Below, piece by piece: positions 1-64,000 of a stretch of 64,000 nt of DNA. The stretch is from Labyrinthula sp. Ha. Taxonomy: Eukaryota; Sar; Bigyra; Labyrinthulida; Labyrinthulaceae. The stretch covers positions 620,001 to 684,000 of the forward strand of contig JAALGZ010000008.1 in the NCBI GenBank assembly GCA_015227615.1. Direction: 5' to 3'. Within the stretch, counting starts at the first letter, position 1. Every line of letters starts with the position of its first letter. A program made the position numbers and the translations under genes. The notes under the pieces were generated by a model, which was given only the letters and a program-made list of their open reading frames with translations, was not told the origin of the DNA and searched no databases.

Positions 1-2721
1 TTATCTATTGACAAATTTCTTCTGTTTTCAGTTATTCTTCTATTAATATAGGCTTAACCAATGATACATCTTAGCTATACGAATTCCGAAACAGACTAGA
101 ACTCGACAATCCCGATAAATTATCATAAATTTTGTTGATTTCTCGATCATAGACTCTATCCCAATGCAAAAAGGCATATTATTCAGAAAGGTTAACAGGG
201 TATATCCTTCAGGTTCCATTTCCTTCACTACGAGAATATTAATGTCAATTAATTTATCTTGATCTCTTTTCCTCAAACATGCAAGCTCAGTAATGGGTCT
301 GCTTTTCCATTTTAACTAACTGTCTTTAATAATGCAAAATTTACTACCCTTAAACTTTTTAATTTACCGAGAACCTTATAGCCTTGTGGTGACAATTCCG
401 TAGATATGGAACAAAGCAGGTTATAATATTTTTTAGCAAAAATAATGCCTTTAAAACCGAAGATGATGTTTAATTTCGTGAACACACACACACAATTCTT
501 GCAGTATTGTTTGCCATTGGCATGATTGCAATAGCATCATACGATGTCTTCTTCACCGTGTAACATATTGAATCCAATGCCCTGTGAAGAATGGCTAGTT
601 TTTTATCTTGATGAAAATTTGTAATTGGTTTCAACCTTAGCATGTGTGTTGTAAGTTTTTAACCGATCCCAAATGTTTCCGAAGAAAACGTAAGTGAGTT
701 TCGCTCAGAGCTGAGTAGTTAAAACCCCTCCATCTTTTCTTCACAAGTCTCCCAAACAATGTGCATGCTTGGTCATCTACCATTTTCTTACTGTTCAGAT
801 GCTGACATTATGAATTCGCGTAACCATACTCCAATCTTTGTCATGCTTCTTTTCTCTGAGAAATAGCTTTTTTAATCTTTGAAACAGCGCTCCCTACGTT
901 TTCTTTTCTTATGTATCGGAGACGGTACTGCAGTTTTCTTACCACACTTAGTAGATAATTTTGTCTCTTGAAACTCTGAATCTTGTGGATTTAAGAAGTT
1001 CCAAAGCTTTTGTATCGAAACTTGAAAATGAAGACCTATATGGTGCTGAATATTACTCAATGTGGCAGATACAATAGCAAACTGTAGCTACGAGACCTGC
1101 TCCGCACAAAGCCTCACACTGTAATCCGCTGTAAATCCTTTATAAGAAGGGGTTTGGAAAACTTACTATTTTCCGTTTCGAGTATAGAACTATTTTCAAA
1201 ATAAATTGCTATCCTAATGCAAGGATTAATCTTTGCCTAGGCATAACCAGGGTTGGAAACAACTCCATTTGTTTTCACCAAACATATATTTGCCAGAAAA
1301 GGATGATACTTTCTTAACACTAAAACTATTTGAATGCAAGCCGAGTTAAGTTTGCTCGGTGCTAGAGTATTAATAAACTTGTTCAACTTCCCTTTGTATC
1401 GTTACCCATGGCATTTTGATTTGCTATTGCTCTAATTCTTTCCAAATAGCTTTGGTATATAACTTCTATTGTTCATGCAAATTTTCTTTGTTTCATTTTC
1501 TAGTCTGTGGATCAGTGAAATACCTAGAAGAAGTTCATTATAGCCACATATCGTTGTTGATGGTATATGCTTCCATTTTTTTTCTTTATGTCTTATTATA
1601 TTAAAGCATTTTGAGCATTTTTCTTACTCTTTATTCCGATTCTATTTAGAGTATGTACGAGAGTTTCAAGGATTCATTAATTCAGGAATGGAAACTTTCT
1701 CCGCAATTCGAAAACTATACTTGGAGGTTTGAACAAAGAAGACATGAGCACTAGGCATGTGATTCAAAAGCTTAGACATATTACTAGTAATTGATTAGCA
1801 GTTCACGGATTTTTAAAACGCTGTGAAATAGCTCGCCTTAGCATTAGATTCTGGAGTAGCACTATACCGGAAGCTCCTGGTGAACACGACTTCGTATGGA
1901 AGCATCAAGGGTTATTAACCATTAAATATTTCCTTGTGACTCACAAAGCATGCCATTTGAAAAAGAGAAGCCTATTTTCTTGGAGTTAAACTAAGTCTAA
2001 GAATACAAGATATAGAATTCGTAACTCAAGTTTCAACTCCACGTATCTTTTAGAGATTCGTTAGTGATTAAAGATAAATTTACTCACAGAGCAATATAGA
2101 TTAATCCGTGAATTTATTTAGCATTGAAAAATTGTTACAATATCCGGATAATTTGTACCTTGAATAGCTAGTGCGTTCAAAACTGACTCATTTCCTCCAA
2201 ACAAAAGTAGTCTAGCACGATATTTTGGCACGAAACCTCTTCAGCTTAAAAGAGAAAAAGTAAAAATATTGAAAGTTATAGACAACTGGGTTATTTTTAA
2301 ATTCTATTAACGTTGATTTACTATATTTGTAAATGAGACTCTTTCTTACAGCAGTGGAACAATTATTATTGTCTACTATAGCTCACTAAGAGTTAGGTAG
2401 AATATAATTAAATGATCTTTGTGGAGTTCACTCAAATGAACAATAGAAATTCACTGATTACGAGCTGCAAATAATTACATGTTTTAAGCGCTAACACTAT
2501 GTTTTATATTTTCTCCTTCTCTACAATAACCCTAATTTTTTTTCCTCTGAAAGCTCTATTCTAAGATGGCGCACAAAAACTAAAATTGCCCAAAATATTA
2601 AAATCAATCCGTTGCATTCCGATCACAAAGAAAACGCATTCCCAAATTTCGCAGGAAAAACAAGAAACGCACACAAAATCGCCAAAAATATCGTACGCTA
2701 AGAAAAAACAGGAGAAAAGAA
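1..2721. other. Gene-poor stretch
   Basis: I see no convincing gene in these 2.7 kb. It is AT-rich and broken by stops in all frames. The few short ORFs have no recognisable motif. A short (CA)n run lies at about 482-493. The last 200 bases become A-rich and lead into the start of the membrane-protein gene at 2722, so they probably hold its promoter. Confidence 0.6.
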
Positions 2722-3489
2722 ATGTCATCAAAAGAAGCAGCTAAAAAATTCATATCGGTGGGTGGAGGATTCCCAGCAGCTCAAGTATTATCTGCTATTG
2801 TGCTTGTAATAGCTTCAGCTGTGGAGTGCTCTGATAATGTAGGAGATGGTTGCAACAATGAAGAAAGGTTTGCTTTGATCGCAGGAATTATCCTTCTCAT
2901 ACTCAATGTTCTGTATATGATTTTTTATTGGAGCATATCCGATGGACTGAACACAATTGCCTGTATCTTCTTCTTCCTTTTCTGGGGAGTTGCAGCTGGA
3001 TTTATCACCTTCGAGGGACCTTTCGTAGAACCTGGGAACGGGTATTTCGCCGCATGGCTGGGTTTTCTTTCCGCATCTGCTCAGTTAGCATTTAATGTGC
3101 GTGAATTTGACTCTATGAAAAACAGGGTGCTTGATCAAGGGGTTCCTTTGGTAATGTTGGTCGTCGGAAGTTTTGTTGTAATCATAGCATCTGTGAGTAA
3201 CGGATGTTGTAATAACGAAGAGATTATAGGGATTATTGCCGGGGTTGTGAGTTTGGTTCTTACAGTGGTTCGTATTATTGTCCAAGTGGTTGATCCGTAC
3301 CTTTTCGCTGTGTTCATGGTCGGGTGGTGGTTTGTGATGGGGTTGATTCTCACCTTTGGTTTATTTGAAATAGTTGGAAATGGATATTTTGGTGTAATTG
3401 TTTGTCTAGTGTCTTCAATATATTTGGCATCACCTGACACAATCACTAATGCAGCAAATAAAGCTCGTGGAACAGCTGGAGATAATTAG
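2722..3489 (+). CDS. Duplicated multi-span (MARVEL-like) membrane protein
   Basis: A 255-residue polytopic membrane protein of unknown function. The sequence shows an internal duplication. The first half (about residues 14-120) and second half (about 137-243) each contain a short acidic Cys/Asn-rich loop followed by NNEE, hydrophobic helices, and the shared motif GNGYF about 20 residues before the end of the unit. About eight membrane helices are expected, four per repeat, resembling two MARVEL-type four-helix units in tandem. The Cys residues in the loops (VECSDN.., SNGCCNNEE) could form disulphides. The ATG at 2722 is the first in frame after an A-rich leader. Its stop is only 34 bp from the stop of the convergent DRC3 gene. 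The MARVEL link is an inference from topology, not from sequence identity. Confidence 0.8.
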   Translation: MSSKEAAKKFISVGGGFPAAQVLSAIVLVIASAVECSDNVGDGCNNEERFALIAGIILLILNVLYMIFYWSISDGLNTIACIFFFLFWGVAAGFITFEGPFVEPGNGYFAAWLGFLSASAQLAFNVREFDSMKNRVLDQGVPLVMLVVGSFVVIIASVSNGCCNNEEIIGIIAGVVSLVLTVVRIIVQVVDPYLFAVFMVGWWFVMGLILTFGLFEIVGNGYFGVIVCLVSSIYLASPDTITNAANKARGTAGDN

Positions 3490-3523
3490 ATTCAGGTATT
3501 AGATTGTACAACTGGTTTTTGGG

Positions 3524-4909
3524 TTAAGGTTGAAAGGTGTGGAAAACATCAAGCACGTCTCCTGTTTTTAAGTCAGCTAACTCTTTTACTATTCTCTCGA
3601 CTTCTTTCAGTTTGTGTCTTTTTCTATCAAGGTGCTTATCTTTTTCTGTTGTGAAGATGTCATTGAAGAAACAATCTATTTCAGTTCTTGTTTCTTCCTC
3701 TTTAGCAAGGATTAGCTCTATTGCTTCATCGTGTCCATTTTGCAGCTCTTCTTTAGAAGTGTTTTCAATTTTGTAACAGATGTCAATCACCTGCTGAAAG
3801 TACGAGTTTTGGAGATCTTCAATGCCTCGAAAACACTCTTGTACAATGTCATTTCTCTCTGTTCGAATATTCTTACACCGATCTTCAAACTGATCAAGCG
3901 CTTTAAGCAACCAATCCACCTCTTCTAAAATCAGTTTTTTAGATTCTCCATCATCAAATTTGGTTTCATGACCAATTTTGACATTTTGGCTCATCTTTTG
4001 TTTAATTTCATTAGATTCAATCTCATAAGATTTCATTTCCCTTACAAATGCGTCATGTGCTTTATAACTCTTTTCCATTACTAAATCAATCAACTTTCTG
4101 CATTCAGTTTCATAAGAAGCAAAAAGTTCATTCAAAACTTCTTCAACTTCTTTGTTGAAAAGAATCGAGTACAACTCTTCCACATTGATCATCTTACAAT
4201 CACGAACTTTTTGAAGATATTTTTCCCTTTCTTTATCTTTGAACTTTTCTTCATTCAAACTTCTTTCATCCTCTTCTAATGTAACTAATTCATCTTGAAA
4301 CTGTTCCTTGGCTTCTTTTCTCTCCTTTTCAAATACTCTTAAATTATTCAAATATTTAATCTGAGGTATAAATGCGAGTGCATAGCTCTTAGCTTCTTTT
4401 CCATCCCACATAGGATTCCCTGCAAAATTTACAGCCCGCAAGGAATCTATTTTTCTTAATTTTCTCATCTCATCAATGCTTTCAATTAAGTTATTTCCAA
4501 GACTTATGACTTCCAGTTTCTTAAGTGATTTAAGTCCTTCGATTTTCTCAATCCTATTCTCAAAAAAACTTAAATCCTTTAAGTGAACTAAATTCTCTAA
4601 GCCGCAGATTTTTTCAATTTCATTAAACGACAAATCAAGCCACATTAAATTTGTTAATGACTTTAATCCAGCTGATATTTCTTCCTGATCAACTAAGGAA
4701 TGAATTCGATTATTATCTACTCTCAGAACTTTTAAATTCTTGCATTTTTCAATGGAAGGAAACTTTGCAGAACTGTTCTTTGGTCTTTCCTTTGAATGAA
4801 AGGAAAGTGTTAAAGACTTCAAGCTAAGTGGATTTACCTCCAAAACATTATCTATCTCTGAAAACGTGTTTAGATTATAATATTCTTCTGCGACCTTTTC
4901 TTCTGTCAT
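3524..4909 (-). CDS. DRC3: Dynein regulatory complex subunit 3 (LRR + coiled coil)
   Basis: A 461-residue protein with about six leucine-rich repeats (residues about 55-190; LKVLRVDNNRI, LMWLDLSFNEIEKI, LKDLSFFENRIEKI, LEVISLGNNLI) ending in a typical LRR cap (YALAFIPQIKYLNNLRV). A long charged coiled coil follows (about 195-455). This order and the LRR wording match DRC3/LRRC48, a subunit of the nexin-dynein regulatory complex of motile cilia, where it helps set axonemal dynein activity. Length is slightly below the animal homologue (about 520 aa). It is a single exon, starts with ATG at 4909, and converges with the upstream membrane-protein gene. Its presence implies a motile 9+2 flagellum. 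Another ciliary LRR coiled-coil protein is possible but less likely. Confidence 0.8.
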   Translation of the reverse strand: MTEEKVAEEYYNLNTFSEIDNVLEVNPLSLKSLTLSFHSKERPKNSSAKFPSIEKCKNLKVLRVDNNRIHSLVDQEEISAGLKSLTNLMWLDLSFNEIEKICGLENLVHLKDLSFFENRIEKIEGLKSLKKLEVISLGNNLIESIDEMRKLRKIDSLRAVNFAGNPMWDGKEAKSYALAFIPQIKYLNNLRVFEKERKEAKEQFQDELVTLEEDERSLNEEKFKDKEREKYLQKVRDCKMINVEELYSILFNKEVEEVLNELFASYETECRKLIDLVMEKSYKAHDAFVREMKSYEIESNEIKQKMSQNVKIGHETKFDDGESKKLILEEVDWLLKALDQFEDRCKNIRTERNDIVQECFRGIEDLQNSYFQQVIDICYKIENTSKEELQNGHDEAIELILAKEEETRTEIDCFFNDIFTTEKDKHLDRKRHKLKEVERIVKELADLKTGDVLDVFHTFQP

Positions 4910-5633
4910 TTTTTAACGGAACAAAATAGCAAGAAAAATGTGAATGGCAATAACTAAACGAATAAATATATAACTAGTCAAAAAAAGAAGTTAAGTTAAA
5001 GTGTGAGAAAGATGTTAGCAAATATTCTCCAACAGGTGCATGTTTAGTGTATACCTAGACAGAAACTTGTGTGAAAGCCAGCTCTTGATATCAATTAGGA
5101 GGTCTCCAGGACGCGATGAGTTGGATGTTACTTAACATTTTCGCATATTTCTTCTGGGTAATACTTTCAGAGTTAACCCTGAATATAAAAACAACAATGC
5201 AAAATCTCATTGGTTCCACAGCACTGTTTACAAGTCTAAAAACTCGTTTACAACCACTTGAAGTACATCCACTGGTTCTCCTTCATGTAAAATTCTTCTC
5301 TTAATAAATCAAAGAATATGTGAGAACTTAACATTCGATATTGTACGAACGAAGCCAACTTATCTCTGACAAGATAATATTTGGCTACTTTGACGTCTTT
5401 TTTCTGTCAGTCTTTAATATTTTGGGGTCTTCAAAATTGCACTGAAAATTTTTTATTGTAATATGATTGGTGCATTCGTCCAATGACAAATCTGTTAAAG
5501 TAAGACAAAGAAGAAAGCAATCGAATCAACACATTTCTAATTTGACATCAAAAACATCACATAAAGTTAGAATTACCACGAAAATCCTTCTAAAGAGAAT
5601 CCCCTACGTTTCAAATTTAGTAGAAGTTTAATT
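4910..5633. other. Divergent intergenic region
   Basis: These 724 bp lie between the starts of two divergent genes (DRC3 on the minus strand, a membrane protein on the plus strand). They must hold both promoters. A 62-codon ORF at 5116-5304 has no recognisable feature and I do not call it. I see no RNA gene. Confidence 0.5.
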
Positions 5634-6779
5634 ATGACGGATTCATTGGTGCAAGAAGTCCTAGCTGGGCTTGATCCTGCTGTTCCAATCGTAGGAGGTC
5701 TTAGCTTTGGAACAGGAATGGGAATGGCGCTTCACCCAGATGAAACAAAGAAATTCTTCCAGGATGTTGTTCTAGGGATATTGAATAAGGGAGTTTTGAA
5801 CTCAAAGAAAGTAGTTTCTCAGAATACATTCTCTAACGTTACAAACAATGCCGCATCTCTGGCTTTTAAAGCTTGTTATTTTGCCTTGTATCTTTCTTAT
5901 ATGATTCATGCTCTATATCTTTCAACCTATTTGTTGCAGTTAAACCACTTTGAAAACGCTACAGTACTAAAGCAAACGTACTTGGTTCTAGTAACATACT
6001 ACTCGCACAGGACTCTCTCCACTGCATTTGACGCTTACTTGGATGATGATAAATCAGCTTGGCAGTTGGGGAAAAAAAGGCTTCACATTCTCTTGCCATT
6101 CAACTTAATGGGTAAAGAAAAGCTTGGATATAGCTTCAATGAATTGCAGGCTGCTCACCAGTTGACTTTGTCTGCAATTAACCCTGAGGATTATGCAGTA
6201 GGAGCTGGAATTGCTGCAGTCATGCTATTCTTTTACTCGCAGTTCTTCCCTGGGTACGTTCTTGCTAGTTTCAGCACCGTTTGGGTATGGAACTCACTGT
6301 ATAAGTTTCTGAAGAATGTTCAAAACACTGCGACTGTGCAAATGTTTTCCAACTTCTACGATCCAATTGTTCAAGATTTTTTTGGAATTGCAAAGTCAGG
6401 TGAAGGGTATGAAAATTTTGGAAGACAGTATTTGTATCTAAGAAAATGTAATCAGCCGCTTCAGGATTATGCAAAAAGTTTAGTGTTTGCTGATGCGAAG
6501 AAGAGCTATGGATTGGCAGGAGCAAAAGCAGCAACTGTTCTTGCAAGAGGGGTACTTGTTGCCGGAGGCTGCTACACCATTGGAATGTTAACACCAGTAC
6601 AAACAGCTTGGATGTATAGCTACTATCTTGTTCATGCAGGTATTATGTATGATCAGCACTTTCGAGGAGATGTCTTTGACAATGAGTTTCCTCGTTATGT
6701 TGCAACCGCAGGAGAAGGAATTGTTAGTGCACTTCTCTGGACTTTGCCTCTGCTAAACGCAATGACCCAGGAAGATTAG
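5634..6779 (+). CDS. Unrecognised multi-span membrane protein
   Basis: I do not recognise this 381-residue protein. It starts at ATG 5634. It has hydrophobic, helix-like segments at roughly residues 80-115 (rich in Tyr and Leu), 195-235, 300-340 and 355-375. They are separated by polar stretches with Lys/Asp pairs, so it is probably an integral membrane protein with 4-6 spans. The N-terminus has a Gly-rich stretch (IVGGLSFGTGMGMAL). Codon use and base composition match neighbouring conserved genes, and the ORF is far longer than chance in this AT-rich sequence, so I regard it as a real gene. No catalytic motif is visible. Confidence 0.7.
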   Translation: MTDSLVQEVLAGLDPAVPIVGGLSFGTGMGMALHPDETKKFFQDVVLGILNKGVLNSKKVVSQNTFSNVTNNAASLAFKACYFALYLSYMIHALYLSTYLLQLNHFENATVLKQTYLVLVTYYSHRTLSTAFDAYLDDDKSAWQLGKKRLHILLPFNLMGKEKLGYSFNELQAAHQLTLSAINPEDYAVGAGIAAVMLFFYSQFFPGYVLASFSTVWVWNSLYKFLKNVQNTATVQMFSNFYDPIVQDFFGIAKSGEGYENFGRQYLYLRKCNQPLQDYAKSLVFADAKKSYGLAGAKAATVLARGVLVAGGCYTIGMLTPVQTAWMYSYYLVHAGIMYDQHFRGDVFDNEFPRYVATAGEGIVSALLWTLPLLNAMTQED

Positions 6780-6939
6780 ATGAATTTAAGTAAGCTTTGC
6801 TAGTAGACCAACTTTCCCTTAAAGGCGCTTAAAATCATATTTGTTTTTTTTTCTTGGAAACTTTCAGTAATCCATGCTTCGAATTGGAGCAGAAACAGCC
6901 ATATTAAAATACGTTTAACTCTTACGGATATTTATACAT

Positions 6940-7926
6940 TTACATTTGAGAAGCAAGAAGGTTTTGTAGCAGCATAGTTTGCCACCGGTTCTGCAGCGTT
7001 TGACAAAGACTCGATGGCGGTAACATCTGTTGGAGTAACTCTGTGGATTCATCCAAGGGCAGATTCATCAAAGGCTGCGGTAAAGAATTCCTTAGCAGAT
7101 TACTCAAAGCTTGTTGTTCCATCTGTTTCAATACGACTGACAAAACATCGACATTTCCAACACAACTCTCAAAAACATTTTGTGAGTTCTCAAAATTAAC
7201 GGCTGGTTCTAATTTTGGTGCTATAGGTGTAACTTCCGGTTCTTGTTGTAGAACAGCAGAAAGCAGTTCTGAAGATAATCCCGAGGTGTTTTGCTGCTTA
7301 ACTTTTTTGCATAGAGAAGTTTGTTTTGAGTTTATTATTTCTGCTTGTCTTTTTCTGTTTATTCTCTTACCTTCAATAGCAACATAAGAGGGAACATTTG
7401 GAACGAGAAAGTACTTAATCTCGTTTTTTGTGATGGATTCAAAGTTATAATCCTTTGGGGGTTTGATTAATGAATAAGAGCAGCCAGTGAAACCATGTTT
7501 TCGTGCTTCCCTTTCAGTTGGAGTTTCTTCTTGGGATAAACCTTTCTTCGTACTGTTTCTTACTAATGTAGTCATCCGCCTTGAGACCACTCCGAACATT
7601 TCCTTTTCCACTTTAAACCAGTCTAATTTCACATTTTTCACATTAAAACCTTGAAACTTGACGCATATTACATCGTCATTCTCCTTTTCCAGAGCTTGTG
7701 TGTATAAATTAGGATCAATGCTGCATCGCCGGGTAGTGTAGAACTTCTTAATGGACAGATTAATTGGGGACAGACACCATCTGAGTGGTACATCCTTGAT
7801 CGGCTTTCCACTGTAAGCAGCATACAAAGCTTCAAAAGCTTGCTCTACTTCATCTCTACTGTCACTTGCTTTCATTTTTTTTTGTCCTGAGACTATTTGG
7901 TATTTAGTACTGTCTTTGTGGGCCAT
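6940..7926 (-). CDS. Unrecognised protein with Gln/Leu-rich tail
   Basis: The open frame continues to 8103 but has no ATG there. The first ATG is at 7926, giving 328 residues; another is at 7875. The N-terminal half is a mixed, folded-looking region (DEVEQAFEALYAAYSGKP, then LRWCLSPINLSIKKFYTTRRC). A basic stretch follows (GKRINRKRQAEIINSKQ), then a Gln/Leu-rich low-complexity tail (LLQQMLPPSSL). The basic patch could be a nuclear localisation signal and the tail could be a protein-interaction region, so a nuclear regulatory role is possible. That is inference only; I recognise no family. An upstream short exon adding to the N-terminus cannot be excluded. Confidence 0.6.
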   Translation of the reverse strand: MAHKDSTKYQIVSGQKKMKASDSRDEVEQAFEALYAAYSGKPIKDVPLRWCLSPINLSIKKFYTTRRCSIDPNLYTQALEKENDDVICVKFQGFNVKNVKLDWFKVEKEMFGVVSRRMTTLVRNSTKKGLSQEETPTEREARKHGFTGCSYSLIKPPKDYNFESITKNEIKYFLVPNVPSYVAIEGKRINRKRQAEIINSKQTSLCKKVKQQNTSGLSSELLSAVLQQEPEVTPIAPKLEPAVNFENSQNVFESCVGNVDVLSVVLKQMEQQALSNLLRNSLPQPLMNLPLDESTELLQQMLPPSSLCQTLQNRWQTMLLQNLLASQM

Positions 7927-10900
7927 TTGCGTGTGTTCAGCACTGGACCGTTTAATTGGGTATTTGTTCCGGTAATTATCGCGACAGAGAATTCCGAAAT
8001 ACACGCATTCAGGACAATAATTGGTGCAGTGAAAAATGAGAACCTGCGTAATAATGGCATTACTAAAGTTTATTTTAGGGGAAAAGAAAAGGATTTTATT
8101 CAAACCAGAGCTGAATTATACAACTGCGGAATAGTTAAGAATATGGCTATAGCATCGTTTTCTGGTTCAGCAAAGACCAGAACTTTCTTGTATTGAACCA
8201 AACCGTGGGAAGAAAGGTTGTTAGTAGGCTTAAATACACATAACATATGCAAAAGGGAGGTTGTTTTTGATGAACCGACGCTTCTAGCAAGCTAATTTTG
8301 CCTCTGTCGTGTTGAAACAGTGCTGAAATGCGTTTGAACTTATTTTTGTGCAGCTGCCTTGTGTGAAATATGCCCAAGTTGACTTCTGCGACTCTGCAAA
8401 AAACGACACCTAACTCTAGCAGCAGCTATATTACTGAAAACTAACTATTTTCTTGCACTATAAGCTTTTTCCGATTGAACTCATTTCTTCAAATGTTATC
8501 TTATAGCACTGTCTCTTGAGTTACAGTATTAGTTCTACGATCTCGAAAACAAAATTGTGTTGTCAAGAGCCCTTTTATATTTGTGCTTTTACTTAAAGGG
8601 AAGCATACTTAGTTGGCAAAAATGATATTCCCCTATCATCCTTTTAGAGTTGAGGGAATATTTAGGATACCAAATCTTAAAGAAGCTTACCCTTTCTTAT
8701 GGTAAATGAATAATTGTCATACCTATAGTATTAAACTACGCTACCTCTTCCAGTCATTTGAGATTTAGCTATCCACAGATTTCTCTTAAAGAAGATACAA
8801 GTACAGCTTGGTTTACAAGAAAATATAAATTCACAGCTACTAATAATGGAAGAGACTTTTCTAGCCAGCTATGCCGGACTTTGTTTTACCATCCATCTAG
8901 CACTAGTTGGATTTCTATTGGATGCAATATTAGGTTTTTCATTTTAGTAATTAGCTGCTCAGTGCAAAGAGGATTACCTCTAATTAAAATGGTACACCTA
9001 AATGCCCATTATGAGATTTGTAATTTCACAAACTGTAGTTATTAACTATAAAATATTGTGCACAAACGCAAGAATATTTTAGGAAATAATTCTTGGCTGC
9101 ACGAGCTTCTGTTCTCATCTCCACTCATTAGGCAAAAAGATGGCTAAAGTATTGAAAGCTTGATAGAATTATCTCACTGCAGTACCCTAATTTTTCTTCA
9201 TAGTTATATAACGTGTGATTGGAGATACTTTTCGATTGAATGTTTACTTTTAGCACATAATTCATTCAACAGTACTGGAACCCATTCATCAATTATGTTT
9301 AATATTGTAAAAAATATCGGACTACTCAAATGCTGTCCTAATCAAACAGTAAATACTTTAGTTTATAATACCTGTGCATTTTGGATGATGAGAGTTTGAA
9401 ACTATTCCAGATGAAAATGATTTTAAGTTCAATACATTTTCTATAGATATTACTAGCTTCAAATTAGCATGTCGCTATATGAAGATAAGTAAAATGCAAA
9501 TAACTACGGAATAAGTTGGACTGCAATTCTTGTGAAATGTCTTCCACCTTTTAAGAAAAGTTTGCTAGATTCTTGATAGTTCCTTAAATGCCCCCGTTTC
9601 ATCCAGCTATTGCAGAATATGTTCGATGTCAAAAATTAAAATTAAGGATAATCTTGGGCAACACATAATCAGCTCTATGATAATAAGCATTGTTATGCAT
9701 ATCTAGGATCATTAAAATATACATCAACACTCTCTATGGTAATTGATGAAGTAAATGCAGAAACATAGTATTAACGCTATCAATCCAAATAGTTGAGACG
9801 CCTAGACTCTTTATACAGTTACACAGGAGATCTGGAACCAGTTATCAAGCATATTATGTTAAAGAGAGAACTCTTTTAAAAGTTTCAGAACTAAAACTTG
9901 CATATTTACTTGCCTGTGGCTATTCTACTAATTTCATCAGCCTGGTTATGTTACCTCAGCTATTGAATAAATGGTACCAACTCTCAAGTGAAACTTGAAA
10001 CTATACTTATTTTCAGCTACATAGTTTCAGTTTTTAGATTCTTAATGCCTGAGTCAAGACAAAACGTTGACTTAATCTAGATATAGACAGAGGCAAATAG
10101 CTCTGAAATGAGTTCCTTAGTGAATTGATTATTGTGAGTTACATTTGATAGACCCTTGCGCTTGATAGTATGAGTCAATTCTAATTTCACGAATGTTTTT
10201 AAAACCTGTTAGGTCTAACCCGCCCGTTCAATAACAAATAGCAATAATCACTTGAGTCTTACTTTGTTGTTAATAACCGATAATAAATATGAGATTTTGA
10301 TTAGTACCAAATGGCTCTTGTTATTTTCTCATTTAAAATTGATTCTCAATGAAAAACGGGAGCAACTGGTTGTGGTTAATGCTCTACTAATCCTGTTTAG
10401 TTATTTCGCCTAATTAAAATCTTCATATAGCGGCAAATAGCCCAGTAACATTGCAAGGTACAGTATGTTTAAGTCATATGGTATTCTTTTCTGAAAGATC
10501 TCATAAGATACATAAAGACTGTGTCTTAGGCATTTGATACAGAGCCATGTGGTTCAATGATATGTTGATAATCAATTATCACCAGCATTCAATCAAAACT
10601 ATTTCGGAAAAATCAACAATTTTCAAAAGGAAAATTGTTGTTTAAGAATTCATTGATGAGCTGTTAATAAAGCTAATCCTACCACTAGGTATATCTCTAG
10701 TTTAGATAATTAAAGGGTATAAAGCTCGATACATTGCTATATAGGTTAAGGTATTAAGTCTCATTATTACCAAAAGAAACTCTCTATGTAATAATTTAAA
10801 ATAATTCAACAACCTAATGTATCACTGATTTGTGAATATATTGTTCCTCTGAATGTTAAAAAGGTTAGAGGGTTCTCATTCTTTGTCATTGTGCTTACTT

Positions 10901-12522
10901 TAGGTTATATTGTATTTTTCGTTACTTGTGCAATTTAAGTGATGTTCAATTTAACAGGTATATTATATTTTGCAAAAAATTCAATATTTCAGTTTGCACG
11001 GAGAAAGTAAAAGAGTATAAAGCCGACCTATTAACCTAGGGGTTTTATGAACTCTATTTGGAATTCTATGGCGTAATCAGCTTCGCATTTGTGAGAAGTT
11101 TCTAACAGAGAATAAACATTATCAAAAATTCAAAATGACACAAATGTTTTCATCATGTATTAAAAGATAAACACCCATACCTCAAGAAAAATCTTCAAAC
11201 CACCATTTAATTGTTCCTTGCAACCTAGTTTTTCTTTTTCAAATACTACTAATATTATTATGAACTCAAAGAAACTCACCTTATAGTGCCCGTGGTAATA
11301 GATCACTGTATCTAAGCTCATGTAATAAGGTTTTTCTATGGTTTCAACGTGTTTCTATAAAAAATTTTAACCTGAAATCTCTCTAGTACATTTTATTGGT
11401 TTTATATATCAACCTCTGAAATTTTGTTATCATGGGCTTGGTAAGTGTTTTCTTCAAGCATATGTGAGTTATTTTCTTGCAGTTTGGTGAGCCACAAGCA
11501 GGGAAGTAAGACACATGATTTACATTAATAGTTAATAATCTATCCTTAAGATTTCTTTTTCTTTCTATTTACGAGACGTTTGATCAAAACAAATTTTAAG
11601 AACCCCAAAATTGACTTGTTCGACTTTAAGAGAGCTCGATGGTATGGTTCAAGGTAGTACATAAAATATGAAAAGAAAGTTTACATAGTATGAAATTAAG
11701 TAATTCGCATAGAAACATTTACATTCATCTAACCTACAAGCCATGCTTGTGAATAATTTGTCGAACTGTCCTGGGTTCTTGCAATAGTTGAGTAGAATTC
11801 TCTTCAAAAAAGCCTTAGTCCTAGATTAAAACAGAGTTTATAATATGTAAATATTCATAATCGCTTATTATATAATTAAGCTAGGCTATAAATAAATAAA
11901 CCAAAAATTACGTTAAATTATTCCTAAATTTGGGGAGTATAGGCTTTGACCTATTTGATGAATAATTGTAAGTATTCTTACCTCAAAATATTTATTCTAA
12001 ACGTTCGATAAATGAATTTCAAAATCACAAAAATATAATACTATTCTACATTTGAATCAGGCTTAATATATTTTAAGCTTACCACTAAGAAAATTATAGT
12101 CTCTGTAAATACTCTACCCTCTAAGTTTATCTGGTGTAATTGCTGATGGATTTATATCTCTTACTGTCAAATTACTGTTGAAACAATAATTCAACCTTGG
12201 AAACATTTCCATGTTTTTAATTTAATTAAAATCTTGTTCCACATATTCTACAATCATTGCAAGAAAATTTCTCTGCAGTTCTTGAGTTTGTATCCTAGTC
12301 TTTTCAAAACTTCGGGCTTTTAATGAATGTTAATTAATAAAAATAATCAACCATAGCATTAATTTGAATATTTTAAAAAATATAAAAAGAATAATAATAT
12401 TTTTATCTGTCAAAACTTTTATAAAGTCAAATTGAATAATGGATTCAAGCAAACGAAAGCAGAGTTGTCAAACAATCTTTTTGAGTTCATCCAATATGAC
12501 ATTACCATGAATTTTACCAATA
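7927..12522. other. 4.6 kb gene desert
   Basis: AT-rich sequence with no ORF I can support. ORFs of 60-95 codons (for example 8758-9045 and 9160-9399) show no domain, no biased composition and no conserved wording. I looked for tRNA A/B boxes and for snRNA core sequences and saw none, but could not run a covariance search. The last about 200 bases contain AT-rich, TATA-like sequence upstream of the TGT gene. Confidence 0.5.
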
Positions 12523-13866
12523 ATGCCGCAACCAAACGACAGTGAAGAAAAAGCACTGAAGCAACAGATACTCGGTGTAGATGGTCTAGCACGCGCTACT
12601 CTTATTGAAACAGGACATGGAAGCTATCATACGCCTGTTTTTATGCCAGTAGGAACAAAAGGAACGGTAATACCTTTTTTTCTCCCAACTGTTCACAGAT
12701 TAAAGCAATGACATCTTCAGCTGTGCAAAGTGATCCTCTTAACTGCGAGATTCTCCTAGGAAATACTTATCATCTATCATCAAATCCAACTTCAAAGTTT
12801 CTTTCTTCACAAAACGGACTACATAATTTTATGAACTATCCAGGAACAATTCTCACGGACTCTGGTGGATTTCAAATGGTTTCTTTACTGAAACTAGCAA
12901 ATATTACAGAAGAAGGAGTGGAATTTACTTCTCCAGTAGATAGTAAAAAGATGTTATTAAAACCAGAAGATAGTATTCAATATCAACATGAGATAGATTC
13001 AGATATTATTATGGTCTTAGATGACGTGGTACATTCTTGTAAATCAAATTTTGACCGTAATGAAGAAGCAACTAATCGAACTATTCGATGGCTAGATAGA
13101 TGTATTCAAAAGCATAAAAGAATAAAAATGAAGCGAAAGTACTCAGACTCTGAAATAAAAAGAAAAAGACCTAACGCACTTTTTGCTATTACTCAAGGTT
13201 GGTTGGATACATCAAAAGGAGGTTTGAGAGATCAATGTTTGGATGCGTTTCTGAAAAAAAAGAGAGAAGAAAATATCGATGGCTTTGCCATTGGAGGTTT
13301 AGCTGGTGGAGAAGATAAAGAAAAGTTTATTGATGTAGTTCGGCATGGATGTAACAGATTACCCAGAGAAAAGCCTAGATATGTGATGGGAGTTGGATAT
13401 CCAGTCGACTTGATAGTTTGCATTTGTTTTGGAGTGGATATGTTTGATTGTGTTTATCCCACACGAACAGCCAGATTTGGAACTGTGTTTCATAAAAATG
13501 GACTTGTTAAAATAAAACAGAGTCAATATTTTGAAGATTTAGGTGTTATTGATAAAACTTGTGGCTGCAAAACGTGTAGTATATTTTTATTCTTCTTTTA
13601 GTTTAGATTATGGTCAAGGCTTCAGTAAAGCTGTTTTGAGTTTTCTATTGAAAAATAATCCATCAACTGCAGCCTCGTTGTTAACGCAACATAACTTATT
13701 TTTTCTTTTGGATTTAATGCGAAGATGTCGAAAGGCAATTATTGAGAAAAGGTTTAAAATATTTGTAGAAAGTTTCTTAAAGCAGTATTTTGAGAAAAGT
13801 GAGATTCCAAGCTGGGTTACAAATTCTCTCGAACCTCTTGGTTTCACTTTCGAAGAAAATTCATGA
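12523..13866 (+). CDS. QTRT1: Queuine tRNA-ribosyltransferase catalytic subunit
   Basis: The enzyme swaps guanine-34 for queuine in the anticodon of tRNAs for Asp, Asn, His and Tyr. The gene has three exons: 12523-12666, 12699-13578 and 13607-13866. They are joined by introns of 32 nt and 28 nt (both GTA...AG). Splicing gives 427 residues, close to the usual size. Visible motifs include TPVFMPVGTKGT, LGNTYHL, the active-site TDSGGFQMVS, the nucleophile-bearing DMFDCVYPTRTARFGT, and zinc ligands CGCKTC with the later His in LLTQHN. In the second intron the first AG would give an in-frame stop. The AG at 13605-13606 restores the frame and the family alignment (KTC-NYGQGFSKA). Without splicing the gene would look frameshifted. 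The queuine enzyme needs a QTRT2 partner, which is not in this window. Confidence 0.93.
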
Positions 13867-14064
13867 ACTGTTTGAACAACTCTAGTTTTGTTCCATGCGG
13901 TAGACGGTTTTTTTACGTTTCAAGGAAAGGGAGGTGTTTGTGTAGAACGTAGTATCTATTGTTCTTTACTTTCCACAAGGATTGTGTAAAAGTTCCAAAC
14001 GTTCTTGTTTTACATATTTAAGCCAAACCTTAAGCCATATACTAAGAAAAACAAATAAAGAAGC

Positions 14065-14805
14065 ATGAAGTTCAAAGTTCTTCTTTCTTTCGTGATATCT
14101 CTAGCCTGTGCTAATTATTGTACTCAAGAAGAAGAACAGTTTGCTATAGAGACTTTGGCACAAGTTGGAACGTGGCCATTTGTTTACATCTACCAAATTA
14201 AATGTGTGCCAGAATACTATCTAGAGGCAGTTGGCCGTGGACAGTTTAATGGGTTGTCCTGGCTAGACTTTGAGTTCTTCAATGCTGAGCACATTAGTCC
14301 CTATGCGTTCGCAACTCGTCACTCCTGTGACAAAATGCCAGGATCATTGTATGGAACTTGCACATTTTCAAAAATAACCTTACACCTTCGCAGCTCAATC
14401 ACCCTTCCAGCAGGATTACTAGGGGCTGACAAGTTGCCTAATCTCCTGTACTTGAATTTGTATGGGGCTGTTGACAAAGAGATGTATATATCGGAATCGT
14501 TGCTTGCTGGAAATGAACTTCGCATGAGAACCTTAACACTTGGTGTCCTAAGAGTAGCGAATAAAGAAGTTTTCATGAGACTAGTTCGTGCTGCTCAAAA
14601 TGTCGAAAGGCTATTTTTTAGTGATGTGGGACTTGTAGCGTCAGATTTTCCGGATTCTATGTTTTCTACTTTCTCCATGCTTAGTGAGCTAAATATGGGA
14701 AAAAATCCACAGTTGTTTTGCTTGGAAAATATTGAAGATTTCAGAAGGCGTGTTGGAATTCCGGATGGGGTGGGTATTGGTGGAGACTTAACGCAAGAGT
14801 GTTAA
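14065..14805 (+). CDS. Secreted LRR-like protein, unknown function
   Basis: A 246-residue protein with a clear N-terminal signal peptide (MKFKVLLSFVISLACA, cleavage likely before NYC). The mature part has scattered Cys residues (in YCTQ, IKCVP, HSCDK, GTCTF, FCLEN, QEC), as expected for an extracellular disulphide-bonded protein. Regularly spaced Leu/Phe segments (FNGLSWLDFEFFNAEHI, LPNLLYLNLYGA, LRMRTLTLG, MLSELNMGKNPQL) suggest degenerate leucine-rich repeats, with a cap-like end. It sits 198 bp downstream of TGT in the same direction. I recognise no specific family. A role in recognition or adhesion at the cell surface is a guess from fold and secretion alone. Confidence 0.7.
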   Translation: MKFKVLLSFVISLACANYCTQEEEQFAIETLAQVGTWPFVYIYQIKCVPEYYLEAVGRGQFNGLSWLDFEFFNAEHISPYAFATRHSCDKMPGSLYGTCTFSKITLHLRSSITLPAGLLGADKLPNLLYLNLYGAVDKEMYISESLLAGNELRMRTLTLGVLRVANKEVFMRLVRAAQNVERLFFSDVGLVASDFPDSMFSTFSMLSELNMGKNPQLFCLENIEDFRRRVGIPDGVGIGGDLTQEC

Positions 14806-17800
14806 GCTATCCTTCATGTAATTATTTAAAGAGTTTCTCAAGCATTTTTTTTCACACTGGATTCTAATTATAATTCACTCCATGTACTAATATTTGAGTG
14901 TACTCAAAAGGAAGTCTAAGACGCAACGATTGTAGAATAAATACATTTAGAGGGACTAACACCACTTCCTTCAAATAGGCTCTGCGAATCCTAGAACAGG
15001 AATGTCAGAAGGTTTTCAAGAATATTTTTGTTGGGTTCATCTTCATTCCCGGGAAAATGGCTTATCAAAATAGACTCACTGTTTCGCTGGTTAAAGAAAC
15101 AAATGTTGATTAGATTTCCAATGCGTCAGCTATTTTGTATCTACTGGCAGGAACGAAGGATCTTCTTAATTTAAAGAAGAAAAAAAAATTCCTTGCAAAT
15201 TAAGAACTTGCACTCATTAAGCATATGTTTAGTTAAGTAACATAAAACTATTTTAAAATAATTTTACTAGCTAAACTTGAGCATAGTACCTGAACATTTT
15301 CCCAGTGTCGTTAGTTTACATGGATGATAGTTATCTCTCTTAATGAGAACCATGTGTTGTTTTGCAACTAATGTCTACAAGAATTATCAGAACAAATATC
15401 ACTTATGGTAAAGGAGTTTTTGCTATAAGCAGAACTAAAGTCCCATCCGAATGATGTTTTAAGAAGCCACTACTGCAATCTTTCTTAGATGATCCAGCAA
15501 ATTCTGTTGGGTACTTTAAGAGCATCTACATACCTAACAAGGCTAAGACATTCTAAACATCATCTTGAAATTCCGCAGATAATAGAAAAGGAATTGACTC
15601 ACTTGCTGAGCTTGGCCAAGCCATGTTTACAATAAAAAATACATAATTAATAAGAGGTCCAGGGAGCTAGAGGATTAGTTATACCCAGGATCTACAAGTA
15701 AGTAAGGAGGAGGGTGCTGTCATTAGGTATCCGACTTGGTTTATTAATGGTTTCTCAACATATGTTTTTATTTATATTTTTCTTCTTGAGAATCATTAAC
15801 ATTAACAAATCTATTTAGATTAATTATTCATATTCAATGTATTTTCAAAATAAAATCAGAAACTTTTTATAACAACTCAGATTTTTGTAATGATATTCAG
15901 AATCATGACAATCATCAAATAATTAATGAACACTTTTATAAAGTCTAATGACTAGCTAGAACGAACTGCTTTACCAGATTATGATGACATTTTGTAGTCA
16001 GTTTACACTACGAAGAAACTTTGGGAAAACTCTTCGCAGTATAACCTCAAGATTAGTATAATTGTCCTAGAGTTTCTTCCAACTTGTATTGTGGGACACT
16101 CAGTCCCGACCTAGTCACAATGAAACATCAAAACCCCAAACTTCAAGTCTAATTGACTGCGACCGACCTCTTAGAAGCATGGGTAACAGTACTATGTGTC
16201 CCTTTTAGTCTTGCTACGCCAATTATTAATTTGAATTTAATCTCTCCTTGTACACTCTGTGTGGTATACTGTTCTTGGCAACGTAGAACATTTTGAAACC
16301 TAAATTGGTGGCTTCCATAGACAAAATTACTTTAACTTAGCTATATCGGCTAAACGACTTCTCCTTTCTAGAAGTTATATAATTAATATACATAACACGC
16401 ATAGTAAGAAGTAAATTGCGAGAAAAAAATAGATACTAAGTAATTATTTGTAGGGCTTGAAATGTGTGTTGTATCGAATTTTTCTCTAAAAGCATAGCAG
16501 CAAATAGCGCCCACCATATAACTGGGGTGAATAAAAGTTCTAAACATGAAAGCAAATCTCTCTCTTGCTCTATTCCCCATTTTTGTAACCAGTTGAGAAA
16601 GCTTAGTTAACAATTATTTTGAGTTACTTAGTGTGATGTGCTATCCATTAATTTACTTTGCTGTCACAAAAAACTATCGGAGTCATAACGGAAGAGCTTT
16701 CACCTTAGTGGGTATACTAATTATACCTTTTTGCAGAAGCATATATTATTCTTAACAGTGACTCTGTCAGCTATAGCAAGCTCATAAATATACTGCATAA
16801 ATAATATTTAATTTTGTTCTAGTGTGTGAAAGTTTCAAATTTGTCGATGAAGTTACCCAATCAGATGGAACGAAAAGAAGTATAACGCTCCACCGGCAAT
16901 GATTTAAGAGCGCAACCAAGGTTAGCTCTAAACCTAAGGTGGTTAAAAAGCTTAGATATAGAAATCTATGGAAAGTTAATTAGTTTGTTTAAGCTTGTTG
17001 GGTGGACCTATGTTTTCAGAATATAGCTTGAGGTGATCATGGTGTTACAACAGAACAATGGATGAGTCCCAACGATCAATTGCGAATTGATATGTTTGGA
17101 GCCTTCAGCAATTTTTCACCGATATTGCAAAAGATTTTTAATGGATTTAACATGACATTAATAGCTGTTACTAGTTTAGCGGAACTTAAGTTTAGTAGTC
17201 TGAGTAGTCAACCAAATTCATCCTAAGATGTAAAAGAGAAATTATCCCTCAAAGCTTTCCTTTAAAGTTTCTTCTGCCAAAGCTTCTTTTCAGGATATAC
17301 TGGATACTTTTGATTTCTCCTCTCCTTCAAAGTGTATAAACTAGTTGAAAAAAAACTTTCCCACCTAGGTACTCGGCAACAAGTTTCTCTTCTGTTGCTC
17401 TTTACATAATTTACTGTCTTTGTCTTGCTTGACAGAATGGTTTGAAGCTATATATCTTAACTGTCAAGGAATTCTTAAGTCTTTTATATTTTCTAACCCG
17501 GTATTTTAACAGTTAACTCTTGTTATTGGAAATCTCTATTTCATATCGTAAAAAAATGTACAAAAATGGAGTTATCTGGTTTTCAAATAAAATTGAGTTT
17601 CCCAATGGGGTATTACTGTAGTTTACAGAAAAGAAGTATTTCACCAACAGGGGATTTCATATAGAAAAGTATAATTGTCTCTTTCTTACTTCCCCCACTT
17701 GAGTATTGTGCATTTCTACTTTAATTTCTGTAGGATACTCCAAATTTACCAATAACTTCTTTCCCGTGGCATTTTGGAAGCCAATAATCTTCATACTCTT

Positions 17801-17862
17801 GTATTCTAGAACATCTTACCTCATACCGCGTCTTCTATCGAGTTTAGTATAGATAAAATAAA
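14806..17862. other. 3 kb gene desert
   Basis: AT-rich sequence without supportable ORFs; the longest is 76 codons, at 16383-16613 on the minus strand, with no features. I saw no repeats or RNA genes. Confidence 0.5.
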
Positions 17863-18855
17863 ATGGAAATTGAAGGGTTAAACTGCCAAATTGTAGATGG
17901 TATATTATATCTAAACACTAACTCAATGACTTATCAGCAAGAAGGGGTTCTACGTTTTTGGAATGAAATTGAGTTTTCAAGAAGCTCAAAGATTGTATTT
18001 TCACCTCATTTCCAAATTTACCCTTCAACAGCGGATCACTTAAGCATAAGTTTGAAAGGACTTAATACAGTGAAATCAGTTAGAATATCAAAGAACACAC
18101 TTGAACATGATTTCCTTGAAATTCTAAAGATTCTGCAGCAATCTGGATTGAGTAATTATTTATCGGATTTCGAAGTTGAAGCAGATTTGTTTTATTTTGA
18201 GCCTGCTGCCATATTAAGGACCTTTGGATTTATTTCTAAATGTAAAAACCTAGAAACTCTTAGAGTGTCAAGCGAAGCTTTGGAAATAGGTAATCCGGCA
18301 AAAGTCCTTAAAATGTTTGCATCTTTTGTGGAAGGCCAGAAACAAATAAAGAACTTGGAATCTCCAGCACGAGCTCTTTCTTTCCTCTCTAGAAAAAGCT
18401 TTATTCAAGAAAAAAACACCTTTAATGGGTTGAGAACTCTGAATTGTTGTGATGCTTTTCATTTCGATCAGTTTCCAGTGTTTCTTTTTGAACTAAGGAA
18501 AAAGAGTTGTTCCTTTAGACTCAAGTCCTTTTCACTTAATCTTACAAAGGCCTGGAAAGTAGGTTCTCCTTCCGTACTGCATATTCTCAGAGACCTTACT
18601 GCAAACGGCATTATTTCAGACAAATTAGTTTTACATATTTCCGGCTGGTATTTTTCAGATGCTCAAATCTCCCTTCTTGTCAACTTTCTTTATCTTGCTT
18701 CTTACCAGGTTCCCAAAATAATATGTAAAATTCAAATGATGCCTACTCACGTAAGTATTAGACGAGTGAATGCACTGAATCATGAAGAACTGCAAGATAA
18801 TCCTTGGAGAATAGATAAAGATAGTTTTGGCTTTCAACTGTACTGCTTCCAGTAA
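17863..18855 (+). CDS. Unrecognised intracellular protein, possibly LRR/solenoid
   Basis: A 330-residue protein with ATG at 17863 and stop TAA. There is no signal peptide or membrane segment. Recurring short strand-helix-like units (LKGLNTVKSVRISKNTL, KCKNLETLRVSSEAL, FNGLRTLNCCDAF, LRSFSLNL-type stretches) look like degenerate leucine-rich repeats. The overall feel is that of lineage-specific F-box/LRR-type proteins, but no F-box is visible. I do not assign a function. Length and codon composition argue that it is a real gene. Confidence 0.65.
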   Translation: MEIEGLNCQIVDGILYLNTNSMTYQQEGVLRFWNEIEFSRSSKIVFSPHFQIYPSTADHLSISLKGLNTVKSVRISKNTLEHDFLEILKILQQSGLSNYLSDFEVEADLFYFEPAAILRTFGFISKCKNLETLRVSSEALEIGNPAKVLKMFASFVEGQKQIKNLESPARALSFLSRKSFIQEKNTFNGLRTLNCCDAFHFDQFPVFLFELRKKSCSFRLKSFSLNLTKAWKVGSPSVLHILRDLTANGIISDKLVLHISGWYFSDAQISLLVNFLYLASYQVPKIICKIQMMPTHVSIRRVNALNHEELQDNPWRIDKDSFGFQLYCFQ

Positions 18856-19207
18856 TAGCGCACAAGACGGATTGCATAACTGACTTATCAAAAAAGCTTC
18901 CTACAATTGGTTACCCTTGGGTTAATTTCCTTGTTGTACACGCTTGTTTCTTTTAACCTAGGGTTTGAATGAAATTGGCATTCAAAATTTCATAAATCTC
19001 AACAAGGTGAACTGTAAGACAACAGTGTGAAAAACAATATAAGCGTAATGTCGACGGCAAGGCCTGGGATAAGAAAACCGTTCAATTGCGTTTTCTTTTT
19101 ACCATCGCTGTTGTGGTGGTACTGGGATTTTGGAATGTCTCTAGCATGAGATATCACGAGGAAACTTTTATCTTGTTTATTCATCGGAAGCTACTAGGGA
19201 AACCATT
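18856..19207. other. Convergent intergenic spacer
   Basis: About 350 bp between the stop of the unknown protein (plus strand) and the stop of the UBAC2-like gene (minus strand). I see nothing in it beyond AT-rich untranslated sequence. Confidence 0.5.
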
Positions 19208-20025
19208 TTAGTTGTCGTCAATTAACCTTCCTGCTGCTGCTTGCACGTTTCCATTTGTAGCCATCAACATAGCAAGGGCTCTATCTCTATCAAAACCCAT
19301 ATTTGCCAACTGTTCAACACCAGCACTGTAATCAACTGCTCCTCCTCTTCTTCCTTGATTTTCTTCTCTATTCCGCATTCTTTCCAAGTAGCCGTTAGAT
19401 ATTTCTTCATCTGGTTTTGATTGTTTAAACATATTCAACAAAAATTGCGGAAAAGGAATTGATTCAAGATATTTTAGGCATAGAAAAGAAGAAATAAATG
19501 AAATTAAACAGGGGTTGAAGGTATTTCTTGGAAGAGTAAACAGTAACGAAATGAAAATTGAAATAAAACCAAAAGTTGATGAAAAGAGAGGGTTTGATTT
19601 TGGATTTAAAGGAATTAATGCAATGAGAAGAGGAGTCAAAGGAGATACCAAAAATAAGGAGTTGATCGAAGTTTGTGTAAAGAAAGAACTAACTCCAAGT
19701 GAAAATATTGAAGTAACAAAATAATATTTGAACTATATGTAAAAAACTATAAATAAGTACAAATTTTGGTGTTCCAAACAAAGATTCAATCTCTTTAAAT
19801 TTCAGAAGAGAAGCCATTGTGAAAATAAAAGTTGGAACTGTTTGAAAGAAATATCCTTTTCCTGTTTGGTTTGTTCCTGATATTAAAATACAGATAGAAA
19901 AATACCTGCTTGAGAATCCAACGCAACAAATGCAAAATTCAGTCCAAGTAATAAATTAGAGATCTTGAAAGAATCTAAATAAAGTAAAGAAGACGGAGGA
20001 AAAAAATACTAAATAAATCACTCAT
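19208..20025 (-). CDS. UBAC2-like rhomboid pseudoprotease with UBA domain
   Basis: Four exons on the minus strand: 20025-20010, 19974-19906, 19876-19761 and 19732-19208. They are joined by introns of 35, 29 and 28 nt (all GTA...AG), giving 241 residues. The first exon holds only 16 nt. The N-terminal 160 residues are hydrophobic, with several membrane spans, and include a segment similar in wording to UBAC2 (LLKFKEIESLFGTPKF followed by a hydrophobic helix). The C-terminal 45 residues form a UBA domain (VEQLANMGFDRDRALAML...). UBAC2 is an ER-membrane rhomboid-like protein that binds ubiquitin and works in ER-associated degradation and lipid-droplet control. No rhomboid GxSG/His dyad is visible, as expected for a pseudoprotease. 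The start lies 80 bp from the divergent HOP2 gene. Exon structure is my own reconstruction; the UBA domain is certain. Confidence 0.78.
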
Positions 20026-20105
20026 TTGTTTCTTTAAGGATTAGACCAATTAAATTGCAAGAGTTGACCAATCAAATTTTGTTTCTATTTTGTTGACGTC
20101 ATAAA
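20026..20105. promoter_or_regulatory. 80-bp bidirectional promoter with CRE and two CCAAT motifs
   Basis: This is the whole space between the ATGs of the UBAC2-like gene (minus) and HOP2 (plus). It contains a perfect CRE palindrome TGACGTCA at 20094-20101 and two CCAAT boxes at 20046-20050 and 20068-20072. In animals and fungi these bind CREB/ATF-type bZIP proteins and NF-Y. Use in this organism is inferred. Confidence 0.5.
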
Positions 20106-20870
20106 ATGAAAGAAACCGTTGAAGAAAAGAAAGAAGAAAAAGTTAAAACTAAGAAGGCAACAAAACAAAAGAAAACAACAGAGAAGAATGGGACAAAGAA
20201 AAAGAAAATAAAATTCTCTGATTCACAGGCTGAGTATGAAGTTTTTCAATATTTAAGGGAACAGAATCGGCCCCACAATGCAACAAAAGTTTTTGAGAAC
20301 TTAAACAAGAAATTTGGCCAGAAACAAGTTAAAACTGTTCTGGAAAATTTGGTTCAATCAAATAAGATAATGGAAAGATGCGGTATCTTTTGGATTAATC
20401 AATCTATTGTTGCTGAGGAAGTTGGCAAGAAACCAATTGGAGAAGAGTTGCAAAAGTTAACTGAGGAAAGAAAAGAAGAAATTGAGGACTTCAAACTAAA
20501 GCTGAAGGAAATTGAAGAGAAAATTGCTGCGGTAAAAGAAACTCCAAGTCCCGAAGAATTGAAAAAGTTAATTTTAGAGGCCCAAAATAAACAGGAGACA
20601 GCAGAGGAAGAGCTTGCTAAACTAGAAAAACTGAACGAAGAAAAGGAAAATATCCCAGAGGAAGATGATCAAGATTTAAATCAGTTAAAGCTTGAAGGCC
20701 AATTTTATTTATCAGCTTGGAAAGAGCGAAAAAGGAATTTGATGGAAGCAATTGAAGCCATCGCAGATGCCCAAGGAAAGAAACTCTCTGCAGTATTTGA
20801 AGACCTTGGACTGGAGGAAGATGAAAAGTTCCCAGGAAGAAAACTGCCAAGAAACCTTGATGCGTTATAA
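20106..20870 (+). CDS. HOP2: HOP2/PSMC3IP meiotic recombination protein
   Basis: A 254-residue protein with a Lys-rich N-terminus and a winged-helix DNA-binding domain at about residues 38-105 (EYEVFQYLREQNRPHNATKVFENL, VKTVLENLVQSNKI, IFWINQ). A long coiled coil follows (about 110-205), then the conserved C-terminal segment with WKERKRNLMEAIEAIAD. This is the TBPIP/Hop2 family. Hop2 pairs with Mnd1 to stimulate Dmc1/Rad51 strand invasion and homologous pairing in meiosis, so the organism probably has a meiotic programme. Length is near the human protein (217 aa) plus a basic extension. It converges with the PWI-domain gene with only 17 bp between stops, and shares an 80-bp divergent promoter with the UBAC2-like gene. 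Confidence 0.9.
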   Translation: MKETVEEKKEEKVKTKKATKQKKTTEKNGTKKKKIKFSDSQAEYEVFQYLREQNRPHNATKVFENLNKKFGQKQVKTVLENLVQSNKIMERCGIFWINQSIVAEEVGKKPIGEELQKLTEERKEEIEDFKLKLKEIEEKIAAVKETPSPEELKKLILEAQNKQETAEEELAKLEKLNEEKENIPEEDDQDLNQLKLEGQFYLSAWKERKRNLMEAIEAIADAQGKKLSAVFEDLGLEEDEKFPGRKLPRNLDAL

Positions 20871-20887
20871 CCAGCTACTCCTGTTGT

Positions 20888-21505
20888 TTATCTTTTCTCT
20901 CTTCTGCCCCTTCGGCGTTCATATTTTATTGGAGACTCCGATCTTTCACGATACCTCCGTTTTCCTCGCGATCTTGATCTAGATCGTGATCTATACCTCT
21001 TCTTCCGATACCTTTTTGGCTTAATCTTTTCAATCTCATTCCTTTCCTTTAAGCTTTGCAATGTATCTTCCATGAAGTTCTTCTTCTTAAATAAAGGGCC
21101 ATTAACTTCTTCATCTTTAACTTCTGTGATATGCTCTTGAGAAATCCTATCTCTTACTAATTTTAAAAGGAATTTCCATATTTGTGCAACAAAGTTGACA
21201 GACTTCTTTGGCATAAAAGGAAGCACCAGTTCGTGTAAATCATTCGAGTTCAGCTCCTCTTCTACAAGCTCACCTTTCTTTGACTCATTCTTAATAAATT
21301 CTTCTGTCACGGTAACAATTATTTCATCTTCATATGTCATAGCTTTCACAACTTGCTCTTCAACGAACTTGAAAATTTTTGAATGAAAGGGAATTAGCTT
21401 CTTGTGATTTATCTGCTCTTTACAAAACTGTGGGAATATGTATTTTGTCTTGTGTCGCTCATCGTTTCGGAAAACATTTACGGCACCGCCAGTTCCCTTG
21501 ATCAT
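20888..21505 (-). CDS. SRRM1-like PWI-domain splicing protein with RS tail
   Basis: A 205-residue protein with three parts. A short N-terminus (MIKGTGGAVNVFRNDERHK) resembles the GT..DNRFS start of SRRM1/SRm160. A PWI-like helical domain follows at about residues 35-125 (IFKFVEEQVVKAMTYEDEIIV, then VAQIWKFLLKLV). The tail is Arg/Ser- and Arg-rich (RSRSRSRSRGKRRYRERS...). PWI domains bind nucleic acid, and RS tails link splicing factors to the spliceosome; SRRM1 is a splicing coactivator also found in exon-junction complexes. The Pro-Trp-Ile signature itself is not present, so the exact family member is uncertain. It is much shorter than animal SRRM1. ATG at 21505 is the first in frame. A host with 27-35-nt introns makes its splicing factors interesting. 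Confidence 0.65.
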   Translation of the reverse strand: MIKGTGGAVNVFRNDERHKTKYIFPQFCKEQINHKKLIPFHSKIFKFVEEQVVKAMTYEDEIIVTVTEEFIKNESKKGELVEEELNSNDLHELVLPFMPKKSVNFVAQIWKFLLKLVRDRISQEHITEVKDEEVNGPLFKKKNFMEDTLQSLKERNEIEKIKPKRYRKKRYRSRSRSRSRGKRRYRERSESPIKYERRRGRREKR

Positions 21506-21646
21506 CTATAAAGACTGGTTTTTGGTTCAATCTAGAGAGTTTTGCTCTTCCTTTTGGTAGTGAAAGAAATTCTTGAGATATAGTAATGCCACATTTCGTT
21601 TGCTAATAAATCGTTTTGAAAAGAAGACTACATGAAAATTTGACTG

Positions 21647-24600
21647 ATGAAGAATAATAGCTCCTCATTCCATAAACAAGAAAAAATTACGCTTGATGAT
21701 TTGAATCCATCGAGTTTAGTGAATAATATAGGTTCTTTGAAGCAGAACGATGAACTTAAACAGTACGACACTAAAGAAAGTGAACTGTCCCCAAGAGCAG
21801 AATATCTGAGACAAAGAAATAGGAAATTGGAGCTGTTCAATAGAAAAACTTATGAACAAAACCTTAAAAATATGAAAATCTCTACAAAAAATAAGTCTAG
21901 CTTTGTTAAGCCTCGAAACACGTATTCAAAACCAGAGAAGATTGTTCGAAATCCACCTGTTCCAAGGTTTGCAAAGCCACAGAAGAAAAGTGAAAAACAG
22001 GAGAAAATTACAACCCTTCGATATCATGAAAAAATGAAGCCTTCTATTCCTACGTTTAAGCTAAAATCAAGGAAGAACTTGGTTCAAGAGGAAAAGAAAG
22101 TTTCTAAAAGAAAGTCAGAGGAGGAAAAGAAAATTTCAGAAGAGCTGCGTAAATTTACAAAGAAAAAAGATAAAGAAAGAGAACAAAGAATAAAATTGAA
22201 AAAGATTGAAAGTTTAAAGGAAGAAAAAAAGAAACAGGAAAACTTGAGGAAATTAAATGAGCATGCGAAACGAGCTTTAAAACATTCTAAACCTGCTCCG
22301 AAATATAGGAAGAGGCAGAACAAGAAGCCTAAAGCTCCAAGCTCTTCTAGTTCCTCTGATCTTCCCCAATCTCTTGTAAATCTGTTTAACTCAAAGTCGT
22401 CTGAGTTACCAAAACCAAATTCACCATTTCTTGAAAATAAATTGAAGAATAGTTTATCATTTGAAAGAGCATTGCTTCTATTGAAGAACAAGAATAAAAC
22501 AGAAAAAAGAATTCCACTCAGAAACAAAAAGAATTTAGCAGATCCAGATAAGAATTTAGCCAAAGGGAGCATGAGTTCACAGTCAGAAACTGCAAAAGAA
22601 CAGATTCGTGGTCTGGTAAGTTATCTTGATCTATCTATGCAGATTTTGAATAAGAAGAATCCAACGAGGGAAGAAGTTGATTTGACTTTGAATAATTCTA
22701 CTTATGTTTGGAAAAGATTAAAGGAGTTTTCTGAAGACAAAAAACTTGGTCAGCGGACGAAGAAAAGAATAATTGGTTTAGCATACTTGACACAAGAATT
22801 TCTAGATAAGTTAGTTGACAAAAAAGAAGAACTTTTTGATAGCAGAAATGAGGTAGAAGAAAAAAACTTTGAGGATATAAAACTTGAATCAGTTCACTTA
22901 TTGAAACCGAAATCAGAAGAAAAAAGTGAGGAGGAAATTTTATATTCCGGGAAGGAAAAAGTACAAGGCTTGAATGAATCTGATCAAAGATATCTGAAAG
23001 AACTTTGTGAAACTGACCTTGAAGAGATTGAGGACGATAGTTTGAAACCTATAGAGTTTAAGGATTTGCATATTGCGAAACTGTACAAAGCAGAAGATTT
23101 TCAAAAAGAATTAGAAGAGATACACAAGGAAGAAAATTCTAAAGATCTCCCTATTGTAGACAACTCTAAGGCGAAGGAAGAGTTTAATGCGATTGAGAAG
23201 ATCGCATCTTTGGAATCGAGTGCTTCTATGTTTGAGAAGCAATTAGCTACTAATATTGAAATCAGAAAGAATATAAATAAGTTGGTTGACGAAATGCACT
23301 CTGTAGAGAACAAACTTCCAGATAAGAAAAAAGAAAAAAAAACACAAAATAAAGAAAAGTTGACTCAAGTATCTATTGAGCCGCGAAGATCTCCTAATAA
23401 GAGCAGTGAAGCCAACTCCACGTACAGTGAGTTTAGTAGCGAGTCTTCTCCTGCGCAACATGCTGAAAACGCTCGTTCAAAAAATGAGTCATTAGTGGTT
23501 TCAGATATGCCATCTATAAAATCCACAAAGAGTTCCGCTATTGAAAGCATTGCGTCTTCTAGAACCCCTAAAAAAATATCTCAATCGATTAAGAAAACAC
23601 CGGAAATGGAAATAACCGAGCAAGAGAATATCTTTATTATCAAGCAGACACAAGAAAAGTTTTCAACACCAAAGTTTTCTGACTTTTCATTTAACTTACA
23701 CATTCCAACAGAGACAAGTGAAAAGAGAGATGTTTTTAAAACCCCAAAATCTAAGAGTTCTTTCATGGAGAGGCTGAGCCAATCAGTGGGTTCTGTGGGG
23801 TCTATGGCGTCCAATGATCCAAGTCAGTCTCTAACACAGTATACAGATTTTCCATCCTTTGTTTCTACGCTTTCAGGAAAGTTTTTGGAGTCAATTAAAG
23901 AAGAAGCTTCTGTAAACTCAGATGTTGAAAGTACTCACCTGGATTCTGTGGATGATGCTGGTTTTAACAACGGCCCGGGATTAACTACAGTGGAAGAAGA
24001 TAATGATGATGGGTTGAGTAATGACTACAACGAGTCTTTTACTCTAGTGGATAGTAAGTTAGAATCTGTTCATGTGGCTAACAAAAGTTTAACAAGAGAA
24101 GAGAGAGAAAAAGAAGTGAATCGAATAGTAGAGGAGCGAAATAAAACTATTTTAAATAGGCAGATGGAGCTTGAAAGAAAGTTTAAAGAGTTGGGGGAAA
24201 AGATTGAGGAGTTTGATAGATCGCACCAGAAAAAAAAAGCGGTTGATCTTAGCCAAGATAGTAAATCTGAAGCACTTGGTATTTATAAGGCTATAGAAGA
24301 GTCTCTGAAGAAAGAACACCATGGAGTGATAGAACCTGCACTTATTAATAATGTATTGATGGATAGTTTTGCCTCGAGTTTGATAGAAGATAAGGTTAAA
24401 AAAATAGAAGGTGAAGCTGAAGCTTTGAATGAAAAAAAGAAAAAACTCTTGGAGGACTTTGATGCTGAGTTAGGGACCTTTGATTCTTTTTTATCACATA
24501 CTTCAGAAAACAATGGTTTCGCACCTGAGGAAGAGAAATCCGTTTCTCCCAAACCAATGGAAAAGCAAAACGTTGCCCAAGCAATAGAAACTCAAGACAA

Positions 24601-26062
24601 TAACCAAGATCTTTGTTCCTCTTCATCCAGCATGGAGAGTTCCAAAATACCTAAACTACCAACTAGTAGAATATACAAAGTTCACAAAGAGAAGAGCCTG
24701 GAAGACGAAGAGTCTCAACGCTCTTCAAATTCAGAAGAGGAGTTTACCCCAGAAATAAAGAAAGAAGCAGTTGAATCCAACGATGCTAATGAGTTTATTA
24801 CTGCAGTCGAACCTCAACACTCAACAGTAGCTCAGGTTTCAGTAGCCCATGAAGACATTGGAGGAAAGCATGGAGAAACAGAGGGTGCAATAGATGTTTT
24901 GGGTCAGCAGAGCTCATTTGTACACGAGCAGGGAATGATAGAGGCACCAAGTTTCATCCAGGAAAATGAAGAAGCAGATTCGAGTATTATCCTGGGAGGT
25001 ACAAACTCACCTACAGTTCAGATGGAAAAACAAATTGATTCTGTAATCAGTGAAGTGATTGACATTGAGCTGCGAAAAGTAATTGATGCTTGTTCTCGTG
25101 AAGAGCTTACTCAGTGCGAACCTAAACTACCAAATTTGAGTGTTGAAGCATTAAGTGAGCAAGAATTCTCAGCTCCTGATGTCATACAGAAGAAAACTAC
25201 GTTTCAAGTTGAAGACGGAGATGAGGAAAATGAAGTTTTAGAAGATTCTCTTGATGAACCTTCTATAACAAAAGAGAAACAATCTGAAGAAGTTCTCATT
25301 GGACCAGAGAAGTTTATTAACTCTCCTGAACCGGAAGCACTTGCTTTTCAGGAGCCAGTTGTTTCCGATCAAACAGTTGCCTTGGAAAGCCAAGAAGAAA
25401 AAGAACATTCCCCATTTGAGCCAAGAAAAACTGATGTCATCAAGGAGTATCGATACAACCTTGTTTTAGAATATTTGACAGATTTTTTTGATTACATGTT
25501 AGAAGAAAAATACAGCGCTTCAATTGCAAACTCACTAACTTCTGGGGATGATATTCAATTTGTCTTTCCTGAAGTTTTCTTCCTCGAGGTTGAAAACAAG
25601 AGAGTAGAACTCGGTCTCGCTGTTGCTGAGGAGGATCAAATTTTTTGCAAATGTATTTTTGATTTTGTTCAAGTAGTTGTAAAAGAAAAAGTTGCTGATA
25701 ATGGTTTAATTAGAGACTACTTGGTAGAAAAGACTGAAGTTGATGGTCAAAATCTTGTAAAGCTGCTCAAGGATGTTTGTTTAAGGGAAGTTGAAAAAAT
25801 ATTTCAATCCACTGAGTTGCTTGAAAAAAGAGAGTTAAACCAACCTTGGACATATTATGAAGGAAACTGTGAAGTTGATGATGAGTTTGCTCAAAACCAG
25901 AACCCAGTTGATGATTTTGTAAATGAGATAGTCGGTCAGTGTCTTTCCAAGTCTCTAGATCAGCAAAATCTTGAAGAATTGGTTGCTAATGTTACAGCTG
26001 AAGATATTCTTGAAGAACTCGTTGATGAAAGTATACGAGATATACATAATAAAACATTTTGA
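21647..26062 (+). CDS. Giant charged coiled-coil protein, possibly centrosomal
   Basis: A single uninterrupted 1,471-codon ORF, unusually long for this intron-bearing genome. The N-terminal 300 residues are Lys-rich with coiled-coil stretches (EEEKKISEELRKFTKKKDKERE). The middle is Ser/Glu-rich and probably disordered. A further coiled coil lies at about 810-870 and 890-960. The last 210 residues are less biased and look folded: mostly helical, with Phe/Leu-rich helices, ending in acidic helices (LEELVANVTAEDILEELVDES). This build resembles centrosomal scaffold proteins such as CEP350, whose C-terminus has similar acidic helices, but I see no CAP-Gly domain. That assignment is only a suggestion. 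It lies 141 bp from the divergent PWI gene and converges with MoaE (68 bp). Confidence 0.7.
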   Translation: MKNNSSSFHKQEKITLDDLNPSSLVNNIGSLKQNDELKQYDTKESELSPRAEYLRQRNRKLELFNRKTYEQNLKNMKISTKNKSSFVKPRNTYSKPEKIVRNPPVPRFAKPQKKSEKQEKITTLRYHEKMKPSIPTFKLKSRKNLVQEEKKVSKRKSEEEKKISEELRKFTKKKDKEREQRIKLKKIESLKEEKKKQENLRKLNEHAKRALKHSKPAPKYRKRQNKKPKAPSSSSSSDLPQSLVNLFNSKSSELPKPNSPFLENKLKNSLSFERALLLLKNKNKTEKRIPLRNKKNLADPDKNLAKGSMSSQSETAKEQIRGLVSYLDLSMQILNKKNPTREEVDLTLNNSTYVWKRLKEFSEDKKLGQRTKKRIIGLAYLTQEFLDKLVDKKEELFDSRNEVEEKNFEDIKLESVHLLKPKSEEKSEEEILYSGKEKVQGLNESDQRYLKELCETDLEEIEDDSLKPIEFKDLHIAKLYKAEDFQKELEEIHKEENSKDLPIVDNSKAKEEFNAIEKIASLESSASMFEKQLATNIEIRKNINKLVDEMHSVENKLPDKKKEKKTQNKEKLTQVSIEPRRSPNKSSEANSTYSEFSSESSPAQHAENARSKNESLVVSDMPSIKSTKSSAIESIASSRTPKKISQSIKKTPEMEITEQENIFIIKQTQEKFSTPKFSDFSFNLHIPTETSEKRDVFKTPKSKSSFMERLSQSVGSVGSMASNDPSQSLTQYTDFPSFVSTLSGKFLESIKEEASVNSDVESTHLDSVDDAGFNNGPGLTTVEEDNDDGLSNDYNESFTLVDSKLESVHVANKSLTREEREKEVNRIVEERNKTILNRQMELERKFKELGEKIEEFDRSHQKKKAVDLSQDSKSEALGIYKAIEESLKKEHHGVIEPALINNVLMDSFASSLIEDKVKKIEGEAEALNEKKKKLLEDFDAELGTFDSFLSHTSENNGFAPEEEKSVSPKPMEKQNVAQAIETQDNNQDLCSSSSSMESSKIPKLPTSRIYKVHKEKSLEDEESQRSSNSEEEFTPEIKKEAVESNDANEFITAVEPQHSTVAQVSVAHEDIGGKHGETEGAIDVLGQQSSFVHEQGMIEAPSFIQENEEADSSIILGGTNSPTVQMEKQIDSVISEVIDIELRKVIDACSREELTQCEPKLPNLSVEALSEQEFSAPDVIQKKTTFQVEDGDEENEVLEDSLDEPSITKEKQSEEVLIGPEKFINSPEPEALAFQEPVVSDQTVALESQEEKEHSPFEPRKTDVIKEYRYNLVLEYLTDFFDYMLEEKYSASIANSLTSGDDIQFVFPEVFFLEVENKRVELGLAVAEEDQIFCKCIFDFVQVVVKEKVADNGLIRDYLVEKTEVDGQNLVKLLKDVCLREVEKIFQSTELLEKRELNQPWTYYEGNCEVDDEFAQNQNPVDDFVNEIVGQCLSKSLDQQNLEELVANVTAEDILEELVDESIRDIHNKTF

Positions 26063-26130
26063 TCAGAAATTCAAGCTATACCATGGGTCTGTAATATTTT
26101 GTGCCCTATTACAAAATATAAACTTTTAAT

Positions 26131-26589
26131 CTATTGTTGATCCTTTAAAATATTAAATTCTTTATTTTGCTTCCAGGCAGGTTTTTCATTGGCATAAATC
26201 TCCTTTTTCCAAATTGCAACCCTTGTCTTGAGTTGATCAAGTAACCAGCTAACACCTTGAATAGATTCTTTTCTATGAGCTGAAGATGCTACAATTATTA
26301 TACTTTCTTCTGATATTCCAACTTCACCAACTCTATGTTGAACCCCTATCCTTATAAGAGAAAATTTTTCTTTTGCTTCTTCACAGAGTTCCCAAATTTG
26401 CTTCAAAGCCATTGATTCATATGCTTCATAAGAGAGTCTTATAACTTCTAGAGAGTTGAAGTTATCTCTTGTTATCCCACAAAAAGAGGAGATAGCTCCT
26501 GCTTTTGGATGTTTACAGAAGTTATTTAATTTAGATAGATTTAGGATATCATGGGTTAGTTCAACGAGTATTGTCTTTGTATTATTCAT
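26131..26589 (-). CDS. MOCS2B: Molybdopterin synthase catalytic subunit (MoaE/MOCS2B)
   Basis: A 152-residue protein matching MoaE throughout. The motifs, in order, are GAISSFCGITRDN, LSYEAYESMALKQI, IRIGVQHRVGEVGISEESIIIVASSAHR, and the catalytic C-terminal segment (LKTRVAIWKKEIY, then WKQN). MoaE, with the small sulphur carrier MoaD/MOCS2A, turns precursor Z (cPMP) into molybdopterin in the cytosol, for molybdenum enzymes such as sulphite oxidase, xanthine oxidase or nitrate reductase. The conserved Lys residues of the active site (WKKE, WKQN) and the basic pocket residues are present. The small subunit is not visible nearby. ATG at 26589 is the first in frame, and length is normal. Confidence 0.95.
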   Translation of the reverse strand: MNNTKTILVELTHDILNLSKLNNFCKHPKAGAISSFCGITRDNFNSLEVIRLSYEAYESMALKQIWELCEEAKEKFSLIRIGVQHRVGEVGISEESIIIVASSAHRKESIQGVSWLLDQLKTRVAIWKKEIYANEKPAWKQNKEFNILKDQQ

Positions 26590-29500
26590 CTTGTTTTAAT
26601 AGGGCGCAAAAAAGGGATTTGAATTCGGGAAACTATTAAATAACCGGTTGAATGTAAAATCCCGGAAAACCGGGAACAAGAAAAAGGATCTTGTTGGAAA
26701 AATTGAAAGAAAACAACTAATGCCTAGTTTATGCCAACATGTTGTATTATTTCACTCAGATAAAAGCTTTCAGTCGGAGCCAGAAATCTCCCATTCTAAA
26801 GGCCAGACAGGAGGAAAAAGAATATCTAGCATTGACTCTAGAGACTCGTTTCAATCCAAAACAACCTATTTATCTGAAGCGTTATGTCGCTTTAGTCACA
26901 ATGGATGCTACTTTTGTTTTTGTCAGATTAATAACTTCTGATATTGACTAATGTAGAGGTTCTAAGTATAGCTGGCATGATGAAATGGAGGCAACCAATA
27001 GCTAAAAATATAGGTGTATTTTCTTATCTCTCGTGTTTCATAAGAAACCGCTTAAGCCCAGAAGTTATTGAATCGTTTTAGGGTCTCAGAATCTTCAATT
27101 TTTGAAGAAACTAAATTTTATCTTTAAGTTCGTGGAGGATGAGAATCATATCAAACTTAGCTCTCAATGGAAGCAACATAGACTAGAAAACAAATTATAT
27201 TTAAATTAGACTATGGGCTAAGTTGGGCATCATTATCATTACTACACATACGGAAAGTATTAATAAGTTGACTTTAGTAAACTTACTCGCAACCAAAACT
27301 TTTAAATGTTACTATTCATGTTAGTTTATCGCTAGATAACGTACTACCGTCAGTTATTGGTTGGTTGACTATAGTTTGTGATATTTTAGGTACAGATGCA
27401 TCAAAACTAATACTCCTAGACCAACTAAAATTCTGAAAAGGCATATAATAAACCAAAATATGTAATTTTAGAAAGAGATAACTTAAGTTGCGAGAAATTA
27501 TAAACTTTCATTGTTGAAAACCTCGCCACTTATCTTCCAAGGCTCAATATGCTTAGAGTCTTAGTTCTCAATGTTTTCTGATTTCAGTTTTTGTATAAAG
27601 AAAAAGCCAATAACTTACTTTAGAGTAAAAAATAAGCATATAGTGTATTATTTTGGAAGATCCTGTTTCTTGTTATTCCAAGTTTTATTTTTGAAAGCAG
27701 ATTTTTCTTAACTGTTGGCTTATTAGCAGTAATAAGGAAAATTTTTAACAAGAAGTCCATGCAAAGATTCTAAACAAAACAAATTTATATTAGAACTTGC
27801 TTTTAGTTAAACTTTAGATTTAACACTGAATAGTTCTTCTTGTTTTTTAAATAAAATTTCAACCTAACCTTCCATCATTCATCTGTTTCTTTTTTATGTA
27901 TACTGCAAGAAGTTTCAAAGTATATCTCAGGTTGATGCACATCTTTATTATAAGTTGTTACTATACATGTTTTTAGTTTGATAATATTTTAGCACCGATA
28001 TATTACGCAAAACATATTAAATCAGAATGGCACATTTCAATTTTCTAGACTTAAGTATCATAATACCTTCCCGCACTAACAATAGTGCCAATGTTTAAAC
28101 TAGCGCTAGAGAGGTCTACTAACGTTAGTTAAGCGTAACTTAATAGATGTTTATATTAACCTTCAGTCTATCATTAGTACCATAGCAATGTCTTGATCAA
28201 GTTATAGGTGGACAAGAGAGTAACTTTATAAATGAAGAACAGAATTTTAAGCCACTTGCATTAATGTTTCAAGCAAGCTGCTTTCTCCATTATTGCTAGT
28301 TAGTATACATTTTAATCATGTTATAACATTTGTTCTTCAGGATTGATCACATTGCAACTTCTACCTTTAAATTCTAATAAGACTTAAAACCTATATAACT
28401 GGTAAAACAATTTGAGTAAAAACAAAAAACAATATTTTTAGCCCCACATCCTTTAAAATGGATATTTGTGTCGATTTTAATCATAAGAAATTCTTCGTCT
28501 TTTACCGATAACCGATCCTGCAAAACCCCGATCTTGTTTTCCATCCTGAAACACTCTACTTAAACCAATTAGATCCCATAATTCATTCGAAAACCAATGA
28601 AAAGGCATAGTCTTGTTCGAACTTGATCGGAATTTTTTTTTGGTCGAGTATGAATTTGACTCGAAACCTAACTTGTGTGATTGATTTAGATCTGTCACCA
28701 AAATGATTTGGCAAATTGTGTAAATGACTGCGATTTAGGACGAAACAATTCAACTCGAGAAAATTGGCGGATGTTACCAGATTGTCACGACATTATTCTT
28801 AGAAGTTGTCTTGGAGTAGTTTCAGTCCATCACTACATAAGACCGATCCATGAAAGGTAAGAAAACCTTGCACATATCTCGTCTCGCTGCTTTCGTACTG
28901 ACTCGGATGCTGAGACAGCCTCGCTCAACAAAAGTAGTTTACATCAATTTCGATTGTAAATAGCTGTTATTGAGCGATTGACTTCCGCTATTAGAGCTGC
29001 ATTTTTCTTGTTTAAATAAAATGTCCATATTTCTATACAATTTTTTATAGCTCAAGCGGAAAGTTTATTCACTCTATTTTGGATAAGTATAACAGATAAC
29101 TGAGTTTGCGTTTGAAGACCTTGCAAAAATTCTTGTTGGATCTATATTTGTGGGTAATATAGATCATGAATTGTGGCAGCAGAATACTTCAAAACTATGC
29201 ACATACTGTTTTTGTTATGTCACAAGTTTACCAATTGAGACAGATTTGCTTACTTCTAAGTAATCGGAAATATCTTCCTTGAGCGGGATTAGAAAATAAT
29301 TTCCGAGAGAATACCTAGATATCCCAATAGTTAAGTATTATAGTTTTTCATATCAACATTGGTCATTTCCAGTGAATTCCCTGACTTGATGTTCATACCA
29401 AGAAATTTAGTATTCAGTTCATAGAAAAAATTATATTACCAGGATTTATTCTTAGTAATATCTGTGCTTTTTGTGTTTGGGGCGAGTGCAAAGGTCTCTT

Positions 29501-32500
29501 AATGAAAATTCTTGCTATACAGTAGTACATAATGTCGAAAAGTACCCAATCACACCATTGCCTCTTTTTCACATGGGTTTGTTCTCAAAATTTTCGAAAA
29601 AACTCAGGACAAAAACGAGCATCTGAACTAGCTAACACCAGGTTTAATATCTAGCTAGGGGATGGCATTCATCTTTTGGGTCAAGGTTGATGTCATATAT
29701 ATGCAACACAGTAACCCTTATAACCCAGTCAATAAGTAAACCCCTGTGTAACCAAATAAGGTTAAACATCAATCAATCCTATATCTCTAATTGTAGAAGC
29801 GCTCATCAGGATCTTTAAAGTTGGGAGATTTGAGCAGTATCCTGTTACAGCATCTGAACATTATGTATGCATTCTTAATTTTTTTTCCAACACTGCTGCT
29901 AATTTTGTAAAGCGGCCTGGGATATAAGAAATATTGTGACCTTAAGAGATTTCAATTCTAATACAAGCGGTGATTCCAAAGCAAATTCACAGAAATACTT
30001 ACGCAAGTATATTCGTTAATGGTAGATGAAACAAAAAATAAAAATAATATGTTTTTGGGTTAAATTTACTTTTGGTGATAACCCTAAAGGCAGCTAATCT
30101 AAAATTTTCGCGATGGACTTCATTATTCAGTTGTTCCTGGAGGTAGACAGTATGGAGTATTGGTAAAAAATTGCATTTGAACGTTCATAATTTACTGAAG
30201 CGTGTTTAGAATAAGACATGTTAGCTGTTACAAACAGGTTCAAGAGTTACCGCTCTCTTCTCAAAGTTCCTTAGAAAGTCAAGTAGCATTGTATTCAGAT
30301 TAAAGTGATTTTATAGCTGAGATTTTATCTGAGAATGGTATTTACTTACGTATGTGTGAGATATTTCAACGCAATATTATGTATAAAATAAGGCTCTGCA
30401 TTTTGTTTCAATAATGTGTAACCATAAGTAAAATCATTGAAAGACATTTATTCAACATTGTTTGAGTTTTACTTAAACCTCATCTAAGAAAGGAGAAAAA
30501 TCCAAAATTACCAAGAAAAATTCCAAAGATATTTTGCTGCTAAGTCAAGTCTTTGAGACACAACGGAAAATATTATCAATAAAAAACAGGATTCAAACAC
30601 TTAAGAGTTGGCTATCCCGGTCATGTATTTAAAAGATTAGAGCCAATCCAAAGAGAAGTGTTAACACGGCAGATTTACAGGGATAGCAATTTAGGTTGAG
30701 CCCATTATCGTCTATGACACATAGAATGTTGAATAGACAAAACGAGAAATATAGAGAACCATATATCACTAACTCAGATAGCGGTAAAACAAAATACAGG
30801 TGTTGGTTACTTTTGTCCTGGAACCCACCATGAAAAGATATGATTTTTTTGTAACCTGGTCGACAACAGATTTCTTTTGCATGTGACTAGTCATTGGGAA
30901 AAGGGATAATAAGGAACCATCCTCTGTGTAGAGTTACACACAGAGAACTTGGTGTTATCCCGTGGACAACCAAAGAAAAAGGGTACTTAGCTCTTCTTCT
31001 GTTCTGGATATAGTAAGCTCATATTCTAGATGTCGTTGACGCCTAAATTCAAAGGAGGTACTCCTCAAAAACAATGTTATCTCGCTACTAAATGAAGAGG
31101 ATCAACAATTGGTCATAGTAACTATGAAGAGTTCGGGAATTAGGAATGCAAGGGTCTGTACCAGGTTAAAGGAACCTTTCATACTGATATATCAAATGGT
31201 AATAATAAAACTCCAGAACCATCTACCGATGAGCAAGTGATCTTAATTTTTGATAGAAAAAAATGCAAAAATATATGGGATATGTGGTGCAAATGATGAA
31301 CAAGATAATTATCATTGAATAAGTAGTATATTCTCTCTAAATCAAAGTGTATACCCTAGATATTTTTTTCTCGGTTGCTTTCCTAATTGCTTCAAGCTCT
31401 TCCTGTTTTCCAGACATACTTTGAGTTCATTTCCCCAAAATTGTATAGATACTTGAACTCTATGGGATGTAGATCGTTTTATCTGTGCCGTTTCTGTGTA
31501 GTACTGAGGTTATAAATAACTCTGTTATAAGTCTTCATAACTTTGAGTGTTAATTTTGCTCCAGATCTTGTTTTCTCTTTCATCTAGTATCATTTCATGT
31601 TTGTAAGCAGCTTGGCTCTTTCCTCAACAAAACTTAATAGATAAGATACTCATTTCTTATCTTTAGCACTGTACAAGTTCTTCTGCTTCTCGCCTGGTTT
31701 CGCTTCTGTTAAGTTCGGCCGCAGATTTTCATTTTCTGCTTTATCCAGTAAAATAGCATGTATAAGCTATTTCCCTCTTTCTTCTTGTCTGTCTTAAGGA
31801 TCTATAATTGGTTCTCCTTGTCTTCTAAGTTTAGCTCCTTTTTTACCTCTGTGATCTTATTTGGTTGCTTTTTATTCTTTTTATTATTGGATTGACATTA
31901 TAAGAAATTAGAACTTCAGATTTTTATTTAATTAGTTTCATGTTTGCAGAAACTAAAATGCTATCTTGTAATGTCACCTGATACCAAGTATATTTCCGTT
32001 TCAAACCAAAATATTCAAATATAATTATGTATATTATCCAAAAAGCCGTGGCTATTTTGATTCATGACAGTTTGAGGGAAAACTATCGGGTACAAAAGTG
32101 ACAGTAACTGCATTTTTTGCTAATGCTATAGCAAGAGATAAAAATGTCAACATTACCCAAATACTTGCACTGAGCAACAGATCTTTTTCGACAGTAATAA
32201 GAAATGAAAATAGACAAATCACCAGATTGTATAGGTTAAAGGGTGTTAGTCACTATATCATTATGTGATGGTTAGCTTCGGAGGTTCAACCGACTCTATG
32301 TGCTTTAATATGACCCCTCCCTCGTCAAGTAATTCTCTGATTTCTGCAAAAAACCAAGTTTGAAATGCTTTGAGAACTAAGACTCGCACTATTAATCGAG
32401 AAATTATTATATAGGATTCAGCTCATGATCAAAGGAAAACGGCGATATTCCATTCTACCTAATCCTGAAATAATCTGTTGTACGTGATGTTTGAGTTTTT

Positions 32501-35500
32501 CCACTAGGAAAATTTATTTGTCGTCGATAAATTAGCAACACATGTGGCTAGTGTTCTTGAAAGTATCTGTGACTTATACCGTAGATATTGATGCACTATT
32601 TACACAGCTCTTAACTAATGAAAAGCAATTGTGTGCGGAGCCACATTGATGCTTCCATATTGGGTGTATGGAATATGGATATTGGGACAAGTACTGGCAG
32701 AAAGCAGGGCAATCGACAAGATTTATATTTTCTCGTTGAGGTAAGGTTTCTCAGGTGTTCAATTCAGGGTTCTTGTAAGAAATCTTTGTTGCACTTGTAT
32801 AAGACTTGTGCTACGGTAAAATGGCATTAAGACTGGTAACCGAGCTCTGTAAACTGCTGAATAATTAAGAAGCTTAAAAATACGAGAATAAGAAAAGTCA
32901 TTACCTTTTTTCAGACACATTTATTTTCTTATCGTTGCCGAGAATGAAAATGAACAGATTGGAGCAATTCTCTGAGATAGACTAGTAAAAAATATTTAGC
33001 GGTGGTCATTAAAATCTTATCCTGTAAACTAGGCTGATTTCTTAGTTATGCTAAAAAACAATACTAACAAAGTAAATGTACTCAAATGCCGATACATAAC
33101 CCTCTTAGGTTAAGTATCAATCCAACTAAAAACTTAGTGCTCCATGAATGAAAATCAGCTCGTTTCAAGCACATTTTTTGGAGATTCTTATTTTCTCATG
33201 CAATCTGTAAGCAATAATTACTTTGTTCAGTAATTTGGGATGGTTAAAGACTAAACATGGAAACCTTACTTGCTACCACTAAGACTTTGTGTATTCCGTT
33301 GTGCAATGCGATTATGTGAAATTTTGTACTAGATACTTTCATCGTTCGTTGACAAAGAAGAGATGCCTTACACATTGTTCTGGTTCATAGATATTTGCCA
33401 TAACTGGTTCAATCTTTTCTGTGAGCATACTGCTTACTCTGTACCTGGAAAACAGTTTGAAGATATTCTTACCCCGTGATATATTTGTAGAGCCTCTCCT
33501 GTGAATATAACATATGGTGGCGTGAGTGTTAGAGATATTCACGTTCGACCTTCCAAAAATATATTTAAGGGCAACACTGCACAGAAATCTATTGCTGCTT
33601 CAGTCCTTGAGAAACTTGTTACAAAATCAGAATGCTTTGGATTAATAATATATCTGTTATTAATAAAGAAGGGTTCATGGTTCGATGATCACTTAAACAA
33701 AACTGATTTTCTCTGGCTTGTTTTAAGAGAATTAACTGATAGGACGGAAAGGGGAAAATACATTTGCTCCCGGAATCTATTTGTTTTAACCTCTATTTCT
33801 TTACACACAAAGCCACTAGAGCCATAGTGGAAATAATCTCAATAGGCTAAATTAACAGTTAAAACTCTCAAGACATAAAGTTTTATTAAGTAAATTAGAG
33901 CTATTGTCTATTAAGCTTACTATCTTATTTGAGTTTGTACATCATTCTCAGCTTGTTGTATATACTGTTCTGTAAGTTTGCTTAGGTTAAAGTTAATAGA
34001 AATTTTGTGAAACCAATTGTTAATGATATTCTTACACCTAAAAGATGTCTCTATTGGATCTATCGGTAACAAAAGGAGTAGCAGTAACACAACTCACGAA
34101 GAACTCTGAGATGTTAAAACGTAGAGAACGACGAAAGACTAGTGCAATGAACCTAGTTTCAGTAAAATGCTTCCTGTTATTGTTACCATTTGACCAATGA
34201 TTATGTTTTTTTCGTGCCAGAGAATTGTAGGACTGCACGGTACAAGGCCTGAAAATGTAAAAAGGAATGCTCTCTCAAATTATTCATCTCTTTGAGATTT
34301 ATCTATGCGCATATACGTGCTGTAGTGCTGCCATACACTATAAACTTTCATCTCAAGTTGCTCCTAAAATTGTTAGGGTATAACTGCATTTAAAGTCATT
34401 AGTATATGTGCCTGTGGGTATTCTGGAAGCTCTCATTGTTGTTGAACGGTGTTCCTTGCCTAGGCACAGGGTTCCTTTACATCCAATTTCCTGTATGTGT
34501 TGGACTTATGTAATTAAGTAAGACTTTTATGTCTCAGTAGATCCAAGCTTGCTAGCATGAACGCAGTCATAATTGGATTAAGAACCTCTATGTCTCCTTA
34601 ATTACATCTCTGAATAAAGGACTACATTGGTTTTCTAAAAATAAAAACTATTATAATCCTTACTTTGTGTATTAACACCGGGTTATTTAAAGGTATAATA
34701 AAGGATAAGGATCATTTAGAAAGATATGTTTGTCGTGCTAGACCCCAACCTTGTAATGAACACTTCGTCATTATACTAAAATGGTGCAAACATTTTGTAC
34801 CGACAGCTGGGACAACAAGAATTTGGTTTTATATTTGACATTTCAAGTCGTTTGTTCATATTTCTTAGTAAGACGCGGAACTTGAAAGTGTTCTTACATG
34901 TAAAGTCAGGTTCCAATTGGATCTGGTAGTCTGAGAACCAGAACTGTAAGGCTACTCTTCTTTTGGATTGTCTTAGTTATCATTCTGGGTCTTTTGTTTA
35001 GACTTTGTCCTGTTTAAAAATGAATGTTGATCATGCGAACAAATCTAGGCACCAAAAGGTCAGAGTAAAAGCCTGATCAATTTTTTGGTTTAATGCCTAG
35101 AACTTCCTCTCATATTACCAAGTATTTTTATTTTGTTATACTGATACAACATTACTCTAGAATTTTCTCGAGATTTGGGAGCAGGGATACACCCTTTCGG
35201 GTTACTATCGCTGTTTGCTACCGAGCCTACATATGAGAAACCCCAGTAACGTCTACTATATCCGACAAGTATCACGGTTTTCGATATATCAACCCCGATA
35301 TACATACGAGACTGAATAACGGGAATAGTAATTCAAGATTCTCGACAAGGGCAAATGACTGAAAAATACTCTAGATATCCGCCTCTGTCGAGAAGAAAAA
35401 GTTAAGCATATTAATTCTAGAAATAGTCTCGACTCGATCAGTGTTTAACATCTAATCGCAACATCTAGCAAATGAAGACAAGGACCCCCCCAAAGAAACA

Positions 35501-36403
35501 AAAGTTGCTATAAACTAAAATTTTATAATAAAAATATCTCTAAGTTTGTTGCCTTAGTACCCATGGAGCATAATTACCAAATACCCATGTAAATAACTTC
35601 CAGCAAACTTGGAAATGAACATTTGTTAACTCTACTGAGCAGACAAAACTTCTCATCTTTGGTATTATAGATACAATTAGAAATATGTAAGGGAACAACA
35701 GAGTTTAATTTAAATATTTGGATTGGACTCTTTGATCTTGAATGCATTGAAATAGTTTTCTTACTCAAATTTTCATAATATATGAAAGTTTTTTTATGTC
35801 ATAAACTTTCTTGAGAAAAAGATAGGATTACCTTTTAAGCCTTACAAGCCAAAATCAAACACAGACAACGTAATAAAGTAAAATCATGCGGATGTTATTA
35901 TTATTTCATCCAGTATGGTGGAATTCCAAACTTATGTCACTATGAAATTGATTCCTGGTCTAATTCTATAAATCTTTTCTTTATTGCCCTTGACGAATAC
36001 ATTCCTACTACTATTTTTCTCTATTTCTTTAATATTTGACACACTCTTGTCTTTTATCTTCTTCATATCTCTTCTAGAAAGTAACCTAAACATTTGTCTT
36101 TAGTTCAGCAAGAAATAAAAAAAATCAATACTCAATATTTATTATTTCTTGACTTTATCAAAAACTTCTCTCATAATCTTGAAACTTCAAGAAATTGTTT
36201 CACATAAATATCTCGATAATTATCTTTCAGATATATTATAATATAACAGCTAATTCCTAGTTTACCTACTTGAAAACCAATTAGAAACTCTCACTTCTCA
36301 GTCTGTCTGAGAATTTTAATAGCGGATTACAGATTGACCATTTCAGTCACGCCGTATTTGGTAATCACAAATGGGGATAACCAAAAGCATCACTTAACGG
36401 TCA
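26590..36403. other. 9.8 kb gene desert
   Basis: The longest gene-free stretch in the window. It is AT-rich with only short ORFs (up to 108 codons, for example 33501-33827) that show no domain or compositional bias. A patch at about 28440-28960 has visibly more CpG and a 74-codon minus-strand ORF of no known family. A hairpin with an 8-bp stem (CTCTGTGT / ACACAGAG) lies at 30922-30945. I found no tRNA, rRNA or transposon remnants by eye. It could hold long non-coding RNAs, structural DNA or decayed sequence; nothing distinguishes these. Confidence 0.5.
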
Positions 36404-37228
36404 ATGTACCAAAAGTTAAACGTAACCAAAACAAAAATGATATTCATATTATTTTTCTTACTTGGAGGAACTTTTGTTACATTTAAAAGAAAAGACATAT
36501 TTTCAAGAGAAATTAAAAAATGTTGGTTCATACACTTTCCAAGGTTTTTCACCGAGATTTGCTCACCTTTAAGATGGTTGCCTGTCTTGCTAGTTTCGAT
36601 TCAAAAGTACATGGCCTCAAAAACAAAAAGTGACCATATAATTCGCGAACGTTTACATGAACCAAAAGATTTTGAAGAACTGAAAGAAAGTATTCTTTCT
36701 CAACTGGACTCTTCAGGTAACCTGAACGTAAACCATGACATAAAACTCCCTTCAAACGTGGATAATGAAACTATGTTCCAATTATTTGATTCTCTGGAAA
36801 CACTCAACATGAAAAAAATAAAAAAATTCTCTAAGAATGGAGAGCTTAATTTTCGAGGCTATAAAGTCTTACTAAATAATTACTTAGAGAACTCTCTAAG
36901 TCAAACGATTCCTAGCTTCTTGAATACAAAGTTGAATTTTGGTGTGAATTGGGGAAAATACATGGATTTGAAAAGAAACTATGTTGAACCTGTTGTTATC
37001 AGTTTTCGTGAGCGTGTATTTCTGAATGTGTTCTTTTCAGGGGCAGCTTCTCTGCGTGAAGCAGAATATAGAGGGAAAACAAGCCTCGCAATGTGTTACA
37101 AAACGAGTCCTTTAGTTGATCATTTTGTTCAGTTGTCAAATGAAAATACTCTGGTTTTGTTAGGAACTATGACAGCAAACAATGCCTTTGCTGGTTTCTT
37201 TGTTCTAGAACAGATTCATAGCGTTTAA
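36404..37228 (+). CDS. Membrane-anchored protein with DUF4334/GXWXG-like C-terminus
   Basis: A 274-residue protein. Residues about 12-25 are hydrophobic (MIFILFFLLGGTF), a signal anchor or signal peptide. A second hydrophobic stretch lies at 56-66. The region around residues 140-274 resembles the GXWXG-DUF4334 pair: a GXWXG-like part (FGVNWGKYMDL) is followed by a segment with SLAMCYKTSPLVDHF, then LVLLGTMT and a Phe-rich end (GFFVLEQI). Bacterial and fungal DUF4334 proteins use nearly the same spacing (YD.LP..D.FR, VLG.MD, FF.L.R). Function of that family is unknown. The stop lies 15 bp from the stop of the convergent CPT2 gene. The family link is a by-eye match and should be treated as moderate. 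Confidence 0.6.
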   Translation: MYQKLNVTKTKMIFILFFLLGGTFVTFKRKDIFSREIKKCWFIHFPRFFTEICSPLRWLPVLLVSIQKYMASKTKSDHIIRERLHEPKDFEELKESILSQLDSSGNLNVNHDIKLPSNVDNETMFQLFDSLETLNMKKIKKFSKNGELNFRGYKVLLNNYLENSLSQTIPSFLNTKLNFGVNWGKYMDLKRNYVEPVVISFRERVFLNVFFSGAASLREAEYRGKTSLAMCYKTSPLVDHFVQLSNENTLVLLGTMTANNAFAGFFVLEQIHSV

Positions 37229-37243
37229 GAAGTAAACTTGCAA

Positions 37244-39281
37244 CTATTGTTTTAATACGTCTTTCATTTCCTTTGCCGCGTGTTCAATGGAGTCAATTAA
37301 ACCTTGAGAACCCTTTTTATAACTTGTTGCACTACATCTAAACGCATTTTTATCTAGCCCATAAGCAATTCCATAGCAGTCATCATTAACTGGACCAAAA
37401 CCACCTGTAAAAAGTGCCTCTGAACTTAATGTACTGGTAGAAAGAATCCAGTGGTTCATCGTATTCATTTCTTCACTTTCAAAAAACTCTTTGGCAACCC
37501 CGTTTAATCCTGATTCAGCAGCTTGGGTTCTCAATGCAAAAAGATGTCTATCCATGCCTTTTCCCATTAAAGCATTCTTTGTTATCCTTCCATGATTTTT
37601 TACGGCCTTTGTGAGCAATAATTTCTTCTCTGAAGAACTAACTGAGGAATCTTCAAAGCCTTTAACAAAATTAAGAGCTTCTGAGGTGGCAGAACGGATT
37701 GTCTCAGTTCTTCCATGCTTAAATGCTGCAGTTGATGCACTTTCGTAAGTTGCACCTAAGACATCACCTCCACCTACACTCTTATACCATCCCAACTGAA
37801 AGCACATCTGCAATAGCCCATCCGCTCCAAGACCAACTTCTTTACTAAAGCTTCGGGAGAAAAGGTCACTTTCCAGCGTAGCGGTCTCCAAGGAGTCAAT
37901 GAACTTTGTAACTTCAGATTCTGCTTTTCTGACACAGCTTAAAAGATCATCATTCAAATTAAACTCTAGTTGTTCAAGTGAGGAAATAGTGATAGATTTT
38001 TGATTGGAAGGTTCAAATCCATCTCCACCATTTTTTAATCCCTGGTAGACAGCGTTGAAGTAACGAAGCACTGCAACTCCATCTCCCCAAGAGTGTTCAA
38101 AGTTTACAGAAACTTTACCATTTTTTGTGACAATCAGTTGAAATGATTTATCCATCCAGCGATTTTTTCCTTTTCCATGAAGCATCGTGGAGGACACTTT
38201 TTCATAAGTATCAGGGGAAGACGAATCTAAACATAATCCAAACAAGGCGGAGTCTATAGCTCCAAGACTATTTTTATTCTTCTCGTCCAAGGCAATCAAT
38301 TTTTCTCTATTTGCAGCCCAAATGTCGCGATCTTGAGTTGTAAATGCTCCCAAGGAAGGTTTATGAGAATCTTCACCGGAAGATAGAATTTCTTCCAGTT
38401 GATTCATAAGCGAAGATTTTGAAATAATATTCTCATTCTCATCAAGAACTTGAAGGGAGTAAAATTTTGATCCATGCTGGACAACAATGTGTTTTGGATT
38501 GGAGGATTTAACAAGAGTGTCCTTTTCTTGCTTTGGGATCCTTGTTGAAGCAAAAAGGTTGTCATACTGCGACATATCCAAAGGATATCCACCAAACAGA
38601 TAAGATGTGTAGAATGCCAACTTTTTCGGTGTCTAGGAGTCATATATTAAGAAGTAGATACAAATGCTGAGGAGTATTGGTACAACTTTGATTTATCTGT
38701 CCCTGCTTTCGTATGAAAGACATCAGGTTCTAATTTTTCGTTCTTCAGGTCAAGGTAAAAGCTCAATGACGCCAAAATAAATTCCGCGGCTGTTTTAGTT
38801 TGTTTAGAGATTCCAGGATGTTCTAGAAAATAAATTTTGATCATTTAATACCTGAGAAAGAAATGTCGTTGAAAGTGATATGAGGATTAGAGTTGATTAT
38901 TAAAGGACGTCGGTCTCTAAGGTACATGTCATACCAAGGCTTTGAAATGAATGAGGAATATTCAGATTTATCTTGAGAAATAATAGCCTCCTGTGCTTCT
39001 CTTACTTGCGGAGAGCTAAAGAATTCTTTACTCCGCTTTTCAAGCTGTTCATAATCAACGGAATTGAACATTGGTTTTGAAAAGTATTGAAAGTTTTTGT
39101 GTGTGTCCTCAAGAGAAGGAATTGGAAGCTTTGGTAATGAGTCTTGAAAGTGATACGTGGGTATTATCGTGGTAAATTCACGTCTGCATGCCTGCTGCAC
39201 ACGTTTGTTGAAACTTTGCCTTATGAGTTTCATCGTTCTGTTCCTGTATCTTTTAATGTCTAATTTGGACCTACTGTTCAT
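37244..39281 (-). CDS. CPT2: Carnitine O-palmitoyltransferase 2, mitochondrial
   Basis: Three exons on the minus strand (39281-38852, 38822-38662, 38632-37244) separated by two 29-nt GTA...AG introns give 659 residues, almost exactly the length of animal CPT2. Conserved wording runs throughout: YHFQDSLPKLPIPSLEDT, SFISKPWYDMYL, LEPDVFHTKAG, YPLDMSQY, the catalytic His in NFEHSWGDGVAVLRYF, TYESASTAAFKHGRTETIR, GKGMDRHLFALR and STSTLSS. The enzyme turns acylcarnitine back into acyl-CoA in the mitochondrial matrix for beta-oxidation. The N-terminus is basic and Ser/Arg-rich (a targeting peptide). The frame is open upstream of 39281 without an ATG, and an alternative start is at 39233. The gene is divergent from TIM50 by 61 bp. 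Confidence 0.95.
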
Positions 39282-39342
39282 ATCAGGCAGGGCCAGATAA
39301 CCCAATTTATGCAAGATATTACAAACTTTTCTGAGGTTAAGA
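39282..39342. promoter_or_regulatory. 61-bp divergent spacer between CPT2 and TIM50
   Basis: The space between the ATGs of two nuclear genes for mitochondrial proteins. It must hold both core promoters, or the promoters reach into coding sequence. No classic box is obvious. If CPT2 starts at 39233 instead, the spacer is 109 bp. Confidence 0.4.
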
Positions 39343-40389
39343 ATGAACAGACTTCTTCTTCGGCTTCAACAAGTCGATTTCGTTGCACAGGGAAAATCGA
39401 ATATTAAGAAATCTTTTTCTTCAAACTCCAAGCGTTACTTTAGCAACTCAAAAGCACCCAAACAATCTTTGGAAGATATCAAGAACCAAGCAAGGGAAAA
39501 TGCAAAGAACCTGTCCAAGCAGAAAAAAAAGTTACAGACCCCACCAGATGTAAAGCCCTCTTCAAGCAAAAGCAAATCAAAAAATACCATTCTCCCACTT
39601 GCATTAACTGGATTAACAATAGCCGGAGCATATGCAACCTACAGTTTTACCTCTCTGCCCGCGCAAGTCCAGTCATATGTATCAGAGTATCTAGAGCCTT
39701 CTCGTGATGTGTTGCTGCCTGAGCTTCCACCTTTACCTCATACTCCCAAAACTCTGGTTCTCTCGTTGCATGATACACTGGTCCATTCTAAATTTGATAC
39801 CGCGTTTGGGTGGAGAACAGCAAAGCGACCTGGAGTTGATGCATTCCTCGCCACTGTGGCGCAGATGTACGAAGTAGTAATATTTTCAAGTGGAACTTTT
39901 GTAAATGATCAACCCATTGTACAGCAGTTGGATAAAAATCAAACTGTAAGTCATGTTTTATATAGAGACGCCATGAGGTACAAATGGGAAAAACCTGAAG
40001 GAAGCTGGTTTGGTAAATGGGTATATACCAGAGATCTGGGCATGCTGAATCGAGACAGAAGAAACATAATTTACGTTTCAAGTGTTAATGGGGAGGATAA
40101 TGGTGTCAATGGAGACTATGATTTCGCTGAAACGGATGAAGATAACGTTGTTAGAATCAGTGCCTGGGATGATGTTTCCCGAAGTGATGATCAGGAGTTG
40201 AGAAACTTAGGTGCTTGGTTAATAAGTGTATGGAAACATGGGGAGGTTGATGTAAGACCAGAAATTAGAAGGGTTAATGAGCTTGGAGGAATTGAAGCTG
40301 CTGGTAAAATGGTTGAAGAAGAGCGACACCGAGCTGAACAAGAAAGAAACTCCGGTTTAGGAGGCTTAATTCGAGGATGGGGAAGATGA
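39343..40389 (+). CDS. TIM50: TIM50, mitochondrial presequence translocase subunit
   Basis: A 348-residue protein with a basic, Ser-rich mitochondrial presequence (MNRLLLRLQQ...), a Lys-rich linker, one membrane helix at about residues 82-101 (ILPLALTGLTIAGAYATYSF) and a C-terminal FCP1/NIF-like domain in the intermembrane space (about 135-300). TIM50 receives presequence proteins from the TOM complex and hands them to TIM23. The phosphatase motif DxDxT is altered to LSLHDTLVH, so the first catalytic Asp is missing, as in other Tim50 proteins, which are not thought to act as phosphatases. Other matches are WRTAKRPGVDAFL, YEVVIFSSGTF and YRDAMRY..KDL-type wording (YTRDLGMLNRD). The C-terminal tail is Glu/Arg-rich with a final Gly-rich segment. 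ATG at 39343. Confidence 0.93.
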   Translation: MNRLLLRLQQVDFVAQGKSNIKKSFSSNSKRYFSNSKAPKQSLEDIKNQARENAKNLSKQKKKLQTPPDVKPSSSKSKSKNTILPLALTGLTIAGAYATYSFTSLPAQVQSYVSEYLEPSRDVLLPELPPLPHTPKTLVLSLHDTLVHSKFDTAFGWRTAKRPGVDAFLATVAQMYEVVIFSSGTFVNDQPIVQQLDKNQTVSHVLYRDAMRYKWEKPEGSWFGKWVYTRDLGMLNRDRRNIIYVSSVNGEDNGVNGDYDFAETDEDNVVRISAWDDVSRSDDQELRNLGAWLISVWKHGEVDVRPEIRRVNELGGIEAAGKMVEEERHRAEQERNSGLGGLIRGWGR

Positions 40390-40450
40390 AACCAAGCTGG
40401 CAAAGCTTGCCGTTAAAAATTTTAGAGTTTAAGTGTTAAAGAGAGTTTTA

Positions 40451-40964
40451 ATGGTAAAGACTTGCTTGAATAAGGAGTTAGGTAGAAAGATTAACAGAAG
40501 AGCAGATTGAAGAGTTTCGTGAAGCCTTTTTCGTATTTGACACAGATGGATCAGGAACCATTAGCACAGAGTACTTGGTGTTTCTAGGTAATTTTAGGGA
40601 GCTTGGGTCGGTAATCAGATCTTTAGGGCAAAGACCAAGTGAGGAAGAGCTGGAAGAGATCATGGCAACCGCGGATGAAGATGGCAATGGGGAGGTTGAC
40701 TTTCCAGAATTCTTGGGGCTAATGGCAAAGAAGATGGCAACTGGAGATCCGGACAAGGAAATTAAAGATGCCTGGGCAGTGTTTAGTGAAGGTAATGAAT
40801 TCATAAGAAAAGAGAGAATTAAGTTGATAATGGAAAATTTGGGAGAAGAACTGGATGAAGAGGGTGTAAATCGCCTGGTTGAAGAGGCAGATTATGATGG
40901 TGATGGAGAAATCAATTACGATGATTTTTACAAAACTATGAAAAACCTTCCCAAGACAAATTAA
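40451..40964 (+). CDS. Calmodulin-like EF-hand protein
   Basis: Three exons: 40451-40453 (only the ATG), 40482-40570 and 40598-40964. They are joined by introns of 28 and 27 nt, giving 152 residues. The 27-nt intron has no stop and is a multiple of three, so retention would insert nine residues. Removing it gives the perfect calmodulin wording [17 protein letters not shown]-hands 1 ([12 protein letters not shown]), 2 ([14 protein letters not shown]) and 4 ([14 protein letters not shown]) look able to bind calcium. EF-hand 3 is degenerate ([12 protein letters not shown]), has lost a residue and lacks the Asp ligands. So it is a divergent calmodulin or calmodulin-like sensor rather than canonical calmodulin, probably binding three calcium ions. 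Confidence 0.9.
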
Positions 40965-41084
40965 TTTCTAATGCACGGAACATGTAGCTAAATGATGTCA
41001 ATAGCTTACTATGTGCTATGCCTTCTTGCAAATGCAAATTCCAGAAAAGCTCGAGAAGAACCATATGTTCAAGAACTCATTCGT

Positions 41085-42366
41085 CTAATTTTCTAAATCA
41101 AGTAATAGCCTAACCTCTTCTGCAGTTTTTATTTCACCAAATCCAACACCATATGTACCTATTATATCGTTTTCCATTAGGAAAACTTCCCCGCTTTCCT
41201 CTTCCACGCTGTCAATCCCACTAGATCTTAATGAAGACTGCATCGAAAGCTGTTTCAAAGACTCAAGCTCATCCGCAAGAGACATGTCAACAGCATATCC
41301 CAGATCCGCTAACGATCCAAGAGTCACAGAACTCAAGGAATAACTCTTGCTACTGTCTATAGCAAAAACCATCAACTCAGTCTTAAAATCCTCTATTTTA
41401 AAATGGCTATCCACTGATCCAATCCCCTGTTTTTTGGACGGATCAAAGTAATAAAACTCTCCATTTAACCTTCCATCTTCCACAGGTACACTCTCCTCAT
41501 TCATACCAGTTAGTTCTCCATATGCATGAATAGCGTTCTCCCCAGTAAAGTAAGGAACATGGTTCAAATTTGCATTATAATCTGAATCAAAAATAGGATC
41601 CTGTATCAGTAACTTTCGATTATCATACGTATATCCACCATTCTGCTGCACAGATCTCCAAAGAGTTCCTAATCCGAGAGTATGCGCCATTTCATCTAAA
41701 AAAATAAACAAAAACGACTCTTTTACGAAGCACAACAGTTTCTAAGGTTCCTGCGGATTCAAGAGCTTCTAAATCAGCGCTGTCGAAAAGCATCCCACCT
41801 ACTATTGGAAAATAATTAGATAATGTGTCTATGAAACAAGGGCCTGCAGATGCTAAAGTTGATCCTCGCCCGTCAATTGGACGAACCTCAGCAAAAATTA
41901 ACAGGTGATCTAACTCAAATTTTGTTTCCTCTGTATTTGGATGCTGAAACGTGAAATCAGATAAAAATGAACACACTTTATTCACTTCAAAGGTAGATGG
42001 CCAGCTTTGAGCTTCGATTTTGTTTTCAATTATTATATTTGACCAACGATCAGCAGCAGAAGAAAATGCTTCAAACGAAGCAGTTGAAGGGCAAGCAGTA
42101 AACACAAGAGAGATGTAACCAAAATCAATCAACTCCCCAACAGGATAAATACATTCTCCATTTTCATCGAGATTAGTGGATACTGATTCCTCGGTAGCCT
42201 CTGCGTGCTTTGCTCTCTCAGGTGAAGTTACTGAGAGGGTTATTCCAGAGCTAATGATGAATAGGAAGGAAACCACAGACACCAGGAGAGTTGGCTTGCT
42301 TCTTTTCTCTGCTTTTACTTTTGAGAAGCTTGGTGCAGAGGCTAGCATGGATATAGGTTTGTTCAT
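41085..42366 (-). CDS. Leishmanolysin-like (M8) zinc metalloprotease, type II membrane protein
   Basis: Two exons on the minus strand (42366-41727, 41695-41085), split by a 31-nt GTA...AG intron that falls inside the first His codon of the zinc motif. Splicing creates HEMAHTLGLGTLW, a classic HExxHxLG zinc-binding helix; without splicing the motif is destroyed. The 416-residue protein has a signal-anchor at about residues 26-44, so the catalytic part is outside the cytoplasm. A downstream SHF-containing stretch (GSVDSHFKIEDFKTELM) followed by SSVTLGSLADLGYAVD matches the third-ligand and Met-turn region of M8-type and related metalloproteases. Substrates are unknown. A Ser/Glu-rich C-terminal tail is lineage-specific. 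It is divergent from AP-3 sigma, with 164 bp between ATGs. Confidence 0.82.
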
Positions 42367-42530
42367 CTACGAAGAAGGATATGGCAAGACGCCATCTTTT
42401 TTAATGCAGTCTTCTCTTATTCAGTCTCTTTCTTTCATCTTTGAACAATTTGCTTTCCCTTTGACTCAGCTCTATTCTCAATGACTCAGATTTAACTCAA
42501 GTATTGACTCAGAAAAAAGGGAAGAAAACA
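42367..42530. promoter_or_regulatory. Divergent promoter with three TGACTCA sites
   Basis: The spacer between the metalloprotease (minus) and AP-3 sigma (plus) carries three copies of TGACTCA at 42462-42468, 42482-42488 and 42505-42511, spaced 20 and 23 bp, just before the AP-3 start. TGACTCA is the AP-1/GCN4-type bZIP site. Three copies in 50 bp are unlikely by chance; regulation by a bZIP factor is inferred. Confidence 0.5.
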
Positions 42531-43004
42531 ATGTTGAAAGGGATATTTATCATTAACAACCAAGGAGAGCTTAGACTGAGCAAGTTTTATGTAGAAACGG
42601 ATCGAAATCTTCGACAAAGGCTAATTTCCGATATTTTTGAAGTTATTTGTCAGCGAACAAAGGATGATCCAAACTTCTGCTTGATGAATTTTACGTCTAC
42701 CGAAAATGGACTTGAGCAGTGGACTAAGACAAAGACAAAGCTGATTTATAGACACTATGCAACTCTTTATTTTATTTTTGCCGTTGAAGAAACAGAATCT
42801 GAGCTTGGAATTCTTGATCTCATTCAAGTTTTTGTGGAAACTTTGGACAAACAATTTGAAAATGTTTGTGAGCTTGACTTAATCTTTCACCTAGAGAAAG
42901 TTCATTATATTCTTGATGAAATGATTCAAGCTGGTCTGGTTCTTCAAACAAATATGAATGAAGTGATTTTACATTTGAATCAGCAAAATCAAATAAGAAA
43001 TTAA
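42531..43004 (+). CDS. AP3S: AP-3 complex sigma subunit
   Basis: A 157-residue small adaptin. I chose ATG 42531 because it gives the family's typical start (MLKGIFIINNQGELRLSKFY). The open frame upstream has no ATG. Matches include IYRHYATLYFIFAVEETESELGILDLIQVFVETLDK..FENVCELDLIFH and the YILDEMIQAG helix, which are hallmarks of adaptor sigma chains; the ILDLIQVFVETLDK wording and the FIF..EETESEL segment favour AP-3. The AP-3 coat sorts membrane proteins from endosomes or Golgi to lysosomes, vacuoles and related organelles. The protein has the normal length and a short Asn/Gln-rich tail. It is followed 47 bp later by a CCDC103-like gene on the same strand. Confidence 0.93.
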   Translation: MLKGIFIINNQGELRLSKFYVETDRNLRQRLISDIFEVICQRTKDDPNFCLMNFTSTENGLEQWTKTKTKLIYRHYATLYFIFAVEETESELGILDLIQVFVETLDKQFENVCELDLIFHLEKVHYILDEMIQAGLVLQTNMNEVILHLNQQNQIRN

Positions 43005-43051
43005 AGTAACCGTTCAAACCGTATTGTTGTCCGTTAAGTTATCAAGTGAAA

Positions 43052-43393
43052 ATGTCTTTGAAAAAAATTGAGAAGAATCTAGAAAAAGAATCCAAGTATG
43101 CTCAGAAGTATCAAAATAGGTTGAAAGAGATTGATGATGCTAAAAAATGGGCAATTATGCGATCTGATACGTATGAAGATTATGAAAATCGGGTTCGCTG
43201 TGCAGAAGTTGGGCAGAAGCCTATTACTCGGGCAGACTTAAATGGTTTAAAGGAAAAAAGTGGTGATAGTAAGAGTTTCAACAGAGAGTTTGAAAAAGTA
43301 GGGTTTAGAAGAAGTGAGAGTATTGAAAGGATAGTTAGGCAATCCCCAAGTTTTTTTGCTGATTTGTTTGGACCTGGTAAAGATCAAGTTTAA
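43052..43393 (+). CDS. CCDC103/dynein attachment factor-like protein
   Basis: A 113-residue protein from the ATG at 43052; the open frame begins a little earlier without ATG. Residues 5-70 match the N-terminal dynein-attachment domain of CCDC103 (DNAAF19). A charged helix (KNLEKESKYAQKYQNRLKEI) is followed by the spacing TYEDYENRVRCAEVGQKPITRADLNGL, comparable to SYEEF...SHLKPLER.D. CCDC103 helps stabilise outer dynein arms on axonemes. The large C-terminal RPAP3-like domain of animals is absent, as in short protist forms. Its stop codon (TAA, 43391-43393) overlaps that of the convergent GH5 gene. The match is by wording over about 60 residues, so the family is likely but not certain. Confidence 0.65.
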   Translation: MSLKKIEKNLEKESKYAQKYQNRLKEIDDAKKWAIMRSDTYEDYENRVRCAEVGQKPITRADLNGLKEKSGDSKSFNREFEKVGFRRSESIERIVRQSPSFFADLFGPGKDQV

Positions 43394-45675
43394 GCCTTAC
43401 TTACTTTGATCCAATGATTGGAGTGCGAGTTTACATCATGCTTCATCACTAGAGTCTGGTTTTCCCAGTCAACTGAGAACTCCCCATCAGATACTTCTAC
43501 GTCAAGCTGCTTTCCTGGATACTGATAACTTGGAAGAAAAATTAAAGTCTCGGCGGTCGTGAGTTTTGCATCGTGTTCAAACTCATAGTAAAATGGCTTT
43601 GTTTCGACATATGCATCAAACTCCATCTTCACTGGAACTCCTGCAGTCTTAAAGGCATATGGGCGAACAATAACACCCAAACTTCTTCCTCCTGCATGTA
43701 TATCACTTTTATCCAGACTTTGGTCCCTTGAGAAGATGCTGAGATCTTCAATATTCCATAAATCCCCAGACGAATTTGTGTTATCAGGAGTGTAATTCCA
43801 AATGGTATAACTAACAAGCGCCATGTCTAATGCATCAAGAGTTTCGTTCATTGCGAGGTCACACTGTTTGAAATTAAACGAGGTTGGATTTTTCCAGGGG
43901 CTTGGCTTCATATTAAAAGGAATACCTGTTTCTCCAATTAAACTTGGACACTGTCCATTGGAAACAGTGGCTTCTTCCTTGATGTTGTTCAAATACTTTG
44001 CATCTATCTCTTCAAATTTCTTGGTATCGTTTGATAAGTTATAAACGATTCCTTCTTTCCCAAGACTGAAGTTTGCATGAAAAATTTTGCTAAAAGTTTG
44101 ACGTAATAGTGTAAGTCCATTATAGTGATGCTTAGCGTAAATGAAGTTTGAATCTTTAGCTTGTTCTTTGGAAATAATAGTTTCTTCTTTCAGATGACCT
44201 TCAGCAAAATTTAAAATAGGCTCATAAAAGATAACCGCATCGCTCATTTCAGATTGAATCGCATCTCTAACCTTTACAAAGAAAGGGACAGCATAGTCAT
44301 TCTGTAAGTCAACTTGTCTTTTTGTAGAAGGATTTGTCAAAAAATACTCTACTTTATTTTCATCAAGAAGGAAGTTTCCTGCAGAATCTACAGTATACAA
44401 GCCAACTTTCTTCCAAACACACGATTCCGGCCCATCTTTCCACACGCATAACTTTTCTGGATTAAGCGTAATTTTACCCTGATAATCTTGTAGCCCAGCA
44501 TAAAAATCAACTTCAATAGTCTCTCCAAGTCCAAGTAGAATTGATTGCCATGGACTCATTTGTGCACCTAAACGAAATGAGGATCCCCTTATATCAATTA
44601 AATGCCGACACAAGAACCCATTACTTGGTTCATTCAAAGTATCAAAACCCAAAACGTTCGGAAGATTCTTTAGTTTCGAAGCTACCTTCTTAAGCATTCT
44701 GCAGTAACACCCTTGTAAATAATCTTGAGCTGTCTGTCCTTCAATCTTGATCATTGGGGCAAAATCATTACCCGCAAAGAACAGAGTCCACATGGTGCCA
44801 TTGACCAAACGAAAGTAGTTTGTTGTCCAATGCATTCTGCTGTACTTTTCACCCTGATTTTGATGAGTCAAACAGCATCCTGCTTTCTCCATTGTTTGCA
44901 AATCAAACCCAACTTTCTCTAAAGTCCAAGATGGTGCTCCATCTCCTCCAGTGAATCGACTCCAAACATCCTGATGTGGATCAATAAAAACTGAGATGCC
45001 ATGTTTCTGAGCCTTTCCAAGGAAAGCAACCAAATAATCCAAGTATTCTTCATCATAAATTCCTGGTCCTTCGTGCTCAACAGCTTCCCATGTAATTAAA
45101 AATCTAAGGAAAGTTAACCCCCATGATCTCAGTCTTGCTAAGTGCTCATCAGCTTCTTCTAACGGACATGGCCTTCCCACAAAACTCACACCTTTTGAGC
45201 CGTTAACTAAATCCAGCGAACTTGGAACGAAGGTGTTTCCAACAGGAGTTGTGGGGACTTTGGTTGCACCAGAGAGATTCACACCACGGAGAAAAACTCT
45301 TCTACCAAGTTCATCCAATACGTACAAAGTGTTCTTGCAGTTTACTTCATTTCTCTTGACTTGCACTGGTGCCTTTGGGTATAAATCAGGCTTAGTGATG
45401 TCAACTCTTTCAAATGCTCCAGGAAGTTTTGGAAAGGATTTTGCCCATTTCAACGCATAGAAGTAGCTTCCTGCGAAAATAGCTCCTATGGGTAGTAAAA
45501 TAGCTTTTGCGAGATTTGGTAGTGGAAAGGTAAGAGCCTTGGCTACTGCAAGACTACCCAATAGAAGCGGTGAGAATATATAGGTTTCCATAGGTAACAG
45601 CTTTAATAATCCCGAAACTTTGAATCGGGAAGGCGGATTGTCAATAATATTTTTCATTTCTAGTTGTTTTTTCAT
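43390..45675 (-). CDS. GH5 (EGCrP-type) glucosylceramidase/sterylglucosidase-like hydrolase
   Basis: A 761-residue membrane-anchored glycoside hydrolase. Hydrophobic segments lie at about 31-49 and 54-76. The catalytic barrel begins near residue 115 (VFLRGVNLSGATKVP) and includes RFLITWEAVEHEGPGIYDEEYLDYL, FIDPHQDVWSRFTGGDGAPSW, the acid/base Glu in FDTLNEP (E349) and the likely nucleophile in SLIGETGIPF (E582). This wording is that of the GH5_12 endoglycoceramidase-related enzymes of fungi and protists, which split glucosylceramide or sterylglucosides. A C-terminal beta-rich domain ends at about residue 755. Length fits the family. The substrate cannot be decided from sequence. Its stop codon overlaps that of the convergent CCDC103-like gene. 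Confidence 0.9.
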   Translation of the reverse strand: MKKQLEMKNIIDNPPSRFKVSGLLKLLPMETYIFSPLLLGSLAVAKALTFPLPNLAKAILLPIGAIFAGSYFYALKWAKSFPKLPGAFERVDITKPDLYPKAPVQVKRNEVNCKNTLYVLDELGRRVFLRGVNLSGATKVPTTPVGNTFVPSSLDLVNGSKGVSFVGRPCPLEEADEHLARLRSWGLTFLRFLITWEAVEHEGPGIYDEEYLDYLVAFLGKAQKHGISVFIDPHQDVWSRFTGGDGAPSWTLEKVGFDLQTMEKAGCCLTHQNQGEKYSRMHWTTNYFRLVNGTMWTLFFAGNDFAPMIKIEGQTAQDYLQGCYCRMLKKVASKLKNLPNVLGFDTLNEPSNGFLCRHLIDIRGSSFRLGAQMSPWQSILLGLGETIEVDFYAGLQDYQGKITLNPEKLCVWKDGPESCVWKKVGLYTVDSAGNFLLDENKVEYFLTNPSTKRQVDLQNDYAVPFFVKVRDAIQSEMSDAVIFYEPILNFAEGHLKEETIISKEQAKDSNFIYAKHHYNGLTLLRQTFSKIFHANFSLGKEGIVYNLSNDTKKFEEIDAKYLNNIKEEATVSNGQCPSLIGETGIPFNMKPSPWKNPTSFNFKQCDLAMNETLDALDMALVSYTIWNYTPDNTNSSGDLWNIEDLSIFSRDQSLDKSDIHAGGRSLGVIVRPYAFKTAGVPVKMEFDAYVETKPFYYEFEHDAKLTTAETLIFLPSYQYPGKQLDVEVSDGEFSVDWENQTLVMKHDVNSHSNHWIKVSKA

Positions 45676-46100
45676 TGTTATCTATTTCCACGTCGGGAAT
45701 TCAGTATCTTTTGCCTCGCGTAATGTAATGCTTCGACAATAATCGGTTGGGTTGGATTAGTCACAAAATATCGAGTATTTTAAACGCAGAATAATGGGTC
45801 AATTTCAAGAAATAATATTTTCACAATATATCTTTTATAAAATCGAAATAATTTGTTCCAATTGGCTCGGTTATTTCTTAACTACAGGAAAAATAGTAAA
45901 TAAAGAAAACGCAGAAAGCAAAACTATCCACCAGAATGATGAAACCAGAAGAAACATTATAACACCTTGGGTTAAGAATATACTGCATATAACTTATATT
46001 GCTGTGATAAAATAAGCCTGATTGTCGGTAAGCAAGTCTCTCATTCAAAGCCAAAGGGTTGAAGTTCATCTGTTTCTCCTTTAGGCATCGGCGTTTATGA

Positions 46101-46165
46101 ATATTATCAATAATTATTTTATAATTCTATTGATTCTGATTAGCAATAAAAGAATTAGGGATTTC
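46101..46165 (+). repeat. Dispersed 65-bp AT-rich repeat, copy A
   Basis: This sequence (containing CTGATTAGCAATAAAAGAAT) matches 60850-60913 with about seven mismatches. Both copies lie upstream of minus-strand genes (about 430 bp from the GH5 start here) and in the same orientation. It could be a remnant of a small mobile element or a shared regulatory block. Confidence 0.6.
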
Positions 46166-48623
46166 ATTTGCATCAAATGTATCAGATTTTACTCTGTTTA
46201 TCAAGTAATAATCAATATTCAACCAAAATGGTTGCGGAAGTATTAGAATTATTCATTAACAAAAAATTGGCAAAGTTTTAATGATAAATTATAAACAAAT
46301 TAAATCCGATCGATATTCTCCATGCATAGTCAATTACAACACACTTGAATTTGGGGAACCATTAAGCTGTTTCTAAGACCAGGAAGAATAACTGCTAGGA
46401 CCTAAAGAAATTAGCAGCTGTTGCTACAGAATGCGTAAAGTCCCAAATATATCTTCTTTTTTGTAGTCATCTGTGTACGTTGTAAGGATTTACGGATGAG
46501 CATCTGTCAAAAGTTGTATAGAAGTGTGTGCTATATTTATTATCAATTAAGATTAAGATGTCCAGAGACTACAGTTTGATGAAAACCACATCCCCCGTTA
46601 CAGTTTATGAAAAAACTATGTTTATGATAGCAACCAAGTTTGATGATGATAAATAAACTTTCTGAGCTAATAAGTACATGACCCAACCTAATCACTGAGG
46701 ATCGAATTCATGTTCCTGCCAATGCTTAAAAGCCATTTCACTAGAAGATTCAGCTGGAGCGCTTTAAACTTGCAGTTAAACTAGTTACAAGGTCAGTTTC
46801 CTTATGACCAGCCTTGTTCTAATATAGAGTATACATTCCAGAAAGGTACAAACCTTCCTCCAATAATACCCGAATAACCTGCTTCATATGCCGGTTACCC
46901 CGCTTTACTCCCTCGAAAGATGAACCATACCAAAGAGGCTTTAATACGAGCTCCCGACAGTATGAAAACTTTGGGACCATTTTCATCAGGAGCTAAATTG
47001 TGAAATATCATTTGCTAGATTGTAAAATGGAAAACACCCAAATACCCTGTGAGGAACCCCCAGGTTCAAGAAAAACGAAATGGTTGAAGATGTATGGAGG
47101 TGTTCTTTTTTTTATATTTTTCTATCAAATGACAGTCCTAATTGCGGATCAAACTTGTTCTGTTAAGTTCCGCTGCACGAGAAAAGAAAGAACCATGCGA
47201 CTAATTGCATGAGCAGATACTCATATTAATACTGAGAGGAAGTTAAGTTACAGCTTGAACACAAATTTTCGCCTACAAGTTCTTAGCAAAAGAACAACAC
47301 TAGGCACGGTATTTAGTTAAGTAATGAATAACTTAGTATGAATGGTCCCGTAGAAAACATAATTAATGGCCCTAAAATACTAAAAATTGTTTTTCTCCTC
47401 TAGTTGCACATTTAATGTGAATGTGCTACCAGTAGCCGGATTCTGTAGCAACAGACGGAAGTGGGTGTAACTGTAAAGGGATCTTTTGAAACCATTTAAG
47501 GAATTAGAAATTTAGATTAGACAGCTGTGTATACTTCGCTAGTTATCACATTAACCCATAACGTAACAGGTCTAAGCTCAAATTGATTAAGTAAGCAGCA
47601 TGTCTTTCAATAACATTTACAACTAGTCGCTACAGTTCCCTTGTTTGGGATGGACAGAAAATCCCTAAGAATGGAAGTTTTATGCAGTAGAGCACCTCTA
47701 CCATTGTTTTTTATTAACATCTTTTTGGTTTCAAACTTCATAAAGCGCTTTGTTTGATACTGATATATCTTAGTAATATTCTCAGGCTATAAACTATAGT
47801 TGAAACTCTCTACCGGCGGTCTATATTCTTGGAATTGGCCACCTATGTGATACGTCCAAGGTACTAGGAGGCGTTATTTCAAAAAAAATCAATGCTACAG
47901 TAAATATACTCTTAAATCTTATACAATTATTTACAGGGGAAAATAATTTAGAATCTTTGAATCTTGTCCCACAAAATCTAATTCAGTCTAGACTACAGCG
48001 TATAAAATTAAAAATACCCCGTGAATTCTAGTACCATAATAAGGGAATCAGAAGGAATACCTATATTTCATAACAACGAGAGATCCCTTTATATAGTATA
48101 ATATAAGCCCATAGCTTTCAGTAGAGCATATGAGTCACCATAAGAATATAGTAAACTCAGGTCAGGGTTTCACAAGAATACTGTAAATAGATACTGCTCT
48201 TCCGAAAGTCCAGAAACCTCAATGCCTGGTGTGAAAGGTATTTTAACTTAGTTAGAAAATCATATTGATGTTTTGTAGAACGTATACTCCTAGTGCTCCC
48301 TAAGCTCATAATAGTCGTTACACCAATTTTGACTTCGTGGTTCTAACAAGGAATGAAAAGCAATTTATATTCATCAGTGAAGGAGTGAGAATGGTCAGAG
48401 TCAAACTGCCTAGAATCAGATAATGAGAGTTTCTTAGGTCCTCAAAATTACTTTCTCAAATCGTCAGATACGCTCACCAAATCCCTAAATGGGAACTTAT
48501 TCTACGCTAAAGTAAGTTCAGCCATTTACTGAATCAAAAATTCTAAGTTGATCTCCTCATTCCTCATTCAATGTAATATCCAGCCTCACTTAGTCACTCG
48601 GAAATTTTTTCAACAGCTAGAAT

Positions 48624-48627
48624 CAGG
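48624..48627. repeat. Target-site duplication (left), CAGG
   Basis: CAGG directly outside the left LTR is repeated directly outside the right LTR at 55986-55989. A 4-bp duplication (5 bp if the next T is counted) is typical of integrase-mediated insertion. Confidence 0.7.
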
Positions 48628-48757
48628 TGGCCTTCGTCCGTGAAGTTTTATATTTTCTTCGATAGATTGTTAACGCTTAACAGTATTTCACTCGTTACTC
48701 TAGTTTCTAACCGTTATCTAGTCCTGGCGTTCCGACACTCTAGTGCTCTCCACGCCA
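48628..48757 (-). repeat. 3' LTR (130 bp)
   Basis: Identical over all 130 bases to 55856-55985. Read on the minus strand it begins TGGCGTGG and ends AAGGCCA (TG...CA, with TGGC/GCCA ends). It contains a TATAAAA about 20 nt before its end. The last 13 codons and the stop of pol lie inside this LTR (48718-48757). The purine-rich sequence just before it (ACGGAGCGA) is a weak polypurine tract and is itself coding. Confidence 0.92.
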
Positions 48758-51700
48758 TCGCTCCGTATTGGCAACTCCTGACAATACCCTTCAGTGGCTG
48801 CACTAGACGTGTAAGAAAGCTCCTCGCCCACAGCAACCCAGGTTTCGGTGACACAAGGATTCCGAGCGAACAGCTCCACGAAAAATCCATTGTCAAACAT
48901 CCCCTCGATACGTTTCTTTAGTTCATCTGGTTTTTCGTTGCTAGGTAAGCGGGGACTTGTCATAACATCATTTCCCATAACGGGGGTGACCTGGGAGCTC
49001 GGTACGCTTCCTTGCTTAAAGACCAAAAGTTCCTCGACGGCGCTGTGTATCAGTCCGCCGGTGTTCGTCTGTAATTTTCCTTTCTTCGACCTTTTTATCC
49101 AATATAAAGTGTGTTTGAGTTTAAACTGGTTCTTCTTCGCCCATTCCACGGCAGCTTCTCTTGTACTTTTCGTGATCCAGCACATAAAATACCCGTTTCG
49201 GACTATCCTGCCTAGCGGTATCGCCTGGATCTCCTTCAAGCTCATCGTGTTGTATTTGAGCGCTACCCCGCGAACCGGGTTGCTCTGCGCCACTCTCCAA
49301 GGTGGATCGGCCAGTAGCACATCGGGGAGTCTCCCTTTCATATGGAGCAACATAAGCGCGAACCTGTCCCAGTCCAGCTCTCTTACGTCGCACTTCAACG
49401 TAGCAGTATTTGTGGGGACCAAGAGCTCTCGTGTTACCTTCGCATCGTCGTGGAATATATCGTAGCATAACCGAGTTCCATCGCGTTTCGCTAGCCATCC
49501 TGGGAATTTCCCGTGTCGATACACCTGCTCCGCTGTGTCCCCTAAACAAGTTCTAACATGCGACACAAAGTGTAGCGCTTTCTCCAGCTTTGTCTCCCTC
49601 AACTTCAAGTCCCTCCGATCGTCTTTCACTACTTGCATCATCTGGCGTATCTCCTGGCTCAGGCACTCAATTGGTGGAATACGCTGCGTCTTGTCTCTTT
49701 TCCCACGTTCGACATCCAGAAGGAACCGGAGGGAGTCTTCTCGCTCCATCGGGGTCTCATTTCTCCTAAAGAACGGAATATCAACATCCCACTTGCACCT
49801 TGCGTATCTGAACAAGTTGAAGAATCTTCCCGCCAGTCTCTCATATCTTGCCACTATTCTGGATCTCTCCACGTAGAATCGTGTCCCGTATCTCTGCAGG
49901 TTGTCTTCTCTGGCTTTTCCCACGTCCATCTGGAGACCCGAATATTCTTTTATGCTCTGCTTTCCGACTAGTTTCTGCGTTGCTAAATATAAAGACTGCT
50001 TGCTTTTCCCAGGTAGGAAACCTCCTGTAATTATCGGCACGTAATTGCCAAGTCCGAACTTTAGGATGCACCTTTCCAGAACTACATATTCTTCGTCGCT
50101 CCATCTCTGACCTGACGCACGGGCTACTGTTATAGTCTTCATGAGTTGCTTGGAATATTCAATGGCCAAATCCTTTTCGCTAGACGCTCCTAAAGAATAG
50201 ATGAATTGCTTTGTGAGGTCGGGGAGGTCCTCTAACATTGTTTCTAGTGGTTCCCATGTCGCCTCTTCCTCCGGGAACCCTTTCCACTCCACAAGGATCT
50301 GCAGCTGGCCTTGTGAGCTTCTTAACTTTATGAATTTCTCGACCTCCAGCTTGCCCGTATCCGAGGTAAACTGCTTTATTATCGCTTCGTCTGGAATCCA
50401 TCCATCTGGTTCGTAGAATAGGAGTCTTGAAGCGTGGACGATATTTGCTTTTCCGTAGAGATCTTGAACCTCATACACATTCTGGGACACCGACTTCGTC
50501 ATTTGGTATGGCCCGTTCCATCTTAATTTTTCCTTGAATCGCTCCTTTGTGGTATTCGCCCTACTGACTAGCACCCAGTCTCCTTCTTGGAACTGCACCA
50601 CTTTAGTTCCTGGTCGATTGGAGTAAATGTCGTTCTCCCTCTCCCTCACCAGTTTCGTGTGGTCGTACACCTCGCTCCAAAGCTGTTCCAGCTGCTGCCC
50701 CATCTCGTGAACGGTTGATCGCAGTCTCTCCCTATCCAGTGGTGTTCGCAGAACGTTCTTTCCCGTGTTTTCGTCGTATATCACTACCCCGTGGCCATCG
50801 TCGTCGAAGAAGTTATCCTCGTGCTTGAAAAACAAGAATACTTCGTTTGCTGTGAGGCCCTTGTTTATTTTTCTGGGGGTGTTGTTCAGCACATGCTCGA
50901 TCTCCGGCAGCAGCTCAGGCCACTGGTTCGGATCCAGTCGGTACTCCGACACCAGGCTTCGAAGTGCTTTCAGAATGGGTCCATTTGTTGTTTCCACCCC
51001 GCCATTCGTCCAGGGGGCGTATGAGATTGCCCATCGTTGAGTAAATCGAAAGAGTTTTTGCATCCGTGCCATTAAAATATTACAAAAGTGTGAGCCTCTA
51101 TCTGTGAAAAGGGTAAAACCATCGACAAATCCAAAGTGACTTCTCCATCTCATCAGCGTTCTGATCGCTCCTAGAACGTTCGCCTTCTCTTCATACATCA
51201 GCATGCACTTCCTGCTCAGTGAATCCACTAACACCACGATATATCCCGCTGGATTAATATAGAGGTAGTCCATCAGCAAGACATCTCGGCACTTCTTTCC
51301 CAAAATAGTGATATCTCTCGGGCGTCTTATCAGCTTTGGAAATCTTGAGCAGTGGAGGCATCTGGTTCTCAACCTTCTCATTATGTCCTTCAATATCCTC
51401 GTCACCTTACTGTCGAACGTATACTTGGCTTGGAGGTCTTCAAGTTCCCTAGATATATTCCTGTGGATACCTGCGGCGTGAAAATGCAACAAAAACTTTT
51501 GGGAAATATTTTCTGGGATCCATATCTTGCTTCCCCTTTTCACCATTCCTCCCCCTCTTTCGATTTCTGTTTTCTCTGCTTCGGTTATATTTGGGGAGCT
51601 CTTCTGAGCCTCTAAAACTTCTTCCTCAGATAACTGTTTCCAGGAGCCCTCGTACAGCGGTGAGAATATGCTTATTCTCCCGCTTTCGAACTTCTCCCAC

Positions 51701-53373
51701 CATTTAATCCCCTCTTTCACCTTATCCTTAAGTAATTTCCTTGCCCTGCTTCTTTTTGATCTCACTGCTCTTACTAGCTGTAGTTGGGAATGGTTAAGCG
51801 CTTCTCCATCAAGGCCTTCAATGGCGTGTTCGTTTCCCCATCTCGATAAGAGGTCAGCGAACACGTTTCTCTCACCTTCAATATGGTGGACCAAAACATT
51901 ATATCTTTGAAGTCGTAGTCCCCAGCGGTGGAGGCGGTCGGCGTAGCTCCTGTTATCTGCTTGTTGCGGATCCAAGATGTAGACGAGGTTCTTATGATCG
52001 GTGTAGAAGTTTGTCGGCTTTGGGTGTCCAAGAATCATATAATCCAGCCTCTCCCCTATCACCAGGAGGGGGTATAACTCTTTGCTGCTAATATGCCATT
52101 TTACTTGGCTGTCACCAAACTTCCCCGAAAAAAACATAATGGGGAAGTGTATCTGCTCCCTAACCTCGGGTTTCTCTAGCTCGTCGTATCTGCACTGGGT
52201 TACTACGCAGCCCCAATAAAGTTGCGAGGCGTCGGTGAAGACGTTCAGCGCCTTATCTGGGTCGTACATTTGTAGGAACTTTCTAGCAGCTCGAGACAGT
52301 GTTCTGAGAAAACCAGTCCATGCATCGTGTAGCTCATCGGTCCATTCAAACTCCAGGTTCAGCTTCTTGAGCTCATTCATACTTCCACCCATATTTACCT
52401 GTTCTCCCAGTGTCTGTCTGTACTCAACCAACCCTGGTATGGTGGGGGATAACCACGTGGCTAAATATAGTATCTCAGCCATTTGATGGTGGTAGGTGGG
52501 TTTTGTAGTTCTCAGAATTTTCGCGTAATATTCTTCTAAATAGGACCAGCCGCGACTCGTGATTCTCCTCCCACAATACTCTATTTGCTTCGCTGCAAAC
52601 ACACATTTCTTCAGACTCATCCTTATCTGTTTCTCTTGAAGTTGCAAGATGAACCGCGATATCAAGCCCAAATACTCCTCCTCCGTTTTCGCGAATAAGC
52701 ATGTATCATCTATCCACTGCATCACTCCTGTTCCTGTATTCATGTACATCCCTGTCGGTTTGCAGAGGTGCTCTACGATCAGCTGGTGGAAAAGCATCGG
52801 GGAGTTCGTCCATCCCTGGGGCATCGAGCATTGGTGGTACACCGTGCCCCAGGGTGTCATCAACCCGAAAAACTTCCTACACTCTTCCTTAACTTTAACT
52901 TGGTCGTATCCCGACTTGATATCCAGCGTTCCAAAGATCTGGGCACCGGAAGTCCTGCTTAGTTGATGTTCAAGTACAGGCAGCTGCTCCGCCGACCCCA
53001 CAGTCCACTTGTTCAGAGGCTTCATATTCACCACCATCCGATACATAGCAGGGCCCTTTTTTGGCACAATGAAGACTCTTGCTGCGAAGTGTGCGTTGTC
53101 GGGGTCTGCTTGAACTATTAGCCTGTCTTTCAGCATGGTCTCAATTTTCGTACGGAGCCAGCGTTCCTGCTTATGCCCCACGGCTCTTGCTTTCACAGTT
53201 ATGCTTTCCGGGGCGCTTTTCATTAGCCTACAGGTTATGGGAGGTAGTTTGCTTAGGTGAAGTCTGCTTTCTGGAAGTGCAAAGACGGACCAGTTATCTT
53301 TTAGTAATGCAGCTAGTTTCTTGTAGAAATCTTCAGTAAATTCGGAACGTTCCCGCACCTCTTTTATCTTCAA
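48718..53373 (-). CDS. pol: Pol polyprotein: RT, RNase H, integrase, chromodomain, SANT-like, MT-A70 adenine methyltransferase
   Basis: The 1,551-codon frame is counted from a TTG at 53373; there is no ATG near the start. It is in the same frame as gag and begins right after gag's UAG, so it is probably made by readthrough. Reverse transcriptase spans about 45-290, with DIKSGYDQV (D151) and the polymerase motif WIDDT (D222-D223). RNase H spans about 375-510 (FTDAS D381, E432, FYTDHK D459, D507). Integrase has H632/H637/C672/C675 and D702, D758, E794, an exact D,D(35)E. The chromodomain is at about 1009-1055 (LVEWKGFPEEEATWEP). The SANT/Myb-like domain is at about 1086-1140 (QRWSDEEYVVLERCILKFG). 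MT-A70 is at about 1320-1520: CDVRELDWDRF, DPPW at 1356-1359, TMSLKEIQAIPL, GYFMCWITKS, and NEKPDEL followed by FFVELFAR and WVAVGEEL. The methyltransferase has every landmark of the METTL3/MTA1 superfamily. Its substrate, DNA or RNA, is unknown. Confidence 0.93.
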   Translation of the reverse strand: MKIKEVRERSEFTEDFYKKLAALLKDNWSVFALPESRLHLSKLPPITCRLMKSAPESITVKARAVGHKQERWLRTKIETMLKDRLIVQADPDNAHFAARVFIVPKKGPAMYRMVVNMKPLNKWTVGSAEQLPVLEHQLSRTSGAQIFGTLDIKSGYDQVKVKEECRKFFGLMTPWGTVYHQCSMPQGWTNSPMLFHQLIVEHLCKPTGMYMNTGTGVMQWIDDTCLFAKTEEEYLGLISRFILQLQEKQIRMSLKKCVFAAKQIEYCGRRITSRGWSYLEEYYAKILRTTKPTYHHQMAEILYLATWLSPTIPGLVEYRQTLGEQVNMGGSMNELKKLNLEFEWTDELHDAWTGFLRTLSRAARKFLQMYDPDKALNVFTDASQLYWGCVVTQCRYDELEKPEVREQIHFPIMFFSGKFGDSQVKWHISSKELYPLLVIGERLDYMILGHPKPTNFYTDHKNLVYILDPQQADNRSYADRLHRWGLRLQRYNVLVHHIEGERNVFADLLSRWGNEHAIEGLDGEALNHSQLQLVRAVRSKRSRARKLLKDKVKEGIKWWEKFESGRISIFSPLYEGSWKQLSEEEVLEAQKSSPNITEAEKTEIERGGGMVKRGSKIWIPENISQKFLLHFHAAGIHRNISRELEDLQAKYTFDSKVTRILKDIMRRLRTRCLHCSRFPKLIRRPRDITILGKKCRDVLLMDYLYINPAGYIVVLVDSLSRKCMLMYEEKANVLGAIRTLMRWRSHFGFVDGFTLFTDRGSHFCNILMARMQKLFRFTQRWAISYAPWTNGGVETTNGPILKALRSLVSEYRLDPNQWPELLPEIEHVLNNTPRKINKGLTANEVFLFFKHEDNFFDDDGHGVVIYDENTGKNVLRTPLDRERLRSTVHEMGQQLEQLWSEVYDHTKLVRERENDIYSNRPGTKVVQFQEGDWVLVSRANTTKERFKEKLRWNGPYQMTKSVSQNVYEVQDLYGKANIVHASRLLFYEPDGWIPDEAIIKQFTSDTGKLEVEKFIKLRSSQGQLQILVEWKGFPEEEATWEPLETMLEDLPDLTKQFIYSLGASSEKDLAIEYSKQLMKTITVARASGQRWSDEEYVVLERCILKFGLGNYVPIITGGFLPGKSKQSLYLATQKLVGKQSIKEYSGLQMDVGKAREDNLQRYGTRFYVERSRIVARYERLAGRFFNLFRYARCKWDVDIPFFRRNETPMEREDSLRFLLDVERGKRDKTQRIPPIECLSQEIRQMMQVVKDDRRDLKLRETKLEKALHFVSHVRTCLGDTAEQVYRHGKFPGWLAKRDGTRLCYDIFHDDAKVTRELLVPTNTATLKCDVRELDWDRFALMLLHMKGRLPDVLLADPPWRVAQSNPVRGVALKYNTMSLKEIQAIPLGRIVRNGYFMCWITKSTREAAVEWAKKNQFKLKHTLYWIKRSKKGKLQTNTGGLIHSAVEELLVFKQGSVPSSQVTPVMGNDVMTSPRLPSNEKPDELKKRIEGMFDNGFFVELFARNPCVTETWVAVGEELSYTSSAATEGYCQELPIRSDGVESTRVSERQD

Positions 53374-53376
53374 ATC

Positions 53377-53385
53377 GATCTAATC
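53377..53385 (-). promoter_or_regulatory. In-frame UAG at the gag-pol junction (candidate readthrough site)
   Basis: On the minus strand the context is CAG GAT TAG ATC GAT TTG. Gag and Pol share one reading frame with only this stop between them, and Pol has no ATG of its own near its start. That arrangement is what retroviruses with UAG suppression use. Other genes here end in TAG (for example at 3489 and 6779), so the codon is a normal stop. Confidence 0.7.
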
Positions 53386-55809
53386 CTGTACCTTAGACTT
53401 CTCGTTTTCGAACGTCTCTCCTTCCTCCAGTCTTTCGTCCTCCACAGCGTCTTCCAGTATTGTGTCTCCTCCTACCGCCGCTTCGAAGTGCTCCATATCG
53501 TCACCATCGTCAGGGTTGCTAAATAAAATCGGCTGGGCTCTGGGGAGTCCAAGTTTTCTGCATTTCTCCTCGTGTTCCTGCGCCTGCTTCTCGAATTCCG
53601 CTCTTGTTTCTTTTGGTGCGAAGCTGCGTTGAGCGATTGTTTTCATGCTAACGCTGTTTATAGAATACTTGGGCTCCTTCGTCATGTCTCTAATCTGGAC
53701 TCTTCGGATTCTTGGGGTGTCTGGTCGGTCCCCTTCCTCTCCCCTCTTTTTTAGCTTGGTTCTGACTTCGTTCGGCAGCTTCTGGAGTACTTGCTCAGGT
53801 AACGACTGGAACGCGTCTAATTCTAGCCTCCCTATTAACAGATCTTTCCATTGAGTTGATACTAGGTATATAGTAACATCTCCAAAATAAACTGGTGGCC
53901 CGTCATCCACATGGACTCTTATTTCTATGATACCTTGGTGGTCGGCTTCAGTGACTGTATCCGTATCTGCGAGAAAGAACTCCATAGGTTTAATCTTTAC
54001 TACTCCAGAACAAAGATGGCCATGTAACTCCAAACTTCCGATGGTAAAAGTAGCTCCACTGTCGAGGCATCCTGGTACTTGCTCCCAAAGGTTCTTTATC
54101 GGGTTATAGACCTGCAGGTGGTACCCTCTAAACTGGAACTTCGCTCTGCTAACTCTCGGGATATCCTTCTTTGATGCTTCTGCACTTCCTGGGGACATCA
54201 GTTTTGCTTCATTGTTCCCTGGTGGAGCCTCCTGCGCATCGGTAACTCTACTTGCGTTGTGCCTGTTAAAATTTGGGGTTGGCTGGCGGTTCTGCAGCGG
54301 CGTTATTTCCTTCTGCTCCGCGCTCCCCCTTGTATCCCTCTTATTGTACTCTTTGTCTTTTTGTCCTTCGTCTTTCTTATCGCAGTACCGGGCTATGTGG
54401 CCAAAACCGTTACAGCGACGACATTGAATTCGTGGGCACCGAAAAGTTCTATGTTGTGTGGACGAACACAGCCTGCAGGGGTTGTTGGTGGTTTTGTTGT
54501 CTCTAAAGCTTGTTCTGTTGTATCCTTGTGGTGTTGTCGGTGGTCTTCCTTGGTTGGTCTGATAGGTCGCTGCAGCAGTTCTCCCCGTGGTCTTCTTTCT
54601 TCGTTGTCTCACCTGCAAGTTTTCTATGGCCTCGTACTTTGACATGCTCTTGTGGAACTGCTCCAAGGTTTTCACGTCTGGATTTTCTTCTTTATAATCG
54701 GTCCAGCTCATCTGAAAGTATGTAGGTAATTTCTGAACTAATATTTTCAGCATTTGTTTCTGGATCGCTGCAGAAGATATCTGGATGATGCCAACTAAAT
54801 CTCTCGCCTCCTGCACATATCTCTCCGGCGCCTCCCTTCCGGTCAGCGCGTCTTTGGGCCAAGACAATTTCAGTCTCAGCTTCGACAGTGCTTGGCTATT
54901 GTGGCTCTCATCCAGTATACCTTTGTAATTTTTCAGGTAGTCAATGATTGCCTGATCGTCGTGGATATCGACACCTTGTGCTTGGAGGCGCTCCAATATA
55001 TCGTTTGACATCCACTCCGTGACGCTTATATCGATGTTCGAAAGCTGGGCTCTGTTCCTCAGCTTTTCGATTCTAAGAAGAAATTCAGACATCTCTCCCC
55101 TCCCCAGGGATTTCAGTTTTTCTATCTTTGGTGGGCGGAAACCTGGGGCAGAGTTTCGTGGTGGCGGTGGGGTGCTACTTCCTTCAGGCCCTTTCGCGGG
55201 ACTTCGTAGTTCGTTAACGAGGGCTAGTAGCAGTTCATTTGTGGAGAATCGTCCAGGGTCGGTTAGGGGGGTATTCTGCATGCCCTCCTCTTCTCGTTTC
55301 ACTTCGATGTTCTCACGCGGACCAGGCTCTGGCGACCCTGGTGCTTGTGGCTCCGTACGTGACAGGTCCGGAAGCTCTCCTTGGCTTGCGCCGGGGGATC
55401 CATTATTTCTGATGGGGGATCCTGACCCCATCCTAGTAGTAGGCCCTCCCCCTGTGGCCGGGGGGGTCCTATGTCTCCTTGGCAATGGTGTGAAGTCTGG
55501 TTGCGGTGTGGTCCGGCTGGGTGCAGTCTGGGGAGTCTGCGGAATAGTCGGGGACGTATCAGGTCTCGTCAGCTCCCGTAGAGAGGCTCTTAATCTGGCG
55601 ATCTCGTCATTCGCTGTTCTCAGGTCCTCCTGTGTACGGGTAAGCTGTGTAGCCAATATGTCCTCCATCTCCTCCTCGGTCGGCTCCGGAGCTGCTTCGT
55701 CCGTGTTTACGTCCCTCTCTCCAGGTAGGGGCTGTCGTGGTCGTGGTGCACCATCCGGGCCTAGTTCCCAGAAGTCCTCATTCTCCATTGCTTTTTGTTC
55801 ATTATTCAT
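53380..55809 (-). CDS. gag: Gag with two zinc knuckles and aspartic protease
   Basis: An 809-residue ORF starting at ATG 55809, 46 nt inside the 5' LTR. Residues 1-220 are Pro/Ser/Glu-rich and disordered, with a coiled-coil stretch at about 45-80. A helical capsid-like region is at about 225-400 (WPKDALTGREAPERYVQEARDL). Two canonical CX2CX4HX4C zinc knuckles follow (C445-C458, C463-C476). A retropepsin-type aspartic protease has DSGA at 583-586 and a flap/ILG-like segment (WKDLLIGRLELDAF) at about 654-667. The C-terminal 140 residues are charged and acidic. So protease is joined to Gag, not Pol. The ORF ends in UAG, followed in frame by pol. Capsid and knuckles package RNA; protease cuts the polyprotein. 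Confidence 0.93.
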   Translation of the reverse strand: MNNEQKAMENEDFWELGPDGAPRPRQPLPGERDVNTDEAAPEPTEEEMEDILATQLTRTQEDLRTANDEIARLRASLRELTRPDTSPTIPQTPQTAPSRTTPQPDFTPLPRRHRTPPATGGGPTTRMGSGSPIRNNGSPGASQGELPDLSRTEPQAPGSPEPGPRENIEVKREEEGMQNTPLTDPGRFSTNELLLALVNELRSPAKGPEGSSTPPPPRNSAPGFRPPKIEKLKSLGRGEMSEFLLRIEKLRNRAQLSNIDISVTEWMSNDILERLQAQGVDIHDDQAIIDYLKNYKGILDESHNSQALSKLRLKLSWPKDALTGREAPERYVQEARDLVGIIQISSAAIQKQMLKILVQKLPTYFQMSWTDYKEENPDVKTLEQFHKSMSKYEAIENLQVRQRRKKTTGRTAAATYQTNQGRPPTTPQGYNRTSFRDNKTTNNPCRLCSSTQHRTFRCPRIQCRRCNGFGHIARYCDKKDEGQKDKEYNKRDTRGSAEQKEITPLQNRQPTPNFNRHNASRVTDAQEAPPGNNEAKLMSPGSAEASKKDIPRVSRAKFQFRGYHLQVYNPIKNLWEQVPGCLDSGATFTIGSLELHGHLCSGVVKIKPMEFFLADTDTVTEADHQGIIEIRVHVDDGPPVYFGDVTIYLVSTQWKDLLIGRLELDAFQSLPEQVLQKLPNEVRTKLKKRGEEGDRPDTPRIRRVQIRDMTKEPKYSINSVSMKTIAQRSFAPKETRAEFEKQAQEHEEKCRKLGLPRAQPILFSNPDDGDDMEHFEAAVGGDTILEDAVEDERLEEGETFENEKSKVQD

Positions 55810-55843
55810 TGTTTCGTTTGTTTCAATCTATAGTTTCTGTGCT

Positions 55844-55855
55844 TTGCTCGAGCAA
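55844..55855 (-). other. Palindrome at the primer-binding position
   Basis: The 12 bases just inside the 5' LTR, where a tRNA primer normally anneals, are a perfect palindrome (TTGCTCGAGCAA). They do not begin with TGG, so a standard tRNA 3'-CCA priming site is absent. Self-priming or internal-tRNA priming is possible. Confidence 0.5.
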
Positions 55856-55985
55856 TGGCCTTCGTCCGTGAAGTTTTATATTTTCTTCGATAGATTGTTA
55901 ACGCTTAACAGTATTTCACTCGTTACTCTAGTTTCTAACCGTTATCTAGTCCTGGCGTTCCGACACTCTAGTGCTCTCCACGCCA
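55856..55985 (-). repeat. 5' LTR (130 bp)
   Basis: Identical to the LTR at 48628-48757. It should hold the element's promoter. On the minus strand the only TATA-like box (TATAAAA) lies about 20 nt from the LTR's inner end, which would leave a very short R-U5. Confidence 0.92.
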
Positions 55986-55989
55986 CAGG
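55986..55989. repeat. Target-site duplication (right), CAGG
   Basis: Copy of the CAGG at 48624-48627, directly outside the right LTR. Confidence 0.7.
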
Positions 55990-57939
55990 TCACTATGAGA
56001 ATTCACGTTACACGCTTAGCTTATTTTAATAATAAATTAGCATAATTTACTTTTTACTGCCTGAACTGTGCGAAAGTTCATACAAAACCCATAATATCAG
56101 AGAAATTTTCCATCCTCAATTGTTGAATAACTTATTGATCGATTTTTTTTGCGCTTTTACTGTAAGTATTCTAACTCTAAAATGATGGTTCAAAGAAGAT
56201 AAGACATAAACTAATTATACTCGATTTCAATGAAATCTTAGAGTCAGGAGATTAGACAGATTTTGGAAAATTTCTGCATATTTGGTTTACAGTGAGCTGG
56301 ATAATTCTTTCATTCGAATACGGCTTTGAAAAGCATAAACGGAATCCAAAGGAGTACAAGAATTGAATTCAAGTAAACAAAATCAAGATGAACTATTTTA
56401 ACGATTTTACTTTGTCAGTTTAGACCCTCTCGATGCTAGATGAGACTAGTGCCCCATTTTTGTAACTATCTTTTATAGATGCAGAGCACGATAGGAGAAA
56501 AACCACAGTTCATCATTTTTGTTTCCAATATGCCTATTTTGCGTCATCTAAATTATCATAGAAAGGTTACTAGAACTAAATATATACTTTTATTATATCC
56601 AGTACAGGTTTTAGCTCTTGTCAGTAAATTCGTTAAGAGGTGTGCATTTGAATAGATCTCACTGAGACTCTGTGCCTATATTATTATCTACACGTGTAAT
56701 GACTAGTTTCATTATAGCATGTAAAAAGAGCCCCATTTTCTTACAACCCCTAGTTCGTTTCTCTATTTATGCTGGTAAATATCAGTATTGTTCACACTTA
56801 TAGTTGCTTTCTTTACAAGTTTGAGCATTCTTATAACTGCTTACCTTGGATATTATTGATATTTATTGAAACGGGAAATGTGTTGAAACTCATACTTATG
56901 TAATTTTGATAAAGAGCGTACGCTTATATATGATTTGGTCGTACCTTATTCTCTGTTTCTGTTCATGTATGTGTAAGAAAACCATTTACTAAGTACAAAT
57001 GTCTAAGATAATTACTAAAGAGAGTTTCTCATCTTCTTTACTAGTAATCGAGTTTTCAGCTTGATTGACAAGGCAAGGCTAGTTTATCATAATTAATAGA
57101 ATTAAAAACCAGTTGTCATTATATTTCTCGCTCACATGCTCAACTTCTGCCTTAAATTTAAAATAGGCAAAGGAAAACTTAGCTATTTCTAAGGATTCCT
57201 AGCACATGTCACAAGCTGGTCAAACCCTCTTCTTCCAACCAGAAAGCTTTAAACCACTAAGTAACAAAACTAATCTCGATAGAGCTTTCTTCAAATAAGA
57301 GCTAGGAAAAACCTTGACAAGTGCGTATTAAGCCCTGATATAGACTGAAGCAAAGAGAGAGAGAGGTTGAGCCCTTCACTAATTTTCTTGAGAAGCGCTG
57401 GAGATATATATCTGATTTAAATTTGAAATGATGTTAACCTATATGGTGTCTCCTGTAAACTGCAGATAAGAATCATTACGCATTACTGTAGGCCTATCAC
57501 ATTGGTGTGTACAGTTTCATGATATTTTTAAGTACCCCAGTTTCTGCAAGAAACTCCAGCATTCTTACTTTCCTGTGTTATTAATCAATCACTTAATGCC
57601 ATGAAAAACCAATATTTTTCTGTTTTCCCTATATACGCACCTCAACTCACTTTGTTCGCTCTAGGCTTCATAATTTTATACAACTACTGCGAATCTAGGT
57701 ACATCAGCAAATTCTGTGGATTAGAGATCTTTCGCAGAAAAGCTCCTCATTCAATTAATAATATACCCGCTTCCATCTTAAGCCCCTGTTTCATATTTAG
57801 TGTTTGCTATATTCCTCCTTCTTACCTAATCTTGTGGTTGTTCTTATCTTTTGTAAGTCCAATACTAAGTGGCTAATGGATACTTGAAGAAAGTCCAATG
57901 TTAATATGTTTTGTAATATGGCATTACCAAGGTTTCTAA
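55990..57939. other. Gene-poor region downstream of retroelement
   Basis: AT-rich host sequence. A (GA)n run is at about 57354-57364. A 91-codon ORF at 57601-57876 is hydrophobic but has no recognisable family, and I do not call it. The final 60 bp form the leader of the PIP-box gene. Confidence 0.5.
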
Positions 57940-58983
57940 ATGACAGAGCAACTTGATTACGATTCCGACGCTACAAATACCGTTATCTCTAATTTATCTT
58001 TTTACTGTGGTCAAAGCAGCAAAAGACCAAGAAATTCTTTACTAGAAAGGGAAACAAAAAATGTTCAACAATATCAAAAGAAAATGAAGCAAGTTAAATC
58101 CAGAATCAAAAAGAGAGAGGAAGAATCAAGAAAAAAGAAAACAGCAATTAGAGCAGAGGCAGACATTACCGCTTCTACAAAGTTACTTACTAAGTTTGTA
58201 ACAGAGGCACAAGATCAATCACGTGCAATTTATTTTTCCTCATCCAATTTCAATTTTCTTTCAGAACCAGTTCTAAAAGAAAAAAACATTTCCGTTGATC
58301 ACATTCAGAATTCTCTTCAACAGATAACAAATACAAAGAAGATGCAAAAATCGACAGCCAGAAAATTAGTTGAAGAAATAATAATTAAAATGCAGGTTGA
58401 TCATTTGAATGAATTTGTATTAATACTTGAGTTCTTATTGAAAGCTTTCTCAGACGAAGGTGCAGTTATGTTGAAAGATAAGGTGTTTATTTTATTGGAA
58501 GAAAAGGTACTAAAGTTTAAAAAAGACTATAACGAATATGCTGTGTTTGAAAAGAATGAAGAAATAAGCGTTTCTTTGCTTAAAGTCTTGGAGAAATGCA
58601 CGAGAAAGAATAAGGATTTGTTCATGTTTTGTTCGAAATGTCTACAGCAGTTACATTCTAAGGAACAAATGTCTCTTGTTGAAACTGCTTACACACTTTT
58701 ACAGACTACATCAACTTCAAGTGATCAAGTATTGCTAGATGGTTTTTACCTGCTCAGTGCGTTTAATCTCTGTTTGGATCTTTTTCAAGAGTCAATTGAC
58801 TTGGAAGCAAGTTTGACAAAACTGGTTGCTTTTAGGAATAGACTTACTAAAAAGTTCAGTCAATCATACTATGATATAGATGAAGTGATGAATAGACTAG
58901 AAGTAAATCTACGAAAGAAACTCCAGGAGAAAAAAAGAACAAAGCAAAAGTGTATTAGCGATTTCTTCAAAGCGAAAAGTTAG
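57940..58983 (+). CDS. Helical protein with C-terminal PCNA-interacting (PIP) box
   Basis: A 347-residue protein that I do not recognise overall. The N-terminus is short and acidic, then strongly basic and coiled-coil-like (about residues 30-70). The body (about 90-310) is predicted helical. The last eleven residues contain QKCISDFF, an exact match to the PIP-box consensus Q-x-x-[ILM]-x-x-[FY]-[FY], preceded and followed by Lys residues that strengthen PCNA binding (KRTKQKCISDFFKAKS). A C-terminal PIP box is typical of replication and repair proteins (p21, FEN1 family, Pol delta subunit p66, XPG). A nuclear role at replication forks is therefore likely; the exact role is unknown. Its TAG stop overlaps the TAA stop of the convergent ankyrin-LRR gene. 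Confidence 0.72.
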   Translation: MTEQLDYDSDATNTVISNLSFYCGQSSKRPRNSLLERETKNVQQYQKKMKQVKSRIKKREEESRKKKTAIRAEADITASTKLLTKFVTEAQDQSRAIYFSSSNFNFLSEPVLKEKNISVDHIQNSLQQITNTKKMQKSTARKLVEEIIIKMQVDHLNEFVLILEFLLKAFSDEGAVMLKDKVFILLEEKVLKFKKDYNEYAVFEKNEEISVSLLKVLEKCTRKNKDLFMFCSKCLQQLHSKEQMSLVETAYTLLQTTSTSSDQVLLDGFYLLSAFNLCLDLFQESIDLEASLTKLVAFRNRLTKKFSQSYYDIDEVMNRLEVNLRKKLQEKKRTKQKCISDFFKAKS

Positions 58984-60569
58984 AGTTCTTCAAAAGTAAT
59001 ATCGAAAGAACAATCGCTTCCTAAATCAGAAAGATCTTCTAAAAGGTTTTGAGAAGGCTCCACGGTTTCTTCTTCTTTCTTAACTTGATAGACCACTCTT
59101 TGAACACTTTTGTCACCACCATTTTTTTTTAAGTATTTCCACAGATCTTTCAGCTTTCCCTTATTCTTCAGCATTTTAACAACTTTTTGATCTTTTATCT
59201 TATTCCCCAAAGCTAGGTTTAAAACTTTAACTTTCTTAAGCTGACAAATAACTGAAGGTAATTCAGTTACTGAGTTATCTTCCAAATTTACTTCCTGCAG
59301 TTGCACCAAAAAAGCCACTTGATCAGATATTTTCTCGATCTCATTCCCTTTAGCGTATAGATTCTTCAACAAGAACACATCTGAACCAAAAACAAAATCT
59401 AGACTTTTCAACTTATTGCCAGATATATTAAAGCTCATTAAACTACCAGGCAACCTGGTTTCCATTTTTTCAATTTGGTTGTTTTCCAATTTGAGGTTTT
59501 CCAAAGCTTCCAGATCCTCAAAATTCAAACTTTTTTCAAGCTTAGTTATCAAGTTATTGCTCAAATCTAAACTCTTTAAATTCTTCAAAACGCCAACTTC
59601 CTTTGGTGCATAAGTTAAACGGTTACCAGACAAAATAAGAGTTTGTAAATTTTTTAGCCTTTGCAAGTCTTTCGTCAAAAGTAAATTATCCAGATTAAGA
59701 ATTTTAATCTCGAGTCTGTTTATTCCAGTTAAATAAAATAGAGCTGGATCTAAGAGTTTAATCTCTTCATCTCTGAAAATAGATAATTCTTTGAGTTCTC
59801 TTAAGTTCTTGATAGATTCGATTACTTTTTTGACCTCGTCCATTTCTGGTTCAGGAATTTCTTCAACATCTACTGTCTCCTTTTCTTTTTTCTTCAATGA
59901 AACTTCTTTTTCTCCAAAATTTCTTTCCAAGACTTTTAGTTTCTTCTTCTTCAATTTACTCTTCTGCGTAGAAGTTAAGCCTTCAATATTTTCTCCTTCC
60001 AATTCACCATCATCCTCGGACTCGCTCTCAGGAGGATTAACCAAATTATCAAAAAATTGAATCATTTTTTCCTTATTTCTATTCTTCTTCGTATCTGCAA
60101 ATTTAGCATCAAAGTGAAGGCAAAAATCTCGAGCGGTTTGTCCATTAAAATCTTTCAAATCTAAATCAACTTTTTCGCAAAGGACTAAGACTTCGATGCA
60201 GTTTTTTAGCCCACGTTCGCAAGCTTGCATCAAAGCAGTTTTACCAGAAGAATCTCTTAAGTTAATCCAGCCTCTTGGTCTAAGAATTCTTCTTCTTTCG
60301 TAGAAATCAAGAAGAACTTCAAGAGACTCCGGTTTGTTTTTATCCACGCAGTACATAAAGCAAGTTTGGTTAGCAGCGTTCCTTGTTTGAGCCTCGAATC
60401 CAGTAAGTGTAAGAATATCGATGATATCACGTTTCTTCTGAGAAACCAACGATTTCCAAAAGAATTCGCGTTTTTCTGTTGCTGAGAGCTTCCCTAGCCT
60501 GTTGTTGGATCCTTTTGGCATTTCTTCTTTTTCTAGAGTAATACAATATTGTGATATTAAATAACTCAT
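58980..60569 (-). CDS. Ankyrin-repeat plus LRR protein
   Basis: From the first ATG (60569) the protein has 529 residues. The frame stays open to about 60707 with protein-like sequence (LRVLSLEKVGRRAVDEQ), so an upstream exon with the true start is likely. About residues 40-165 hold ankyrin-like repeats (WINLRDSSGKTALMQACERG, LDLKDFNGQTARDFC). A Lys/Glu-rich linker follows (175-245), then seven or so leucine-rich repeats at about 260-450 (LQTLILSGNRLTYAP, LKSLDLSNNLITKL, LENLKLENNQIEKM). After the LRRs, a segment (GNKIKDQKVVKMLKNKGKLKDLWKYL) resembles the LRR-to-linker part of LRRC47-type proteins. The tail is acidic. Its role is unknown; the pairing of both repeat types suggests a scaffold. 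Confidence 0.75.
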   Translation of the reverse strand: MSYLISQYCITLEKEEMPKGSNNRLGKLSATEKREFFWKSLVSQKKRDIIDILTLTGFEAQTRNAANQTCFMYCVDKNKPESLEVLLDFYERRRILRPRGWINLRDSSGKTALMQACERGLKNCIEVLVLCEKVDLDLKDFNGQTARDFCLHFDAKFADTKKNRNKEKMIQFFDNLVNPPESESEDDGELEGENIEGLTSTQKSKLKKKKLKVLERNFGEKEVSLKKKEKETVDVEEIPEPEMDEVKKVIESIKNLRELKELSIFRDEEIKLLDPALFYLTGINRLEIKILNLDNLLLTKDLQRLKNLQTLILSGNRLTYAPKEVGVLKNLKSLDLSNNLITKLEKSLNFEDLEALENLKLENNQIEKMETRLPGSLMSFNISGNKLKSLDFVFGSDVFLLKNLYAKGNEIEKISDQVAFLVQLQEVNLEDNSVTELPSVICQLKKVKVLNLALGNKIKDQKVVKMLKNKGKLKDLWKYLKKNGGDKSVQRVVYQVKKEEETVEPSQNLLEDLSDLGSDCSFDITFEEL

Positions 60570-62532
60570 TTGCTCATCAACCGCTCTTCGGCCTACTTTC
60601 TCTAAGCTTAATACCCTGAGCTGCAAATTAGCTGCAACGAGCTGCTCTGTATCTATTTTTAAATTATTTTTTCTTTTTAGTGTAATTATGGTTGTCTACT
60701 TTAAATCTTTAGTAAAGTTTTTCCAGTTTTTATCTCGGTGGTCTCCAATTGACACGCTCCACTCTCGATTCTCTCTCGAGAATATAGGTAATTATTCGTT
60801 TTCTTGGAAATATGGGGGATTTTGGCATGACTAGTGGTTGATTTGATATATATTATTAATAATTATTTGATAATTATTTTGATTCTGATTATCAATAAGA
60901 GAATTAGGATTTTTTCTTCTTTTTTAGTGACTCTGATTCATGTTTTTCAACGAGCGTCGGAATTTTTTCTGTGGAGTATTTTGGAAAATAAGAAAAAAAA
61001 ATAATAAATATGAATTCCCAAGAAATGGGTCTGTTATCGATTCTAGATTGAGAATTACAGAAATATCTGAGTTCCTGACTTAGAATTTCATGAATTGATG
61101 CTATCTATGTTTTATGCTCTTCCAATCATAGGCTTATCTCAATAAAAACTGCTCATAAAGAAATTTATGTAGGAAGTCACAGCCTGCGATTGATATTTTA
61201 ATCTTACATTTCTTAAAATCTGCGCTTACAGCTTGTAATAGTAATTAAGTAAGTTCTCCCTAACTAAGAATAGTTAATGAGTTTTTCCTTGAAAAGTAGG
61301 AGGGTAGGACGATAGATTTTTTTCGTATAAAAGTTCTATTGTGTTCTCCTCCAATTGTTATCATTGCTTCTCTTGTCAAGTTTTGAGTACTGATATTCCT
61401 GGTGTGATATTAAAGTTTAGTTTATGGGATGGTTAACGCTAATTCAATCAGGGTACGCTAGTATTGTCTTCTTTCCAAGTGCTAGCAAAGAGAAACTCAA
61501 AGAGAAGATGCTACAAGTGTACCTTCCAAGTAGCTGATATTCATACTATTTACTTCATCTGTCTATTTAGCTTGGAAGATTGTTCTGGTCCTTTAGTCAA
61601 GTTCGGGGTATCAAATGGAATAAAGTAACGTAACCATGGATGTCTCTAATAGTAATACTAAGATGCTCAACTCTTAACTAAACTAGCTTATTTTTTGCTT
61701 TATAATTTAATTGTTGAGGGAAATAATTAGTTTCCCTTATCCTTTGGTTTTAGGAGCCATCCCTAACTGGAGTTAGGGAGTATTACTCGGCTTTTGCATG
61801 TGTTATTTAAGGTAAGAAAATTTATTGAATTTTCTGTACTGTAGCTTTCTTTAGAAGAATCTACGTAATATGTTTGCGATATAAATACTGGTTAATTGGT
61901 TACGGCAGAACATTGGAGATATGGTACGGTAGTTGAGCTTGTTCTAGGCCGTTCTAATATTCTCGACTTTTAAGTCGAAGTATCACTAAAGATAATGCCC
62001 GCTATGAAAATAAAATCAGACTTAGTGAGGAACACAAAATTTTTACATACATATTCTAACTATTATGGTTTCGTTAACTAGTCAGAAAGAGCATGATTTA
62101 GTATGAATCAAATAGGAAAAATACTCAACAACAGGATAATCTAACTCTAATAAAGGATAATTGTTTCCAATTCCTTTATGAAAAAGGATTAAGTTTAATT
62201 GTGATAGTTTATATATTCTTATTTTCCTGTTAGTAGACATCCTATTTGTTGCTTATTCGTTGATGTAATGGCATAACTCTATGAGAAGATAAATTTTGCA
62301 AGCTACTAATTCTAAAAAGTTTCTACAATGCAAAAACCCCAGCAATCATGAAACATATGAAAATTCAAGAAAGCGAAGCCTTAATGAGTTTTTATATATA
62401 TATATGCAAGGTAATTCTTATTCTTGTAATATAATTGCGAGTTGATTTTATTGGCAGGTTATTTTTTACATTTTTCTAGAAATTTAGAAGAATGTTTACA
62501 CTGTCAATACTGTATTACCAGGAATTCTAAAT
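60570..62532. other. Gene-free spacer with promoter regions
   Basis: This holds the putative 5' exon and promoter of the ankyrin-LRR gene and the promoter of the Rab gene. It contains the second copy of the dispersed repeat (60850-60913) and a (TA)n run at about 62393-62405. I see no other gene. Confidence 0.45.
60850..60913 (+). repeat. Dispersed AT-rich repeat, copy B
   Basis: About 89% identical to 46101-46165. This copy contains a perfect inverted repeat (TTGATAAT ... ATTATCAA, 8-bp arms, 13-nt loop) that is only partly kept in copy A. It lies about 280 bp upstream of the minus-strand ankyrin-LRR start. Confidence 0.6.
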
Positions 62533-63187
62533 ATGGGCGAACGAAATGATTTCTATCATTACAAAACAGTTCTTTTAGGATCCTCAGGCGCTGGTAAAAC
62601 TTCTTTGTCAAGCGTTTTTATGAACGACACATTTCCTCAGTCACATACAGCTACTATTGGAGCAGATTTTGCAAGCCGAACAGTAAGGATAGATAATCGT
62701 TCAGGTAAATCTCCTCTTTGAGTAACTCATCATAGTCAAGCTAGATGTCTGGGATACTGCAGGACAAGAAAAATACAAAAGTCTCACTCCAATGTACTAT
62801 AGGAATGCATCTGCTGCTGTGGTAGTTTATGATATCACTAGCAAGGAGTCTCTAGATAAAGCCAAAGATTGGATTAAGGAGGTGAAGAAACGAAATGGAA
62901 AACAAACTTTGATCGCTTTAACAGGGTAAGAGTGTTCTCATGTTTTTTAGTATAGTCAAAAAGCAGATCTGGAACAAGAAAGAGAAGTTGATAAAAAAAC
63001 TGTTGAGGAATTTGCTGAAAAAAATGGATATTTATATTTTGAAACCTCTGCAAAGATGGGAAAAAATGTAGAAGAAATGTTTTCATCTTTAACAAAGGCT
63101 CTAATTGAAAGAAAACAACAAAGTGTTTCGTCTAAGCCAATGAGCCTTGATCTGGAAACTGCAGAGAAAGGTTTTGGATGCTGTTAA
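62533..63187 (+). CDS. Rab5-family small GTPase
   Basis: Three exons (62533-62704, 62736-62925, 62956-63187) with introns of 31 and 30 nt (GTA...TAG) give 197 residues. Motifs are the P-loop GSSGAGKTS (16-24), switch I TIGADF, switch II WDTAGQEKYKSLTPMYYR, YDITSKES, and ETSAK (G5). The end GFGCC is a double-cysteine geranylgeranylation site. SLTPMYYRNASAAVVVYDIT is closest to Rab5/21/22, which act in early endosome fusion. The nucleotide-specificity motif NKxD is changed to QKAD (in LTGQKADLE). This departs from the family and could alter guanine preference or affinity. I place the second intron's end at the AG that keeps frame and gives GQKAD; the earlier AG (62950) breaks the match. Confidence 0.92.
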
Positions 63188-63288
63188 ATTTGTTTTATAA
63201 TGTACACAAAGCTCTAGATCCATTTTCAATGTAAACAATATAGGTAGAATATTCTTACATCGAAAATCAATGAGTTAAACTATGATAT

Positions 63289-64000
63289 CTAAGTTTTTCT
63301 TCTTGGTTTGATATGAAATAATTTAGCTAAGTTTAACTTTCTTTCTACTAGTTGTGCACGTTCAGCATAAACATCCAAAGTGTTAAGAAAATTTGGATCG
63401 GCTGGTGAAACAGCAACTTTTCTCCAGTTAATTCGATCTGTATCTAAATTTTCATGACTTAAAATTTGTCCAATGGCAATTAATTCAACTTCATGATGAA
63501 GACTTTTGTAACAACTAACAAATTCTTGAATTAAACCAGAAAGAGAAGGCAAATTAAAGGGTTTGTACATTAATTCTTTCTTCCGACTTAAGCCCAGAGT
63601 TCCCCAAATGTTCTGATACTCAATGAAAAGTACAATGTGACGATGAGTTTTCAAATTGTACTTTGACTGAAAATGAACTGGAAATCTGTTTACCTTCTCA
63701 TCCGAATTGATTAATAGCTTTTCCTTACTCGTCAAGTAAATTGAAAGAAAAACTGCTTCTACACACCTAATTGGAAGTGACTTCGCAATAATTTTCTTTG
63801 CAACAGAGTTAATGTAACGATTACCAAGATTCTTGTTGCAGGAATAAAACTGCTGATCCGTGAAATTGTACTCTAGGAAATTAAGAGTCTTTTGAATCTC
63901 CTGCAACCTTCTCTTTAAGCCTTTATTCTTAACTTCATTCTTAAATCTTACTGAAATTTCTTGTTTTTCTGGAAGAACACTTAAGCCAGAAACCTCATTC
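63289..64000 (-). CDS. VASH: Vasohibin-type tubulin carboxypeptidase (partial)
   Basis: The gene runs off the right edge: the frame is open to the last base, so the N-terminus is missing here. About 235 residues are visible. They match vasohibin from the IQYNHTG-like segment (LEYNFTDQQFYSCNK) on. The transglutaminase-like Cys-His-Ser set is present: C in LPIRCVEAVFLSIYLT, H in THRHIVLFIEY, S in GTLGLSRKKELMYKPF, followed by LSGLIQEFVSCYKS and a helical end (IGQILSHENLDTDRINWRKVAV). Vasohibins remove the C-terminal Tyr from alpha-tubulin, altering microtubule stability and motor traffic, including in cilia. It converges with the Rab gene (101 bp). The small partner SVBP is not seen. The C-terminal tail is shorter than in animals. 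Confidence 0.9.
   Translation of the reverse strand, partial: NEVSGLSVLPEKQEISVRFKNEVKNKGLKRRLQEIQKTLNFLEYNFTDQQFYSCNKNLGNRYINSVAKKIIAKSLPIRCVEAVFLSIYLTSKEKLLINSDEKVNRFPVHFQSKYNLKTHRHIVLFIEYQNIWGTLGLSRKKELMYKPFNLPSLSGLIQEFVSCYKSLHHEVELIAIGQILSHENLDTDRINWRKVAVSPADPNFLNTLDVYAERAQLVERKLNLAKLFHIKPRRKT

Follow-up and report, generated by a model that had tools for sequence, protein, structure and literature searches.

Chromoviruses are Ty3 elements with a chromodomain on the integrase, and their gag-protease, reverse transcriptase (RT), RNase H, integrase and chromodomain follow each other in this order. Some retrotransposons also carry cytosine methyltransferases, as a first-pass annotation of the DNA studied here had noted, and among them is a Gypsy element with such an enzyme in its Pol (PMC5890265). 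This element, KnitGypsy-Dnmt3, is an LTR element whose DNA methyltransferase is described as being under purifying selection (KnitGypsy Ka/Ks < 0.2), and in the Symbiodinium elements SymbioLINE-Dnmt and SymbioDIRS-Dnmt3 a DNA methyltransferase likewise lies inside a retrotransposon ORF (PMC5890265). The enzymes of KnitGypsy and Symbiodinium are C5-cytosine methyltransferases of the Dnmt family. An adenine methyltransferase is present in DIRS elements, but this is a Dam-like enzyme with bacterial similarity in elements that use a tyrosine recombinase (as cited in PMC5890265). In ciliates, 6mA is written by the MTA1c/AMT1 complex, which contains MTA1, MTA9, p1 and p2 and methylates DNA (PMC12695648; PMC9174199; PMC9852454). 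The subunits p1 and p2 are homeobox-like DNA-binding proteins that help MTA1 to form a DNA channel (PMC9174199; PMC9852454), and the survey in PMC12695648 describes them as co-occurring exclusively with AMT1 across eukaryotes.

Here, we describe a Ty3-type element of Labyrinthula sp. Ha that lies in a window of 64,000 nucleotides (contig JAALGZ010000008.1, positions 620,001 to 684,000), the whole stretch of DNA that was analysed. Its Pol follows the chromovirus order and then continues for about 490 residues beyond the chromodomain, into a p1-like domain and an MT-A70 domain of the AMT1 type. The element resembles KnitGypsy and the Symbiodinium elements in having a DNA methyltransferase family member in a retrotransposon ORF, but the enzyme is an AMT1-type MT-A70 adenine methyltransferase with a fused p1-like DNA-binding domain. 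With DIRS it shares the adenine methyltransferase, which is here of a eukaryotic type and in an integrase-bearing Ty3 element; a Pfam scan of pol contains integrase and MT-A70, and neither a tyrosine recombinase nor a Dam-type enzyme.

Structure of the Element

All features are on the minus strand and are given in window positions:

55986-55989, minus: target-site duplication CCTG, 5' flank (flanks inspected)
48628-55985, minus: Ty3-type LTR element, 7,358 bp
55856-55985, minus: 5' LTR, 130 bp, TG...CA, 0 mismatches to the 3' LTR; also found by repeat search
53380-55809, minus: gag-protease ORF, 809 aa, with two CX2CX4HX4C zinc knuckles and a DSGA protease motif (by pattern)
53380-53382, minus: in-frame TAG between gag and pol (ORF map)
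48718-53379, minus: pol ORF, 1553 aa from stop to stop, first 52 codons without ATG
52567-53067, minus: reverse transcriptase (RVT_1, 4.6e-23)
51901-52263, minus: RNase H (RT_RNaseH, 3e-17)
50974-51306, minus: integrase core, approximate (D-D(35)-E spacing; rve 5.9e-4, below cut-off)
50203-50346, minus: chromodomain (PF00385, 1.3e-8)
49891-50106, minus: p1/AMTP1-like homeobox/Myb-like domain (p1 match 4.3e-11 in PDB)
48820-49323, minus: MT-A70 (AMT1/MTA1-like) methyltransferase domain (Pfam 9.3e-18; MTA1 1.5e-30)
49297-49308, minus: catalytic motif DPPW (sequence motif)
48628-48757, minus: 3' LTR, 130 bp, TG...CA, containing the pol stop codon
48624-48627, minus: target-site duplication CCTG, 3' flank (flanks inspected)

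The TG...CA LTRs, the short duplication, the domain order, the zinc knuckles and the protease motif are chromovirus features, and the RT of the relatives P0002 and P0003 (see below) has Ty3 as its best PDB match. The rve score of the integrase is 20.5 bits against a Pfam cut-off of 32.6, and the gag-protease ORF had no match in Pfam. Within Pol the order is RT, RNase H, integrase, chromodomain, p1-like domain and MT-A70, in one frame that is open from position 53379 to the stop at 48718-48720, inside the 3' LTR. The first-pass annotation had placed an MT-A70 methyltransferase at 48718-49420 (pol residues 1319-1551) and assigned it to the element because the frame is uninterrupted and stops within the LTR, and both the frame and the assignment hold. 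The p1-like domain between chromodomain and MT-A70 had been overlooked.

Pol lies in the same frame as gag and has no ATG for 52 codons, which indicates that the TAG between them is probably read through. An altered genetic code is a less probable explanation than stop read-through, since 4 of 12 host ORFs checked end in TAG, as does pol itself. A search near the TAG for RNA structure that could serve read-through found nothing above shuffled sequences.

By eye, the window element has no tRNA-type TGG start after the 5' LTR and no clear polypurine tract. The palindrome TTGCTCGAGCAA is found at 55844-55855, directly after the 5' LTR, where a tRNA-type primer-binding site would be expected, and given this palindrome the priming of the element may be unusual. 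The LTR has eight matches in the host genome, of which two are the element's own LTRs, two (85%) flank a decayed relative on contig C90, and four are at 71-88%; the subfamily of the window element is rare in the host genome. The genes around the element are eukaryotic (Hop2-like, vasohibin, carnitine acyltransferase, GH5). Its GC content is 48% vs 33-37% in the flanks, and third-position GC is 0.52-0.57 vs 0.22-0.34 in 12 host ORFs of the window. Together with the identical LTRs, this contrast could reflect a recent horizontal arrival or merely transposon codon use.

Identity of the MT-A70 and p1-Like Domains

The proposal of the first-pass annotation that a Ty3-type Pol contains an MT-A70 domain is borne out by the profile search, in which Pfam MT-A70 matched residues 1351-1518 of 1551 with 65 bits (E = 9.3e-18; cut-off 23.9). 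Among solved MT-A70 proteins, the domain of the window element scores 109 bits against MTA1 (1.5e-30) and 34 bits against METTL3 (8e-8). A profile built from four elements gave 197 bits for MTA1, 113 for METTL3, 55 for METTL14, 34 for MTA9 and 33 for "Methyltransferase-like protein 2", which we take to be METTL4. By sequence, the nearest solved MT-A70 protein is MTA1/AMT1 and not METTL3 or METTL14.

The p1-like domain, Pol residues 1090-1161, matches the p1 subunit of the MTA1 complex from Tetrahymena (4e-11), and the only other PDB match of this domain at E ≤ 1 is p2, weakly (0.09-0.15). The corresponding parts of P0002 and P0003 match p1 at 1.8e-14 and 4.8e-15, respectively. The identification of both domains, as p1-like and as AMT1/MTA1-like MT-A70, is well supported by these matches. 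Given the function described for p1 and p2, the element thus holds, fused to each other, homologues of two subunits of a single DNA-methylating complex. It differs from MTA1c in that these parts belong to a mobile polyprotein and that the SAM-pocket loops of the window copy are changed; no p2 or MTA9 part was recognised in the Pfam scans and the list of matches to solved proteins, which are general rather than dedicated searches.

Recurrence in the Host Genome and in Relatives

A search of the host genome (50.8 Mb, 153 contigs) with pol yielded 49 matches, which fall into the 30 best loci among 1,067 candidates. Excluding the window, the main stretches of these loci are 30-72% identical to the window element, and the main matched stretch is free of stops in 13 of the 30, the window among them. 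RT and p1-like parts are present in all 30. MT-A70 was found by local tblastn in 29; at the remaining locus (L105) it lies beyond the stretch that was cut out and was matched in the pol search. The p1-like and MT-A70 parts thus occur together in all of the 30 best of 1,067 pol loci, a sample biased towards copies with the module because the query includes it. This rejects a one-off capture by the window copy, which, in the form of other copies that lack the domain, the first-pass annotation had named as the finding that would speak against its proposal. Together with the E-values, the recurrence also excludes chance as the source of the domain arrangement.

The neighbourhoods of the single domains point the same way. 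In an MT-A70 profile search the best 150 of 354 first-look candidates were scored, all of them above the cut-off; upstream of 122 of these, at a distance of 0.3-2.2 kb and on the same strand, the lists place a p1-like part; 136 have either a p1-like or an RNase H part from the lists nearby, and 14 have neither. A crude control with random places, drawn without weighting contigs by size, gave 6 of 2000. For these counts two p1-like searches (best 150 of 349 and best 150 of 291) were combined by hand into 214 places, RNase H places were the best 150 of 379 candidates, and a further 13 MT-A70 places were likewise entered by hand. A listed p1-like part also lies 120-900 nt downstream of 118 of 148 chromodomains (148 matches from the best 150 of 275 candidates). 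One of the 14 MT-A70 places near neither part is the host's own AMT1: among 60 loci from the pol and MT-A70 searches, the p1-like part is lacking only in L118 (G000:C91:220662-221273), a canonical AMT1 gene with 66% identity to P0008 over 205 residues. On contig C132 (G000:C132:835172-842912), two MT-A70 copies of equal score and orientation lie 7.2 kb apart and are perhaps tandem elements.

Ty3 elements without the module may exist in the host, since the lists give a p1-like or MT-A70 part downstream for 83 of the best 150 of 379 RNase H places and none for the other 67. The 67 places were not accepted as a count of module-free elements, because the lists compared end at the best-scoring places and the one of the 67 that was read (C70, L141) contains both MT-A70 (5e-18) and the p1-like part (4e-8), in a frame without stops over at least the stretch between the p1-like part and DPPW.

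Protein searches found full-length relatives of the same architecture (P0002-P0004; 1,987-2,015 aa, ENA) as well as the partial relatives P0005, P0006 and P0010. P0002-P0004 seem to come from other organisms, since none of the host matches listed is more than 38% identical to P0003 in the p1-like part. P0007 was considered as a second organism and rejected, being 93% identical to host locus L097 over 295 aa; it remains as a row in the trees. No relative of the whole Pol was found in viral contigs or genome contigs.

Selection and Catalytic Residues

Selection was estimated by the Nei-Gojobori method for pairs with dS of 0.08-1.0. Median dN/dS is 0.14 for MT-A70 (64 pairs; 0.05-0.28 in 12 independent pairs, 4 of which include a locus with an internal stop, stop codons being skipped), 0.10 for the p1-like part (38 pairs; 0.03-0.25 in 9 independent pairs) and 0.14 for RT (only 6 pairs; 0.08-0.32 in 4 independent pairs). 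Purifying selection on both captured domains appears to be about as strong as that on the RT, for which pairs are few. These values, the frame that runs uninterrupted into the LTR and the recurrence of this arrangement at the best 30 pol loci refute the explanation that the domain is a neutral passenger or an annotation accident, with a host gene that lies beside one element by chance; nothing speaks in its favour and its probability is close to nil.

The residues known from MTA1 were surveyed in 58 element loci, which represent 57 elements (L139 and L099 are the same element; L105 was left out). In MTA1 numbering, Asp209 is kept in 56, Lys334 in 57, Phe355 in 57, Arg357 in all 58 and Asn360 in 44. 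Position 182 is D in 39 loci, N in 7 and uncovered in 12, and positions 370 and 371 are uncovered in 25. Loss of Arg358 was considered as a mark of all elements and rejected, as R is kept in 19 of 58 loci and K is found in 9. The catalytic motif is DPPW in 31 loci, DPAW in 15, DPPY in 7 and another sequence in 5, which may leave some of the elements with little or no catalytic activity. The DPAW type, with its 15 loci in the residue survey, includes L111, L112, L113, L116, L119, L121 and L124.

The window copy keeps DPPW, D182, K334, E353, F355, R357 and E371, and has P, C and E at positions 359, 360 and 370, which are in or beside two loops that in MTA1 are kept open by p2. N360A abolishes the activity of MTA1, N359A or N370A reduces it, and MTA1 requires p2 for SAM binding (PMC9174199). 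Alanine at the METTL3 residues that match positions 370 and 371 in our own alignments cut activity to background (PMC5023411). With positions 359, 360 and 370 changed, the enzyme of the window copy may be weak, may bind SAM differently or may not need p2.

These changes, the DPAW motif in 15 and the DPPY motif in 7 of 58 loci, and the dN/dS of pairs of the DPAW type, which is still low, would fit a module that serves as a tether or reader and steers the integrase to host AMT1 chromatin (linkers close to start sites that are rich in 6mA), and whose own methylation is weak or not needed. The chromodomain, a known tether, adjoins the module. Asp209, Lys334 and Arg357 are nevertheless kept in 56, 57 and 58 of 58 loci, and catalytic and SAM-binding residues are not expected to persist in a pure tether. 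We consider this explanation unlikely, though worth keeping in view.

Phylogeny of the MT-A70 Domain

The MT-A70 domain is short and the branches of its trees are long. The comparison with known MT-A70 families that the first-pass annotation had proposed places the elements with AMT1 in a small tree, and this grouping does not carry over to trees with phage rows or with more rows. In the tree of 11 rows, seven elements and AMT1 stand apart from METTL3/14 (98/96), and a grouping of the elements with METTL3 is rejected (p-AU 0.021). When phage rows are included, AMT1 joins METTL3 or METTL3/14 and not the elements (91/83, 88/80); the elements with AMT1 (p-AU 0.31 and 0.18) and the elements with METTL3 (p-AU 0.32) are then both not rejected. 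In the largest tree (31 rows) the elements do not form one clade, and L111, L113, L125 and L126 join METTL3/14 (91/91). Viral MT-A70 loci (80 of 302) served as tree rows only; 12 were chosen, one with a stop was left out and 11 were used. The order of chromodomain, p1-like domain and MT-A70 is constant, and this constancy would speak for a single capture of the module.

The trees bear on the substrate. An enzyme that acts on RNA, and places m6A on the genomic RNA of the element with an effect on translation, packaging or sensing, would be in line with an MT-A70 family that also includes the RNA writers METTL3/14 and with the four element types that join these in the 31-row tree. Sequence scores favour MTA1, however, the p1-like domain has its place in a complex that methylates DNA, and the smaller tree rejects the METTL3 grouping, which the trees with phage rows do not. 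Because the nearest relative is the DNA writer MTA1/AMT1 and a p1-like domain is fused to the enzyme, the choice tilts to DNA, and RNA as the substrate seems quite improbable.

Proposed Function

The activity, the substrate and the benefit of the module are what we infer from sequence comparison. At slightly better than an even chance, we favour the reading that a chromovirus lineage captured a p1-AMT1 6mA writer and uses it to mark new copies of itself as permissive chromatin. A Ty3 lineage with a chromodomain would have acquired two subunits of the nuclear 6mA writer, p1 (AMTP1) for DNA binding and AMT1 (MTA1) for catalysis, and would carry the two, fused, at the C-terminus of Pol as a module that travels into the nucleus together with the integrase. 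There, p1 and the chromodomain would keep the module on the target chromatin, where it would methylate adenine, probably at ApT, in the newly made and unmethylated DNA of the element, perhaps with AMT6/7 and p2 of the host as partners; the host does encode a canonical AMT1 (L118). Unlike other transposable elements, the new copy would thereby bear a mark of chromatin that permits transcription. In the surveyed species with AMT1, 6mA at ApT accompanies active genes and transposable elements are not enriched (PMC12695648), so an element that marks itself would gain expression. More tentatively, and at somewhat less than even probability, this would be an old Ty3 lineage with a working two-subunit 6mA writer, whose new copies are ApT-methylated on arrival and escape the default state of transposons.

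The module might instead antagonise the AMT1 complex of the host or compete with it, for example by binding AMT6/7 and p2, and so counter host control. In line with this, counterparts of p1 and AMT1 were recognised in the element but none of p2 or MTA9, and the host has an AMT1 of its own. The catalytic residues are retained, however, and in the survey 6mA is linked to active and not to silenced chromatin (PMC12695648), which leaves an antagonist with a small probability.

Significance

Retrotransposons with a methyltransferase are already known (PMC5890265). The first-pass annotation knew of no Ty3 element with an MT-A70 domain, and full-text term searches of PMC, a collection that leaves the subscription literature largely outside, likewise gave no earlier description that we recognised, either of such an element or of a Ty3 element that combines p1 with a 6mA enzyme of the AMT1 type. 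In the main text of PMC11441545 the sole mention of MT-A70 is in the reference list, and a term search of the main text of PMC6338049 found no mention.

An element with a 6mA writer and a DNA-binding subunit would be the adenine counterpart of the retrotransposons that carry Dnmt enzymes. In published descriptions (PMC12695648), eukaryotic 6mA marks active genes and shows no enrichment in transposons, and the element opens the direct question whether its copies, unlike other transposons, are 6mA-marked and expressed. With 122 of the best 150 MT-A70 places having a listed p1-like part upstream, the genome also offers more than 100 natural p1-AMT1 fusion variants for the study of AMT1. If the proposed function is true, part of the 6mA landscape of the host would be written by transposons, since 136 of the best 150 MT-A70 places lie in element surroundings.
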